Positions 1 through 49,400 of a DNA stretch of 49,400 nt are shown piece after piece. The stretch comes from Stenotrophomonas sp. UBA2302 (GTDB lineage Bacteria > Pseudomonadota > Gammaproteobacteria > Xanthomonadales > Xanthomonadaceae): contig DDVW01000053.1 in NCBI GenBank assembly GCA_002345545.1, positions 147,036 to 196,435 of the forward strand. The letters run 5' to 3'. The notes beneath the pieces are model-generated. The model had not been told where the DNA came from. It saw only the letters and a program-made list of their open reading frames with translations, and made no database searches. Every line of letters begins with the position of its first letter. Within the stretch, counting starts at the first letter, position 1. The translations under genes and the position numbers were made by a program.

Positions 1-426
1 CTGCTGGTCAGCGGCCTGTGGGGCATGCGCGAGGTGCAGCGCCCTGCACCGCCCCAGTTCGCGCCATCGCTCAGTGACGGGGTTGCTTCCGTGCCGGTCG
101 ATTCCGCACGGCCCCCCACCGCACCCCGTGATCCACTGCCAGCCTTCCTGCCTGCCGAAGCGCGCGACACCATCGCCCTGATCCAGCGTGGTGGCCCGTA
201 TCCGTATCGACAGGATGGCAGCGTGTTCGGCAATCGCGAGAAGCGCCTGCCACAGCGAGAGCGCGGCTATTACCGCGAGTTCACCGTCGATACGCCCGGC
301 CTGAAGCATCGGGGTGCCCGCCGCATCGTCACCGGTGGCGATCCGCCCGACGCCTGGTATTACACCGATGACCACTACGACAGCTTCCGCAGTTTCGAAG
401 TCCCCGCCAACGGGAGGATGCAATGA
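1..426 (+). CDS. Barnase-type guanyl ribonuclease (5' end outside window)
   Basis: This is the C-terminal part of a ribonuclease of the N1/T1/barnase family, which cleaves RNA after guanine. The frame is open from base 1 (residues LLVSGLWG before the first internal Met at 25), so the gene starts upstream. The hydrophobic beginning suggests an N-terminal signal or membrane anchor. The barnase catalytic set is visible: Glu in YYREF, two Arg in HRGARRIV, and the catalytic His in YTDDHYDSF. The stop overlaps the start of the next gene, a barstar-like inhibitor, by four bases (ATGA), so the two are translationally coupled. Known barnases are secreted and barstar protects the cytoplasm. Whether this enzyme is nutritional or antibacterial cannot be told from sequence. 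Confidence 0.88.
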   Translation: MLVSGLWGMREVQRPAPPQFAPSLSDGVASVPVDSARPPTAPRDPLPAFLPAEARDTIALIQRGGPYPYRQDGSVFGNREKRLPQRERGYYREFTVDTPGLKHRGARRIVTGGDPPDAWYYTDDHYDSFRSFEVPANGRMQ

Positions 427-869
427 GTGACAGCGGTTTCGACATGGGCCTGGAGGATGCCGGCCAGGCCGGCGTCTACGGCGTGGGTAACGGCGATCTG
501 GGTGGGCTGGCCGCCGCCGCGCGCGACGCCGGACTCAAGGTGCTGCGCATCGATCTGGAAGCCTGCAGCGACAAGCGCACCTTGCTGATGCGCATCGGCA
601 CGCAGCTGGACTTCCCCGCCGGCTGGAGCCGCAACTGGGATGCGCTGTCCGATGCGTTGCGCGACCTGTCGTGGCTGCCGGGCAACGGCTATGCGCTGCT
701 CTTCAACGATGCCGAGGACCTGCGCCAGGCCAGCGGCGGGGATTTCGATACGCTGCTGGACGTGCTGTCCGAGGCTTCGGCCAGCTGGGCCGAGGACAAC
801 GTGCCGTTCTGGGCATTTCTGGAACTGGCCGACGGCGGCGCGGCGTCGGCAGAAGCGGCCGACGACTGA
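423..869 (+). CDS. Barstar-family ribonuclease inhibitor
   Basis: This 148-residue acidic cytoplasmic protein matches the barstar fold. After an N-terminal extension of about 35 residues come the segment VLRIDLEAC and the helix motif NWDALSDAL. The two Asp in that motif correspond to the barstar residues that plug the barnase active site (D35/D39). It ends in an Ala/Glu/Asp-rich tail. The start ATG overlaps the ribonuclease stop, a typical enzyme-inhibitor arrangement that secures inhibitor synthesis. It is longer than the roughly 90-residue Bacillus barstar, as is usual for proteobacterial homologues. Specific binding to the upstream RNase is inference from family and adjacency. Confidence 0.87.
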   Translation: MSDSGFDMGLEDAGQAGVYGVGNGDLGGLAAAARDAGLKVLRIDLEACSDKRTLLMRIGTQLDFPAGWSRNWDALSDALRDLSWLPGNGYALLFNDAEDLRQASGGDFDTLLDVLSEASASWAEDNVPFWAFLELADGGAASAEAADD

Positions 870-875
870 TCCGGC

Positions 876-1403
876 TCAGCGGGACTGCTGCAACCAGCTG
901 GCCAGCCCGGCCAGCTGCTGCGCCTGCACCCTGTCCACGATGGGGGCGAATTTCGACAGGTCATCCGGGGTATAGCCGCCAGCGCGGTAGCGCCAGCTTA
1001 CCCGGGTCGCCGCGCCCTCGGGCTGCAGCGTCCATTCGGCCACGCCGTGCAGGCCCATGCCCTGCATCGGCCCCAGGCCGCCGCTCATCCGCAGGGTCTT
1101 TTCCGGATCGACAAATACCACCTGCAGGTGCTGCGCCTGCTGCTGGCCGGCGATTTCGCAGAAGCAGCCGCCGGCGCGCGGATCGATCGTCAACGTCGAG
1201 GCCGCACCCCACCAGGTGTGGTCCTTGGGCCACCAGCGGTCGATCTGCGCGGTCATCGCCTGCCACACCTGCGCCGGCGTGGCCTGGACCAGCACCTGGT
1301 TCTCGACCGTGAAACCGGTCGGCGTGGCATCTTTCACCGCCGCCTGCGCCGGGCCGCCCAGGCCCGACGCCATCAGTGCAATACCCACTGCCACGTAGCG
1401 CAT
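876..1403 (-). CDS. Secreted SRPBCC (START/Bet v1-like) domain protein
   Basis: A 175-residue protein with a signal peptide (MRYVAVGIALMASG..AQA, cleavage near residue 21) and a single SRPBCC domain. The domain shows the usual opening (ENQVLVQATPAQVWQAMT), an aromatic cluster (DRWWPKDHTWWG) and a C-terminal helix. The fold binds hydrophobic ligands, and many members are called polyketide cyclase/dehydrase-like; no substrate can be assigned. An upstream in-frame GTG would add four residues. The ATG at 1403 gives the cleaner signal peptide. It converges on the barstar gene with a six-base gap and is not linked to it functionally as far as can be seen. Confidence 0.75.
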   Translation of the reverse strand: MRYVAVGIALMASGLGGPAQAAVKDATPTGFTVENQVLVQATPAQVWQAMTAQIDRWWPKDHTWWGAASTLTIDPRAGGCFCEIAGQQQAQHLQVVFVDPEKTLRMSGGLGPMQGMGLHGVAEWTLQPEGAATRVSWRYRAGGYTPDDLSKFAPIVDRVQAQQLAGLASWLQQSR

Positions 1404-1442
1404 CACCGTGCCCACCTGTAAGGGAAGGCCTCAGCATGCGCG

Positions 1443-1460
1443 GCCGGGGTAAACCCCGGC
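1443..1460. terminator. Small GC hairpin between uup and the SRPBCC gene
   Basis: A seven-base inverted repeat (GCCGGGG / CCCCGGC) with a four-base loop lies just after the uup stop on the minus strand. No T-run follows on either strand, so intrinsic termination would be weak. Confidence 0.35.
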
Positions 1461-1467
1461 AAGCGGC

Positions 1468-3363
1468 TCAGCTGTCCAGTTCCTGCCAGCGCGCGTAGGC
1501 CGCGTCCAGCTCGGCCTGCACCTTGCCCAGCTGCTGGGTATGGGCGGTGACTTCGGCGCTGGAGCGGGTATAGAACGAAGGATCGTTCATCGCCGCGGTC
1601 AGGCCTTCCACGTCCATCTCCAGCTGTTCGATCTTCGCCGGCAGCTGCTCCAGCTCGCGCGCGTCCTTGAAACTGAGCTTGCGCTTGGCCGGTGCTGGCG
1701 GTGGTGCCGGCACCGGTGTGGCAACAGTGGTCGGGGCCGCAGTTGCCGAGGCCTTGGCCACCGCCATCGCGCTCGGCGGCGGTGCCGGGCGCTGGCGTAT
1801 CCAATCGTTGTAACCACCGACGTACTCGCCGATCACGCCATCGCCTTCCATCACCATCGTGGAGGTCACCACGTTGTCGATGAAATCACGGTCATGGCTG
1901 ACCAGCAGCAGCGTGCCGGTGTAGTCGCCCAGCAGCTCTTCCAGCAGCTCCAGGGTTTCCACGTCCAGATCGTTGGTCGGTTCGTCCATCACCAGCAGGT
2001 TGGACGGCTGCGCGAACAGCTTGGCCAGCAGCAGGCGGTTGCGTTCACCGCCGGACAGGCGGGTGATCGGCGCCCGCGCGCGCTCCGGGGTGAACAGGAA
2101 ATCCTGCAGATAGGCATGCACGTGCTTGCGCTTGCCGTTGAACTCGACGAAATCGGTGCCTTCGGCCACGTTCTCGATCGCACTCCAGTCCTCGCGCAAG
2201 GTGGCGCGGTACTGGTCGAAATAGGCGATCTGCAGATTGGTGCCGGGATTGATTTCACCCTGCTGCGGTTGCAGCGCGCCCAGCAGCAGCTTCAGCAGCG
2301 TGGTCTTGCCGCTGCCGTTGGGGCCGATCAGGCCGATGCGGTCACCGCGCAGGATGGTGGTGGAGAAATCCTTCACCATCACCCGCTGACCGAAGGCGAA
2401 AGTGACGCCCTTGACGTCGATGACCTTCTTGCCGGAATTCTCGGCCTGCGCGGCTTCCATGCGGACGTTGCCGCCCAGCTCGCGGCGCTGGCTGCGCTCG
2501 TTGCGCATCGCCTTGAGCCGGCGCACGCGGCCCTCGTCGCGGGTACGGCGGGCCTTGATGCCCTGGCGGATCCACACTTCCTCCTGCGCCAGCATTTTGT
2601 CGAAGCGGGCGTTCTCGGCCGCCTGCGCGTTGAGACGTTCCTCGCGGCGGCGTTCGTAGTTGGCCCAGTCACCCGGCCAACTGGTGACCTGGCCACGATC
2701 GATCTCGACAATGCGGGTGGCCAGCGAGCGCAGGAAGCGGCGGTCATGGGTAACGAACAGCACGCTGCCGCTCCAGCCCTTGAGGAACATTTCCAGCCAG
2801 TCGATGGCTTCGATGTCCAGGTGGTTGGTCGGCTCGTCCAGCAGCAGCAGGTCCGGCGAGGACACCAGCGCCCGCGCCAGCAGCACGCGGCGCTTCATGC
2901 CGCCAGACAGGCGTTCGAATTCGGCCTCCCCGTCCAGGTCCAGCTTGGTCAGGGTTTCGGCCACGCGCTGATCCAGCCCCCAGCCATCGGCGGCATCGAT
3001 CTTGGCCTGCACATCGCCCATCGCCTCGCCGTCGAACACCTCGGCATGGCTGAGCCGGTGGAACTCCGCCAGCCAGTGGCCCAGCTCGCCCAGGCCATCG
3101 GCGACCACGTCGAACACGCTGCCGGCCGCGCCGTGCGGCACTTCCTGCTCCAGCCGGGTCACGCGCACGCCCTGCTGCACGCGCATCTCGCCATCGTCGG
3201 GCTTGAGCTCGCCGGCAATGAGCTTCATCAAAGTGGATTTGCCGGCGCCGTTGCGGCCGATCAGGGCGATACGCTCACCCGGCTCGATCGACAGTTCGAC
3301 TTTTTCCAGCAACAACGGGCCGCCGACGCTGTAGTCGACGTTCTGCAAAGTGATCAAAGGCAT
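1468..3363 (-). CDS. uup: ABC-F family ATPase Uup
   Basis: A 631-residue soluble protein with two ABC ATPase domains and no membrane segments, as in the ABC-F family. Domain 1 has Walker A GRNGAGKST, signature LSGGMKRR and Walker B LLLLDEPTNHLD. Domain 2 has Walker A GPNGSGKTT, signature LSGGERNR and MDEPTNDLD. The linker between them is highly charged. A Pro/Ala-rich stretch leads to a C-terminal coiled coil (about 555-630), the feature that separates Uup from EttA. Uup proteins act on ribosomes and/or branched DNA and affect precise transposon excision. The start was placed at the ATG at 3363 (MPLITLQNV), where homology begins; a longer frame has no similarity. Confidence 0.93.
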   Translation of the reverse strand: MPLITLQNVDYSVGGPLLLEKVELSIEPGERIALIGRNGAGKSTLMKLIAGELKPDDGEMRVQQGVRVTRLEQEVPHGAAGSVFDVVADGLGELGHWLAEFHRLSHAEVFDGEAMGDVQAKIDAADGWGLDQRVAETLTKLDLDGEAEFERLSGGMKRRVLLARALVSSPDLLLLDEPTNHLDIEAIDWLEMFLKGWSGSVLFVTHDRRFLRSLATRIVEIDRGQVTSWPGDWANYERRREERLNAQAAENARFDKMLAQEEVWIRQGIKARRTRDEGRVRRLKAMRNERSQRRELGGNVRMEAAQAENSGKKVIDVKGVTFAFGQRVMVKDFSTTILRGDRIGLIGPNGSGKTTLLKLLLGALQPQQGEINPGTNLQIAYFDQYRATLREDWSAIENVAEGTDFVEFNGKRKHVHAYLQDFLFTPERARAPITRLSGGERNRLLLAKLFAQPSNLLVMDEPTNDLDVETLELLEELLGDYTGTLLLVSHDRDFIDNVVTSTMVMEGDGVIGEYVGGYNDWIRQRPAPPPSAMAVAKASATAAPTTVATPVPAPPPAPAKRKLSFKDARELEQLPAKIEQLEMDVEGLTAAMNDPSFYTRSSAEVTAHTQQLGKVQAELDAAYARWQELDS

Positions 3364-3400
3364 GCGCGTATTGTAAGGCCAGCACTGCCGTTGCAGGCGC

Positions 3401-4306
3401 TCAGCGCTCGCTGAACACCTCATCCGGCAGCGCCAGCAACGTGCGCAGGCTGTCGGGCACGCGCTTGCCGGGATGCCGCACCACCCACAGCTGGCGGGTC
3501 AGTGGCGGCAACGGCGTGGCCAGCACCTGCAGCTTGCCCAGCGCGACCAGATCGGCCACGGCATGACGGGACAGACAGGCCAGGCCCAGCCCGGCGACCG
3601 CGCCCTGCTTGATCGCCTCGGTGCCGCCCAGCTGCAGCACCTCGGCAAAACCGTGCAGATGCGGCAGCAGCGCCTGTTCGGCAGCCTCGCGGGTGCCCGA
3701 GCCGGGCTCGCGCATCAGCCAGCGTGCCTGCCGCAACGCGGCCACATCCGCTCCCTGCCGCCACTGCCCGGCCTGCGGATGATGCTCGCCATAGACAATG
3801 ACCAGCTCGTCTTCACGCCAGCGCGCCACTTCCAGCCCCGGCTCGTGGCTGGGGCCTTCGATCAGGCCGATATCGACCTGCAGTTGCTGGACCGCGCTGG
3901 TGACTTCGCGGGTATTGCCCACCACCAGTTCGACATGCGCCTGGTCATTTCCCTGCAGCAGTCCGGCGATCAGCCCGGGCATCAGGTAATTGCCGATGGT
4001 GGTGCTGGCGCCGACTTTCCAGCGGACCGGCGCACCGGCCTGCTGCGGTGTGCTGAAACGCCGCTCGATATCCGCCATCCCGGCCAGCAACGCGCGCGCC
4101 TGTGGTAGCAACGCACGGCCATGACCGTTGAGCACCAGCCGCCGGCTGATCCGGTCAAACAGTGCCAGACCGAGCAGGCTCTCCAGCTCTGCCAGCGCCG
4201 CACTCACCGCTGATTGCGACAATCCGACGGCCTCGCCGGCAGCGGTGGTGGTGCCCGCCTCAGCGATAGCCGAGAAGATCTGCAACTGGCGCAGGGTCAG
4301 ATACAT
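3401..4306 (-). CDS. LysR-family regulator, YeiE-like, divergent from yeiH
   Basis: This 301-residue LysR-type regulator has an N-terminal winged HTH (residues 1-60; LRQLQIFSAIAEAGTTTAAG then LSQSAVSAALAELE) and a C-terminal substrate-binding-like domain. It is divergent from a YeiH-type exporter, the same pairing as yeiE-yeiH in Enterobacteria. YeiE has been linked to sulfite/sulfur control, so it probably regulates the exporter. The 96-base intergenic region is AT-rich and carries direct repeats that fit LysR binding (see 4308-4346). The gene order supports the family call. The effector is inference. Confidence 0.87.
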   Translation of the reverse strand: MYLTLRQLQIFSAIAEAGTTTAAGEAVGLSQSAVSAALAELESLLGLALFDRISRRLVLNGHGRALLPQARALLAGMADIERRFSTPQQAGAPVRWKVGASTTIGNYLMPGLIAGLLQGNDQAHVELVVGNTREVTSAVQQLQVDIGLIEGPSHEPGLEVARWREDELVIVYGEHHPQAGQWRQGADVAALRQARWLMREPGSGTREAAEQALLPHLHGFAEVLQLGGTEAIKQGAVAGLGLACLSRHAVADLVALGKLQVLATPLPPLTRQLWVVRHPGKRVPDSLRTLLALPDEVFSER

Positions 4307-4307
4307 G

Positions 4308-4346
4308 ATTATCCAAAAAACAGGTCAACTATAGAAATATTATCCA
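4308..4346. promoter_or_regulatory. Direct repeat ATTATCCA x2, candidate LysR operator
   Basis: ATTATCCA occurs at 4308-4315 and again at 4339-4346. The start-to-start distance is 31 bases, close to three helical turns. The repeats sit in an AT-rich stretch unlike the surrounding coding DNA, between the divergent lysR and yeiH starts. The spacing on one DNA face suits a LysR tetramer. Binding is inference. Confidence 0.45.
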
Positions 4347-4402
4347 TTTTACAGATCAATCAGGCAGCGACAGGATGGGCCACCTTCTGATAACCCATCG
4401 TT

Positions 4403-5458
4403 ATGAGTGCCACCACATTGGAGCCGCCGCGCTCCACCCACGCCATTCTTCCCGGCCTGTTACTCACGGCCACAATCGCCGCGCTGTCGATCTGGCTGGG
4501 CACGCTGCCGTGGATGCAGAGCCACGGCATCAGCGCCCTCACCTTGGCCATCGTCATCGGCATCGTGCTCGGCAATTCGCTCTACGGCCGTATCGCGCCG
4601 CGCGCCGCCACCGGGGTCGGCTTTTCCAAATCCACCCTGCTGCGCGCCGGCATCATCCTCTACGGCCTGCGCCTGACCCTGCAGGACATCGGCCGGGTCG
4701 GCACTGCCGGCGTGGTGATCGATGCGCTGGTGCTGTGCTCGACCTTCGCCCTGGCCTGGTGGCTGGGCACGAAAGTGCTGGGTATGGAGCGCAACCAGGT
4801 GCTGCTGATCGGCGCCGGCAGCTCGATCTGCGGTGCAGCGGCGGTGATGGCGGCCGAACCGGTGGTCAAGGGCCGCACCGAGCAGGTCGCCGTGGCCGTG
4901 GCCACCGTGGTGGTGTTCGGCACCGTGGCGATGTTCCTGTACCCGGCGCTCTACCAGTGGGGCCGGGCTGCCGGCTGGATGCCACTGGATGAAACCGGGT
5001 TCGGCGTCTTCACCGGTTCCACCGTGCATGAAGTGGCGCAGGTGGTGGCCGCCGGCCGTGCCATCAGCGTCGAGGCCGCCGATACCGCGGTCATCTCCAA
5101 GATGGTGCGGGTAATGATGCTGGCCCCGTTCCTGGTCGGCCTGTCGGCGCTGCTGGCGCGCGGCAAGGGCGCGACCAAGGGCCAGCGCTCGAAGATCGCC
5201 ATTCCCTGGTTCGCCTTCGGCTTCGTTGGCATGGTCGCCTTCAACTCGCTGCAGCTGCTGCCCGCGCCACTGGTCAGCGCGCTGATCGAGCTGGATACCG
5301 CCCTGCTGGCGATGGCGATGGCCGCGCTGGGTCTGACCACCTACGTCTCGGCCCTGCGCCAGGCCGGCGCCAGGCCGATGCTGCTGGCCGCGCTGCTGTT
5401 CCTCTGGTTGCTGGCCGGCGGCATGGCGATCAACCTGGGCGTCGGCGCCCTGCTCTGA
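4403..5458 (+). CDS. yeiH: YeiH/UPF0324-family membrane protein, putative sulfate/sulfite-related exporter
   Basis: A 351-residue integral membrane protein with about ten hydrophobic segments and the conserved UPF0324 core motifs LLRAGIILYGLRLT, LIGAGSSICGAAAVM and STVHEVAQVV. The family is annotated as putative sulfate exporters on the basis of genetic context; transport has rarely been shown directly. The divergent LysR regulator matches the enterobacterial yeiE-yeiH locus. The start ATG at 4403 has a poor ribosome-binding site, but upstream codons show no homology. Confidence 0.88.
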   Translation: MSATTLEPPRSTHAILPGLLLTATIAALSIWLGTLPWMQSHGISALTLAIVIGIVLGNSLYGRIAPRAATGVGFSKSTLLRAGIILYGLRLTLQDIGRVGTAGVVIDALVLCSTFALAWWLGTKVLGMERNQVLLIGAGSSICGAAAVMAAEPVVKGRTEQVAVAVATVVVFGTVAMFLYPALYQWGRAAGWMPLDETGFGVFTGSTVHEVAQVVAAGRAISVEAADTAVISKMVRVMMLAPFLVGLSALLARGKGATKGQRSKIAIPWFAFGFVGMVAFNSLQLLPAPLVSALIELDTALLAMAMAALGLTTYVSALRQAGARPMLLAALLFLWLLAGGMAINLGVGALL

Positions 5459-5504
5459 GCCCACGGCGGCAGGCACGGCCCTGCGGCATCTGCGAAAATG
5501 CCGC

Positions 5505-6881
5505 ATGACTGACTTCTCCTCCCTGCCGCTGTCCCCGGCACTCGCTCCCGGCATCGACGCGCTGGGCTACACCACGATGACCCCGGTACAGGCGCAGAGC
5601 CTGCCGCCGATCCTGGAAGGCTTTGATGTGATCGCCCAGGCCCCCACCGGCAGCGGCAAGACCGCCGCCTTCGGCCTGGGCCTGCTGCACCGGATCGATC
5701 CGGCGACCCTGCGCGTGCAGGCGCTGGTGCTGTGCCCGACCCGCGAACTGGCCGACCAGGTCGGCAAGCAGATGCGCAAGCTGGCCACCGGCATCCCCAA
5801 CCTCAAGCTGCTGGTGCTCACCGGCGGCATGCCGCTGGCCCCGCAGCTGGCCTCGCTGGAAGTCCATCACCCGCATGTGGTGGTCGGCACCCCCGGACGC
5901 ATCCAGGAGCTGGCCCGCAAGCGCGCGCTGAATCTGGGCCAGGTGCGCTGCTTCGTGCTCGATGAAGCCGACCGCATGCTCGACATGGGCTTTGAGGAGC
6001 CGATCCGCGAGATCGCCGGCCGCACCCACACCGAGCGCCAGAGCCTGCTGTTCTCGGCGACGTTCCCGGAAGAAATCCGCGAGCTGGCCCGGGCGCTGCT
6101 CAACGAGCCGGTCGAAGTCACCATCGACGGCCAGACCGAAGCACCGTCGATCCACCAGCTGTTCTTCGAGACCGACCTGAGCAGCAAGCAGAAGGCGCTG
6201 GCCGGGCTGCTGCTCAAGTACACACCCGAATCGGCGGCGGTGTTCTGCAACACCCGCAAGGACGTGGACGAGGTCGCCAACTCGCTGCGCCAGTTTGGCT
6301 TCTCCGCGCTGGCCCTGCATGGCGACATGGAACAGCGCGATCGCGACGAAGTGCTGCTGCAGTTCTCCAACCGCAGCTGCAACGTGCTGGTCGCCAGTGA
6401 TGTCGCCGCACGCGGACTGGACGTGGAAGACCTGGCAGTGGTGGTCAATTACGAACTGCCGACCGATATCGACACCTACCAGCACCGCGTCGGCCGCACC
6501 GGCCGCGCCGGCCGCAGCGGGCTGGCCCTGAGCCTGGTCACCGGCCGCGAGCGCAACCGCGCCGACGCGCTGGAAGCGGCGCAGGGCAATCCGCTGAACT
6601 GGCAGAAGACGCCACTGGCCACCGCCCGTCCGGCGCAGCTGCCGCAGGCGGCGATGACCACGCTGCGCATCGACGGCGGCAAGACCGACAAGCTGCGCGC
6701 CGGCGACATCCTCGGCGCACTGACCGGCGATGCCGGGCTCTCGGGCAAGGCGATCGGCAAGATTGATATCTTCCCGACCCGCTCCTACGTGGCCATCGCC
6801 CGCGAGCAGGCCAACAACGCGGTCGCGCGGCTGGAAGCGGGCAAGATCAAGGGCCGCCGCTTCCGCGTGCGCAAGATCTGA
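5505..6881 (+). CDS. dbpA: ATP-dependent RNA helicase DbpA
   Basis: A 458-residue DEAD-box helicase with all core motifs: Q motif region TPVQAQSLP, Walker A APTGSGKT, DEAD box VLDEADRML, SAT, and HRVGRTGRAGR. The last roughly 75 residues form the DbpA RNA-binding domain (MTTLRIDGGKTDKLRAGDIL ... GRRFRVRKI). In DbpA this domain binds hairpin 92 of 23S rRNA during large-subunit assembly. Length and domain order match E. coli DbpA (457 residues). It is 46 bases downstream of yeiH and could be read from the same transcript or its own promoter. Confidence 0.95.
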   Translation: MTDFSSLPLSPALAPGIDALGYTTMTPVQAQSLPPILEGFDVIAQAPTGSGKTAAFGLGLLHRIDPATLRVQALVLCPTRELADQVGKQMRKLATGIPNLKLLVLTGGMPLAPQLASLEVHHPHVVVGTPGRIQELARKRALNLGQVRCFVLDEADRMLDMGFEEPIREIAGRTHTERQSLLFSATFPEEIRELARALLNEPVEVTIDGQTEAPSIHQLFFETDLSSKQKALAGLLLKYTPESAAVFCNTRKDVDEVANSLRQFGFSALALHGDMEQRDRDEVLLQFSNRSCNVLVASDVAARGLDVEDLAVVVNYELPTDIDTYQHRVGRTGRAGRSGLALSLVTGRERNRADALEAAQGNPLNWQKTPLATARPAQLPQAAMTTLRIDGGKTDKLRAGDILGALTGDAGLSGKAIGKIDIFPTRSYVAIAREQANNAVARLEAGKIKGRRFRVRKI

Positions 6882-6915
6882 CCGCAGCGGCGCTCAACGC
6901 CAAAGCCGTTGAGAA

Positions 6916-6943
6916 GCGACCGGATGCGCGGACATCCGGTCGC
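6916..6943. terminator. Perfect 11-bp hairpin between convergent genes
   Basis: GCGACCGGATG (6916-6926) and its exact complement (6933-6943) flank a six-base loop. The hairpin lies between dbpA and the convergent membrane-protein gene. A T-run is lacking, so it may be a Rho-assisted end or a 3' stabilising stem rather than a strong intrinsic terminator. Confidence 0.4.
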
Positions 6944-7024
6944 CGCTGGAGTCGCTCACTGCCCGGATTGCCCATCGGCTGCATGGGCTGGCGTCACCGG
7001 CGACTTTTCCATTTCCAGTCAGCG

Positions 7025-7378
7025 CTACTCAGCCGAATGGGACTTCACCCGAGCGGCAGCGCTGCCGCGTCCCGCCGCAACCATGACGATGGCGCTGACG
7101 GCCAACAGCGTCAGCAATGCGCCACCCGACCCCACGCCACGATGGATCAGCAGCAGGTAGAGGCCGACGCTGGCCGCCAGACCGCACAGGCCCCAGTCCC
7201 GGCGAGCGCGATTGCCCGCGCGCCACGCCTGCGCCCAACCCGACAGCGAGATCAGCCAGCCGCAGGCCAGCGCCCACGGATCCAACGCCGGCGCGAATTC
7301 GTAGACATTGCAGATGACAAACCAGGCGCTCCAGCCCGACAGCGCCAGCAACAGCAGCACCCCACCGAAGATCCGCAT
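7025..7378 (-). CDS. Small membrane protein of unknown function
   Basis: I do not recognise this 117-residue protein. It has about four hydrophobic segments (IFGGVLLLLALSGWSAWFVI near the N terminus, then around 30-50, 70-90 and 95-110) and a short charged tail ending KSHSAE. The start at 7378 (MRIFGG) places the first membrane segment directly at the N terminus. A longer frame upstream is Gly/Ala/Arg-rich and looks non-coding. It is last in a minus-strand row after apt, selO and the GST gene, 83 bases beyond the apt stop. Confidence 0.6.
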   Translation of the reverse strand: MRIFGGVLLLLALSGWSAWFVICNVYEFAPALDPWALACGWLISLSGWAQAWRAGNRARRDWGLCGLAASVGLYLLLIHRGVGSGGALLTLLAVSAIVMVAAGRGSAAARVKSHSAE

Positions 7379-7461
7379 AGCCCGTCCAGGATGACCCGCC
7401 GCGATCATCCCCCGCGCGCCTGATCCAGGCAAACCCGGCACAGCGGCGGGAAAGTCACGGC

Positions 7462-7992
7462 TCAGTAGACCAGCGTGGCCTGCAGCGGCACGCCATCCGG
7501 CCAACGCTCGCGCCCGCCCAAACCCTCGAGCTCGACCAGCACCGCCGCCCCGCATACCTTGGCCTGCAACTGGCCGGCCAACTGCAAGGTTGCCGCAAGC
7601 GTGCCACCGGTCGCCAGCACGTCATCCACCAGCAGCACCCGGGTATCGGGCGCGATCGCCGTGGCGCAGACCTCGATGCGGTCGCTGCCATATTCCAACG
7701 CGTACTCCTGCGTGAGCGTGGCACCGGGCAGCTTGCCGGGCTTGCGCACCGGCACGAAACCCACACCCAGCTCCAGTGCCAGCGCCGCGCCAAGAATGAA
7801 GCCGCGCGCCTCCACCCCCAGCACCGCCTGTACCCCCGCCTCGCGCCACGGCTCGGCCATGGCATGGATTGCGGCGCGGAACCCGTGGGCATCGGCCAGC
7901 AGCGGGGTGATGTCCTTGAACAGGATGCCCGGCTTGGGGAAATCGGCGACGTCGCGGATCGCGCGACTCCATTCGGGATAGGCAGTGGTCAT
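7462..7992 (-). CDS. apt: Adenine phosphoribosyltransferase
   Basis: A 176-residue purine-salvage enzyme converting adenine plus PRPP to AMP. The PRPP-binding loop [13 protein letters not shown] and the N-terminal [15 protein letters not shown] motif identify Apt. Length is standard for the family. The start at 7992 ([12 protein letters not shown]) fits homologues better than the ATG eleven codons upstream. It lies 20 bases after the selO stop and is probably cotranscribed with it. Confidence 0.95.
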
Positions 7993-8012
7993 AACAATCC
8001 AGGGAGAGTGGT

Positions 8013-9575
8013 TCAGGAACTGCACGAAAGCATCGAGCAGCCGGCACGCTCACGCGCCCATTCCGGACGCCGGCGGGCATAGGCCTCGCGGCCGGGCTGC
8101 TCGTCGTAAGGATGCCGCATCACTTCCAGAAGCTCCGTGATACCGGACGGATCACCTTGTTCGGCAAGGTCGATGGCCTCCTGCGCCAGCCAGTTGCGCA
8201 GCACGTAGCGGGGATTGGCCGCCAGCATGATGCGGCGCCGTTCCGCTTGCGACTGGCCGCCGGCCAGCACCCGCTGGCCATGCCGGCGCAGCCAGTCCCC
8301 CAGCGCCGGCAGCACCTGTGCGCGCGCCTCGGGCGAATAGAACGCTTCCTCCAGCGGCGCCAGCGCCGGCGCGGCGGGGTCCACCTCCGCAAGCGCCCGG
8401 AACGCCAGCGTCATGTCCATCTGCCCGGTGTGCAGCAGCTCGCGGAATTGCGCCATCAGCAGCTCGTCACCGTCACGGAACTGCCCCAGTCCCAGCTTGG
8501 CGACCAGATGTGCCCGGTCTTCGGCGGCATACCGGTCGCGGAAGGCATCCAGCCCCGCCTGCAACGGAGCCATCTCGTCAAACAGCGGCGACAGCGCCTG
8601 CGCCAGCCGCACCAGGTTCCAGTACGCCACCTGCATCTGCGTGCCAAAGCGGTAACGGCGACCCTGTGCGTCGGTGGTATTGGGTGTCCAGTCCGGATCG
8701 TAGTCCTCCACCCAGCCATAGGGACCGTAGTCGATGGTCAGGCCGAGGATGGACATGTTGTCGGTGTTCATCACCCCGTGCACGAAACCCACCCGCAGCC
8801 AGTGCGCCACCATCACCGCCGTGCGCGTGCAGACCTGCAGGAACCATTCGGCGTAACGCGACTGGCCGACGCCACCCAGCTCGGGGAAATCGCGGGCGAT
8901 GCAGAAATCGGCCAGCTTCCGCAGCAACGTGGTATCGCCACGCGAAGCCGGCAGCTCGAACGTGCCGAAACGGATGAACGACGGCGCCACCCGGCACACC
9001 ACCGCCCCGGGCTCGGGCCGCGGATGGCCGTCGTAGAACATGTCGCGCACCACCGCCTCGCCGGTGACCACCAGGCTCAACGCCCGCGTGGTCGGCACGC
9101 CCAGGTGGTGCATGGCCTCCGAGCACAGGAACTCGCGGACCGAGGAACGCAGCACCGCGCGGCCATCGGCGCCGCGCGAATACGGCGTCGGCCCGGCCCC
9201 CTTGAGCTGCAGCTCCCAGCGCCGGCCATCGGCCAGCAGCTCGCCCAGCGAAATCGCTCGCCCGTCGCCCAGCTGCCCGGCCCAATTGCCGAACTGGTGG
9301 CCGCCATAGTTCGCCGCCCACGGCTGCATGCCCGCGTAGAGCGCGTTGCCGGCAAATACATCGGCGAACTCCCTGCTGCCCACCTGCGCCTCGTCGAGGC
9401 CCAGCAGCGAGGCAACCTCGTGCGAATGCGCCAGCAATCGCGGCGCCACCACCGGGGTGGGATCAACCTGCGACCACGCCGCACCCAGCACCTCGCGGCG
9501 CCGCGGTCCGGTTTCACTGTCGCCGGGCAACTCGCGCAGGAAGCGGTTGTCGAAATGCAGGTTCGTGCCGTCCAT
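8013..9575 (-). CDS. selO: SelO/YdiU protein adenylyltransferase (pseudokinase)
   Basis: A 520-residue SelO (UPF0061) protein. SelO pseudokinases bind ATP upside-down and transfer AMP to protein Ser/Thr/Tyr residues, with a role in redox stress. Family motifs are present: [29 protein letters not shown], and the catalytic-loop/metal region [10 protein letters not shown] followed by DYGPYGW. The protein ends in CSS, with Cys at the position that is selenocysteine in human SelO. Two adjacent Met codons (9578, 9575) precede [11 protein letters not shown]; 9575 is chosen. A glutathione transferase gene is immediately upstream, which fits a redox theme. Confidence 0.93.
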
Positions 9576-9612
9576 CATAGACAGATGGGGCCACCCGGCC
9601 AGCCCCACAAGC

Positions 9613-10305
9613 TCAACCAGCACCCGCTGCCAGATCCAGCGCACCGCCACGCGCCACCGCCCGCTGGAACGCCGGGCGCTCGGCAATCCGTGTCAAAAAC
9701 GCCTGCAAGCAGGGATAACGCTCCATGCTGCCGGCACGCGAAGCGGCCGCCTGCAGCGGGAAACTCATCTGTATGTCGGCGGCGGTAAAGCGCTCGCCCG
9801 CGAACCATCGCCGCTGGCCCAGCTCGCGCTCCATCCAGTCCAGATGCAGTTCAAGCTGCGGGGCGATGAAGCCCTGCATCGTCCTGTCGACGATCATCCG
9901 CGCCACCGGTCGGATGAAGAACGGCATCGGCGCGCTGCGGATGCGTCCGAACACCAGCGCCATCAGCAACGGCGGCATCGCCGAACCCTCGGCATAGTGC
10001 ATCCAGTACCGGTAGCGCAGCCGCTCCGGCGCCTGCGCAGGCAGGACATCGGGCGACAGCCGGCGCTCGCTGTCATAGCGGTCGGCCAGGTATTCGAGAA
10101 TCGCGCCGGATTCAGCCAGCACCAGACCGTCGTCCTCCAGTACCGGCGATTTGCCCAGCGGATGCACCTGTCGCAGTGCCTTGGGCGCCAGCCATGTTTT
10201 CGCATCACGCCGGTAATCCACCAGCGCATAGGACAGACCCAGCTCTTCAAGCATCCACAGCACCCGCTGTGAACGCGAATGGTCCAGATGGTGCACCTTG
10301 ATCAT
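9613..10305 (-). CDS. Glutathione S-transferase family protein
   Basis: A 230-residue protein with an N-terminal thioredoxin-like domain (residues 1-80: [31 protein letters not shown], and the glutathione-binding [11 protein letters not shown]) and an all-helical C-terminal domain. This is the standard cytosolic GST layout. The substrate is unknown. Ser10 or Ser12 is the likely thiol-activating residue. It is 37 bases upstream of selO on the same strand and probably cotranscribed. Confidence 0.87.
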
Positions 10306-10376
10306 GGCCAGCCCTGTCGGAACGAAGCGACATCGTAACCATCCGGCCGAAACGGCGATGTCATCGGCAGACGACG

Positions 10377-10414
10377 GACAAAAGAAAACGCCGGAAGCTT
10401 TCGCTTCCGGCGTT
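10377..10414 (-). terminator. Rho-independent terminator of the cold-shock gene
   Basis: A perfect 12-bp stem AACGCCGGAAGC / GCTTCCGGCGTT (10387-10414) with a four-base loop lies 32 bases after the csp stop. On the minus strand it is followed by TTTCTTTTGT, so it is a convincing intrinsic terminator. Confidence 0.85.
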
Positions 10415-10445
10415 CTTGGCTACCTTGCGGTGGCGGGCGTCTAAA

Positions 10446-10655
10446 TTAGACGGCCTGCACCTGGTCAGCCTGCATACCCTTCTGGCCCTGCACGGCGACG
10501 AAGGTCACCTTCTGGCCTTCCTGCAGCGACTTGAAGCCGTTGCCCTGGATGGCGCGGAAATGCACGAACAGGTCCGGGCCGCTTTCCGGGGTGATGAAGC
10601 CGAAGCCCTTGGCGTCGTTGAACCACTTGACGGTGCCGGTCTGACGATCAGACAT
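10446..10655 (-). CDS. Cold-shock domain protein (CspA family)
   Basis: A 69-residue single-domain nucleic-acid-binding protein. RNP1 (KGFGFIT) and RNP2 (DLFVHF) are intact, and the opening [13 protein letters not shown] is typical of CspA-type RNA chaperones. A good ribosome-binding site (AGGAG, seven bases before ATG) precedes it. The gene has a long, AT-rich upstream leader and a strong terminator, so it is monocistronic. Whether it is cold-induced or constitutive cannot be told from the protein. Confidence 0.95.
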
Positions 10656-10991
10656 GTACTAACTCCTGAAACATAAGTTGAAATAATCGCAGCCACCGGA
10701 TATCGGGGCCGAGACTGAGTTGCAGGCGTTGGTAAAGCGGATCGATGAGCGGATCGTTAGATCAACTGCATCAGGCCACGATTCACGGTGACCCTTGCAA
10801 GCACAGTGGGGCAAACGATACGCGGCTTTTGGTTAAAAAGCGATAAAAACCGGGTACGGATACGGATCGGGTTTGATTTTGGTAAATATTGGCATTGAAT
10901 TCATCAACTTAGCTGAGGGTCCTTTCACACGCCTGTACCGGCCCGGCACCCCCGAACACCATGAATGCGTGGAATCACAGCCGCCGCAGCG
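10656..10991. promoter_or_regulatory. AT-rich 336-bp intergenic region, probable csp leader
   Basis: This is the only gap over 300 bases in the window. It has no credible gene. Base composition falls well below that of the flanks, with runs such as GGTTAAAAAGCGATAAAAAC and GTTTGATTTTGGTAAATATT. It lies upstream of csp on the minus strand, where csp mRNAs often carry a long structured 5' UTR. I could not fix a -35/-10 pair with good spacing. The side near 10992 is the 3' flank of the pseudouridine synthase and shows no clear terminator. Confidence 0.5.
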
Positions 10992-11876
10992 TCACGACTC
11001 CCCCCACGGAGCAAGACGGCGCGCACTGTGGAACTCACGTTGACGACCATCCAGAGGGTCGATGAATGCCAACCGCTGCGCCAGCAGTTGCAGCGGCGCG
11101 CTGTAATCATCAATTCCGCGTGGTCTGGGCTCTGGATAGCAGTCGTCACCGCAGATCGGCGCGCCCAGTGCCGCCATGTGCACGCGCAACTGGTGCTTGC
11201 GACCGGTGACCGGCTCCAGCCCGTAGCGCCAGAGCGCGCCCATGCGTTCGATCACCCGGATCCGGCTGTGCGCATTGGCCGGTCCGTCGCGTTCGACCAT
11301 CCGGAAAAACGGCTCGCCGCGTTCGATACGGCTGAATCGCTCGTGCGGGAACACCATTTCCGGCAGGGCCGGCGCCAGCGCTTCATAGCCCTTGTCGATT
11401 CCGCCATTGCCGAACAGCTGCTGATAGGCGGCACGCGTGCGCCGGTTGCAGGAGAACAGCACCAGCCCGGCCGTGCCACGATCGATGCGGTGCAGTGGCA
11501 CCAGGTCGCGGTTGCCGGTGGCTGCCAGCAGGCGCGCCAGCAGGGTTTCGCGCACATAGCGTCCGGCCGGGATCACCGGCAGGAAATGCGGTTTGTCGGC
11601 GACCAGCAGTTCGTCGTCCTGGTACAGCACCTGCGCGGCGAACGGAATCACCGGCTCCTGCGCCACCTCGCGGAAGTAACGGATCTCCAGCCCGACCCGC
11701 CAAGGCTGCTGCGGCTGCAGCGGGGTTCCGTCCAGCGCCTGCACCCTGCCCCGCGCGAACCGCTCCAGCCACTGGTTCCGCGGAATCCGAGGAAACCGGG
11801 CGCACAGGCCATCCAGCAGGCTGGCCCAGTTGCCGGGTGCCAGTTGCAGATGACTGGGAAGATCGCTCGGTGACAT
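10992..11876 (-). CDS. RluA-family pseudouridine synthase
   Basis: A 294-residue enzyme that isomerises uridine to pseudouridine in rRNA or tRNA. The catalytic motif HRIDRGTAGLVLF contains the family Asp. The downstream GRKHQLRVHMAALGAPICGD motif is typical of the RluA group. An N-terminal S4-like segment (about 15-75) precedes it. The exact target site cannot be assigned. The start at 11876 (MSPSDLPSH) was chosen because the longer frame overlaps the likely promoter of the divergent yaeQ gene. Confidence 0.88.
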   Translation of the reverse strand: MSPSDLPSHLQLAPGNWASLLDGLCARFPRIPRNQWLERFARGRVQALDGTPLQPQQPWRVGLEIRYFREVAQEPVIPFAAQVLYQDDELLVADKPHFLPVIPAGRYVRETLLARLLAATGNRDLVPLHRIDRGTAGLVLFSCNRRTRAAYQQLFGNGGIDKGYEALAPALPEMVFPHERFSRIERGEPFFRMVERDGPANAHSRIRVIERMGALWRYGLEPVTGRKHQLRVHMAALGAPICGDDCYPEPRPRGIDDYSAPLQLLAQRLAFIDPLDGRQREFHSARRLAPWGES

Positions 11877-11937
11877 GGCATCCGGTCTGCAAGGGGGCAA
11901 AGCATTATCATGGCCGGTCTTCTTTCCCGGTATTCCC

Positions 11938-12486
11938 ATGGCACTCACCGCCACCATCCGCAAGGCCGAATTGCAGATCAGCGACATGGATCGCGGCTAT
12001 TACGCGACCCACAACCTGACCCTGGCCCAGCATCCGTCCGAAACCGATGAGCGCCTGATGGTGCGCCTGCTCGCCTTCGCCCTGAATGCCGAGGACCGGC
12101 TGGAGTTTGGCAAGGGCCTGAGCTGCGAGGATGAGCCGGACCTGTGGCAGTTGGACTACACCGGTGACATCGAACAATGGATCGACCTCGGCCATCCGGA
12201 CGAGTCGCGCGTGCGCAAGGCCAGCAACCGCAGCCGCCGCGTGCAGATCGTCAACTACGGCGGCAACGCCTCCGATATCTGGTGGCAGAAGCAGGGCCGC
12301 CACCTGGGCCGCTTCGACAACCTCTCGGTGGTTGATCTGCCAATCGGGTTTGTCGAGCGCTGGGGCGGGCAGATACAGCGGGCGATGCGCTGGAGCGTGC
12401 TGATCCAGGATGGCGAGGTGCAGCTGCTCAACGACCACGAGCAACTGGATTTCATCCCGGTATGGCGCAAGCGCGCGGTGGAATGA
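11938..12486 (+). CDS. yaeQ: YaeQ family protein
   Basis: A 182-residue member of the YaeQ family (PD-(D/E)XK-like fold, molecular function unknown). The family opening (ALTATIRKAELQISDMDRGYY), the segment HPSETDERLMVRLLAFAL, and the nuclease-like core with DEPDLW support the call. Length matches the family. The stop is directly followed by the GTG start of the next gene with no gap, so the two are coupled. Confidence 0.9.
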   Translation: MALTATIRKAELQISDMDRGYYATHNLTLAQHPSETDERLMVRLLAFALNAEDRLEFGKGLSCEDEPDLWQLDYTGDIEQWIDLGHPDESRVRKASNRSRRVQIVNYGGNASDIWWQKQGRHLGRFDNLSVVDLPIGFVERWGGQIQRAMRWSVLIQDGEVQLLNDHEQLDFIPVWRKRAVE

Positions 12487-13683
12487 GTGGCCGTGGCTGA
12501 CACGCTGACCCGTTGCGACGTACTGGTGATCGGTGCCGGGGCCGCCGGCCTGATGTGCGCCCTGACCGCCGGCCAGCGCGGCCGCCTGGTGCAGGTGATC
12601 GACCATGCCAACAAGGTCGGCAAGAAGATCCTGATGTCCGGTGGCGGTCGCTGCAACTTCACCAATACCGGCACTACACCCGGCAATTTCCTCTCGGCCA
12701 ATCCGCACTTCTGCAAATCGGCGCTGGCCCGCTACACGCCGGCCGACTTCATCGACATGGTCGAGCGGCACGGCATTGCCTATCACGAGAAAGAACTGGG
12801 CCAGCTGTTCTGCGACGTATCCTCCAAGCAGATCGTAAGAATGCTGCTGGACGAATGTGCCGCCGCCGGCGTGCAGATCCGCACCGATTGCGGCGTGCAG
12901 AACATCGAACGCGGTACAGATGGCTTTCACGTACAGACCGCGCGGGGGGTGTTCCACAGCGCCTCGCTGGTGATCGCCACCGGCGGCCTGTCGATTCCCA
13001 GCATGGGCGCCAGCGGCTTCGGCTATGAGGTCGCGCGCCGCTTCGGACACGAGCTGCTGCCCACCCGCGCCGGGCTGGTTCCGCTGACCCTCAGCGGCAA
13101 ACACCAGGAACGCTTCGCCGAGCTGAGCGGTGTCGCCCTGCCGGTCGAAGCACATTGCAATGGCCAGAGTTTCCGCAATTCCATGCTGATCACCCACCGC
13201 GGCGTCAGCGGCCCGGCGATCCTGCAGATCTCCTCGTTCTGGCAACCGGGTGATGACCTGCGCCTGGACCTGCTGCCCGGCCTGGATGCCGGCGAGTGGC
13301 TGCAGCGGATGAAGCGCGAGCGCAGCGCCGCGGAACTGCGTACCGTGCTGTCGGAGGTGATCCCGCGCCGGCTGGCCCTGCGCCTGTGCGAACAGTGGCT
13401 CGGCGACAAGCCGGTACGGCAGCTGGACGAGCGCCAGATCAAGGCCGCCGCCGAGCTGCTCTCCGGCTTTCCGCTGGTGGCCAGCGGCACCGAGGGATAC
13501 CGCACCGCCGAAGTCACCCTTGGCGGCGTGGACACACGCAAGGTCTCGTCCTCCACAATGGAGTCGCAGCTGGTTCCCGGCCTGCACTTCATCGGCGAGG
13601 TACTGGATGTGACCGGCTGGCTGGGCGGCTACAACTTCCAGTGGGCCTGGGCGTCGGGCCACGCCGCCGGCAATGCCGTTTGA
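12487..13683 (+). CDS. HI0933/YhiN/BaiN-type NAD(P)/FAD-dependent oxidoreductase
   Basis: A 398-residue flavoprotein. It has an N-terminal FAD-binding Rossmann motif (VLVIGAGAAGLMCA), the family hallmark SGGGRCNFTN, an ATGGLSIPSMGASG segment, and the C-terminal FAD motif GEVLDVTGWLGGYNFQWA. The family includes BaiN-like and YhiN proteins; the physiological substrate is unsettled. It begins with GTG at 12487, adjacent to the yaeQ stop. A second GTG six bases later is possible. Confidence 0.9.
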   Translation: MAVADTLTRCDVLVIGAGAAGLMCALTAGQRGRLVQVIDHANKVGKKILMSGGGRCNFTNTGTTPGNFLSANPHFCKSALARYTPADFIDMVERHGIAYHEKELGQLFCDVSSKQIVRMLLDECAAAGVQIRTDCGVQNIERGTDGFHVQTARGVFHSASLVIATGGLSIPSMGASGFGYEVARRFGHELLPTRAGLVPLTLSGKHQERFAELSGVALPVEAHCNGQSFRNSMLITHRGVSGPAILQISSFWQPGDDLRLDLLPGLDAGEWLQRMKRERSAAELRTVLSEVIPRRLALRLCEQWLGDKPVRQLDERQIKAAAELLSGFPLVASGTEGYRTAEVTLGGVDTRKVSSSTMESQLVPGLHFIGEVLDVTGWLGGYNFQWAWASGHAAGNAV

Positions 13684-13756
13684 ACCCGCCAAGGTGGCAG
13701 TACGTCACAGGCAAGCGTCTGGCGCATGGACGCCATGACACCCTTCGTGTATTAAA

Positions 13757-13773
13757 CCTCGGTTCGAGGGGAG
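13757..13773 (+). promoter_or_regulatory. Small hairpin abutting the fimX-like ribosome-binding site
   Basis: CCTCG and CGAGG (13757-13769) form a stem with a three-base loop that runs into the purine-rich Shine-Dalgarno region GAGGGGAG before the ATG at 13780. The left arm CCTC is complementary to the SD, so folding could lower translation. No experimental support. Confidence 0.3.
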
Positions 13774-13779
13774 TACAGA

Positions 13780-15852
13780 ATGCAGAACAGCAAAGACACG
13801 ACCTTGCGCCTGCTGATTGTCGATGACAGTGCCGAGAATGCCGAAGCAATCGTCAGCACGTTGCGCAACAGTGGCGTCGCGGTCCGTCCCTTCCGCCCGC
13901 AGAATCCGGAAGAACTTGCACAATTCCTGGGCAACCAGGCGATCGACCTGGTGCTGGTCGCACCGTCGCAGACAATTCCACAATTGCTGCTGACCCAGCA
14001 GATCGCCTCCAGCGGCAAGGACATCCCGATGATCCTGCTGGCCGAGCAGATCGAGGAAAACGCACTGGTCGAAGCGGTCGCCAACGGCATCCGCGCCATC
14101 GCGTTGCGCCATCGCCCGGAGCACCTGCTGTCGGCGATCAACAACGAGTGGACCGACCTGCAGGCGCGCCGTGGGTTGCGGCGGATCGAGGCGCAGATGC
14201 GCGAGACCGAGCGCCGCTGCGATGCGCTGATCTCATCCTCGCGCGATCCGATCGCCTATATCCACGAAGGCATGCACATCCGTGCCAATGACGCCTATCT
14301 GGAAATGTTCGGCTATGAAAGCTACGACGATGTCGAAGGCATTTCGCTGCTGGACATGGTCGCGCCGCAGTACGTGGAAGAGTTCAAGCAGCTGCTCAAG
14401 TCACTGAGCAAGGGCGAGGCCGCGCCACCCCAGTACGAGATCCACGCCCGCAACCAGGATGGCGACATCTTCCCGGCGACGATGGAGTTCTCCCCGGCCA
14501 CCTATGAAGGTGAAAGCTGCTTCCAGGTGGTGTTCCGCCGCCGCGAGGAGTTCGATCCGGAGCTGGCCCGCGAAGTGGAAGAGCTGCGCCAGCGCGACCA
14601 GGTCACCGGCCTGCTCAACCGGCCCACGTTCATGGTGCACCTGGAAAACGCGGTGGCCCAGGTCAGCCGCAGCGATGGCCAGTACGGTTTCCTGCTGATC
14701 GAGCCGGACCATTACGCCCGCCTGCTGCCGGATATCGGCCTGGACTCGGCCGACCTGCTGATTGCCGCCCTGGGCCAGAAGCTGGCGGCCACGATTGGCG
14801 ATGACGCGCAGCTGGCGCGTTTCGGCGAGCACAGTTTCGCGCTGCTGGGCAGCGGTGATTACGCCAGCACCACCACAATCGCCGAGCGCGTGCGCGATGC
14901 CTTCGCCTCGCATGTGTTCAGTATCGGCGAGCGTTCGGCCACGGTCTCGGTGAGCATCGGCGGCGTGCAGGTCGGCGAGAAGATCGCCAGTGTCGGACAG
15001 GTGCTGACCCGCGCCAACGACTGCATCCGCGCCGCGATCGAGCTGGGCGGCAACACTGTCAAGGTCTTCGATCCGGGTGCGGCCGACCGTGTCGAGGAAG
15101 AACGCATCCAGCGCTGGGTGCAGCGCATGCAGGAAGCGCTGGTCGGCGAAGGTTTCCAGCTGAGCTTCCGCCCGGTGATCAACCTGCTTGGCGAACCGCT
15201 GCAGCTGTACGACACCTCGCTGCTGCTGGAAAACAACGGTGAGCTGGTCAGCCCGTCGGCATTCCTGCATATCGCCCAGGACCACGGCCTGCTGGCGCCG
15301 ATCAACCGCTGGGTGGTCACCCATGCGATCCGCGCGCTGGGCGAACGCCGCCGTGCCGGCCACCGCACCCACCTGACGGTGCGCATCACCCCTGAATCCT
15401 TTGCCGACCCGGGTCTGATCAGCGCCATCCGCGACACCCTGCTGGCAGAGGGCGTGTCGGGCGAGCAGTTGTGGCTGCAGGTGCCCGAGGCCAAGGTATT
15501 CACCCACCTGCGCGCCGCCCAGCAGTTCCTGGCCGAGGTGTCGGCACTGGGCTGCAAGGTGGGACTGGAGCAGTTCGGCTCGGGACTGGATTCGTTCCAG
15601 CTGCTGGCGCATTTCCAGCCCGCCTTCCTCAAGCTGGATGCCGACTTCACCGCCGACCCTGCGCAGGCGAAGGAACAGCTGCCCAAGATCCAGGAAATCA
15701 CCGCCAAGGCGCAGTCGGCCAACATCGTGACCCTGGCTGAATTCATTTCCGAAGCGGCGACGATGAGCCTGCTGTTCAGTGCCGGCGTGGACTACGTGCA
15801 GGGCGATTTCGTCGGCCCGGCCGGGCCGGAAATGAACTTCGATTTCGGCTGA
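13780..15852 (+). CDS. fimX: FimX/Filp-like protein: REC-PAS-GGDEF-EAL, all catalytic motifs degenerate
   Basis: A 690-residue c-di-GMP signalling protein with the FimX domain order. A receiver domain (about 8-125) has Ala61 in VLVAPS where the phospho-accepting Asp should be. A PAS domain spans about 150-255. A GGDEF domain (265-430) has its signature replaced by GEHSF (349-353). The EAL domain (445-690) has the EAL-region motif replaced by YDTSLLLE. It should therefore be neither a cyclase nor a phosphodiesterase. FimX homologues bind c-di-GMP through the EAL domain and couple it to PilZ and the pilus ATPase PilB to control type IV pili. That role here is inferred from architecture. Confidence 0.88.
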   Translation: MQNSKDTTLRLLIVDDSAENAEAIVSTLRNSGVAVRPFRPQNPEELAQFLGNQAIDLVLVAPSQTIPQLLLTQQIASSGKDIPMILLAEQIEENALVEAVANGIRAIALRHRPEHLLSAINNEWTDLQARRGLRRIEAQMRETERRCDALISSSRDPIAYIHEGMHIRANDAYLEMFGYESYDDVEGISLLDMVAPQYVEEFKQLLKSLSKGEAAPPQYEIHARNQDGDIFPATMEFSPATYEGESCFQVVFRRREEFDPELAREVEELRQRDQVTGLLNRPTFMVHLENAVAQVSRSDGQYGFLLIEPDHYARLLPDIGLDSADLLIAALGQKLAATIGDDAQLARFGEHSFALLGSGDYASTTTIAERVRDAFASHVFSIGERSATVSVSIGGVQVGEKIASVGQVLTRANDCIRAAIELGGNTVKVFDPGAADRVEEERIQRWVQRMQEALVGEGFQLSFRPVINLLGEPLQLYDTSLLLENNGELVSPSAFLHIAQDHGLLAPINRWVVTHAIRALGERRRAGHRTHLTVRITPESFADPGLISAIRDTLLAEGVSGEQLWLQVPEAKVFTHLRAAQQFLAEVSALGCKVGLEQFGSGLDSFQLLAHFQPAFLKLDADFTADPAQAKEQLPKIQEITAKAQSANIVTLAEFISEAATMSLLFSAGVDYVQGDFVGPAGPEMNFDFG

Positions 15853-15870
15853 TACCCGGAAAGTGCGCAA

Positions 15871-15940
15871 GGCGGGGCCTTGCCCCGCCGCGGGTAGCGA
15901 TCGACGCGCAAACAGAAGGGCCGGCATGCGCCGGCCCTTC
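15871..15940. terminator. Two hairpins between fimX-like gene and fabV
   Basis: Stem 1 is GGCGGGGC / GCCCCGCC (15871-15889) with a three-base loop. Stem 2 is GAAGGGCCGGC / GCCGGCCCTTC (15915-15940) with a four-base loop. They separate convergent genes and probably end transcription from both sides. T-runs are short, so strength is uncertain. Confidence 0.55.
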
Positions 15941-15950
15941 GTCTGTCAGG

Positions 15951-17213
15951 TCAGGTCAGGTCGACCAGATTCTCGATCTTCACATCCGGATTGACGTCGG
16001 CGTCGTAATCCACGCCGTCGATGCCGAAGCCGAACAGGCGCAGGAAGTCGGCCTTGTAGCCGGCCAGATCGCTGATCTCATAAAGGTTTTCGTTGGTGAC
16101 CTGCGGCCACAGCTCCAGCACCTTGCCCTGCACTTCCGGCGCCATTTCCTTGTAGTCGGCGCGCAGACGGCCTTCATCATCCACCAGCGCCACGCTCCGG
16201 CCCTTGCCGTCCACCTGCTGCTGGCGGATGTGGTCGGCGGCGTTGGCACCGCCCTGCGGGCCGTTGTAGAGGATGTCGTACAGGGTATCGAGCTGCTCGA
16301 TGCAGCCCTCGTGCGTACCGGCTTCCTTCATCACCTTGAACAGCAGCGACAGGTACAGCGGCATGGTCGGGATCGCCGAGCTGGCCTGGGTCACCACCGC
16401 CTTGAGCACCGACACGCGCGCATCGCCGCCGATACCCTGCAGCTTGCCGCGGATGTCCTTGACCTTGGCATCCAGATCCTTCTTGGCGGCACCGATCGAA
16501 CCGTTCCAATAGATGGCCTGGGTGATCTCTTCGCCGACATAGGTGAAGGCGGTGGTGGTGGCGCCCGGAGCGAGCACACCAGCCTCCAGCAACGCATCGA
16601 TCCACATCTGCCAGTCTTCACCACCCATCACCTGCACGGTGCCGGCGATCTCCTCGGCGGTGGCCGGCTGCAGCGTGGTTTCGGTCAGGACTTCCTTGTC
16701 GGTATCCAGCCCCTTCAGCGTGATCGGCGCGCCGATCGGCTTGAGCGTGGAGCTGATCACTTCACCGCTCTTCGGGTGCTTGCGGCGCGGCGATGCCAGG
16801 CTGTAGACCACCTGGTCGACCTGGCCCAGATCGGCCTTGATGAGTTCGATGACCTTGGCCTTCACCTCGTCGGAGAACGCATCGCCATTGACGCTGCGTG
16901 CATACAGGCCGGCCTGGTGTGCGTATTTCTCGAATGCGGCCGAGTTGTACCAGCCCGCTGTGCCCGGCTTGCTCTCGGTGCCCGGACGCTCGAAGAACAC
17001 ACCGAGCGTCGCCGCATCGCTGCCGAAGGCGGCCTTGATGCGCGCCGCCAGGCCATAGCCGGTCGAGGCACCGATCACCAGCACCTTCTTCGGGCCGTGA
17101 GCGAGCCTGGGCTGCGCCTTGATGTAGTCGATCTGTTCCTTGACCGCCGCATCGCAGCCGGTGGGATGGGTGGTGACGCAGATGAAGCCGCGTACGCGCG
17201 GTTTGATGACCAT
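15951..17213 (-). CDS. fabV: Trans-2-enoyl-ACP/CoA reductase FabV
   Basis: A 420-residue NADH-dependent enoyl reductase completing each fatty-acid elongation cycle. It has the N-terminal [19 protein letters not shown] signature, the cofactor motif [11 protein letters not shown], and the FabV catalytic pair Y235-x8-K244 ([10 protein letters not shown]). FabV enzymes are much less triclosan-sensitive than FabI and are found in Xanthomonas, Stenotrophomonas, Pseudomonas, Vibrio and Burkholderia. No FabI is in this window, so redundancy cannot be judged. It is monocistronic, convergent with the fimX-like gene. Confidence 0.96.
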
Positions 17214-17375
17214 GGAAACCTCGGTTGGATGCGGAAAACCGGCGCACGATGCACTGCCCTTGCGCCGAACCGGATGATGCTAGTGCGCGCCAACAGTGAA
17301 AACAACCGACGCCACCGCATGGAAAGCACACGCTGAAAACAGCTGCCGCCGGCACGCCGGCAATGATATGGATGC

Positions 17376-17412
17376 AATAAAAAGGAAAAGCCGCGCAGTG
17401 CGCGGCTTTTCC
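17376..17412 (-). terminator. Strong terminator of the tgt-yajC-secDF unit
   Basis: A perfect 13-bp stem GGAAAAGCCGCGC / GCGCGGCTTTTCC (17384-17412) with loop AGT lies 23 bases beyond the secF stop. On the minus strand it continues into a T-rich tail (TTTTTATT). Confidence 0.88.
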
Positions 17413-17435
17413 GGTGACGCGAGGCGACCTCCCCC

Positions 17436-18410
17436 TTACGGGCGGCGCTCCAGCTCCTCGATATCCTTGGCCTTGGGCAACAGGTCCTGCTTGGTGACCC
17501 GCAGCGGCCCCATCGTCAGCAACGGGCAGGCGATCAGGATCGAGGACACGGTGCCGATCACCGCGCCGATCATCTGCGAGAGGGCCAGACCTTCAAGCGA
17601 GCCGCCACCGTAGAGGTACAGCGCCAGCACCGACAGGAAGAACACCAGCGAGGTGATGATGGTGCGCGACAGGGTCTGGTTGATCGAGCGGTTCATCACC
17701 TCCAGCGGCTCCACGCGCAGGCTGCGGAAGTTCTCGCGGACGCGGTCGAACACAACGATGGTGTCGTTGATCGAGAAGCCCATCACCGACAGCAGGCCCG
17801 CCAGCACGGTCAGGTCGAACTCGCGCCCGGTCAGCGAGAAGAACGCCGCCACGACCAGCACGTCGAACAGCGTGGTGATCGTCGCACTGACGGCGAACTT
17901 CAGCTCGAAGCGGAAGCCGATGTAGATCAGGAAGCCGATCATCACGAACAGCGCCGCGTACACGCCGTTCATCGCCAGTTCCTTGCCGACCTGCGGGCCG
18001 ACGAACTCGGTGCTCATGACCGTGGCTTTGTTGTCCGGCAACGAGACCGCCGCCAGCACCGCCTGTGCGGTCTGGTTGTTGGCCTCGCCGGCGCTGATGC
18101 CTTCGGGCACTTCCTGCGGCTGCAGGCGGATCAACAGGTCGCTGCCACTGCCAAAGCTCTGCACCTGGGCGCCGCCATAGCCAGCCGACTCCAGGTGTTC
18201 GCGTACCGCATCGACATCAGCGGAGGTTTCGAAGCGGACTTCCACCACCGTACCGCCGGTGAAATCCAGCGCGTAGTTGAAGCCCTTGACGGCGATCACC
18301 CCGACCGAGCCGATGAACATCAGCGCGGCGATGGCTACCGCCACCCAGCGCGTGCGCATGAAGTCGAACTGGGTGTCGTTCGGGATCAGATGCAACGGGA
18401 ACAGTTTCAT
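17436..18410 (-). CDS. secF: Protein translocase subunit SecF
   Basis: A 324-residue inner-membrane RND-type subunit that works with SecD to pull exported proteins through SecYEG using the proton gradient. It has one N-terminal membrane segment (about 24-44), a periplasmic P1-like domain, then five segments in the C-terminal half. Conserved elements include LDFTGGTVVEVRF, GFSINDTIVVFDRVREN and a terminal basic tail. It is 18 bases downstream of secD and is last in the operon, followed by a strong terminator. Confidence 0.96.
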   Translation of the reverse strand: MKLFPLHLIPNDTQFDFMRTRWVAVAIAALMFIGSVGVIAVKGFNYALDFTGGTVVEVRFETSADVDAVREHLESAGYGGAQVQSFGSGSDLLIRLQPQEVPEGISAGEANNQTAQAVLAAVSLPDNKATVMSTEFVGPQVGKELAMNGVYAALFVMIGFLIYIGFRFELKFAVSATITTLFDVLVVAAFFSLTGREFDLTVLAGLLSVMGFSINDTIVVFDRVRENFRSLRVEPLEVMNRSINQTLSRTIITSLVFFLSVLALYLYGGGSLEGLALSQMIGAVIGTVSSILIACPLLTMGPLRVTKQDLLPKAKDIEELERRP

Positions 18411-18428
18411 GTATTCGCTCTCTTCCCG

Positions 18429-20282
18429 TCAGATGGCCAGGGTCTTGAGTTTCTTGCGACGGCTGTACACAAGTACGGCCAGCGCACGCGACACGGTGAT
18501 GGCGGTGAACATCGAAGCGCAGATGCCCACGATCATCGTCACCGCAAAGCCCTTCAATGGGCCGGTACCGAATGCGTACAACGCCACGCCGGCGAGGATG
18601 CCGGTGATGTTGGCGTCAAGGATGGTGCCCGATGCCTTCTCGTAGCCGCCGGTGATCGCCGCCTTCGCCGGCAGGCCGATCCGCAGCTCTTCACGGATAC
18701 GCTCGTTGATCAGCACGTTGGCGTCCACCGACAGGCCGATCGACAGTGCCAATCCCGCGAAGCCCGGCAGGGTCATGGTCGCGCCGAACAGCGACATCAC
18801 CGCGATCACGATCAGCAGGTTGAACAACAGCGCCAGCGAGGTGATGACGCCGAACATGCGGTAGTACACGGTGAAGAACACCAGCGTGAACAGGAACGCA
18901 TACAGCACCGCGGTCACGCCACGTTCGACGTTCTCCGCACCCAGGCTGGGGCCGACGATCTTCTCTTCGACAAAGTCCATCGGCGCGGCCAGCGAACCGG
19001 CACGCAGCAGTTTGGCCAGGTTGTCGGCCTCGGTCTTCTCCAGCCCGGTGGTCTGGAAATTCTTGCCGAATACGCCATTGATGTTGGCAATGGAGATGAC
19101 TTCCTCCTTGACCCGGAAGCTGCGCACTTCCTTGCCATCGACCACCGTCACCTGCGGCACGCGCTCGGTGTAGACCACCGCCATCGGCTTGTTCACGTTG
19201 GCACTGGTGAAGTCGAACATGCGCTGGCCGCCGACGTTGTTCAGCGTCACGCTGACCGCCGGCATGCCGTTCTGGTCAGTGGCGACGCTGGCGGCCACCA
19301 TCTGGTCACCGGTCACGATCACGCGCTTGTTGAGCAGTACCGGGCCGCGGTTGTCACGCTGCTGGTAGACCTTGGCCTCCGGCGGAATGCGGCCGCTGGC
19401 GATGGCGTCCTGTGCATTGCCATCCACCACCGCACGGTATTCCAGGGTGGCGGTGGCACCGATCATGCGCTTGGCTTCGGCGGTGTCCTGCACGCCCGGC
19501 AGCTGCACCACCACGCGGTTCTCGCCCTGCCGCTGGATGATCGGCTCGGCCACGCCCAGCTCGTTCACACGGTTGCGCAAGGTGGCGATGTTCTGTTCGA
19601 TGGCGCCGCTGGCGATCTGCGCCACTTCGCTGTCGGGAACGGTCACTGTGATGCGTTTGTCGGACACTTCATAGCCCAGCGTCGGCTGCGCCTTGAACAG
19701 TGCTTCGCGCGCGGTACCCGCCGCGGTCTCCGGCGCCGACGGGCTCAGCGTGGCGACGATGGTGTTGTCGCCGCGACGTTCAACCGACTGGTAGGGAACC
19801 CGGGCATCCCGCAGGGTGACGCGGATGTCTTCGGAATAGGCTTCAAGCCGCTTGTCCAGCGCCGCCTTCTGGTCCACTTCCAGCACGAAGTGGACACCAC
19901 CCTGCAGGTCCAGGCCCAGCACCAGCGGCTTGCCGCCCAGGTTGCTGAGCCAGTCCGGCACCGTCGAGGCCAGGTTCAGGGCGACGGTGTAGTTTTCGCC
20001 CAGGCTCTTGCGCAGGGTGTCGTTGGCCGCGGTCTGCGCCTGCAGGCTGGGCAGGCGCACCATCATGCTCTCCCCCTCGCGGGCCACCGAGGTGGCCTCC
20101 ACGCCGGCACCGGCAAGCTCGGTCACGATCCTGTCACGCAAGGCGTCGTCGAGCTGGGCGCCACGGTTGGCGGTGATCTGTACGGAGGGGTCCTTCTGGT
20201 AGATGTTCGGCATCGCGTACAACGCGCTGACGGCCAGGACGACCAGGATCAGGAAGTACTTCCAGCGTGGAAATTCAAGCAT
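18429..20282 (-). CDS. secD: Protein translocase subunit SecD
   Basis: A 617-residue inner-membrane protein, the partner of SecF. It has an N-terminal membrane segment (YFLILVVLAVSALYAMP), a large periplasmic P1 region containing GLDLQGGVHFVLEVD, and five C-terminal membrane segments with LALSIGLSVDANVLINERIREE. Size matches E. coli SecD (615). It lies between yajC and secF, the standard order. Confidence 0.97.
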   Translation of the reverse strand: MLEFPRWKYFLILVVLAVSALYAMPNIYQKDPSVQITANRGAQLDDALRDRIVTELAGAGVEATSVAREGESMMVRLPSLQAQTAANDTLRKSLGENYTVALNLASTVPDWLSNLGGKPLVLGLDLQGGVHFVLEVDQKAALDKRLEAYSEDIRVTLRDARVPYQSVERRGDNTIVATLSPSAPETAAGTAREALFKAQPTLGYEVSDKRITVTVPDSEVAQIASGAIEQNIATLRNRVNELGVAEPIIQRQGENRVVVQLPGVQDTAEAKRMIGATATLEYRAVVDGNAQDAIASGRIPPEAKVYQQRDNRGPVLLNKRVIVTGDQMVAASVATDQNGMPAVSVTLNNVGGQRMFDFTSANVNKPMAVVYTERVPQVTVVDGKEVRSFRVKEEVISIANINGVFGKNFQTTGLEKTEADNLAKLLRAGSLAAPMDFVEEKIVGPSLGAENVERGVTAVLYAFLFTLVFFTVYYRMFGVITSLALLFNLLIVIAVMSLFGATMTLPGFAGLALSIGLSVDANVLINERIREELRIGLPAKAAITGGYEKASGTILDANITGILAGVALYAFGTGPLKGFAVTMIVGICASMFTAITVSRALAVLVYSRRKKLKTLAI

Positions 20283-20339
20283 TGCGAGGTCCTGCGCAGC
20301 ACCTGGACGGCGCCACGATGTGACGGAAAGGGATCAAGC

Positions 20340-20669
20340 TCAGGCTGCGGACTTCAGCGTGCCCTTGGGCAGGACGTTGCCGATGGCGGCCTTCTGCACG
20401 CGGATGCGCACGTTGTCGGCCACTTCCACGGTGATGAAGTTGTCGCCGATCTCGGTCACCACGCCGGCGATACCACCGGAGGTCAGCACCTCGTCACCCT
20501 TGGAGATCTTCTCCAGCATCGCCTTGTGTTCCTTCTGGCGCTTCATCTGCGGGCGGATCATCACGAAGTACATGACCGCGATCAGGGCGATCGGCAGCAG
20601 GAAGGTGCTTATGCCCGGGGCGGCCGGAGCGGCCTGGGCGACGGGGAGCAGGATGGCCATCAGATTCAT
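20340..20669 (-). CDS. yajC: Preprotein translocase subunit YajC
   Basis: A 109-residue single-span inner-membrane protein of the holotranslocon. It has the hydrophobic segment LLPIALIAVMYFVMIRPQ followed by the conserved cytoplasmic KRQKEHKAMLEKISKGDEVLTSGGI. It lies between tgt and secD as in most gammaproteobacteria. Two nearby Met codons are possible starts. Confidence 0.96.
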   Translation of the reverse strand: MNLMAILLPVAQAAPAAPGISTFLLPIALIAVMYFVMIRPQMKRQKEHKAMLEKISKGDEVLTSGGIAGVVTEIGDNFITVEVADNVRIRVQKAAIGNVLPKGTLKSAA

Positions 20670-20792
20670 CAGTCAATTCCTTGGTGTTGGGCGGCCCCGT
20701 CGGCGTTGGCCGGAAGGTCACCGCGAAACGGGGTCAGCCGTGAAGTATGCCACGGCCTCCGGGAACGCGTCCCGGGCCGGCCCATTGTGTGG

Positions 20793-21947
<1,155 letters not shown>

Positions 21948-22006
21948 TCAGTTGCGGCAATTGTCGCGGATATGGGACAGCAGGGCGAACCCGCAGCCGC
22001 CTGCGC

Positions 22007-23005
22007 TCAATCTGCGAAGCGTACCGGCGCCGGATCGTGCCAGGCCAGTCCGATCTCGCTGCCAACTTCCGGCAGCGGCCCGGAAGCAAAATCCAGCTCC
22101 AGCCGCTCGCCGTCCGGCAGCTCCACCCAGCCGCAGCTGCCCGGGCCGCGGAACACGACCGCCGTCACCCTGGCCCGCAGCAACGAGGCCGGATCCGGGC
22201 GCAGGCTCTCCGGCCGCACCAGCACGCGACCTTCCCCTGCGCCCAGCTGTGCGGCGGAAACCACCGTGCCACGGCCGATGAAGCCGGCCACCAGCGGATC
22301 GGCCGGCGACCGGTACAGGACGGTGGCGCTGTCCCACTGCAACAGGCGCCCCTGGTGCATCACGCCGATGCGATCGGCCATCGCGAACGCCTCACCCTGG
22401 TCGTGGGTGACCATCAACACGGTGGTGCGGGTGGCCTTGAGCAGTTCGCGCAGCTCGCCGGCCAGCCGCTGCCGTGTATCCACGTCGAGGTTGGAAAACG
22501 GCTCATCCAGCAACAGCAGCTCCGGCGACGGCGCCAATGCCCGCGCCAGTGCCACGCGCTGTTGCTGGCCACCAGACAGCTCATGCGGGTAGCGCGCCTC
22601 CAGCCCCTCCAGCCCGACCTGCTGGAGCAGCGCCTGCACCCGCGCCTGGCGCTGCGCGCGTGGCAGGGCGCGCAGGCCGAAGGCCACATTCGCCTCCACA
22701 TCCAGATGTGGAAACAGTGCGTAATCCTGGAACATCAGCCCCACCCGGCGCTGTTCGGCCGGCAGCGAGCGTTTTGCGCTCGCGAGGTCGTGCCCGGCCA
22801 GCACGATGCGGCCCTGCTGCAACGGCTCAAAACCGGCAATGGCGCGCAACACTGTGGTTTTGCCGCAGCCCGAAGCCCCCAGCAGGCAGCCGATCTCACC
22901 CTGCCCGAGCTGCAGCGACAGCCCGTCGACCACGCGCTTGAAGCCTCCCGCCCCGTGGTAGCCGAGTTGCAGGTCCTGCAGCAGCAACTGCGTATCAGCG
23001 TGCAT
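22007..23005 (-). CDS. fbpC: Ferric iron ABC transporter, ATP-binding protein
   Basis: A 332-residue ATPase with Walker A GASGCGKTT, signature LSGGQQQR, Walker B LLLLDEPFSNLD, and a roughly 100-residue C-terminal TOBE-like regulatory domain, as in FbpC. It powers uptake through the two-domain permease encoded just upstream. The start ATG at 23005 overlaps the permease stop by 11 bases; a GTG at 23032 would give a longer overlap. Substrate assignment comes from the neighbours. Confidence 0.88.
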   Translation of the reverse strand: MHADTQLLLQDLQLGYHGAGGFKRVVDGLSLQLGQGEIGCLLGASGCGKTTVLRAIAGFEPLQQGRIVLAGHDLASAKRSLPAEQRRVGLMFQDYALFPHLDVEANVAFGLRALPRAQRQARVQALLQQVGLEGLEARYPHELSGGQQQRVALARALAPSPELLLLDEPFSNLDVDTRQRLAGELRELLKATRTTVLMVTHDQGEAFAMADRIGVMHQGRLLQWDSATVLYRSPADPLVAGFIGRGTVVSAAQLGAGEGRVLVRPESLRPDPASLLRARVTAVVFRGPGSCGWVELPDGERLELDFASGPLPEVGSEIGLAWHDPAPVRFAD

Positions 23006-24653
23006 GTTCCGTCCCGTAAGCGGTGCCGGCACGCGCCAGCAGGATCACCGGCACCAGGCCGCTGGCCACGATCAACAAGGCCGCCACGGCGCCCTCCTCA
23101 TAGGTTCCCCGCGCCGCCTCGGCATACAGCCAGGTGGCGAGGGTTTCAAAATTCATGGGCCGCAGCACCAGTGTGGCCGACAGTTCTTTCATCGTATCGA
23201 CGAACACCAGCAAGGCCGCCGCCGCCAGTGCCGGCCGCAACAGCGGCAGATGCACCCGCCGCAGCATGCCGCCCGGCCCTTCCCCCAGATTGGCCGCCGC
23301 CTGGTCCAGCGAAGTCGGGATACGCGCCAGACCCGAATCGATGCCGCCCACCGACACCGCGAGGAAACGCAGCGTGTAGGCCAGCACCAGCACCGTCACC
23401 GAGCCCATCAACAGCATCTGCGGCTGACCACCCAGTGCCACCCAGCTGCGGCTGAGCAGCGCATCCAGTCCGCCCAGCGGCAGCAGCAGGCCGATGGCCA
23501 GCACCGTGCCGGGAATGGCATAACCAAGCGTGGCGATACGGTTGCTGGCGGTGGCCAGTGTGCGACCGGGACGCGTCTGCGCCAGCCGCAGTGCCCATGC
23601 CACCAGCAGGCCCAGCACCATCGCCACCGCCGTGGCCAGCAAAGCCACCCGCAGCGTGTTCCACAACGCCACCAGCAGCTGCGGCGAGAAGCCGGCGGCC
23701 TGCAGGCGCGCCACCGCCTCCCACAGCAGATATGCCATCGGCACGATGAAACCCACCAGCACCGGCAACGCTCCCAGCGCGAAAGCCAGCAACGCCTTGC
23801 CGCCATGCAGCTGCTGCGGCTGCATCGGCCGCGGCCGCAGCACGCTGGCAAAGCGCTGCCGCCGTCGCCCGTGACGCTCCAGCCACAGCAGCAGAGCCAC
23901 CAGCGCCAGCATCGCCAAGGCGATCTGTGCCGCGCCGGCCAGATCGCCACGGCTGACCCAAGTGGTGTAGATCGACACGGTCAGCGTCTGCACGCCGAGG
24001 AATTCGGAGGCGCCGATGTCGTTGAGCGTTTCCAGCAGTGCCAGCGCCACGCCCACCGCGATGGCCGGCCGCGCCAGCGGCAATGCCACCCGCCAGAACA
24101 CCTGCCACGGCGTCGCCCCGAGGCTGCGCGCCGCTTCCAGCAGGCCGGCGGCCTGGGTCATGAACAGTGCGCGCGTGGTCAGGTAGACATAGGGATACAG
24201 CACGAATCCCAGCAGCACGATGCAGCCGGCCAGATGGCGGATATCAGGCAGGCGGAACTGGCGCGGGCTGTCATAGCCCAGCAGATCGCGGATCAGCCCC
24301 TGCACCGGCCCCAGCGGGTGCAGCACATCCAGATAGGCGAACGCGGCGATATAGGCCGGCACCGCCAAGGGCAGCAGCAGCGCCCATGCCAGCACCCGCC
24401 GCCCGGGAAACGCGAAGGCGGTCACCAGCCAGGCACTGCCGGTTCCCAGCAGTCCCACCAGCACGCCAACCCCCAGCAACAGCACCACGGTGTTGAGCAG
24501 CGATACCGGCAACACATGGGTCCACAGATGCCCCCACAGGCCGCCACTGCCCTCCGCCGCCGCCGCCGCCCACGCCAGCCCCAGCACCGGCGCCAGCATC
24601 ACCGCCGCCACCACTACCGCTCCTGCCAGCCACGGATTCCACCGCCAGACCAT
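22995..24653 (-). CDS. fbpB: Ferric iron ABC transporter, fused permease
   Basis: A 552-residue inner-membrane permease with two tandem BPD-type permease domains (about 12 membrane segments), the FbpB/SfuB layout. Each half has an EAA-like loop: EAARSLGATPWQVFWRVALP in the first and QAAANLGEGPGGMLRRVHLP in the second. It is between the binding-protein and ATPase genes. The N terminus is short and directly hydrophobic, and ATG 24653 has a purine-rich upstream sequence. Confidence 0.88.
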   Translation of the reverse strand: MVWRWNPWLAGAVVVAAVMLAPVLGLAWAAAAAEGSGGLWGHLWTHVLPVSLLNTVVLLLGVGVLVGLLGTGSAWLVTAFAFPGRRVLAWALLLPLAVPAYIAAFAYLDVLHPLGPVQGLIRDLLGYDSPRQFRLPDIRHLAGCIVLLGFVLYPYVYLTTRALFMTQAAGLLEAARSLGATPWQVFWRVALPLARPAIAVGVALALLETLNDIGASEFLGVQTLTVSIYTTWVSRGDLAGAAQIALAMLALVALLLWLERHGRRRQRFASVLRPRPMQPQQLHGGKALLAFALGALPVLVGFIVPMAYLLWEAVARLQAAGFSPQLLVALWNTLRVALLATAVAMVLGLLVAWALRLAQTRPGRTLATASNRIATLGYAIPGTVLAIGLLLPLGGLDALLSRSWVALGGQPQMLLMGSVTVLVLAYTLRFLAVSVGGIDSGLARIPTSLDQAAANLGEGPGGMLRRVHLPLLRPALAAAALLVFVDTMKELSATLVLRPMNFETLATWLYAEAARGTYEEGAVAALLIVASGLVPVILLARAGTAYGTEHAR

Positions 24654-24675
24654 CCATCAACATCCTGTGAAACGA

Positions 24676-24707
24676 CAGGCCGGCACCCTTTTCCGGGTAC
24701 CGGCCTG
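24676..24707 (-). promoter_or_regulatory. Hairpin between fbpA and fbpB
   Basis: A 13-base stem with one mismatch (CAGGCCGGCACCC / GGGTACCGGCCTG), with a six-base loop, fills the gap after the binding-protein stop. Such stems often protect the upstream message from 3' decay or attenuate read-through, giving more binding protein than permease. No T-run follows, so full termination is unlikely. Confidence 0.55.
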
Positions 24708-24722
24708 GCGGAAAACCATGCC

Positions 24723-25787
24723 TCAGTTGTCGAAGCCGACCTTGTCGACCAGCTCGCTGGCCTGCTTGCGGTTGGCCACCACCTCGGCCAACGGCAGCGG
24801 ATCGACCGTCATCGGCCCGAAGCTTGCCACCACCGGGTCCAGTTCCACACCGGCCTTCACCGGGTATTCGTAGTTGGCACGTGCGTACAGGCTCTGCGAG
24901 CTGTCGCTGACCAGATACTCCAGCAGCTTGACCGCATTGTCGCGGTTGGGCGCATGCCGGGCGATGGCGGCGCCGGAGATGTTGACGTGGGTACCGCCAC
25001 CATTGGCGAACACCGGCCGCACCACCTGGATGGCATCGCCCCAGGCGCGCTGTTCCGAACCTTCCTCGGCATTCTTCATGCGGCCGACGTAATAGGCATT
25101 GGCGATGCCGATATCGCAGATGCCGGCAAGGATGTCGCGGGCGACGTCACGGTCACCACCGGCGGCCTTGCGCGCCAGGTTGGCCTTGACCCCGCGCAGC
25201 CACGCCTCGGTCTTTTCCGCACCGTCATGGGCGATCAGCGCCGCGAACAGGCTGGTGTTGTACGGATGCTGGCCGGAACGGATGCATACCCGCCCCTTCC
25301 ACTTCGGATCCGCCAGGTCCTGGTAGGTGAAGCCGTCCAGCTTCAGGTCCTTGTCGGCATACAGCACGCGGTCGCGCAGCGACAGCGCGAACCACTGGCC
25401 TTCAGGTGAACGCAGGTGCGCCGGGATGGCGGCATCGAGCACCGCCGACTGCACCGCCTGGGTGTGGCCGGCTTCGACGACGTCGAGCAGGCGGCCGGTA
25501 TCCACGGTCATCAGCACATCGGCCGGCGAGCGCTCGCCTTCGGCCGCCAGACGCTCGGTCAGGCCGTCCTTGAGCAACACGGTATTGACCTTGATGCCGG
25601 TGTCCTGGGTGAACGCATCCAGCAGCGGCTGCACCAGCCCCGGCTCGCGCGTGGTGTAGAGATTGACCTCGCCCGCCGTGGCGGTAGCGGCGGGAGCCGT
25701 GCTGTCACCGGTCTTGGCGCAGGCGCCCAGCAGCAAAAGGGAGCACAAGGCGGCCAGATGGCCGGCGGCGCACTTCGGATGGCGCAT
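24723..25787 (-). CDS. fbpA: Ferric iron-binding lipoprotein (FbpA-like)
   Basis: A 354-residue substrate-binding protein. A lipoprotein signal peptide ends LLLLGAC (Cys23), so it is lipid-anchored rather than freely periplasmic as in Neisseria FbpA. The mature part starts EVNLYTTREPGLVQPLLDAF. The tandem tyrosines Y232-Y233 (NAYYVGRM), which bind Fe3+ in this family, are present. The start at 25787 has a good ribosome-binding site (CGGAG). A Fur-box match lies 51 bases upstream. Confidence 0.88.
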   Translation of the reverse strand: MRHPKCAAGHLAALCSLLLLGACAKTGDSTAPAATATAGEVNLYTTREPGLVQPLLDAFTQDTGIKVNTVLLKDGLTERLAAEGERSPADVLMTVDTGRLLDVVEAGHTQAVQSAVLDAAIPAHLRSPEGQWFALSLRDRVLYADKDLKLDGFTYQDLADPKWKGRVCIRSGQHPYNTSLFAALIAHDGAEKTEAWLRGVKANLARKAAGGDRDVARDILAGICDIGIANAYYVGRMKNAEEGSEQRAWGDAIQVVRPVFANGGGTHVNISGAAIARHAPNRDNAVKLLEYLVSDSSQSLYARANYEYPVKAGVELDPVVASFGPMTVDPLPLAEVVANRKQASELVDKVGFDN

Positions 25788-25837
25788 GAAATTCTCCGGG
25801 TTGGTCATACGGACTCGCCGGCAAGGCCGGCAATGAA

Positions 25838-25856
25838 GATGGGAATCTATCTCATT
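25838..25856 (-). promoter_or_regulatory. Fur box upstream of fbpA
   Basis: On the minus strand this reads AATGAGATAGATTCCCATC. It matches the palindromic Fur-type consensus AATGAGAATGATTCTCATT at 15 of 19 positions by my count. It sits 51 bases before the fbpA start, where it would block the promoter when iron is plentiful. Supports a ferric iron role for fbpABC. Confidence 0.7.
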
Positions 25857-25889
25857 TGCGATTTTCATGCACGCTTTGTGCGCGCCCGC

Positions 25890-26942
25890 TTACTCCGCCG
25901 GCCCGGGAAACAGCAGCATCGCATCGCCGTAGCTGAAGAAGCGGTACTGCTGCGCAATCGCATGCGCATAGGCCTCGAACACCCGGTCCTTGCCGGCGAA
26001 CGCGCTGATCATCATCAGCAAGGTGCTCTCCGGCAGATGGAAGTTGGTGACCATCGCATCGACGCTGCGGATGCGGTAACCCGGGGTGATGAAGATCTGC
26101 GTTTCCCCCGCGAACGGCTGCAGCTCGCCGTCGGGCATCGCCTCGCTTTTACGCCAGGCACTTTCCAGCGCCCGCACCACGGTGGTGCCGACCCCGATCA
26201 CACGGCCGCCGGCGGCACGGGTGCGACGCACCTGTTCAACCAGTTCGGCACCGACGTTGAGCCATTCGCGGTGCATCACGTGGTGGCTCAGGTCGTCCAC
26301 CCGCACCGGCTGGAAGGTGCCCGCGCCCACATGCAGGGTGACATGGCCGAACTGCACGCCGCGCTCACGCAGCTGTGCCAGCAGCGGTTCGTCAAAATGC
26401 AGGCCGGCGGTCGGTGCGGCCACTGCGCCCACCTGCCGGGCGAACACGGTCTGGTAGCGTTCGCGGTCGTCGGCGCCGGGCTCACGATGGATGTAGGGCG
26501 GCAGCGGCAGCCGGCCCTCGCGTACCAGCCAGGTTTCCAGCGGCTCGGCAAGGTCGAAACGCAGCACGTAGAACTCGCCATCGCGGCCCAGCACCTCCGC
26601 CTCGCCACCGGCATCGAGCGTGATGCGGCTGCCCGGTTTGGGAGATTTGCTGGCGCCGATCTGCGCGCGCGCCTGCTGCGCGCCGAGCAGGCGCTCGATC
26701 AGGATCTCGACCCGCCCGCCGGTGGCCTTCTGCCCGAACAACCGCGCCGGAATCACCCGGGTGTCGTTGAACACCAGCAGGTCGCCGGGTTGCAGCAGCT
26801 GCGGTAGATCGCGCACATGGCGGTCATCGAACGTCGCCGGGGCCGGCGGCACCAGCAGCAGGCGACTGGCCGAACGCTCGGCCAACGGCGCCTGGGCGAT
26901 CAGCGCCTCGGGCAGGTCGTAGTGGAAATCGGACTTTTTCAA
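25890..26942 (-). CDS. queA: S-adenosylmethionine:tRNA ribosyltransferase-isomerase
   Basis: A 350-residue enzyme adding the epoxycyclopentanediol moiety of SAM to preQ1 in tRNA, the step after Tgt. Typical motifs include DFHYDLPEALIAQAPLAERSASRLL (split across the N terminus), NDTRVIPARLFG and VGAVAAPTAGLHFD. There is no usable ATG. TTG at 26942 aligns with the family N terminus, and a TTG at 26966 is the alternative. A TACAAT hexamer places a possible transcription start near 26966, which favours 26942. Confidence 0.93.
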   Translation of the reverse strand: MKKSDFHYDLPEALIAQAPLAERSASRLLLVPPAPATFDDRHVRDLPQLLQPGDLLVFNDTRVIPARLFGQKATGGRVEILIERLLGAQQARAQIGASKSPKPGSRITLDAGGEAEVLGRDGEFYVLRFDLAEPLETWLVREGRLPLPPYIHREPGADDRERYQTVFARQVGAVAAPTAGLHFDEPLLAQLRERGVQFGHVTLHVGAGTFQPVRVDDLSHHVMHREWLNVGAELVEQVRRTRAAGGRVIGVGTTVVRALESAWRKSEAMPDGELQPFAGETQIFITPGYRIRSVDAMVTNFHLPESTLLMMISAFAGKDRVFEAYAHAIAQQYRFFSYGDAMLLFPGPAE

Positions 26943-26972
26943 AGCCGGAACGTCGTGCGGGAACAACCGGTG

Positions 26973-26978
26973 ATTGTA
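26973..26978 (-). promoter_or_regulatory. Candidate -10 box (TACAAT) for queA
   Basis: TACAAT on the minus strand lies just upstream of the two TTG codons. No good -35 was found at 16-18 bases. If used, the transcript would begin near 26966, leaving about 24 bases before the preferred start. Confidence 0.35.
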
Positions 26979-27037
26979 GCGCCCATGCGTCTTTCAACCG
27001 GCATGCACGCCTGTTCCCGTCCCGCTGCCCGGCCTGC

Positions 27038-27484
27038 TCAGCGCTCGAATTTGGTCGACAGGATGATCGCGCTGGTGGTCCGCTCCACGCCGTCGATGGC
27101 GCCGATGGCGTCAGTCACCACATCCATCTGGCTGACCCCACCCACCACTACCATCGCGATCAGATCGTGGTTGCCGCTGACCGAATGCAGGCTGCGCACC
27201 TCCGGGATATCGCGCAACGCCTTGACCACGGCGGCCATCTTCTTCGGCAGCACGGTGATCAGCACGTGCGCACGCACCTGGCCCTGCTCGTAGTCCTCGT
27301 GGGTGCGCACGGTGTAACCGGCGATCACGCCCTGCTGTTCCAGACGGTCGATGCGGCTCTGCACGGTGGTACGCGACAGCCCCAGCCGGCGGGCGATCTG
27401 CGCGGTGGAGGCGCGCGCATCCTCGCGCAGTACGGACAACAGGCGCTCATCGGCGGGAGAAATATTCACATTGCTTACCAGCAT
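27038..27484 (-). CDS. Lrp/AsnC-family regulator
   Basis: A 148-residue transcription regulator. It has an N-terminal HTH (about 8-58: ADERLLSVLREDARASTAQIARRLGLSRTTVQSRI) and a C-terminal ligand-binding/dimerisation RAM domain ending with TTSAIILSTKFER. It is divergent from a class III aminotransferase gene, and Lrp-type proteins commonly control adjacent amino-acid genes. The ATG at 27484 is used; a GTG five codons later is also possible. The effector amino acid is unknown. Confidence 0.9.
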   Translation of the reverse strand: MLVSNVNISPADERLLSVLREDARASTAQIARRLGLSRTTVQSRIDRLEQQGVIAGYTVRTHEDYEQGQVRAHVLITVLPKKMAAVVKALRDIPEVRSLHSVSGNHDLIAMVVVGGVSQMDVVTDAIGAIDGVERTTSAIILSTKFER

Positions 27485-27498
27485 CGTCGATTCGACGA
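27484..27498. promoter_or_regulatory. Inverted repeat TCGTCGA-T-TCGACGA, candidate regulator site
   Basis: A perfect 7-1-7 palindrome at the regulator's own start, in the 103-base region shared with the divergent aminotransferase gene. It may be an Lrp-family operator for autoregulation. Further AT-rich sequence with a TATAGA -10-like hexamer lies before the aminotransferase gene. Confidence 0.4.
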
Positions 27499-27587
27499 AA
27501 TTACCCGAAAAACCGTCGAGATCACAGCTGCCATATGTCCAGAATCTCCAGATAATGGGTATAGACAAGTTACTTCTGGAGATGAGC

Positions 27588-29084
27588 ATGACCATACTCG
27601 GCCCCCTCGCCCCGCTTCGCGCGCACGCCGGCAGCCGCCTGACCACCGGTCTGGACGATGCTGCGATCGAACGCCTGGCCGCTGCCCATCCCGACCTGAC
27701 CGGCGCCATCCACGCCGCCGCCCGTGAATACGACCGCATCAAGAAAGACATCGCCGACCTGCTGGACCTGGACGAGAAGGACCAGATCGCCGCAATGCAG
27801 GCCGGCTTCGTCAACTTCTATGCCGATGACGCAGTGGTGCCGTACATCGCGCTGGCCGCCTGCGGCCCATGGGTGGTCTCGCTCAAGGGCGCGGTGCTGT
27901 ACGACGCCGGCGGCTACGGCATGCTCGGCTTCGGCCACACCCCCGCCGACATCATGGCCGCCGCGGCCAAGCCACAGGTGATGGCCAACATCATGACCCC
28001 AAGCCTGTCCCAGCGCCGCTTCGTGCAGGCCATGCGCAAGGAGATCGGCCATACCCGCGGTGGCTGCCCGTTCTCGCACTTCATGTGCCTGAACTCCGGC
28101 TCCGAAGCGGTCGGCCTGGCCGCACGCATCGCCGACATCAACGCCAAGCTGCAGACCGAGCCGGGGGCCGCCCATGCCGGCGCCACCATCAAGCGCGTGG
28201 TGATCAAGGGCAGCTTCCACGGCCGCACCGACCGTCCTGCGCTGTACTCGGATTCCAGCCGCAAGACCTACGACCGCTACCTGGCCAGCTACCGCGGCGA
28301 GGACAGCGTCATCACCATCGCCCCGTATGACGAAGCCGCACTGCGCAAGGTGTTCGAGGATGCCGGCAGCAACAACTGGTTCATCGAAGCCGTCTTCCTG
28401 GAGCCGGTGATGGGCGAAGGCGACCCGGGCCGCGCGGTACCGGCCAGCTTCTACAAGCTGGCCCGCGAACTGACCCGCGAGCACGGCAGCCTGCTGCTGA
28501 TCGACTCGATCCAGGCCGCGCTGCGCGCCCACGGCACGCTGTCGCTGGTTGACTATCCGGGTTACGAGAAGCTCGATCCGCCGGACATGGAGACCTACTC
28601 CAAGGCGCTGAACGGCGCGCAGTTCCCGCTGTCGGTGCTGGCCGTCACCGGACATGCTGCCGGCCTCTACCGCAAGGGCGTGTACGGCAACACCATGACC
28701 ACCAACCCGCGTGCGCTGGACGTGGCCTGCGCCACCCTCGCCCGCCTGACCCCCGAGGTGCGGCAGAACATCCGCGCACGCGGCGAGCAGGCGCTGCAGA
28801 AGCTGGAGGCGCTCAAGGCGAAACTGGGCGGTGCGATCACCAAGGTGCAAGGCACCGGTCTGCTGTTCTCGTGCGAACTGGCGCCGCGGTTCAAGTGCTA
28901 TGGCGCCAACTCCACCGAGGAATGGTTGCGCATGCATGGCGTCAACGTGATCCACGGCGGCGAGAACTCGCTGCGCTTCACCCCGCACTTCGACATGGAT
29001 GAAGCCGAACTGGATCTGCTGGTGGACATGATCGGCCGCGCACTGGTGGAAGGCCCGCGCCGCGAGCAGGCCGAGGCGGCCTGA
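27588..29084 (+). CDS. Class III PLP-dependent aminotransferase
   Basis: A 498-residue fold-type I aminotransferase of class III. It has the glycine/phosphate motif NSGSEA (169-174), the SFHGRT motif (209-214) and the PLP-binding Lys339 in YSKALNGAQFP. The PLP-ring Asp is D306, but the usual DEVQ reads DSIQ (306-309), so the conserved Glu is Ser. An N-terminal extension of about 80 residues precedes the catalytic core. GGAG six bases before ATG 27588 fixes the start. The substrate is not recognisable; lysine, ornithine or a diamine are guesses from the family. The divergent Lrp-type gene probably regulates it. Confidence 0.85.
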   Translation: MTILGPLAPLRAHAGSRLTTGLDDAAIERLAAAHPDLTGAIHAAAREYDRIKKDIADLLDLDEKDQIAAMQAGFVNFYADDAVVPYIALAACGPWVVSLKGAVLYDAGGYGMLGFGHTPADIMAAAAKPQVMANIMTPSLSQRRFVQAMRKEIGHTRGGCPFSHFMCLNSGSEAVGLAARIADINAKLQTEPGAAHAGATIKRVVIKGSFHGRTDRPALYSDSSRKTYDRYLASYRGEDSVITIAPYDEAALRKVFEDAGSNNWFIEAVFLEPVMGEGDPGRAVPASFYKLARELTREHGSLLLIDSIQAALRAHGTLSLVDYPGYEKLDPPDMETYSKALNGAQFPLSVLAVTGHAAGLYRKGVYGNTMTTNPRALDVACATLARLTPEVRQNIRARGEQALQKLEALKAKLGGAITKVQGTGLLFSCELAPRFKCYGANSTEEWLRMHGVNVIHGGENSLRFTPHFDMDEAELDLLVDMIGRALVEGPRREQAEAA

Positions 29085-29106
29085 TCCACCACCTCGCGTG
29101 CAACAG

Positions 29107-29131
29107 GAACGGCGGCCAGTGGCCGCCGTTC
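29107..29131 (+). terminator. Hairpin after the aminotransferase gene
   Basis: AACGGCGGCC / GGCCGCCGTT with a three-base loop (plus an outer G-C pair) lies 22 bases beyond the stop. The tail CTCCGTTCTG is only weakly T-rich. Confidence 0.5.
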
Positions 29132-29181
29132 TCCGTTCTGCCTAGACCGTGCAACCAGGCAGCCGTGACTGCAATGCACTG

Positions 29182-29508
29182 CTAGGCCTGCGATCCGATG
29201 TACTTCTCATACCAGTCCCGATAATGCGTGTTCTTGACCAGGTGACGGTTGAAGTCCTGGGCACCATCCTCCCACCAGACAGGCCCCCGCTCCCCCAGCG
29301 CGATTTTTGCAGCGTTGACCGAGCTACGTGCTGCCGAAAGGGCAGCAGGATCTCCCGCCACCAATGCGGCTTTCACTTGCCGGCGTGCGGCCATCAGCGT
29401 ACTGACGAGCACCTCGTGTTCCCGTGGTGAAAGACGGGGATTCGCGACCCGCCAGAGACGGCCGCGAACCACCATGTATCGACCGTCGGGTGTCCGTGGA
29501 TGCTCCAC
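29182..29508 (-). CDS. Conserved hypothetical protein
   Basis: I do not recognise a function. The protein (108 residues from the GTG at 29508) has a short N-terminal PRTPDGRYMVVRGRLWR segment, a helical Ala-rich middle (MAARRQVKAALVAGDPAALSAA), and a C-terminal GPVWWEDGAQDFNRHLVKN. It has no signal peptide or membrane segment. It resembles small Xanthomonadaceae/rhizobial hypothetical proteins from memory. The start is uncertain: a TTG at 29526 overlaps the upstream stop, and GTG 29508 leaves 14 bases. It is probably cotranscribed with the secreted protein upstream. Confidence 0.65.
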   Translation of the reverse strand: MEHPRTPDGRYMVVRGRLWRVANPRLSPREHEVLVSTLMAARRQVKAALVAGDPAALSAARSSVNAAKIALGERGPVWWEDGAQDFNRHLVKNTHYRDWYEKYIGSQA

Positions 29509-29522
29509 CCCGCCCGGGCCCC

Positions 29523-30014
29523 TCAATAACCGATGACGCGATACGGCACCACCGGTACGAACTGCACTTCCTTGCAGCCGTCATAGCGGCTGCAACTGCC
29601 GAAGTAGCCCGGGCCCCAGTAGCGCTGGCGGGCGTCGCGGTTGTACGGGCTGTTGTAGAAATCCGGGCGATAGAGGTTGCCCGAGCCGTGGTAGCGCAGC
29701 GGCGTCACCGCCTCCGGCGCATCATTGCGCGAAGTCTGCGCCACCGAAGGCGTGCCCTGCGCATCGACGTAACCGAATTCGCTGTCGTAGCGGACCAGCC
29801 GGTAATAGATGGTTTCCCCATCCTGCTGGCGGCTGCGCAGGCGCTCCAGCGTGCCATCGCCGGCATCGGCATAGGCCTGCCCGCCTTCGAACACCACCTC
29901 GCTGGGCGTGACGATCTCTTCCTCCAGCGGCGGCGCTGCAGCCACTGCCCCCGCCGTGGCAACCGCCAGCACCAGCAGTGCTCCCGCCCTGATCAAAACC
30001 TTGTCCGCTCGCAT
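29523..30014 (-). CDS. Secreted protein of unknown function
   Basis: A 163-residue protein with a signal peptide (MRADKVLIRAG...AVAAA, cleavage near residue 27). The mature part is rich in Tyr, Asp, Arg and Gly, contains two Cys (CSRYDGC), and ends VPVVPYRVIGY. No domain recognised. A strong ribosome-binding site (GGAGG, six bases before ATG) supports the start at 30014. A TATAAT hexamer at 30175-30180 would give a leader of about 150 bases. Confidence 0.7.
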   Translation of the reverse strand: MRADKVLIRAGALLVLAVATAGAVAAAPPLEEEIVTPSEVVFEGGQAYADAGDGTLERLRSRQQDGETIYYRLVRYDSEFGYVDAQGTPSVAQTSRNDAPEAVTPLRYHGSGNLYRPDFYNSPYNRDARQRYWGPGYFGSCSRYDGCKEVQFVPVVPYRVIGY

Positions 30015-30174
30015 ACCTATCCTCCGTGAAAGCCGCCGGGAGCCTGCCATGCCGTCTCCGGGCCAATGGGTTCAACCGTCGCCTCCCCCATCGGGAAGCG
30101 TGCCACCTCAACTGCGCTCAAACCAACGCCGGCCCCGCTTCAAGCGGATGCTTTGCCGGCATCAAAGCGCCCCG

Positions 30175-30180
30175 ATTATA
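30175..30180 (-). promoter_or_regulatory. TATAAT -10 hexamer upstream of the secreted protein gene
   Basis: A perfect TATAAT on the minus strand within the 199-base gap 30015-30213. No -35 was found at normal spacing. The rest of the gap holds small stems (GCTTTG / CAAAGC; CGCTT / AAGCG) and no gene. Confidence 0.35.
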
Positions 30181-30213
30181 GGTGCCGCACGCCGGCTTTC
30201 TTCGTGAAGCCTT

Positions 30214-30858
30214 TCACGTACCAGGCATCGCGGCAGGCCGCACTGCAATTGCCTGTGCATGCCGCCGCAACGACCGGGAAATGACCTCGCGTGCCTCATC
30301 CACATCGCCCCAGCCTTCAAGCCGGATGTCCCCGCCATCGGGCAGATCCTTGTAGACGCGGAAGAACGCCTCGATGCGCTGGCGTTCGATCAGCGGCAGG
30401 TCATCCAGCGTGCGGATGTCGCGGTAAGCGGGGGCCACCACGTCCACCGGCACGCCGATGATCTTCTCGTCGGCCTCGCCGCGATCGTGCATGCGCAACA
30501 CACCCAGCGGGCGGAAGCGCAGCGTTGCGCCGGGCTGGACCGGTGAGCGGGTCAGCACCAGCGCATCCAGTGGATCGCCATCGCCGGCCAGGGTACGCGG
30601 CAGCGAGCCGTAGTTGGCCGGATAGGCCACCGGCATTGACAGGAAGCGGTCCACCCGCAACTCGCCATCCCTGCCCAGCTCGTACTTGATCGTACCGCCG
30701 GCGGGAATCTCCACCACCATCAGCACCTCGTCCGGCGCCAGCGATGGCTGCGGCAGTTGCAGCGGATGCCGCATGTCGGCATCGGCCGCCACCATTCCGG
30801 GTAATAGCGCCAGCAAGCAGGACAACGGCAAAAACAGGCGACTGCGCTTTAGCATCAT
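30214..30858 (-). CDS. Secreted (periplasmic) inorganic pyrophosphatase
   Basis: A 214-residue family I soluble pyrophosphatase, hydrolysing PPi to two phosphates. The family signature is D93-G-D-P-L-D98, and the N-terminal EIPAGGTIKYE is typical. Unlike the cytoplasmic housekeeping enzyme it has a signal peptide (residues 1-25, PLSCLLALLPGMVAADA), so it should act in the periplasm. It is six bases downstream of a phosphatase-like gene and is the last gene of the phytase unit, so it probably releases phosphate from PPi produced or met in the envelope. Confidence 0.9.
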   Translation of the reverse strand: MMLKRSRLFLPLSCLLALLPGMVAADADMRHPLQLPQPSLAPDEVLMVVEIPAGGTIKYELGRDGELRVDRFLSMPVAYPANYGSLPRTLAGDGDPLDALVLTRSPVQPGATLRFRPLGVLRMHDRGEADEKIIGVPVDVVAPAYRDIRTLDDLPLIERQRIEAFFRVYKDLPDGGDIRLEGWGDVDEAREVISRSLRRHAQAIAVRPAAMPGT

Positions 30859-30864
30859 CGTTCC

Positions 30865-32238
30865 CTATTCCCAGCAACGGTCCGCACGTCCCTTCGGTGA
30901 GGCGGCACGCGGGCAATCACGCTGCGGGATACGGCCTTCGGTGACTTCGTCGAACTGCTTGCTGCCATCGGCGGCACGCGTGATCCTGAAGGCGTCATAC
31001 AGGCGTCCGGTGGCGGTGCGCGCCTCGTAGGACAGCTGCTGCCCATCCAGCCGCAGCACCTGGAACAGCTGCGTATCCTCGGCCACCGGCCGCATCGTCG
31101 CCCGTGCCTGCGGTGACAGCCGGTACTGCTTGGGCCCGGCCACCGAGGAGATGTACTGCGGCAGGACGGCATCGTCACCGGCGCGGCGGCCATAGGTGTG
31201 ATCGTGACCCTGCAACACCAGATCGACCTTGTGGTGTTGCAACACCGGCCGGATCTGACCGGCCAGCACCGAGGTGTCGCGCTCGGCGCGCAACGGATAC
31301 AGCGGCTGATGCACCACTACGATGTTCCAAGGCCGGGTGCTGGCCGCGAGCACACCCTCAAGCCAACGCGCCTGCGCCGTTGCCGTGCCCAGATCCAGCG
31401 CCGAGGTGCCGTCCAGCACCACCACCCGCGCGCCCTGGTAATCGAACCAGTAAGTGGTACTGGCCGCTGCCGCCACACCATTGCCCGGCAGCGCGAAGCT
31501 CACCGGCCAGTGCGCGCCCAGCACGCGACGCTCCTGCGGGGTGTCTTCGAACTCTTCGAAATACTCGTGGTTGCCCGCCGCCGGCGCGATTGCCGTGCCC
31601 GGCAGCAGGCCGCCGCCCGCGGCAAACCATTCGCCCCATTCGTTGTCATCCTCGCCGTCGCCACCACTGACCAGGTCACCGGCAAACAGCACCAGCCGCG
31701 CCTCCGCTGCACTCTGCCAACCCTGGCGGATGACGCGACTGACGTGGCTGAGGTTCTTGTTCTGGGTATCACCGAAGTACAGCAACGTCAGCGGTTGTGA
31801 GACCGCACCCGCCGTGCGGAAGTGCGTCCAGGCGCTCCAGCCGCCCTTTCCCTGCACGCGGTAGGCATAGAGCGTGTCCGGCTGCAGCCCGTCGATATCG
31901 GCGCGATGGTGTTGCGAGGGCCCGTTTTCGGTCTGCAGCAGGCGGTTGCCTGCAGTGATCCTGCGCAGCTCGCCCATGTCCGGAGAATCACCGGCGATTG
32001 CCAGCTCCAACTCTGCTTCCGTGGCCAGCGGCGAGGTACGCCAGGCCACCGAAAACCCGGTACTGGCATCCTGTGCCGGTGACGCGACGATGCGGTCGGG
32101 CAGATCACCGGCCGCGTAATGCCGGCTGCCCGACGGCACCTGGGTATTGGGCTCTGCGGCCGGAGCGGCCCCCACCGCTCCGGCCGCACCCACCATCGCC
32201 ACCACCAGCAACCATGATTTTCCGGGTACAGGCATCAC
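30865..32238 (-). CDS. Purple-acid-phosphatase-like metallophosphoesterase
   Basis: A 457-residue secreted protein with a signal peptide (GKSWLLVVAMVGAAGAVGA). An N-terminal Fn3-like domain (about 40-150) is followed by a dinuclear-metal phosphoesterase domain. The five metal motifs are present: YFGDTQ, FAGDLVSGGD, GNHEYF, VVHQPLYPL and LQGHDHTYGR. This layout is that of purple acid phosphatases, which cleave phosphomonoesters including phytate intermediates. The start overlaps the phytase stop (ATGA), giving coupling. Substrate is inference from context. Confidence 0.85.
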   Translation of the reverse strand: MMPVPGKSWLLVVAMVGAAGAVGAAPAAEPNTQVPSGSRHYAAGDLPDRIVASPAQDASTGFSVAWRTSPLATEAELELAIAGDSPDMGELRRITAGNRLLQTENGPSQHHRADIDGLQPDTLYAYRVQGKGGWSAWTHFRTAGAVSQPLTLLYFGDTQNKNLSHVSRVIRQGWQSAAEARLVLFAGDLVSGGDGEDDNEWGEWFAAGGGLLPGTAIAPAAGNHEYFEEFEDTPQERRVLGAHWPVSFALPGNGVAAAASTTYWFDYQGARVVVLDGTSALDLGTATAQARWLEGVLAASTRPWNIVVVHQPLYPLRAERDTSVLAGQIRPVLQHHKVDLVLQGHDHTYGRRAGDDAVLPQYISSVAGPKQYRLSPQARATMRPVAEDTQLFQVLRLDGQQLSYEARTATGRLYDAFRITRAADGSKQFDEVTEGRIPQRDCPRAASPKGRADRCWE

Positions 32239-33338
32239 AGCGCACAGTCCTGGGGCAACGACAAGGCCGCAGCGATATCGCGCCAGTCGAACGCCACCAC
32301 ACCCTGATCGTCATGCACGGCGTACAGCGCACCTTGCGGGAAGCGTGCCGACGCCTGTTGACTGTTCCAGATGCCGTCGGTGTTGGCCACCATGTCGCCA
32401 TGGAAGGCACCGGCATGGGCCAGCGTCTTGCGGTCGAACAGGTGGAACACACTGCGATCCTTGCCCTGCTCGGTGGTGATCCACCAGCCGCCCTCGCCGC
32501 AGGTGCGCAGCATCACGCCTTCGGCCTGCGCCTTGAACACGTCATTGCCAAACGTGTTGCCGGTGAACTCGCCGGCCAGCGTGTAGACCTTGAATTCACT
32601 GGCATAGGTTTCGTCCTCCTCGGCCACCAGCAGGCGGTCGTTGCCCGGATCGCCCCAGATCGATTCCACCACCCGCAGCGCACCCCTGGGCGTGGTGTCG
32701 CCGATGCTGCGCACCAGCTCGGCCTGCACACCACGACCATCAACCGTCACCCGGTAGCGGCGCACACGCTCGTTCAAGCGTTCCAGCGCCGGCAGGATGT
32801 CGTTGCCGGCAGCGTCCTCGCCATCGTCATACGAATCGGTGACGTACACGTCGTAGCCGTCCTGCAATGGTTTCATCCACAGCCCGTACGGCTTGCGCAG
32901 ATCGTCGCCGGCAAACACGCCCAGCGGCTTGAAGTCGGGCAGCTGCAGCACCTGCACCCGGTGGTTGTCACGCTCGACGACGAACACCAGGTCGCCGCTC
33001 ACCGCGATGCCATTGGGACGATCGAACTGGCCAAGTGCGGTACCGGGGCTGCCGACATCGCGCAGGTGCTTGCCGGTCTGGCCGTCGTACACCACCAGCT
33101 TGTCCGTGGCCTTGGCGGTGGCGATCAACCAGACCTCGCCATCGGCACGGGTCCAGCTGGCGGGCGAGTCGATGTTGTCCTCCGGCGTCATCGGCGTCAG
33201 CAACGCCTCGGCCACGCGCACCGCTGGCAGGGCACCTTCGGCCACATCGGCGGCGCTGGGCGGAGGCACGCTGTCCGCCGCCGGCTGGCAGGCCGTCAGC
33301 ACCAGCGTGACAGCCGCGTACAGCAGTGCGGCCCTCAC
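32235..33338 (-). CDS. Beta-propeller-type phytase lipoprotein
   Basis: A 367-residue protein with a lipoprotein signal (lipobox LTAC, Cys17) and repeated beta-propeller-like blades (DRPNGIAVSGDLVFVVERDN, then KPYGLWMKPLQDGYDVYVTDS, and GVMLRTCGEGGWWITTEQ). It resembles the beta-propeller phytases, calcium-dependent enzymes that remove phosphates from phytate. The start is a GTG overlapping the upstream receptor stop by four bases. Without an alignment I cannot verify all phytate- and calcium-binding residues, so a related propeller is possible. Confidence 0.75.
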   Translation of the reverse strand: MRAALLYAAVTLVLTACQPAADSVPPPSAADVAEGALPAVRVAEALLTPMTPEDNIDSPASWTRADGEVWLIATAKATDKLVVYDGQTGKHLRDVGSPGTALGQFDRPNGIAVSGDLVFVVERDNHRVQVLQLPDFKPLGVFAGDDLRKPYGLWMKPLQDGYDVYVTDSYDDGEDAAGNDILPALERLNERVRRYRVTVDGRGVQAELVRSIGDTTPRGALRVVESIWGDPGNDRLLVAEEDETYASEFKVYTLAGEFTGNTFGNDVFKAQAEGVMLRTCGEGGWWITTEQGKDRSVFHLFDRKTLAHAGAFHGDMVANTDGIWNSQQASARFPQGALYAVHDDQGVVAFDWRDIAAALSLPQDCAL

Positions 33339-35908
33339 AGCGCCACCTTCAGGCCGATGGCATAGGTGCGACCATATTCCTCGTTCTGCAGCGTTCGCGA
33401 GCGCACGCCCTGGTACAGCTCCAGCGGCTTGTCGAGCAGGTTGGAAGCCTCCAGGTACAGGCTCACGTTTCTGCTGAACTGGTAATCCAGGCTGAAATCC
33501 AGCTGCGTATGCGGCGCGACGTAGATGTCATAGGCGCTGTTCTTGCCGATGGTGTCCAGGTATTCACTGCGGTACACACCGGCCAGGCGCGTGCTGAAGC
33601 CGCCCCATTCGTAGCCGATATGCGCGCTGTACACATTCCTGGACGCACGCGGCAGCATGAAGTCGTCATCTGCACGATCGGCCATGCCCGGATCGAAATC
33701 GGTGTCCAGCCAGGTACCGCTCAGACCCAGCAACAGGCCGGACCAGGCGCCCGGCAGGAATGCCAGCTGCTGCTGCCAGTTGAACTCGGCGCCGAACACC
33801 CTGGCCTTGTCACCGTTGATCGCGCGGGTGACCTCGAAGCCCGGATAGGCGGCATCCTCATTGGTGACGGTCTCCACGATGTAGCCGTCGATGGACTTGT
33901 TGAACAGGCCCAGCGCGACAATACCGGTGCCGTCCTCGCCCAGATAGCGCTCGAACGACAGGTCCACGTTGCTGGATTCGTACGGGTCCAGCATCGGATT
34001 GCCAACGCGCACTTCCTCGTCATCACGGTTCACGCCCAGCCGCGGCGACACATCGCCGAAGGACGGGCGCGCCACGCTCTTGTTGAGCGACCCGCGCAGC
34101 ACCCAGTTGTTGCCGGTGTCATAGCGCAGGTGCAGGCCCGGCAGCACGCTGGTGTAGCTGTTGCTTGCAGTCCGCGGCGTCACCGTGACCGTCTCGCCAT
34201 CGGCAGCGATGTCCACCTGGTTGCCGCTGGCATTGAACTGCGTGCCTTCCACGCGCACGCCACCGATCACCCGCAGCGCGCCGATGTCCCAGGTGCCCAT
34301 CGCATAGGCGGAGAAGATGTCTTCGCTGGCGGTGTAGTCCTCTTCCAGCGAGGCCATCATGTTGCTGGCCACGTCACCGGGACGCGCACTGTACAGGTGG
34401 CCATTGGCAGCCCACCACGCCCGCATCGCGGCCGGGTTCATGCCCTGGCCCAGACTGCCGCCACGGTGGCCGAGGGTCTTGCCGTTCCAGTCGGACAGAT
34501 CGACATCCGGACCCCGGCGCAGTTCGGTTTCATCGACGTTGACCGCGCGCTCGCGCCAGCGGCCGAGCAGGCCGAACTTGTAGCTGCCGCGCTCGCCGTC
34601 GAAACGGATATTGACCTGCGCACTGTGCTCGCTGTCGTCCACCTGCTTGGGCCCCAGCACCACGCGGTCGAATTCGTAATTGCCGTTGTCCATCCAGCCG
34701 GTGTCGCTCAACCCCAGGCCCGGAATTCCACTGTTCTGGTCGAGGCTGGCGGACAGGTCGTCACCGGCGTAGTCGAAGCGCGCCTCCATCTCGTCATTCA
34801 CCCGCTCACGGGTCTTGGTATAGCCCAGCCGGTAATCGAGCACGGCATTGGCCAGGCGGTTCTCGCCCCCGAGGCTGGCGGCAAAGGTGTCCTCTTCCTT
34901 GGTGCGGTTGCGCATGCGTTTGCTGATCGCATCGGCCGGCAATTCGGCGATCTCGTAGCGGCCATTGCCCAGCGCGCTGATGCTCTCACCGTCTCCCAGG
35001 CCGAAAACGGTGCGCTGGCGGGTCTCGGCGTCGTCGAAACGGCTGTACAAGGTGCGCAGGTAGTAGCGGTTGGCATCGTCCGGACGCCAGTCGAAATTGA
35101 GGTTGGCACCCGTGCGCTGGCGCTCGATGCTGTACTTGCGGTGCTGCAGGTCGACGGCAACCAGGTCGTCATCGGCGCCCCCCTCGAAGGTGTCGTATTC
35201 GACCTCGGTGTTGTCCGATTCGAAGGTGCGCTTCTGGTGGTTCAGCCCCAGCGCCACGCCGAAGGTGTCGTTGAACACTTCGCTGTAATTGAATGCCGCC
35301 TTGGGGCTGGTCTTGCCGGACAGTTCCTGGTGACTGGCTTCGACCTTGCCCTTCAGCGAACGCCCGTCACGATCGAACGCCGAGGCCGACTCCACCACCA
35401 CGCTGCCACCAATGGCATCACCGGGCATGTCCGGAGTGACCGACTTGATCACCCGCAGGCGTTCGGTGGAATCGGTGGGGATCACGTCCAGCGGTGCCGC
35501 CCGCGAAGTGTCCTCCGGGGTGCCGATGGCGATGCCGTCGATGCTGACGCTGTTCAGGGCCGCATCCAGACCACGAATCACCACGAAGCGGCCCTCGCCC
35601 TGGTCACGGGTGACGCTGACGCCCGGCAGCCGCTGCAGCGACTCGGCGACGTTCATGTCCGGGTAGTCGCCCATCGAATCGGACGCCACCGCATCCTGGA
35701 TGGCATCGGCATCACGCTTCAGTTCCACCGCACGGGCCTGCGCCTCGATCTGCGCACGTACTTCGATGCGCTCCAGATCGGTGGCCACCGCGGCGCCGGC
35801 GGCGACCACTGCCGTTCCCTCCGAGTCAAGCTGCCGCGCTTCCACCGGCATGGCGGCCATGCAGGCCACCGCGCTCGTTACCGCCACCACCAGAACACGC
35901 TTGTGCAC
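33335..35908 (-). CDS. TonB-dependent outer-membrane receptor, phytase-linked
   Basis: An 857-residue TonB-dependent transporter. After a signal peptide (HKRVLVVAVTSAVACMAAMPVEA) comes a plug domain (about 60-180) with NVAESLQRLPGVSVTRDQGEGRF and VIRGLDAALNSVSIDG, then a 22-strand beta-barrel region with SVARPSFGDVSPRLG. It ends in KVAL rather than the commoner Phe. The start is a GTG at 35908 preceded by GGGGG; an ATG at 35929 adds seven residues. The downstream coupled phytase suggests it imports phytate or a breakdown product. Ligand is inference. Confidence 0.9.
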   Translation of the reverse strand: MHKRVLVVAVTSAVACMAAMPVEARQLDSEGTAVVAAGAAVATDLERIEVRAQIEAQARAVELKRDADAIQDAVASDSMGDYPDMNVAESLQRLPGVSVTRDQGEGRFVVIRGLDAALNSVSIDGIAIGTPEDTSRAAPLDVIPTDSTERLRVIKSVTPDMPGDAIGGSVVVESASAFDRDGRSLKGKVEASHQELSGKTSPKAAFNYSEVFNDTFGVALGLNHQKRTFESDNTEVEYDTFEGGADDDLVAVDLQHRKYSIERQRTGANLNFDWRPDDANRYYLRTLYSRFDDAETRQRTVFGLGDGESISALGNGRYEIAELPADAISKRMRNRTKEEDTFAASLGGENRLANAVLDYRLGYTKTRERVNDEMEARFDYAGDDLSASLDQNSGIPGLGLSDTGWMDNGNYEFDRVVLGPKQVDDSEHSAQVNIRFDGERGSYKFGLLGRWRERAVNVDETELRRGPDVDLSDWNGKTLGHRGGSLGQGMNPAAMRAWWAANGHLYSARPGDVASNMMASLEEDYTASEDIFSAYAMGTWDIGALRVIGGVRVEGTQFNASGNQVDIAADGETVTVTPRTASNSYTSVLPGLHLRYDTGNNWVLRGSLNKSVARPSFGDVSPRLGVNRDDEEVRVGNPMLDPYESSNVDLSFERYLGEDGTGIVALGLFNKSIDGYIVETVTNEDAAYPGFEVTRAINGDKARVFGAEFNWQQQLAFLPGAWSGLLLGLSGTWLDTDFDPGMADRADDDFMLPRASRNVYSAHIGYEWGGFSTRLAGVYRSEYLDTIGKNSAYDIYVAPHTQLDFSLDYQFSRNVSLYLEASNLLDKPLELYQGVRSRTLQNEEYGRTYAIGLKVAL

Positions 35909-35968
35909 ACCAGCCCCCGAACTCTCCATAAGATGGCGTGCAAGGTATTTCCGTCCGGTTGCGTCGAT

Positions 35969-35975
35969 ATGACAG
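35969..35975 (-). promoter_or_regulatory. Candidate PhoB half-site upstream of the receptor
   Basis: On the minus strand CTGTCAT is exactly the 7-base Pho-box repeat. The companion repeat 11 bases away on either side is poor (about 3 of 7). It is 60 bases upstream of the start. A single half-site is weak evidence. Confidence 0.3.
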
Positions 35976-36049
35976 CCCAGGGTCGGCAATATTTCAGCGC
36001 CGCTGCCCGGCGCTAAGATGGACACCCTTTTGCCTCTCCGGTCCACCCC

Positions 36050-36682
36050 ATGAAAGTCGTCGAAGTCCGTCACCCTCTGGTCCAGCACAAGATCGGCCTG
36101 CTCCGCGATCCGGGCATGAGCACCAAGGATTTCCGCGAAGTGGTCAACGAGCTGGGCACGCTGCTGGCCTACGAGGCCACCGCCGATCTGCAGACCGAAA
36201 CCCACACCATCAAAGGCTGGGCCGGGCCGGTGCAGGTGCAGCGCATCGCCGGCGCCAAGATCACCGTGGTGCCGATCCTGCGGGCCGGACTGGGCATGCT
36301 GACCGGCGTGCTGTCGCTGATTCCCGCCGCCCGCGTGAGCGTGGTCGGCCTGCAGCGCAACGAGCAGACCCTGCAGCCGGTGCCCTACTTCGAGCGCCTG
36401 ACCGGCCGTCTGGAAGAGCGCGACACGCTGATCCTGGATCCGATGCTGGCCACCGGCGGCACGCTGATCGCCACCATCGACATGCTCAAGCGTGCCGGCG
36501 CACACCGTATCAAGGGCATCTTCTTGGTGGCCGCACCGGAGGGCATCAAGGCGGTTGAAGCCGCCCATCCGGATGTCGAGATCTACACCGCCGCCATCGA
36601 CGAGCGGCTCAACGACAAGGCCTATATCCTGCCCGGCCTGGGCGATGCCGGCGACCGCATCTTCGGCACGCGGGTCGGCTGA
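36050..36682 (+). CDS. upp: Uracil phosphoribosyltransferase
   Basis: A 210-residue pyrimidine-salvage enzyme forming UMP from uracil and PRPP. Motifs include [13 protein letters not shown], the PRPP loop [16 protein letters not shown], and the C-terminal [14 protein letters not shown]. Length is standard (E. coli Upp 208). It is divergent from the phytase-linked receptor, with 141 bases between. The TAAGAT hexamer upstream may be its -10. Confidence 0.97.
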
Positions 36683-36693
36683 GCCGCGGCAAC

Positions 36694-36713
36694 CCGGGCG
36701 CCAGTGCCCGGGG
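36694..36713. terminator. Hairpin between upp and the MBL-fold gene
   Basis: A stem CCCGGGC / GCCCGGG with a six-base loop separates the convergent genes. No T-run. Confidence 0.4.
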
Positions 36714-36739
36714 CCTTCCAACAGACGGAGTTGACTGGC

Positions 36740-37633
<894 letters not shown>

Positions 37634-37704
37634 GTGAAAAGTATCGCCCCTGCGGCGTTAAATATTCGCAAGCCGAAGGTGCCTGGATTTTGACGCTGGA
37701 AACA

Positions 37705-37733
37705 GCAGAGCCCCGCGTTCTGCGGGGCTCTGC
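37705..37733 (-). terminator. Hairpin after ggt
   Basis: A 12-bp perfect stem GCAGAGCCCCGC / GCGGGGCTCTGC with a five-base loop lies 28 bases beyond the ggt stop on the minus strand. The following TGTTTCC is weakly T-rich. Confidence 0.6.
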
Positions 37734-37761
37734 GGGTACGGCATGGGGCTGGAAAGCGCGC

Positions 37762-39498
37762 TCAGTTTTTCGCGCTGTCCACTGCCGCGCTGCCCACCGG
37801 GTTGCGTGGATCGGTGCCGCCGCTGAGGGTGTTGCTGCGACGGTCCCACTCCACCGTCTGCAGGTTGCCCCAGACATGGCTGGAGCCGCGCCCGCCGGCG
37901 GCGGTGTCGCCCGGCAGATCGACCTTGTGCCCCATCGCCTGCAGCTGCTTCGCGGTCTCGGCATCGAACGCACCGGATTCGGCGGAAATCTCGTCCGGCA
38001 GCCACTGGTGGTGATAGCGCGGCAATGCCGCCACCTGCTGCGCGCTCAGCCCGGCGTCGTAACCGAGGATGCCCAGCAGCACCATGGTGATGATGCGGCT
38101 GCCGCCCGGCGTGCCGATGACGATGACCTTGTCATCGTTCTCCATGAAGGTCGGCGTCATCGAGCTGAGCATGCGCTTGCCGGTCTTGGGCGCGTTGGCC
38201 TCGTAGCCCATCACGCCGAACGCATTCGGGGTGCCGGGCTTGAGCGCGAAGTCGTCCATCTCATTGTTCAGCAGCACGCCGGTGCCGGCGGGAATCAGTC
38301 CCGAGCCGTACAGCAGGTTGACCGTCTGCGTGCCACCGACGCGGTTGCCGTCACGATCGATGATCGAGAAATGCGTGGTTTCGTCATCCTCCAGCGGCGT
38401 CGGCTGGCCCGACAGAAGGTCACTCGGGGTGGCCTTCTCCGGATGGATGGTCGCGCGCAGGCCCTGTGCGTAGTCGCGGCTGGTCAGCACCTTCTGCGGG
38501 ATGTCGACGAAATCCGGGTCGCCGAGGAAGAACGTGCGGTCACGGTAGGCACGGCGCATCGCCTCCACCACCAGGTGGGTGCGGTGGGCCTCGTCCATCG
38601 ACTTCAGGTCCCAGCCTTCCAGCATCTGCAGCATCGAGGCCAGCGCGATACCGCCGGAGGACGGCGGCGAGGCGGTGGTGATCTTCCAGTCGCGGTAGTT
38701 GAACACGATCGGCTCGCGGGTCTTGACCGTGTAGCCGGCCAGTTCCTCGGCGGTCCAGCGGCCGCCGGCCTTCTTCACACCGGCCAGCAGCTTTTTGCCG
38801 GTCTCGCCGCGGTAGAAGCCGTCAAAGCCCTTCTCGGCCAGCAGCTGCAGGGTGCGGGCCAGCTCCGGTTGTTTGAAGAGATCGCCCTCGGCGATCGGGC
38901 GGCCATTGCGCAGATAGACCTCGCGGGTGCCGGGGTAACGCTCCATCACCTCGCGACGGGATTCATAACCACGCGCCATGCGCGCGTAGACCGGGAAGCC
39001 GTCGCGGGCGACGCGGATCGCCGGCGCCAGCGATTCGGTCAGCGGCAACCGGCCGTGATCGCGGGCAACCTGCACCAGCAGTGCCGGCAGGCCCGGAATA
39101 CCGGCCGACCACGGACCGTTGACCGAGCGGTCGCGGTCCAGTTCGCCGTTCTTGTCCAGGAACTGCTCCGGGGTGGCTGATTCGGGCGAGGTCTCGCGCG
39201 CATCCAGCATCACATCCTTGCCGGTGCTGGCATCGTGCAGCAGGAAAAACCCACCGCCCCCCAGGCCCGAGCTGATCGGTTCGACCACCGAAAGGGTCGA
39301 GGACACCGCCACCGCGGCATCGAACGCATTGCCTCCCTTGGCCAGGATTTCCATGCCGGCATCGGTAGCCAGCTTGTGGCCGCTGGCAATGGCCGCACCA
39401 TCAGGTTGGGTGGCCAGCACTGGCGGCTGCTGTGCTGCCAGTGCCAGCGATGGAAACACCAACGCGCACAGCAACAGGGAACGGGCAAAGGGTTTCAT
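37762..39498 (-). CDS. ggt: Gamma-glutamyltransferase
   Basis: A 578-residue periplasmic enzyme that cleaves glutathione and other gamma-glutamyl compounds, made as a self-processing precursor. It has a signal peptide (MKPFARSLLLCALVFPSLALA), the large-subunit motif GGNAFDAAVA, and the processing/catalytic site DDETTHFSI with Thr374 as the probable nucleophile, then SGLIPAGTGVLLNNEMDDF. Length matches E. coli Ggt (580). The start overlaps the ferredoxin stop (ATGA), so the two are translated together. Confidence 0.95.
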   Translation of the reverse strand: MKPFARSLLLCALVFPSLALAAQQPPVLATQPDGAAIASGHKLATDAGMEILAKGGNAFDAAVAVSSTLSVVEPISSGLGGGGFFLLHDASTGKDVMLDARETSPESATPEQFLDKNGELDRDRSVNGPWSAGIPGLPALLVQVARDHGRLPLTESLAPAIRVARDGFPVYARMARGYESRREVMERYPGTREVYLRNGRPIAEGDLFKQPELARTLQLLAEKGFDGFYRGETGKKLLAGVKKAGGRWTAEELAGYTVKTREPIVFNYRDWKITTASPPSSGGIALASMLQMLEGWDLKSMDEAHRTHLVVEAMRRAYRDRTFFLGDPDFVDIPQKVLTSRDYAQGLRATIHPEKATPSDLLSGQPTPLEDDETTHFSIIDRDGNRVGGTQTVNLLYGSGLIPAGTGVLLNNEMDDFALKPGTPNAFGVMGYEANAPKTGKRMLSSMTPTFMENDDKVIVIGTPGGSRIITMVLLGILGYDAGLSAQQVAALPRYHHQWLPDEISAESGAFDAETAKQLQAMGHKVDLPGDTAAGGRGSSHVWGNLQTVEWDRRSNTLSGGTDPRNPVGSAAVDSAKN

Positions 39499-39779
39499 GC
39501 CGTCGGATTCTCCGGTTCGTAAAGTTCAGGGTGATCGCGCTGCAGGCCATACAGTTTGGCCAGCAGCTGTTCGTGGGTTTCGACGATGTCCGGGTCCGGG
39601 TCGATGCACTCCACCGGACACACCACCACACACTGTGGCTCGTCGAAATGCCCCACGCATTCGGTGCAGCGGGCCGGGTCGATCACATAGATCGTCTCGC
39701 CCATGGAAATCGCCTTGTTCGGGCAGGCGGGCTCGCAGACGTCACAGTTGACGCAGAGCTCATTGATTATCAACGACAT
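39495..39779 (-). CDS. YfhL-type 2[4Fe-4S] ferredoxin
   Basis: A 94-residue iron-sulfur protein. The first cluster motif is CVNCDVCEPACP, and the second has the YfhL-type insertion (CTECVGHFDEPQCVVVCP). It carries electrons, but its partner is unknown here. The C-terminal tail is acidic. The start at 39779 (MSLIINELC) begins at the family N terminus. The frame upstream is unrelated. It overlaps ggt by four bases, an unusual pairing. Confidence 0.93.
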   Translation of the reverse strand: MSLIINELCVNCDVCEPACPNKAISMGETIYVIDPARCTECVGHFDEPQCVVVCPVECIDPDPDIVETHEQLLAKLYGLQRDHPELYEPENPTA

Positions 39780-39907
39780 GGCACTACTCCATGCCCGCGC
39801 CTGCCGGCGATGACCATCAGGCCAGGCCGCAACTGCTTGCCTGCGACGCGGCATTGCTGCCGGCCGCAACCGGGCACGCATTGCGCGTACCCGGCCTTGC
39901 ACGGGTA

Positions 39908-40399
39908 TTACTTGGCTTCAACGAAAATGTAATCGGCACCGGTCGGCTGCACGATGGTCTGCACACGGGCGTTGTCTGCGGCATCGCCGATGAACACCAC
40001 GCGCACGCCCTTCATCGAATCGGCCTGCACTTCCTTGAAGGCGGTGTCGATCATGTCGGCCATCTTGGCCGAAGCCGAGGAGCCGAAAGCCAGCATGTTG
40101 CCCGGCTGGATGCCGCGGCTGATGGCGACGGTGGCGCTTTCCACCTGCCGGCCGTACTTGGCCTCGAACTCCGGGTCGGACTCCGGCGGCAGGTAGTACA
40201 GGAACGGGCTGGCGGTGATATTGCCCATGTTCTGCACGGCCACGGCCTGCAGGTACTTCCTCCAGCCGGCATCGTCATCCTTGGCCGGAGCGACCAGCGC
40301 CTGCTGGGCGTCGGCAACCGGCGCGGCTTCTTCCTTTTTGCAGGCCGCGAAGGCCAGCACCAGCGAAGCGGCCAACATCACGCGCATCGTTTTCTTCAT
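39908..40399 (-). CDS. Lipoprotein of unknown function
   Basis: A 163-residue protein with a lipoprotein signal peptide (lipobox FAAC, Cys20) followed by KKEEAAPVADAQ. The mature part has a central segment GITASP-like in the order NMGNITASPFLYYLPP and a C-terminal GVRVVFIGDAADNARVQTIV resembling a nucleotide-binding strand, but no domain is recognised. It lies between coaD and the ferredoxin gene, 26 bases downstream of coaD and 128 upstream of the ferredoxin start. Confidence 0.75.
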   Translation of the reverse strand: MKKTMRVMLAASLVLAFAACKKEEAAPVADAQQALVAPAKDDDAGWRKYLQAVAVQNMGNITASPFLYYLPPESDPEFEAKYGRQVESATVAISRGIQPGNMLAFGSSASAKMADMIDTAFKEVQADSMKGVRVVFIGDAADNARVQTIVQPTGADYIFVEAK

Positions 40400-40425
40400 G
40401 GTGGTTCTCCCTTTAAAGGTGTTCG

Positions 40426-41570
<1,145 letters not shown>

Positions 41571-41680
41571 GCGCTCGCCAGCGGAGAAAACGGGCGGAAA
41601 ATCAGTGCCATCGGCGCAACCGGCCTTCAACGGAAAACAGGGCCGAATGATAAACCACCGGCAGGCCGGTCCACCCGAGC

Positions 41681-41706
41681 CTTGAAATCGGAACAATCAG
41701 CCATAC
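41681..41706 (+). promoter_or_regulatory. Candidate sigma-32 (RpoH) promoter of htpG
   Basis: CTTGAAA (41681-41687) is a perfect sigma-32 -35 element. It is followed 13 bases later by CCATAC (41701-41706), fitting the CCCCATNT -10 except for its first two bases. It is 57 bases before the htpG ATG. The gene is a known heat-shock gene. Confidence 0.65.
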
Positions 41707-41763
41707 CCGTGGAGACAGCCGCCGCATCCTCTCGCGGCACCTGTCATGGAGCACGTCCGACCG

Positions 41764-43668
41764 ATGAACGCAGAAACCCAGAAGGAAACCCTCGGCTTCC
41801 AGACCGAGGTGAAGCAGCTGCTGCAGCTGATGATCCATTCGCTGTACTCGAACAAGGAAATCTTCCTGCGCGAGCTGGTATCCAATGCCGCTGACGCCGC
41901 CGACAAGCTGCGTTTCGAAGCACTGACCCGGCCCGAGCTGCTGGAAGGTGGCGCGCCGCTGCGCATCCGCATCGAGGCCGACCCGGCCGCGCGCACCCTG
42001 ACCATCGATGACAACGGCATCGGTCTGAGCCGCGAGGAAGCCATCGCCCATCTGGGCACCATCGCCAAGTCCGGCACCGCCGAGTTCCTGAAGAACCTGT
42101 CCGGTGACCAGAAGAAGGACTCCAACCTGATCGGCCAGTTCGGCGTGGGCTTCTACTCGGCCTTCATCGTCGCCGACAAGGTGGACGTGTACAGCCGTCG
42201 TGCCGGCCTGCCGGCCAGTGAGGGCGTGCACTGGTCCTCGCGTGGCGAAGGCGAGTTCGAGGTCGCCACCATTGACAAGCCCGAGCGCGGCACCCGCATC
42301 GTGCTGCACCTGAAGGACGGCGAGGACAGCTACACCGATGGCTGGCAGCTGCGCAACCTGGTCAAGAAGTACTCCGACCACATCGGCCTGCCGATCGAGC
42401 TGCAGAAGGAACACCACGGCGAAGAGGCCGACAAGCCGGCCACGCCGGAGTGGGAAGCGGTCAACAAGGCCAGCGCGTTGTGGACCCGGGCCAAGTCCGA
42501 GATCAGCGACGCCGAATACCAGGAGTTCTACAAGCACATCGCCCATGACTTCACCGACCCGCTGGCGTGGAGCCACAACAAGGTCGAGGGCAAGCTGGAG
42601 TACACCTCGCTGCTGTACACCCCCGGCCGCGCGCCGTTCGACCTGTACCAGCGCGACGCCGCCAAGGGCCTGAAGCTCTACGTGCAGCGCGTTTTCATCA
42701 TGGACCAGGCCGAGCAGTTCCTGCCGCTGTACCTGCGCTTCATCAAGGGCGTGATCGACTCCAACGACCTGCCGTTGAATGTGTCGCGCGAGATCCTGCA
42801 GTCCGGCCCGGTGATCGACTCGATGAAGTCGGCCCTGACCAAGCGCTCGCTGGACATGCTGGAGAAGCTGGCCAAGGACCAGCCGGAGGAATACGCCGGC
42901 TTCTGGAAGAACTTCGGCCAGGTGCTGAAGGAAGGCCCGGCCGAGGATTTCAACAACCGCGAGAAGATCGCCGGCCTGCTGCGCTTCGCCTCCACCGTTG
43001 ATGCCAGCGGCGAGCAGAACGTGGCACTGGCCGATTACGTCAGCCGCATGATCGAAGGCCAGGACAAGCTCTATTACCTGACCGGCGAGAGCTACCAGCA
43101 GGTCAAGGACAGCCCGCACCTGGAGGTGTTCCGCAAGAAGGGCATCGAAGTGCTGCTGATGACCGACCGCATCGACGAGTGGCTGATGAGCTACCTCAAC
43201 GAGTTCGATGGCAAGTCGTTCGTGGACATCGCCCGAGGCGACCTGGACCTTGGCAAGCTGGAATCCGAGGAAGACAAGAAGGCGCAGGAAGAAGTCGCCA
43301 AGACCAAGGAAGGCCTGGCTACGCGCCTGAAGACCGCGTTGGCCGAGGAAGTGGCCGAAGTGCGCGTCTCGCACCGCCTGACCGATTCGCCGGCGATCCT
43401 GGCCATCGGCGAGCAGGATCTGGGCCTGCAGATGCGGCAGATCCTGGAAGCCAGCGGCCAGAAGGTGCCCGACAGCAAGCCGGTGTTCGAGTTCAACCCG
43501 GCCCACCCGCTGATCGAGAAGCTCGACGCGGAAGCCGATATGGACCGTTTCAACGACCTGGCCCACGTGCTGTTCGACCAGGCCGCACTGGCCGCCGGCG
43601 ACAGCCTCAAGGACCCGGCCGGTTACGTGCGTCGTTTGAACAAGCTGTTGCTGGAACTGTCGGCGTAA
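41764..43668 (+). CDS. htpG: Molecular chaperone HtpG (Hsp90)
   Basis: A 634-residue ATP-dependent chaperone. The N-terminal ATPase domain has [38 protein letters not shown] and [11 protein letters not shown]; the middle domain has [13 protein letters not shown] [11 protein letters not shown]; the C-terminal dimerisation domain ends [10 protein letters not shown]. Length is typical of HtpG (E. coli 624). The first in-frame ATG is six codons upstream; 41764 ([13 protein letters not shown]) fits homologues. A sigma-32-like promoter precedes it. Confidence 0.97.
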
Positions 43669-43691
43669 CCTCCGCCCGCGCAGCACCCCAC

Positions 43692-43722
43692 CGGAGCCGG
43701 CCCCGCGCCGGCTCCGCGTTTA
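43692..43722 (+). terminator. Terminator after htpG
   Basis: A stem CGGAGCCGGC / GCCGGCTCCG with a five-base loop lies 23 bases after the stop, followed by CGTTTAT. Short T-run, moderate strength. Confidence 0.6.
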
Positions 43723-43787
43723 TCCGCCACCGCGTCCCCATGGGTGCCGGTGGTAGCATATGCCTCTGATTTCAGGCCTTTTCCCTC

Positions 43788-45146
43788 ATGCTCAGCTTTT
43801 TCCGCCGCAAGAAGAACGACGACGCCCAACAGTCCGCAAAGCCGTCAACGCTGAGCACGGAGGAGCTGGCCGCGGCGTTCCCCAAGGCGCCGTCCGAAGC
43901 CTCGGCACCGGTCGATATCGCTGATGCCTTCACCGCTGATCCGGTAGTCGAGTCGCCGCTGGGCGAAACAGCAGCCCTCGAAACTCCGGTTGCTGCGCCC
44001 GTCACCGACACCGTAAAGGACCAAGCGCAGCCGGAGCCGGCCATCCGCGAAGCCGCGGTCATGCCGCGGACCACAGTAGAGGCCACTCCAGCGCCGCAGG
44101 CGGATGTTCCGGCGCAAACCATCGCGCCCTCGCCCGCCCCTGCAGTCACCACAACCGATCCGGCACCGGCAGCGCAAAGCGATGATGCCCTGATTCCCGC
44201 CAACGCCGCCCCGGCTGCCGCTTCCGGCAAGCTCGGCTGGCGCGAACGCCTGCGCAACAGTACCTTCGCGCGCAGCTTCGGCGGCCTGTTCTCGCGCAAC
44301 CCCAAGCTCGATGACGGCCTGCTCGACGAGATCGAGACCGCGCTGATCACCGCCGACGTGGGCGTGCCGGCCACCACCGCGCTGGTCGAAGACCTGCGCA
44401 AGCGCATGAAGTCGCGCGAATTCGCCGACGCCAACGCGCTGCTGGCCGCACTGCGCGCCGAGCTGATCGCGCTGCTGCAGCCGGTCGCCAAGCCACTGGT
44501 GATCGACACCAACGCAAAACCATTTGTGATCCTCACCGTCGGCGTCAACGGCGTCGGCAAGACCACCACCATCGGCAAGCTGGCCAAGCGCTTCAAGGAC
44601 CAGGGCCACAGCCTGATGCTTGCCGCCGGCGACACCTTCCGCGCCGCCGCCGTCGCCCAGCTGCAGATCTGGGGCGAGCGCAACGGCGTGGCCGTGGTCG
44701 CCCAGGGGCAGAACGCCGATGCCGCCTCGGTCGCCTTCGACGCGCTGCAGGCCGGCAAGGCGCGCGGCACCAGCATCCTCATCGCCGATACCGCCGGTCG
44801 CCTGCACACCCAGACCGGACTGATGAACGAGCTGAGCAAGATCCGCCGCGTGCTCGGCAAGATCGACGACACCGCGCCACACGAGGTGCTGATGGTGATC
44901 GACGGCACCACCGGCCAGAACGCGCTGTCGCAGTTGCGCCAGTTCCATGCCGCCGCCGGCGTCACCGGTCTGGTGGTGACCAAGCTGGACGGTACCGCCA
45001 AGGGCGGCGTGGTGTTCGCGCTGGCCCGCGAATTCGGCATTCCGATCCGTTTTGCCGGCATCGGCGAGCGTCCGGAAGACCTGCGCGTGTTCGACCCGGA
45101 AGCCTTCGTCGACGCCCTGCTGCCGGAGGCCTTGGGCGGCAACTGA
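43788..45146 (+). CDS. ftsY: Signal recognition particle receptor FtsY
   Basis: A 452-residue SRP receptor GTPase that delivers ribosome-nascent chains to the membrane. The N-terminal A domain (about 1-145) is acidic and Ala/Pro-rich, beginning MLSFFRRKK. The NG domain follows, with GTPase motifs G1 GVNGVGKTT, G3 DTAGR, and G4 TKLDGTAKGG. Its length is close to that of other Xanthomonadaceae FtsY. The start ATG at 43788 gives the basic N terminus typical of the family. Confidence 0.96.
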   Translation: MLSFFRRKKNDDAQQSAKPSTLSTEELAAAFPKAPSEASAPVDIADAFTADPVVESPLGETAALETPVAAPVTDTVKDQAQPEPAIREAAVMPRTTVEATPAPQADVPAQTIAPSPAPAVTTTDPAPAAQSDDALIPANAAPAAASGKLGWRERLRNSTFARSFGGLFSRNPKLDDGLLDEIETALITADVGVPATTALVEDLRKRMKSREFADANALLAALRAELIALLQPVAKPLVIDTNAKPFVILTVGVNGVGKTTTIGKLAKRFKDQGHSLMLAAGDTFRAAAVAQLQIWGERNGVAVVAQGQNADAASVAFDALQAGKARGTSILIADTAGRLHTQTGLMNELSKIRRVLGKIDDTAPHEVLMVIDGTTGQNALSQLRQFHAAAGVTGLVVTKLDGTAKGGVVFALAREFGIPIRFAGIGERPEDLRVFDPEAFVDALLPEALGGN

Positions 45147-45155
45147 CCTGAAGCT

Positions 45156-45278
45156 CCTCTCCCACCGGGAGAGGGGTTGGGGTGAGGGTAGGAAGGAGTG
45201 AAGCTCCCGCGTAGCAAAGCGATAGAAGCCGTCCCCTCATCCGCCCTTCGGAGTCCCTCCTCCCGCAGGGAGAAGGGA
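45156..45278. repeat. MITE-like palindromic intergenic repeat
   Basis: Two hairpins bracket about 120 bases. The left stem is CCTCTCCC / GGGAGAGG (45156-45174) followed by GGGTTGGGGTGAGGG. The right stem is TCCCTCCTCCC / GGGAGAAGGGA (45254-45278), preceded by CCCCTCATCCGCCC. Read in opposite directions the two ends are related, giving an inverted-repeat element. The CTCTCC...TGAGGG motif is a repeat I recall as common between genes in Xanthomonadaceae. It encodes no protein. Confidence 0.75.
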
Positions 45279-45309
45279 TGCGAGAACAACCGCCATCGCC
45301 TGCGAGCCC

Positions 45310-46365
45310 ATGCCCGACTTTCCCAGCCAACTCCTGACCTGGTTCGACCAGCACGGCCGCCACGACCTGCCGTGGCAGCACCCGCGCTCGCCGTACCGGG
45401 TGTGGCTGTCGGAGATCATGCTGCAGCAGACGCAGGTGGCCACGGTCATTCCGTATTTCCAGCGCTTCGTGAAGTCATTCCCGGTGCTGGCCGATCTGGC
45501 CGCCGCCGACAACGACGCGGTGATGGCGCATTGGGCCGGGCTGGGTTATTACGCCCGCGCCCGCAACCTGCATGCCGCCGCCAGGCAGTGTGTTGAACGG
45601 CACGACGGCGAGCTGCCGCGCGATTTCGATACGCTGCTGGCCCTGCCCGGCATCGGTCGCAGCACCGCCGGCGCGATCCTCAGCCAGGCGTGGAACGATC
45701 CCTTCCCGATTCTCGACGGCAACGTCAAACGGGTATTGACCCGCTTCCACGGCATTGCCGGCTTCCCCGGGCAGCCCGCCATCGAGAAACAGCTGTGGGC
45801 GCTGGCCGCCCAGCAGCTCGACCATGTCCCCGCCGGCCGCATGGCCGACTACACCCAGGCGCAGATGGATTTCGGCGCCACCTTGTGTACGCGCTCCAAA
45901 CCCGCCTGCATCCTGTGCCCGTTGCAGGACAACTGCGTTGCGCATGCGCAGGGACTGGTGGATTCATTGCCGACGCCCAGGCCCAGCAAGATCCTGCCCG
46001 AACGCGAGGCAACCGCGCTGCTGCTGGAAGACGCACAAGGCCACATCCTGCTGCACAAACGCCCGCCCACTGGCATCTGGGCCTCGCTGTGGACGCTGCC
46101 ACAGGCCGATACCGACAGTGCGATGCGAGAATGGTTCGCCGGCAACATCAGCGGCGACTATGACAGCGCCAGCGAGCTGCCACTGATCGTGCATACCTTC
46201 AGCCATTACCGGTTGCACCTGCAGCCGCTGCACCTGCGCAAGGCCGTACCGGCCGCCAGGGTTGGCGACAATGCCGACCTGCGCTGGTTTTCACCCGCCG
46301 AGCTGGCCGACATCGGCCTGCCCGCACCGATCCGCAAACTGCTAGAGCGCCACCCGGCGCACTGA
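45310..46365 (+). CDS. mutY: Adenine DNA glycosylase MutY
   Basis: A 351-residue base-excision repair enzyme that removes adenine opposite 8-oxoguanine. It has the catalytic Glu in [12 protein letters not shown], the HhH-GPD region [13 protein letters not shown] with Asp in [10 protein letters not shown], a 4Fe-4S cluster CxxxxxxCxxCxxxxxC ([17 protein letters not shown]), and a C-terminal NUDIX-like domain (about 230-345) for 8-oxoG recognition. The mutY-yggX pair is conserved in gammaproteobacteria. Confidence 0.96.
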
Positions 46366-46382
46366 TCCAACAGGAATACGCC

Positions 46383-46661
46383 ATGTCCCGCTCCGTCTTC
46401 TGCCAGTACGAACAACGCGAAACCGAAGGTCTGGATTTCGTTCCCTATCCCGGCGAACTGGGTCAACGCATCTTCGCCAATGTCGGCAAGCAGGCCTGGG
46501 CCGCGTGGCTGGCACACCAGACCATGCTGATCAACGAAAACCGGCTGTCGCCGCGCGATCCGAAACACCGCGCCTTCCTGGAAGAAGAGCTGGTCAAGTT
46601 CCTGTTCTCCGGCGGCGCCGAAAAACCGGCCGGCTACGTCGCCCCCGGATCCAACCCGTAA
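46383..46661 (+). CDS. yggX: Probable Fe(2+)-trafficking protein YggX
   Basis: A 92-residue protein protecting iron-sulfur proteins from oxidative damage. It has the start [19 protein letters not shown] with the conserved Cys, then [19 protein letters not shown] and [12 protein letters not shown]. It is 17 bases after mutY, an Fe-S enzyme, and is probably in the same transcript. Confidence 0.96.
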
Positions 46662-46701
46662 GCGGCCACGTCACCAGACCGGTGGTGGATGCATGAACGA
46701 C

Positions 46702-46735
46702 AAAGCCCGCAATCACCTGGATTGCGGGCTTTTTG
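46702..46735 (+). terminator. Terminator of mutY-yggX
   Basis: A 13-bp perfect stem AAAGCCCGCAATC / GATTGCGGGCTTT (46702-46732) with a five-base loop is followed by TTG. It lies 40 bases beyond the yggX stop and before a convergent gene; the T-run is formed by the end of the stem. Confidence 0.8.
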
Positions 46736-46778
46736 TCTGGTTCTTGGCGGTTTGCGCCGCTCCTGTGCCACGCCGGGC

Positions 46779-47240
46779 TCAATCCGCCTCGCTGCCCTGC
46801 TCCGCTGCGCGCTCGGTGATCTTGGCTTCGCGCAATTCCTTCTCCGAAGCACGCAGCGCCTTCACGTCGAGCGGGCGGATGCTGTCGATCCGGCAGGGAA
46901 TATGCGGCCCGGGCCCGCTCCCGTGGACGATGACCCGGTCAAACCGCGCCGAGACACGGCCCATCATGTTGGTCACCGTGATCGCCGGCGCATAGGACAG
47001 GTCCAGACATGGCCCGCCCAGATCCAGCAGCCACGCCTGGTTGGGCCGGGTCCATACGGCCAGCGCACTGTCGCCCAGTTCCGTCCAGCCATTGAGACTG
47101 CCGAAATACTGGAAATCCTTCACCGGCTCTCCGGCATGGGCTTTGTACAGCTCCAGGCGCTCACCACTGGAGAGCTTTCCCGTCGTGGCACACCCCGCCA
47201 ACGCAGCGGCGGCGATCAACGCGACAAACAGATTTTTCAT
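46779..47240 (-). CDS. DUF6491-like lipoprotein
   Basis: A 153-residue protein with a lipoprotein signal (MKNLFVALIAAAALAGC, lipobox LAGC, Cys17). The mature part includes FQYFGSLNGWTELGDSALAVW and PCLDLSYAPAITVTN, a pattern I associate with DUF6491, a family of unknown function common in Xanthomonadaceae. The C-terminus is highly charged. It is monocistronic, convergent with yggX. The start at 47240 was chosen for the signal peptide. Confidence 0.7.
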   Translation of the reverse strand: MKNLFVALIAAAALAGCATTGKLSSGERLELYKAHAGEPVKDFQYFGSLNGWTELGDSALAVWTRPNQAWLLDLGGPCLDLSYAPAITVTNMMGRVSARFDRVIVHGSGPGPHIPCRIDSIRPLDVKALRASEKELREAKITERAAEQGSEAD

Positions 47241-47358
47241 GGCACAACTCCTTGCAACGGGCGGACAAATCCGGATGTATCCGTGACTCGGCAATCATCC
47301 GCCGCTGAAGAGGCCGTTTCCATCAATCCCGATTCCACCGTTCAGCAGGCGTGCCGGA

Positions 47359-48069
47359 TCAGACCTGGCTGTGCGCAAGTTCATGCAGCCGCCCCTGGCG
47401 CAGCTCCAGCACCCGGTCCAGCTTGCGTGCCAGACCACGATCGTGGGTCACCAGCACCAGACTGGTACGCTGCGCCCGGTTCAACTCCAGCATCAGCTCG
47501 AAGACGTTGGCGGCGGTCTTGTCATCCAGGTTGCCGGTGGGCTCATCGCCCAGCACGCAGGCCGGCTGGTTGACCAGCGCCCGCGCCACCGCCGCACGCT
47601 GGCGCTCACCACCGGACAGCTCGCCCGGCTTGTGTTCCAGCCGATGGCCGAGCCCGACCGACTCCAGCAACGCCTTGGCACTGCGCCCGGCGCTGGCGGC
47701 ATCGCTGCCACCCAGCATCAGCGGCATCATCACGTTCTCCTGCGCGGTGAACTCCGGCAGCAGGTGATGGAACTGGTAGACGAAACCGAGTGAGCGGTTG
47801 CGCAGGCGTCCACGTTCGGCATCGGACAAGGCCGACATTTTCTGCCCCGCCACATACACCTCACCGGCGCTGGGAATATCCAGCCCACCCAGCAGGTGCA
47901 GCAGCGTGCTCTTCCCGGCGCCGGAAGCACCGACGATCGCCACGGTTTCGCCTCCCCGGACATCCAGGTCCAGACCGTCGAATACCGGTGTATGCATCTT
48001 GCCTTCGGCGTAGGTCTTGCCCAGTCCTTCGGCGCGGATCACCGATTCCATCAATGCGTTCTCATTCAT
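47359..48069 (-). CDS. lolD: Lipoprotein-releasing ABC transporter ATPase LolD
   Basis: A 236-residue ATPase that powers extraction of lipoproteins from the inner membrane for delivery to LolA. It has Walker [10 protein letters not shown], signature LSGGERQR, and Walker [12 protein letters not shown], with the LolD-type Q-loop [12 protein letters not shown]. The start at 48069 overlaps the permease stop by 8 bases; a Met six codons later is also possible. Confidence 0.95.
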
Positions 48070-49303
48070 AGCGCAGCGCCTCCGCCGGTTGCGTGCGCGC
48101 CGCACGCCAGGCCGGGTACAGCGTTGCAAGGAAGCTCATCAGCAGCGCCACCAGCGTGATCACCACCACATCGCCGGTCTGCATGTCGGTTGGCAGGCCG
48201 GTGATGTAGTACACGTCCTCCGGCAGCAGCTTGGTATCGAAAACGCGCTCGATCAGGCCGAGGATGCGCTCAAGGTTGAAGGTCAACGTGATGCCACCGA
48301 GGACGCCGGCGAGGGTGCCGAACACACCGATCAGGGTGCCCTGGACCATGAACACCTGCATCACCCCGCCGGGCGTCAGCCCGAGTGTGCGCAGGATGGC
48401 GATATCGGCCTGCTTGTCGGTGACCAGCATCACCTGCGAGGACACCAGGTTGAAGGCGCCCATGGCGATGATCAGCGACAGCAGGATGCCCATCACCGTC
48501 TTTTCCATGCGCAGCGAGTGGTAGAGGTTGGCGTTCTGCTGGGTCCAGTCGCTGACCCGGTAAAAGCCGTCGAGATTGAGCGCCAGGTCGCGCGCCACCG
48601 CGTAGGACTGGTCCATGTCGTGCAGCTTCAGGCGCACGCCGGTCACGCCGTCCATGCGCAGCACGCGCTCCAGATCCTGCAGGTTGACGAAGGCCACGCC
48701 ACGATCGATCTCGTTGTAGCCGGCCTCGAAGATGCCACTCACCTTGAAACGCTTGGTGCGCGGCAAGCCGCCCATCGGCGTGCCCTGGATCTCGGCCAGC
48801 GTCGCCACCACGCTGTCACCCACCTCCACGCCCAGCCACAGCGCCAGCTCCTGGCCGAGCAGGATGTTGAACTCGCCCGCCTGCAGGCTGGCCAGCTCGC
48901 CCTTTTTCATCTTCTCGCCGATCACCGATACCTTCGGCTCCTGTGCCGGGTCGATACCCTGCACGATGGCGCCCTGCACCCGCGGACCGGACAACATGCC
49001 CTGGATCTCGATATACGGCGCGGCGCCGGCAACCCGCGGGTCCTTCATCGCCACCTCGATCGCATGCTGCCAGTTCGACATCGGTGCACCGTCGGCACTG
49101 ACGGTGGCATGCGCCGACATCTGCAGCAGACGATCACGGATCTCCTTCTGGAAGCCGCTCATCACCGCCAACGTGGTGATCAGCACCGTCACCCCGAGCG
49201 CGATGCCGAGGATGGAAGCCATGGAAATAAAGGAGATGAAACCATTGCGGCGCTTGGCCCGCAGATAACGCAATCCGATTGCAACGGGAAGAGGTCTGAA
49301 CAT
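48062..49303 (-). CDS. lolC: Lipoprotein-releasing ABC transporter permease LolC/LolE
   Basis: A 413-residue inner-membrane permease of the MacB/FtsX type with four membrane segments: one at residues 25-50, after the start [21 protein letters not shown], and three in the C-terminal half (about 270-400). A periplasmic domain lies between. Only one permease gene adjoins lolD, so LolC and LolE roles may be served by this one protein (as LolF) or by a second copy outside the window. Confidence 0.92.
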
Positions 49304-49400
49304 GCGGGCAAGCCTGTGAAGTGCGGCTATGGTGCCACCATCGCTTCCTTCCGGGAAACCGCATGGGCACGCATAGCCAGTCTTAGTTCACGTCGCTGCG

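Follow-up and report, generated by a model that had tools for sequence, protein, structure and literature searches.

Organization of the locus

The DNA analysed here, a stretch of 49,400 nucleotides from Stenotrophomonas sp. UBA2302, is referred to as the window. On its minus strand, positions 30214 to 35908 are occupied by four co-directional genes for a TonB-dependent receptor, a phytase-like propeller protein (PHY), a calcineurin-type phosphoesterase (PAP), and an inorganic pyrophosphatase (PPA). Their coordinates and those of two upstream elements are compiled in Table 1.

Table 1 Features of the four-gene locus in the window
Feature	Position	Strand	Remarks
Pho box-like element CTGTCAT-ATCG-ACGCAAC	35958..35975	-	two half-sites, 11 bp spacing
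Putative -10 element TACCTT	35942..35947	-	10 bp past the Pho box-like element; presumed role
TonB-dependent receptor, TIGR01782 type	33335..35908	-	PF00593 and PF07715 above cut-off
PHY, phytase-like propeller lipoprotein	32235..33338	-	predicted fold, lipobox
PAP, calcineurin-type PAP-like phosphoesterase with PAP N-terminal domain	30865..32238	-	PF00149, PF16656
PPA, exported family I inorganic pyrophosphatase	30214..30858	-	PF00719

The genes sit where the initial annotation had placed them, overlapping or six bases apart. Receptor and PHY genes share the GTGA at 33335-33338, and six bases (30859-30864) separate the PAP stop codon from the ATG of PPA. At the PHY/PAP junction, described before as an ATGA overlap, the sequence reads GTGATG instead; the overlap is GTGA if PAP starts with GTG at 32238, or TGATG if the alternative ATG at 32235 is used. 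For the receptor, the GTG at 35908 aligns with the start region of its relatives, and a second in-frame start, ATG 35929, is available. With 660.9 bits on TIGR01782 (cut-off 310) and both barrel and plug domains, the assignment of the receptor to this subfamily is clear. The export signals claimed earlier for the enzymes were recovered as hydrophobic N-termini in most relatives and as a lipobox in PHY of the window, a hydrophobic N-terminal run being a heuristic and not a SignalP prediction. A scan for sigma-70 and terminator consensus sequences yielded neither a promoter nor a terminator. Downstream of the operon, an ORF on the same strand (29523-30050) encodes a small protein that begins with a hydrophobic stretch and is not matched by Pfam; it was also detected at loci L001, L002, L004, L009, and L080, with two copies in L001, L002, and L080.

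Related loci, numbered with the prefix L, were collected from other genomes. In total, 88 loci were examined (87 distinct, L015 and L097 being one contig), a non-random sample consisting of 18 PHY homologue loci, 60 picked hits of a PHY profile (40 from the top ranks or close to them, 20 from lower ranks), and 10 picked PPA hits. The four-gene arrangement is more than a chance constellation; it recurs across many genomes.

PHY, a divergent relative of beta-propeller phytases

PHY of the window carries the lipobox LTAC, and its closest named relatives are found in Stenotrophomonas humi and S. pictorum (86%). Among the relatives, a hydrophobic N-terminal run is present in 80 out of 80 and a loosely defined lipobox-like motif in 74 out of 80. 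The phytase family PF02333 was not matched by PHY of the window even at a maximum E-value of 10, and hence not at the Pfam gathering level. One relative (L017) comes near with 18.7 versus 21 bits, and PF02333 is precomputed for three proteins (P0085, P0109, P0120) out of 120 that were listed from a total of 2219 homologues. Sequence searches of the PDB returned NHL proteins only; the match to phytases came from fold comparison, in which the solved phytases were closest to the predicted propeller of PHY.

Inspection of the putative active site revealed a mixed picture. Eight residues, D57, K76, R123, Y151, E225, E273, Q291, and D321, the equivalents of D55, K76, R122, Y159, E211, E260, Q279, and D314, are invariant in all 82 aligned PHY sequences (81 distinct), while D56 is replaced by S and K77 by A. 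Of the beta-propeller phytase motifs YG, EGXXXD, DXEG, and DG (PMC12406696, Table 1), YG and DG are present and DXEG reads QAEG, so that the set as a whole is not matched. The PHY sequence ESIWGD resembles the variant ESIAVD of a Pedobacter enzyme entered as validated in the same table. Two further motifs, DDPAIW and N-N-[VI]-D-[ILV]-R-[YDQ], given in excerpts of PMC4017775, are absent; the first position reads DSPASW and the NNVD region RPNGIAV.

PF02333 and several motifs being unmatched, canonical phytase is ruled out as a formal label for PHY. The phytase named in the initial annotation is retained as far as the predicted fold and the eight invariant site residues are concerned, but not with respect to PF02333, DDPAIW, NNVD, and DXEG. 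Loss of the calcium/phytate residues, named there as an argument against the proposal, applies to D56, K77, and the D of DXEG, whereas most of these residues are kept (82/82). Judged by its predicted fold and most of the site residues, PHY is a divergent relative of the beta-propeller phytases. Alternatively, PHY could be a non-enzymatic surface lipoprotein capturing ligand for the receptor and leaving the chemistry to PAP and PPA. The lipoprotein signal, the strong NHL-type sequence similarity, and the missing phytase motif residues would fit such a role, but the invariance of the eight site residues in 82 of 82 sequences, the phytases as nearest solved folds, and the resemblance of ESIWGD to the Pedobacter variant (PMC12406696, Table 1) make it unlikely.

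Other propeller genes were encountered as well. A group of PHY paralogues (L128-L139), 47-51% identical to PHY of the window, is found without PAP, PPA, or a Pho box-like element. A canonical two-domain PF02333 phytase is encoded elsewhere in three of twelve searched genomes, belonging to Luteimonas and Pseudoxanthomonas (L043, 415-2574; L044; L046); an ORF of L046 appeared TonB-receptor-like by eye.

PAP, a metallophosphoesterase without the purple tyrosine

PAP is matched above cut-off by PF00149 (67.5 bits) and PF16656 (56.6 bits) and thus has two recognizable domains. Its motifs in the window are GDTQ, GDLVS, GNHE, H310, and GHDH, of which GNHE, H310, and GHDH are retained. A hydrophobic N-terminal run was seen in 46 of 48 relatives. 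GDxxY is taken here to be the motif holding the tyrosine ligand of purple acid phosphatases. At the tyrosine position, Ser occurs in 39, Ala in two, and Asn in one of the 42 aligned sequences, and Tyr in none; PAP being a 'purple' phosphatase is ruled out by this absence. Where purple acid phosphatases have GDXG (PMC12406696, Table 1), 39 of 42 sequences read GDTQ. The designation PAP-like phosphatase therefore holds for the PAP N-terminal and metallophosphoesterase domains, but not for the purple tyrosine or GDXG.

An exported family I pyrophosphatase

PPA clearly belongs to family I (PF00719, 160.8 bits versus a cut-off of 23.5) and does not reach the cut-off of the inorganic diphosphatase equivalog PRK01250 (171.1 versus 200 bits). 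Fourteen residues, E50, K58, E60, R71, Y79, Y83, D93, D95, D98, D125, D130, K132, Y169, and K170, show conservation of 97% or more across 41 PPA sequences, which include L015 and L097 from the same contig; their catalytic roles are assumed to be those of the E. coli enzyme. Single departures from the catalytic motifs (VDCF, AGGGDPLD, GYKSTT) occur in individual sequences. At the same place in Stenotrophomonas ginsengisoli (L006, 9477-10097), an extremely divergent PPA was detected, with 40% identity and an end branch of 5.8, which is possibly decaying or re-purposed.

In the usual description, family I pyrophosphatases are housekeeping enzymes of the cytoplasm. A hydrophobic N-terminus was found in PPA of the window and in 46 of 49 exported relatives, but in none of 12 housekeeping pyrophosphatases, which are 39-44% identical to PPA of the window. 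Eleven of the twelve genomes searched with PF00719 carry two pyrophosphatase genes, one for exported PPA and one housekeeping copy; in the remaining genome (G011, L014), which has one gene only, PPA is missing from the PHY locus. In a quick tree, 50 exported and 12 housekeeping enzymes were separated with 100% SH-aLRT. A profile of the exported PPA, applied at an E-value of 1e-60, matched 52 of 247 genomes of the family, the lowest score being 295 bits. Across the order, 250 genomes gave 23 matches of at least 305 bits, and the others among the matches listed did not exceed 180. That PPA is a housekeeping gene residing here by chance is ruled out by the clade separation, this score gap, and the constant association with the locus. 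The pyrophosphatase had been noted at the outset as the least expected member, and it is indeed the unusual and new part of the locus. Among the open-access papers listed, none was noticed that deals with the four-gene set or with a bacterial family I pyrophosphatase that is exported; for exported or periplasmic inorganic pyrophosphatase, a paper on house dust mite allergens was the only match.

Distribution of the genes and exchange of receptors

Of the 247 genomes of the family, 193 were matched by the PHY profile at an E-value of 1e-10. In 45 of the 52 genomes with exported PPA, the latter is located within 3 kb of PHY (coordinates compared by eye). At the other seven PPA loci (L140-L146), the neighbour is in each case a divergent TonB receptor. 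PAP is present at five of them, and PHY was not found in any of the seven fetched stretches; L140 and L141 consist of receptor and PPA only. All four genes, with a receptor designated type A, are co-directional in 27 of the 88 loci, PPA preceding PAP in L013. Twelve more loci keep the three enzymes, combined with a divergent receptor of type B (eight) or type C (three, two on the same contig) or located at a contig edge (one). Across the Xanthomonadaceae, the four-gene order is conserved insofar as PPA, where present, stays with this type of locus, but the full set is a minority (PPA 52/247, PHY 193/247).

At least one gene for GGT, an MBL-fold protein, or UPP is present in the fetched flank of 47 out of 50 PPA-bearing loci, 26 of which also have a class III aminotransferase gene. 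When 38 PHY loci lacking PPA were examined, any of these flank genes was present in just 10, indicating that many PHY-receptor pairs lie elsewhere; one genomic address for the gene set throughout the family would therefore be too wide a claim. At three loci (L119, 11228-11965; L122, 6378-7085; L125, 6870-7616) with matches to receptor, PHY, and PAP and without PPA, a glycosyltransferase-like gene lies between PAP and the aminotransferase gene, with PF04488 in both cases tested (L119, L122).

Exported PPA adjoins a TonB receptor in 49 of 50 loci, the remaining one being at a contig edge. These receptors are of type A and co-directional in 29 loci, of type B and divergent in 12, of type C and divergent in eight, and unknown at the contig edge. 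TonB barrel and plug domains were found in both examples scanned, one each of types B and C. The type C example passes TIGR01782 and has in addition a carboxypeptidase-regulatory-like domain, whereas the type B example fails TIGR01782. When receptor types were mapped onto the PPA tree, a quick tree with 25 of 58 inner branches weak, 14-15 changes were counted, and at least three for type A are forced by supported branches. Closely related PPA pairs with differing receptors are L098/L099 and L092/L115. As judged from the trees and sequences, at least three receptor types have been swapped around the same enzymes.

This pattern allows another reading, in which the shared cargo would be PPi, metal-PPi, or a PPi-yielding ligand. 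PPA would then form the core of a pyrophosphate-acquisition module working under phosphate starvation, with an exported enzyme split from the housekeeping one, exchangeable TonB receptors, and PHY and PAP as optional additions for esters. Receptor and PPA alone at L140 and L141, five loci with receptor, PAP, and PPA lacking PHY, the receptor next to PPA in 49 of 50 loci, and the retained catalytic residues are in line with it. On the other hand, PHY occurs without PPA much more often than PPA without PHY, soluble pyrophosphatases do not attack most phosphoanhydrides of larger molecules, and no paper on a PPi receptor was noticed among the open-access papers listed. We regard this reading as rather improbable.

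A Pho box-like element upstream of the receptor gene

Two half-sites 11 bp apart, mostly TGTCAY and TG[CA]AA, followed by ATANCGT, were recognized in 29 of 32 loci with a co-directional type A receptor, the exceptions being L016, L080, and L102; the pattern was derived from the same sequences and the count is therefore descriptive. In the -10-like TANCGT of the relatives, the first T is conserved in 28 of 29 cases and A and the last T in all 29. For comparison, 24 repeats served to build a matrix; they lie upstream of 12 of the 19 PF12849 (pstS-type) matches in six genomes, seven weaker matches being excluded; the repeats were chosen with CTGTCAY, which we take to be the consensus. The element of the window scores 12.7 on this matrix, the 95th percentile of random windows being 5.5. 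When the matrix was run over the 130 bp preceding the type A receptor gene, 24 of the 32 loci scored above the 95th percentile for random windows and 22 above that for shuffled sequences; the loci are related and the counts, here and below, therefore not independent. The case for Pho control is weakened by the degenerate second half-site and by the eight loci that do not surpass the random-window control. A co-directional type A receptor is missing from 52 loci, of which 29 were above the random-window level, comprising 16 of 21 with PPA (15 of 20 distinct) and 13 of 31 without. The latter 31 include the twelve PHY paralogues (L128-L139), which were grouped after scoring and none of which exceeded the control. 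With a generic E. coli-type Pho box consensus, the region upstream of the operon in the window scored 11, and shuffled sequences up to 13. A genome search with the half-site pattern gave one match each in three of six genomes and none with the reversed pattern; the matches fall on the operon itself, so that no wider regulon was obtained. By these comparisons, a pstS-like candidate Pho box, a direct repeat shared with pstS-type genes, is present upstream of the receptor gene.

The element also bears on the possibility that iron supply is the main purpose of the locus, the receptor importing phytate or PPi as a metal chelate and the enzymes freeing the metal. TonB receptors are classical importers of metal chelates, and both phytate and PPi are strong chelators. 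Use of phytic acid for chelating Fe is mentioned in passages of PMC3400609. Resemblance of the upstream element to pstS sites, however, points to phosphate control, and we consider the iron-supply reading very unlikely.

Proposed function and comparison with known systems

The locus is a real and conserved unit, probably Pho-controlled and presumed to scavenge phosphorus in the envelope. As proposed initially, a single such unit is supported by the Pho box-like promoter, the constant association of PPA, where present, with this type of locus, and the intact catalytic residues of PPA. Gene structure, conservation, the predicted fold, active-site conservation, and the promoter element are direct support; the substrates, the enzyme locations, and the regulation are deduced. 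It appears fairly probable that the module acts on inositol phosphates and other esters and also consumes pyrophosphate, the receptor ligand and the substrates being presumed. At low phosphate, the operon would be switched on via the Pho box-like element by a PhoB-type regulator. The receptor may bring a phosphorylated ligand through the outer membrane; phytate and lower inositol phosphates are the likeliest candidates, perhaps in a complex with metal. From their families, PHY would strip phosphates in a calcium-dependent, phytase-like manner, PAP could complete the breakdown of lower esters, and PPA may split PPi entering with, or freed from, the scavenged compounds, the released phosphate presumably being taken up by the Pst transporter. 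A role of PHY as calcium-dependent phytase is weakened by the missing PF02333 match and the loss of the N-terminal beta-propeller phytase motifs and the D of DXEG. The scavenging model is weakened as a whole by the lack of PPA in most PHY-bearing genomes, and since beta-propeller phytases release Pi, it leaves the source of PPi unexplained.

TonB receptors adjoining phytases are already published, as the initial annotation had stated. According to the parts of these reports consulted, Fjoh_1367/Fjoh_1368 of Flavobacterium johnsoniae are such a pair, both up at low phosphate (PMC8115612), and a TBDT gene of Citromicrobium adjoins a phytase gene (PMC3400609). In these two cases the receptor is adjacent to the phytase as in the window, but the Flavobacterium phytase is listed under PF02333 and the same parts do not mention an exported pyrophosphatase as partner. 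PusCD of Bacteroidetes, likewise in excerpts of PMC8115612, is a TonB-type transporter of the outer membrane whose gene cluster also contains phosphomono- and diesterases and is controlled by phosphate; it differs in being SusCD-type, and a pyrophosphatase is not mentioned there. The PhoB regulon of Caulobacter, as far as described in excerpts of PMC11208175, has members that respond to phosphate starvation, among them TonB receptors, a phytase, and phosphatases, but these form a regulon list rather than one four-gene unit, and the pyrophosphatase named in it is a nucleotide pyrophosphatase. Comparable by description is PhyA of Xanthomonas oryzae from the same bacterial family, a secreted phytase linked to growth on phytic acid (Chatterjee et al. 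2003, as cited in the consulted part of PMC9403785).

The receptor-phytase core is thus a variant of a known arrangement, and the new part is the exported PPA beside exchangeable TonB receptors. With an exported PPA clade next to TonB receptors and a Pho-type promoter, harvest of PPi in the envelope becomes directly testable. The locus also provides a handle on the question which TonB receptors carry phosphorus compounds, and the repeated exchange of receptors around the same enzymes represents a natural experiment on receptor specificity.
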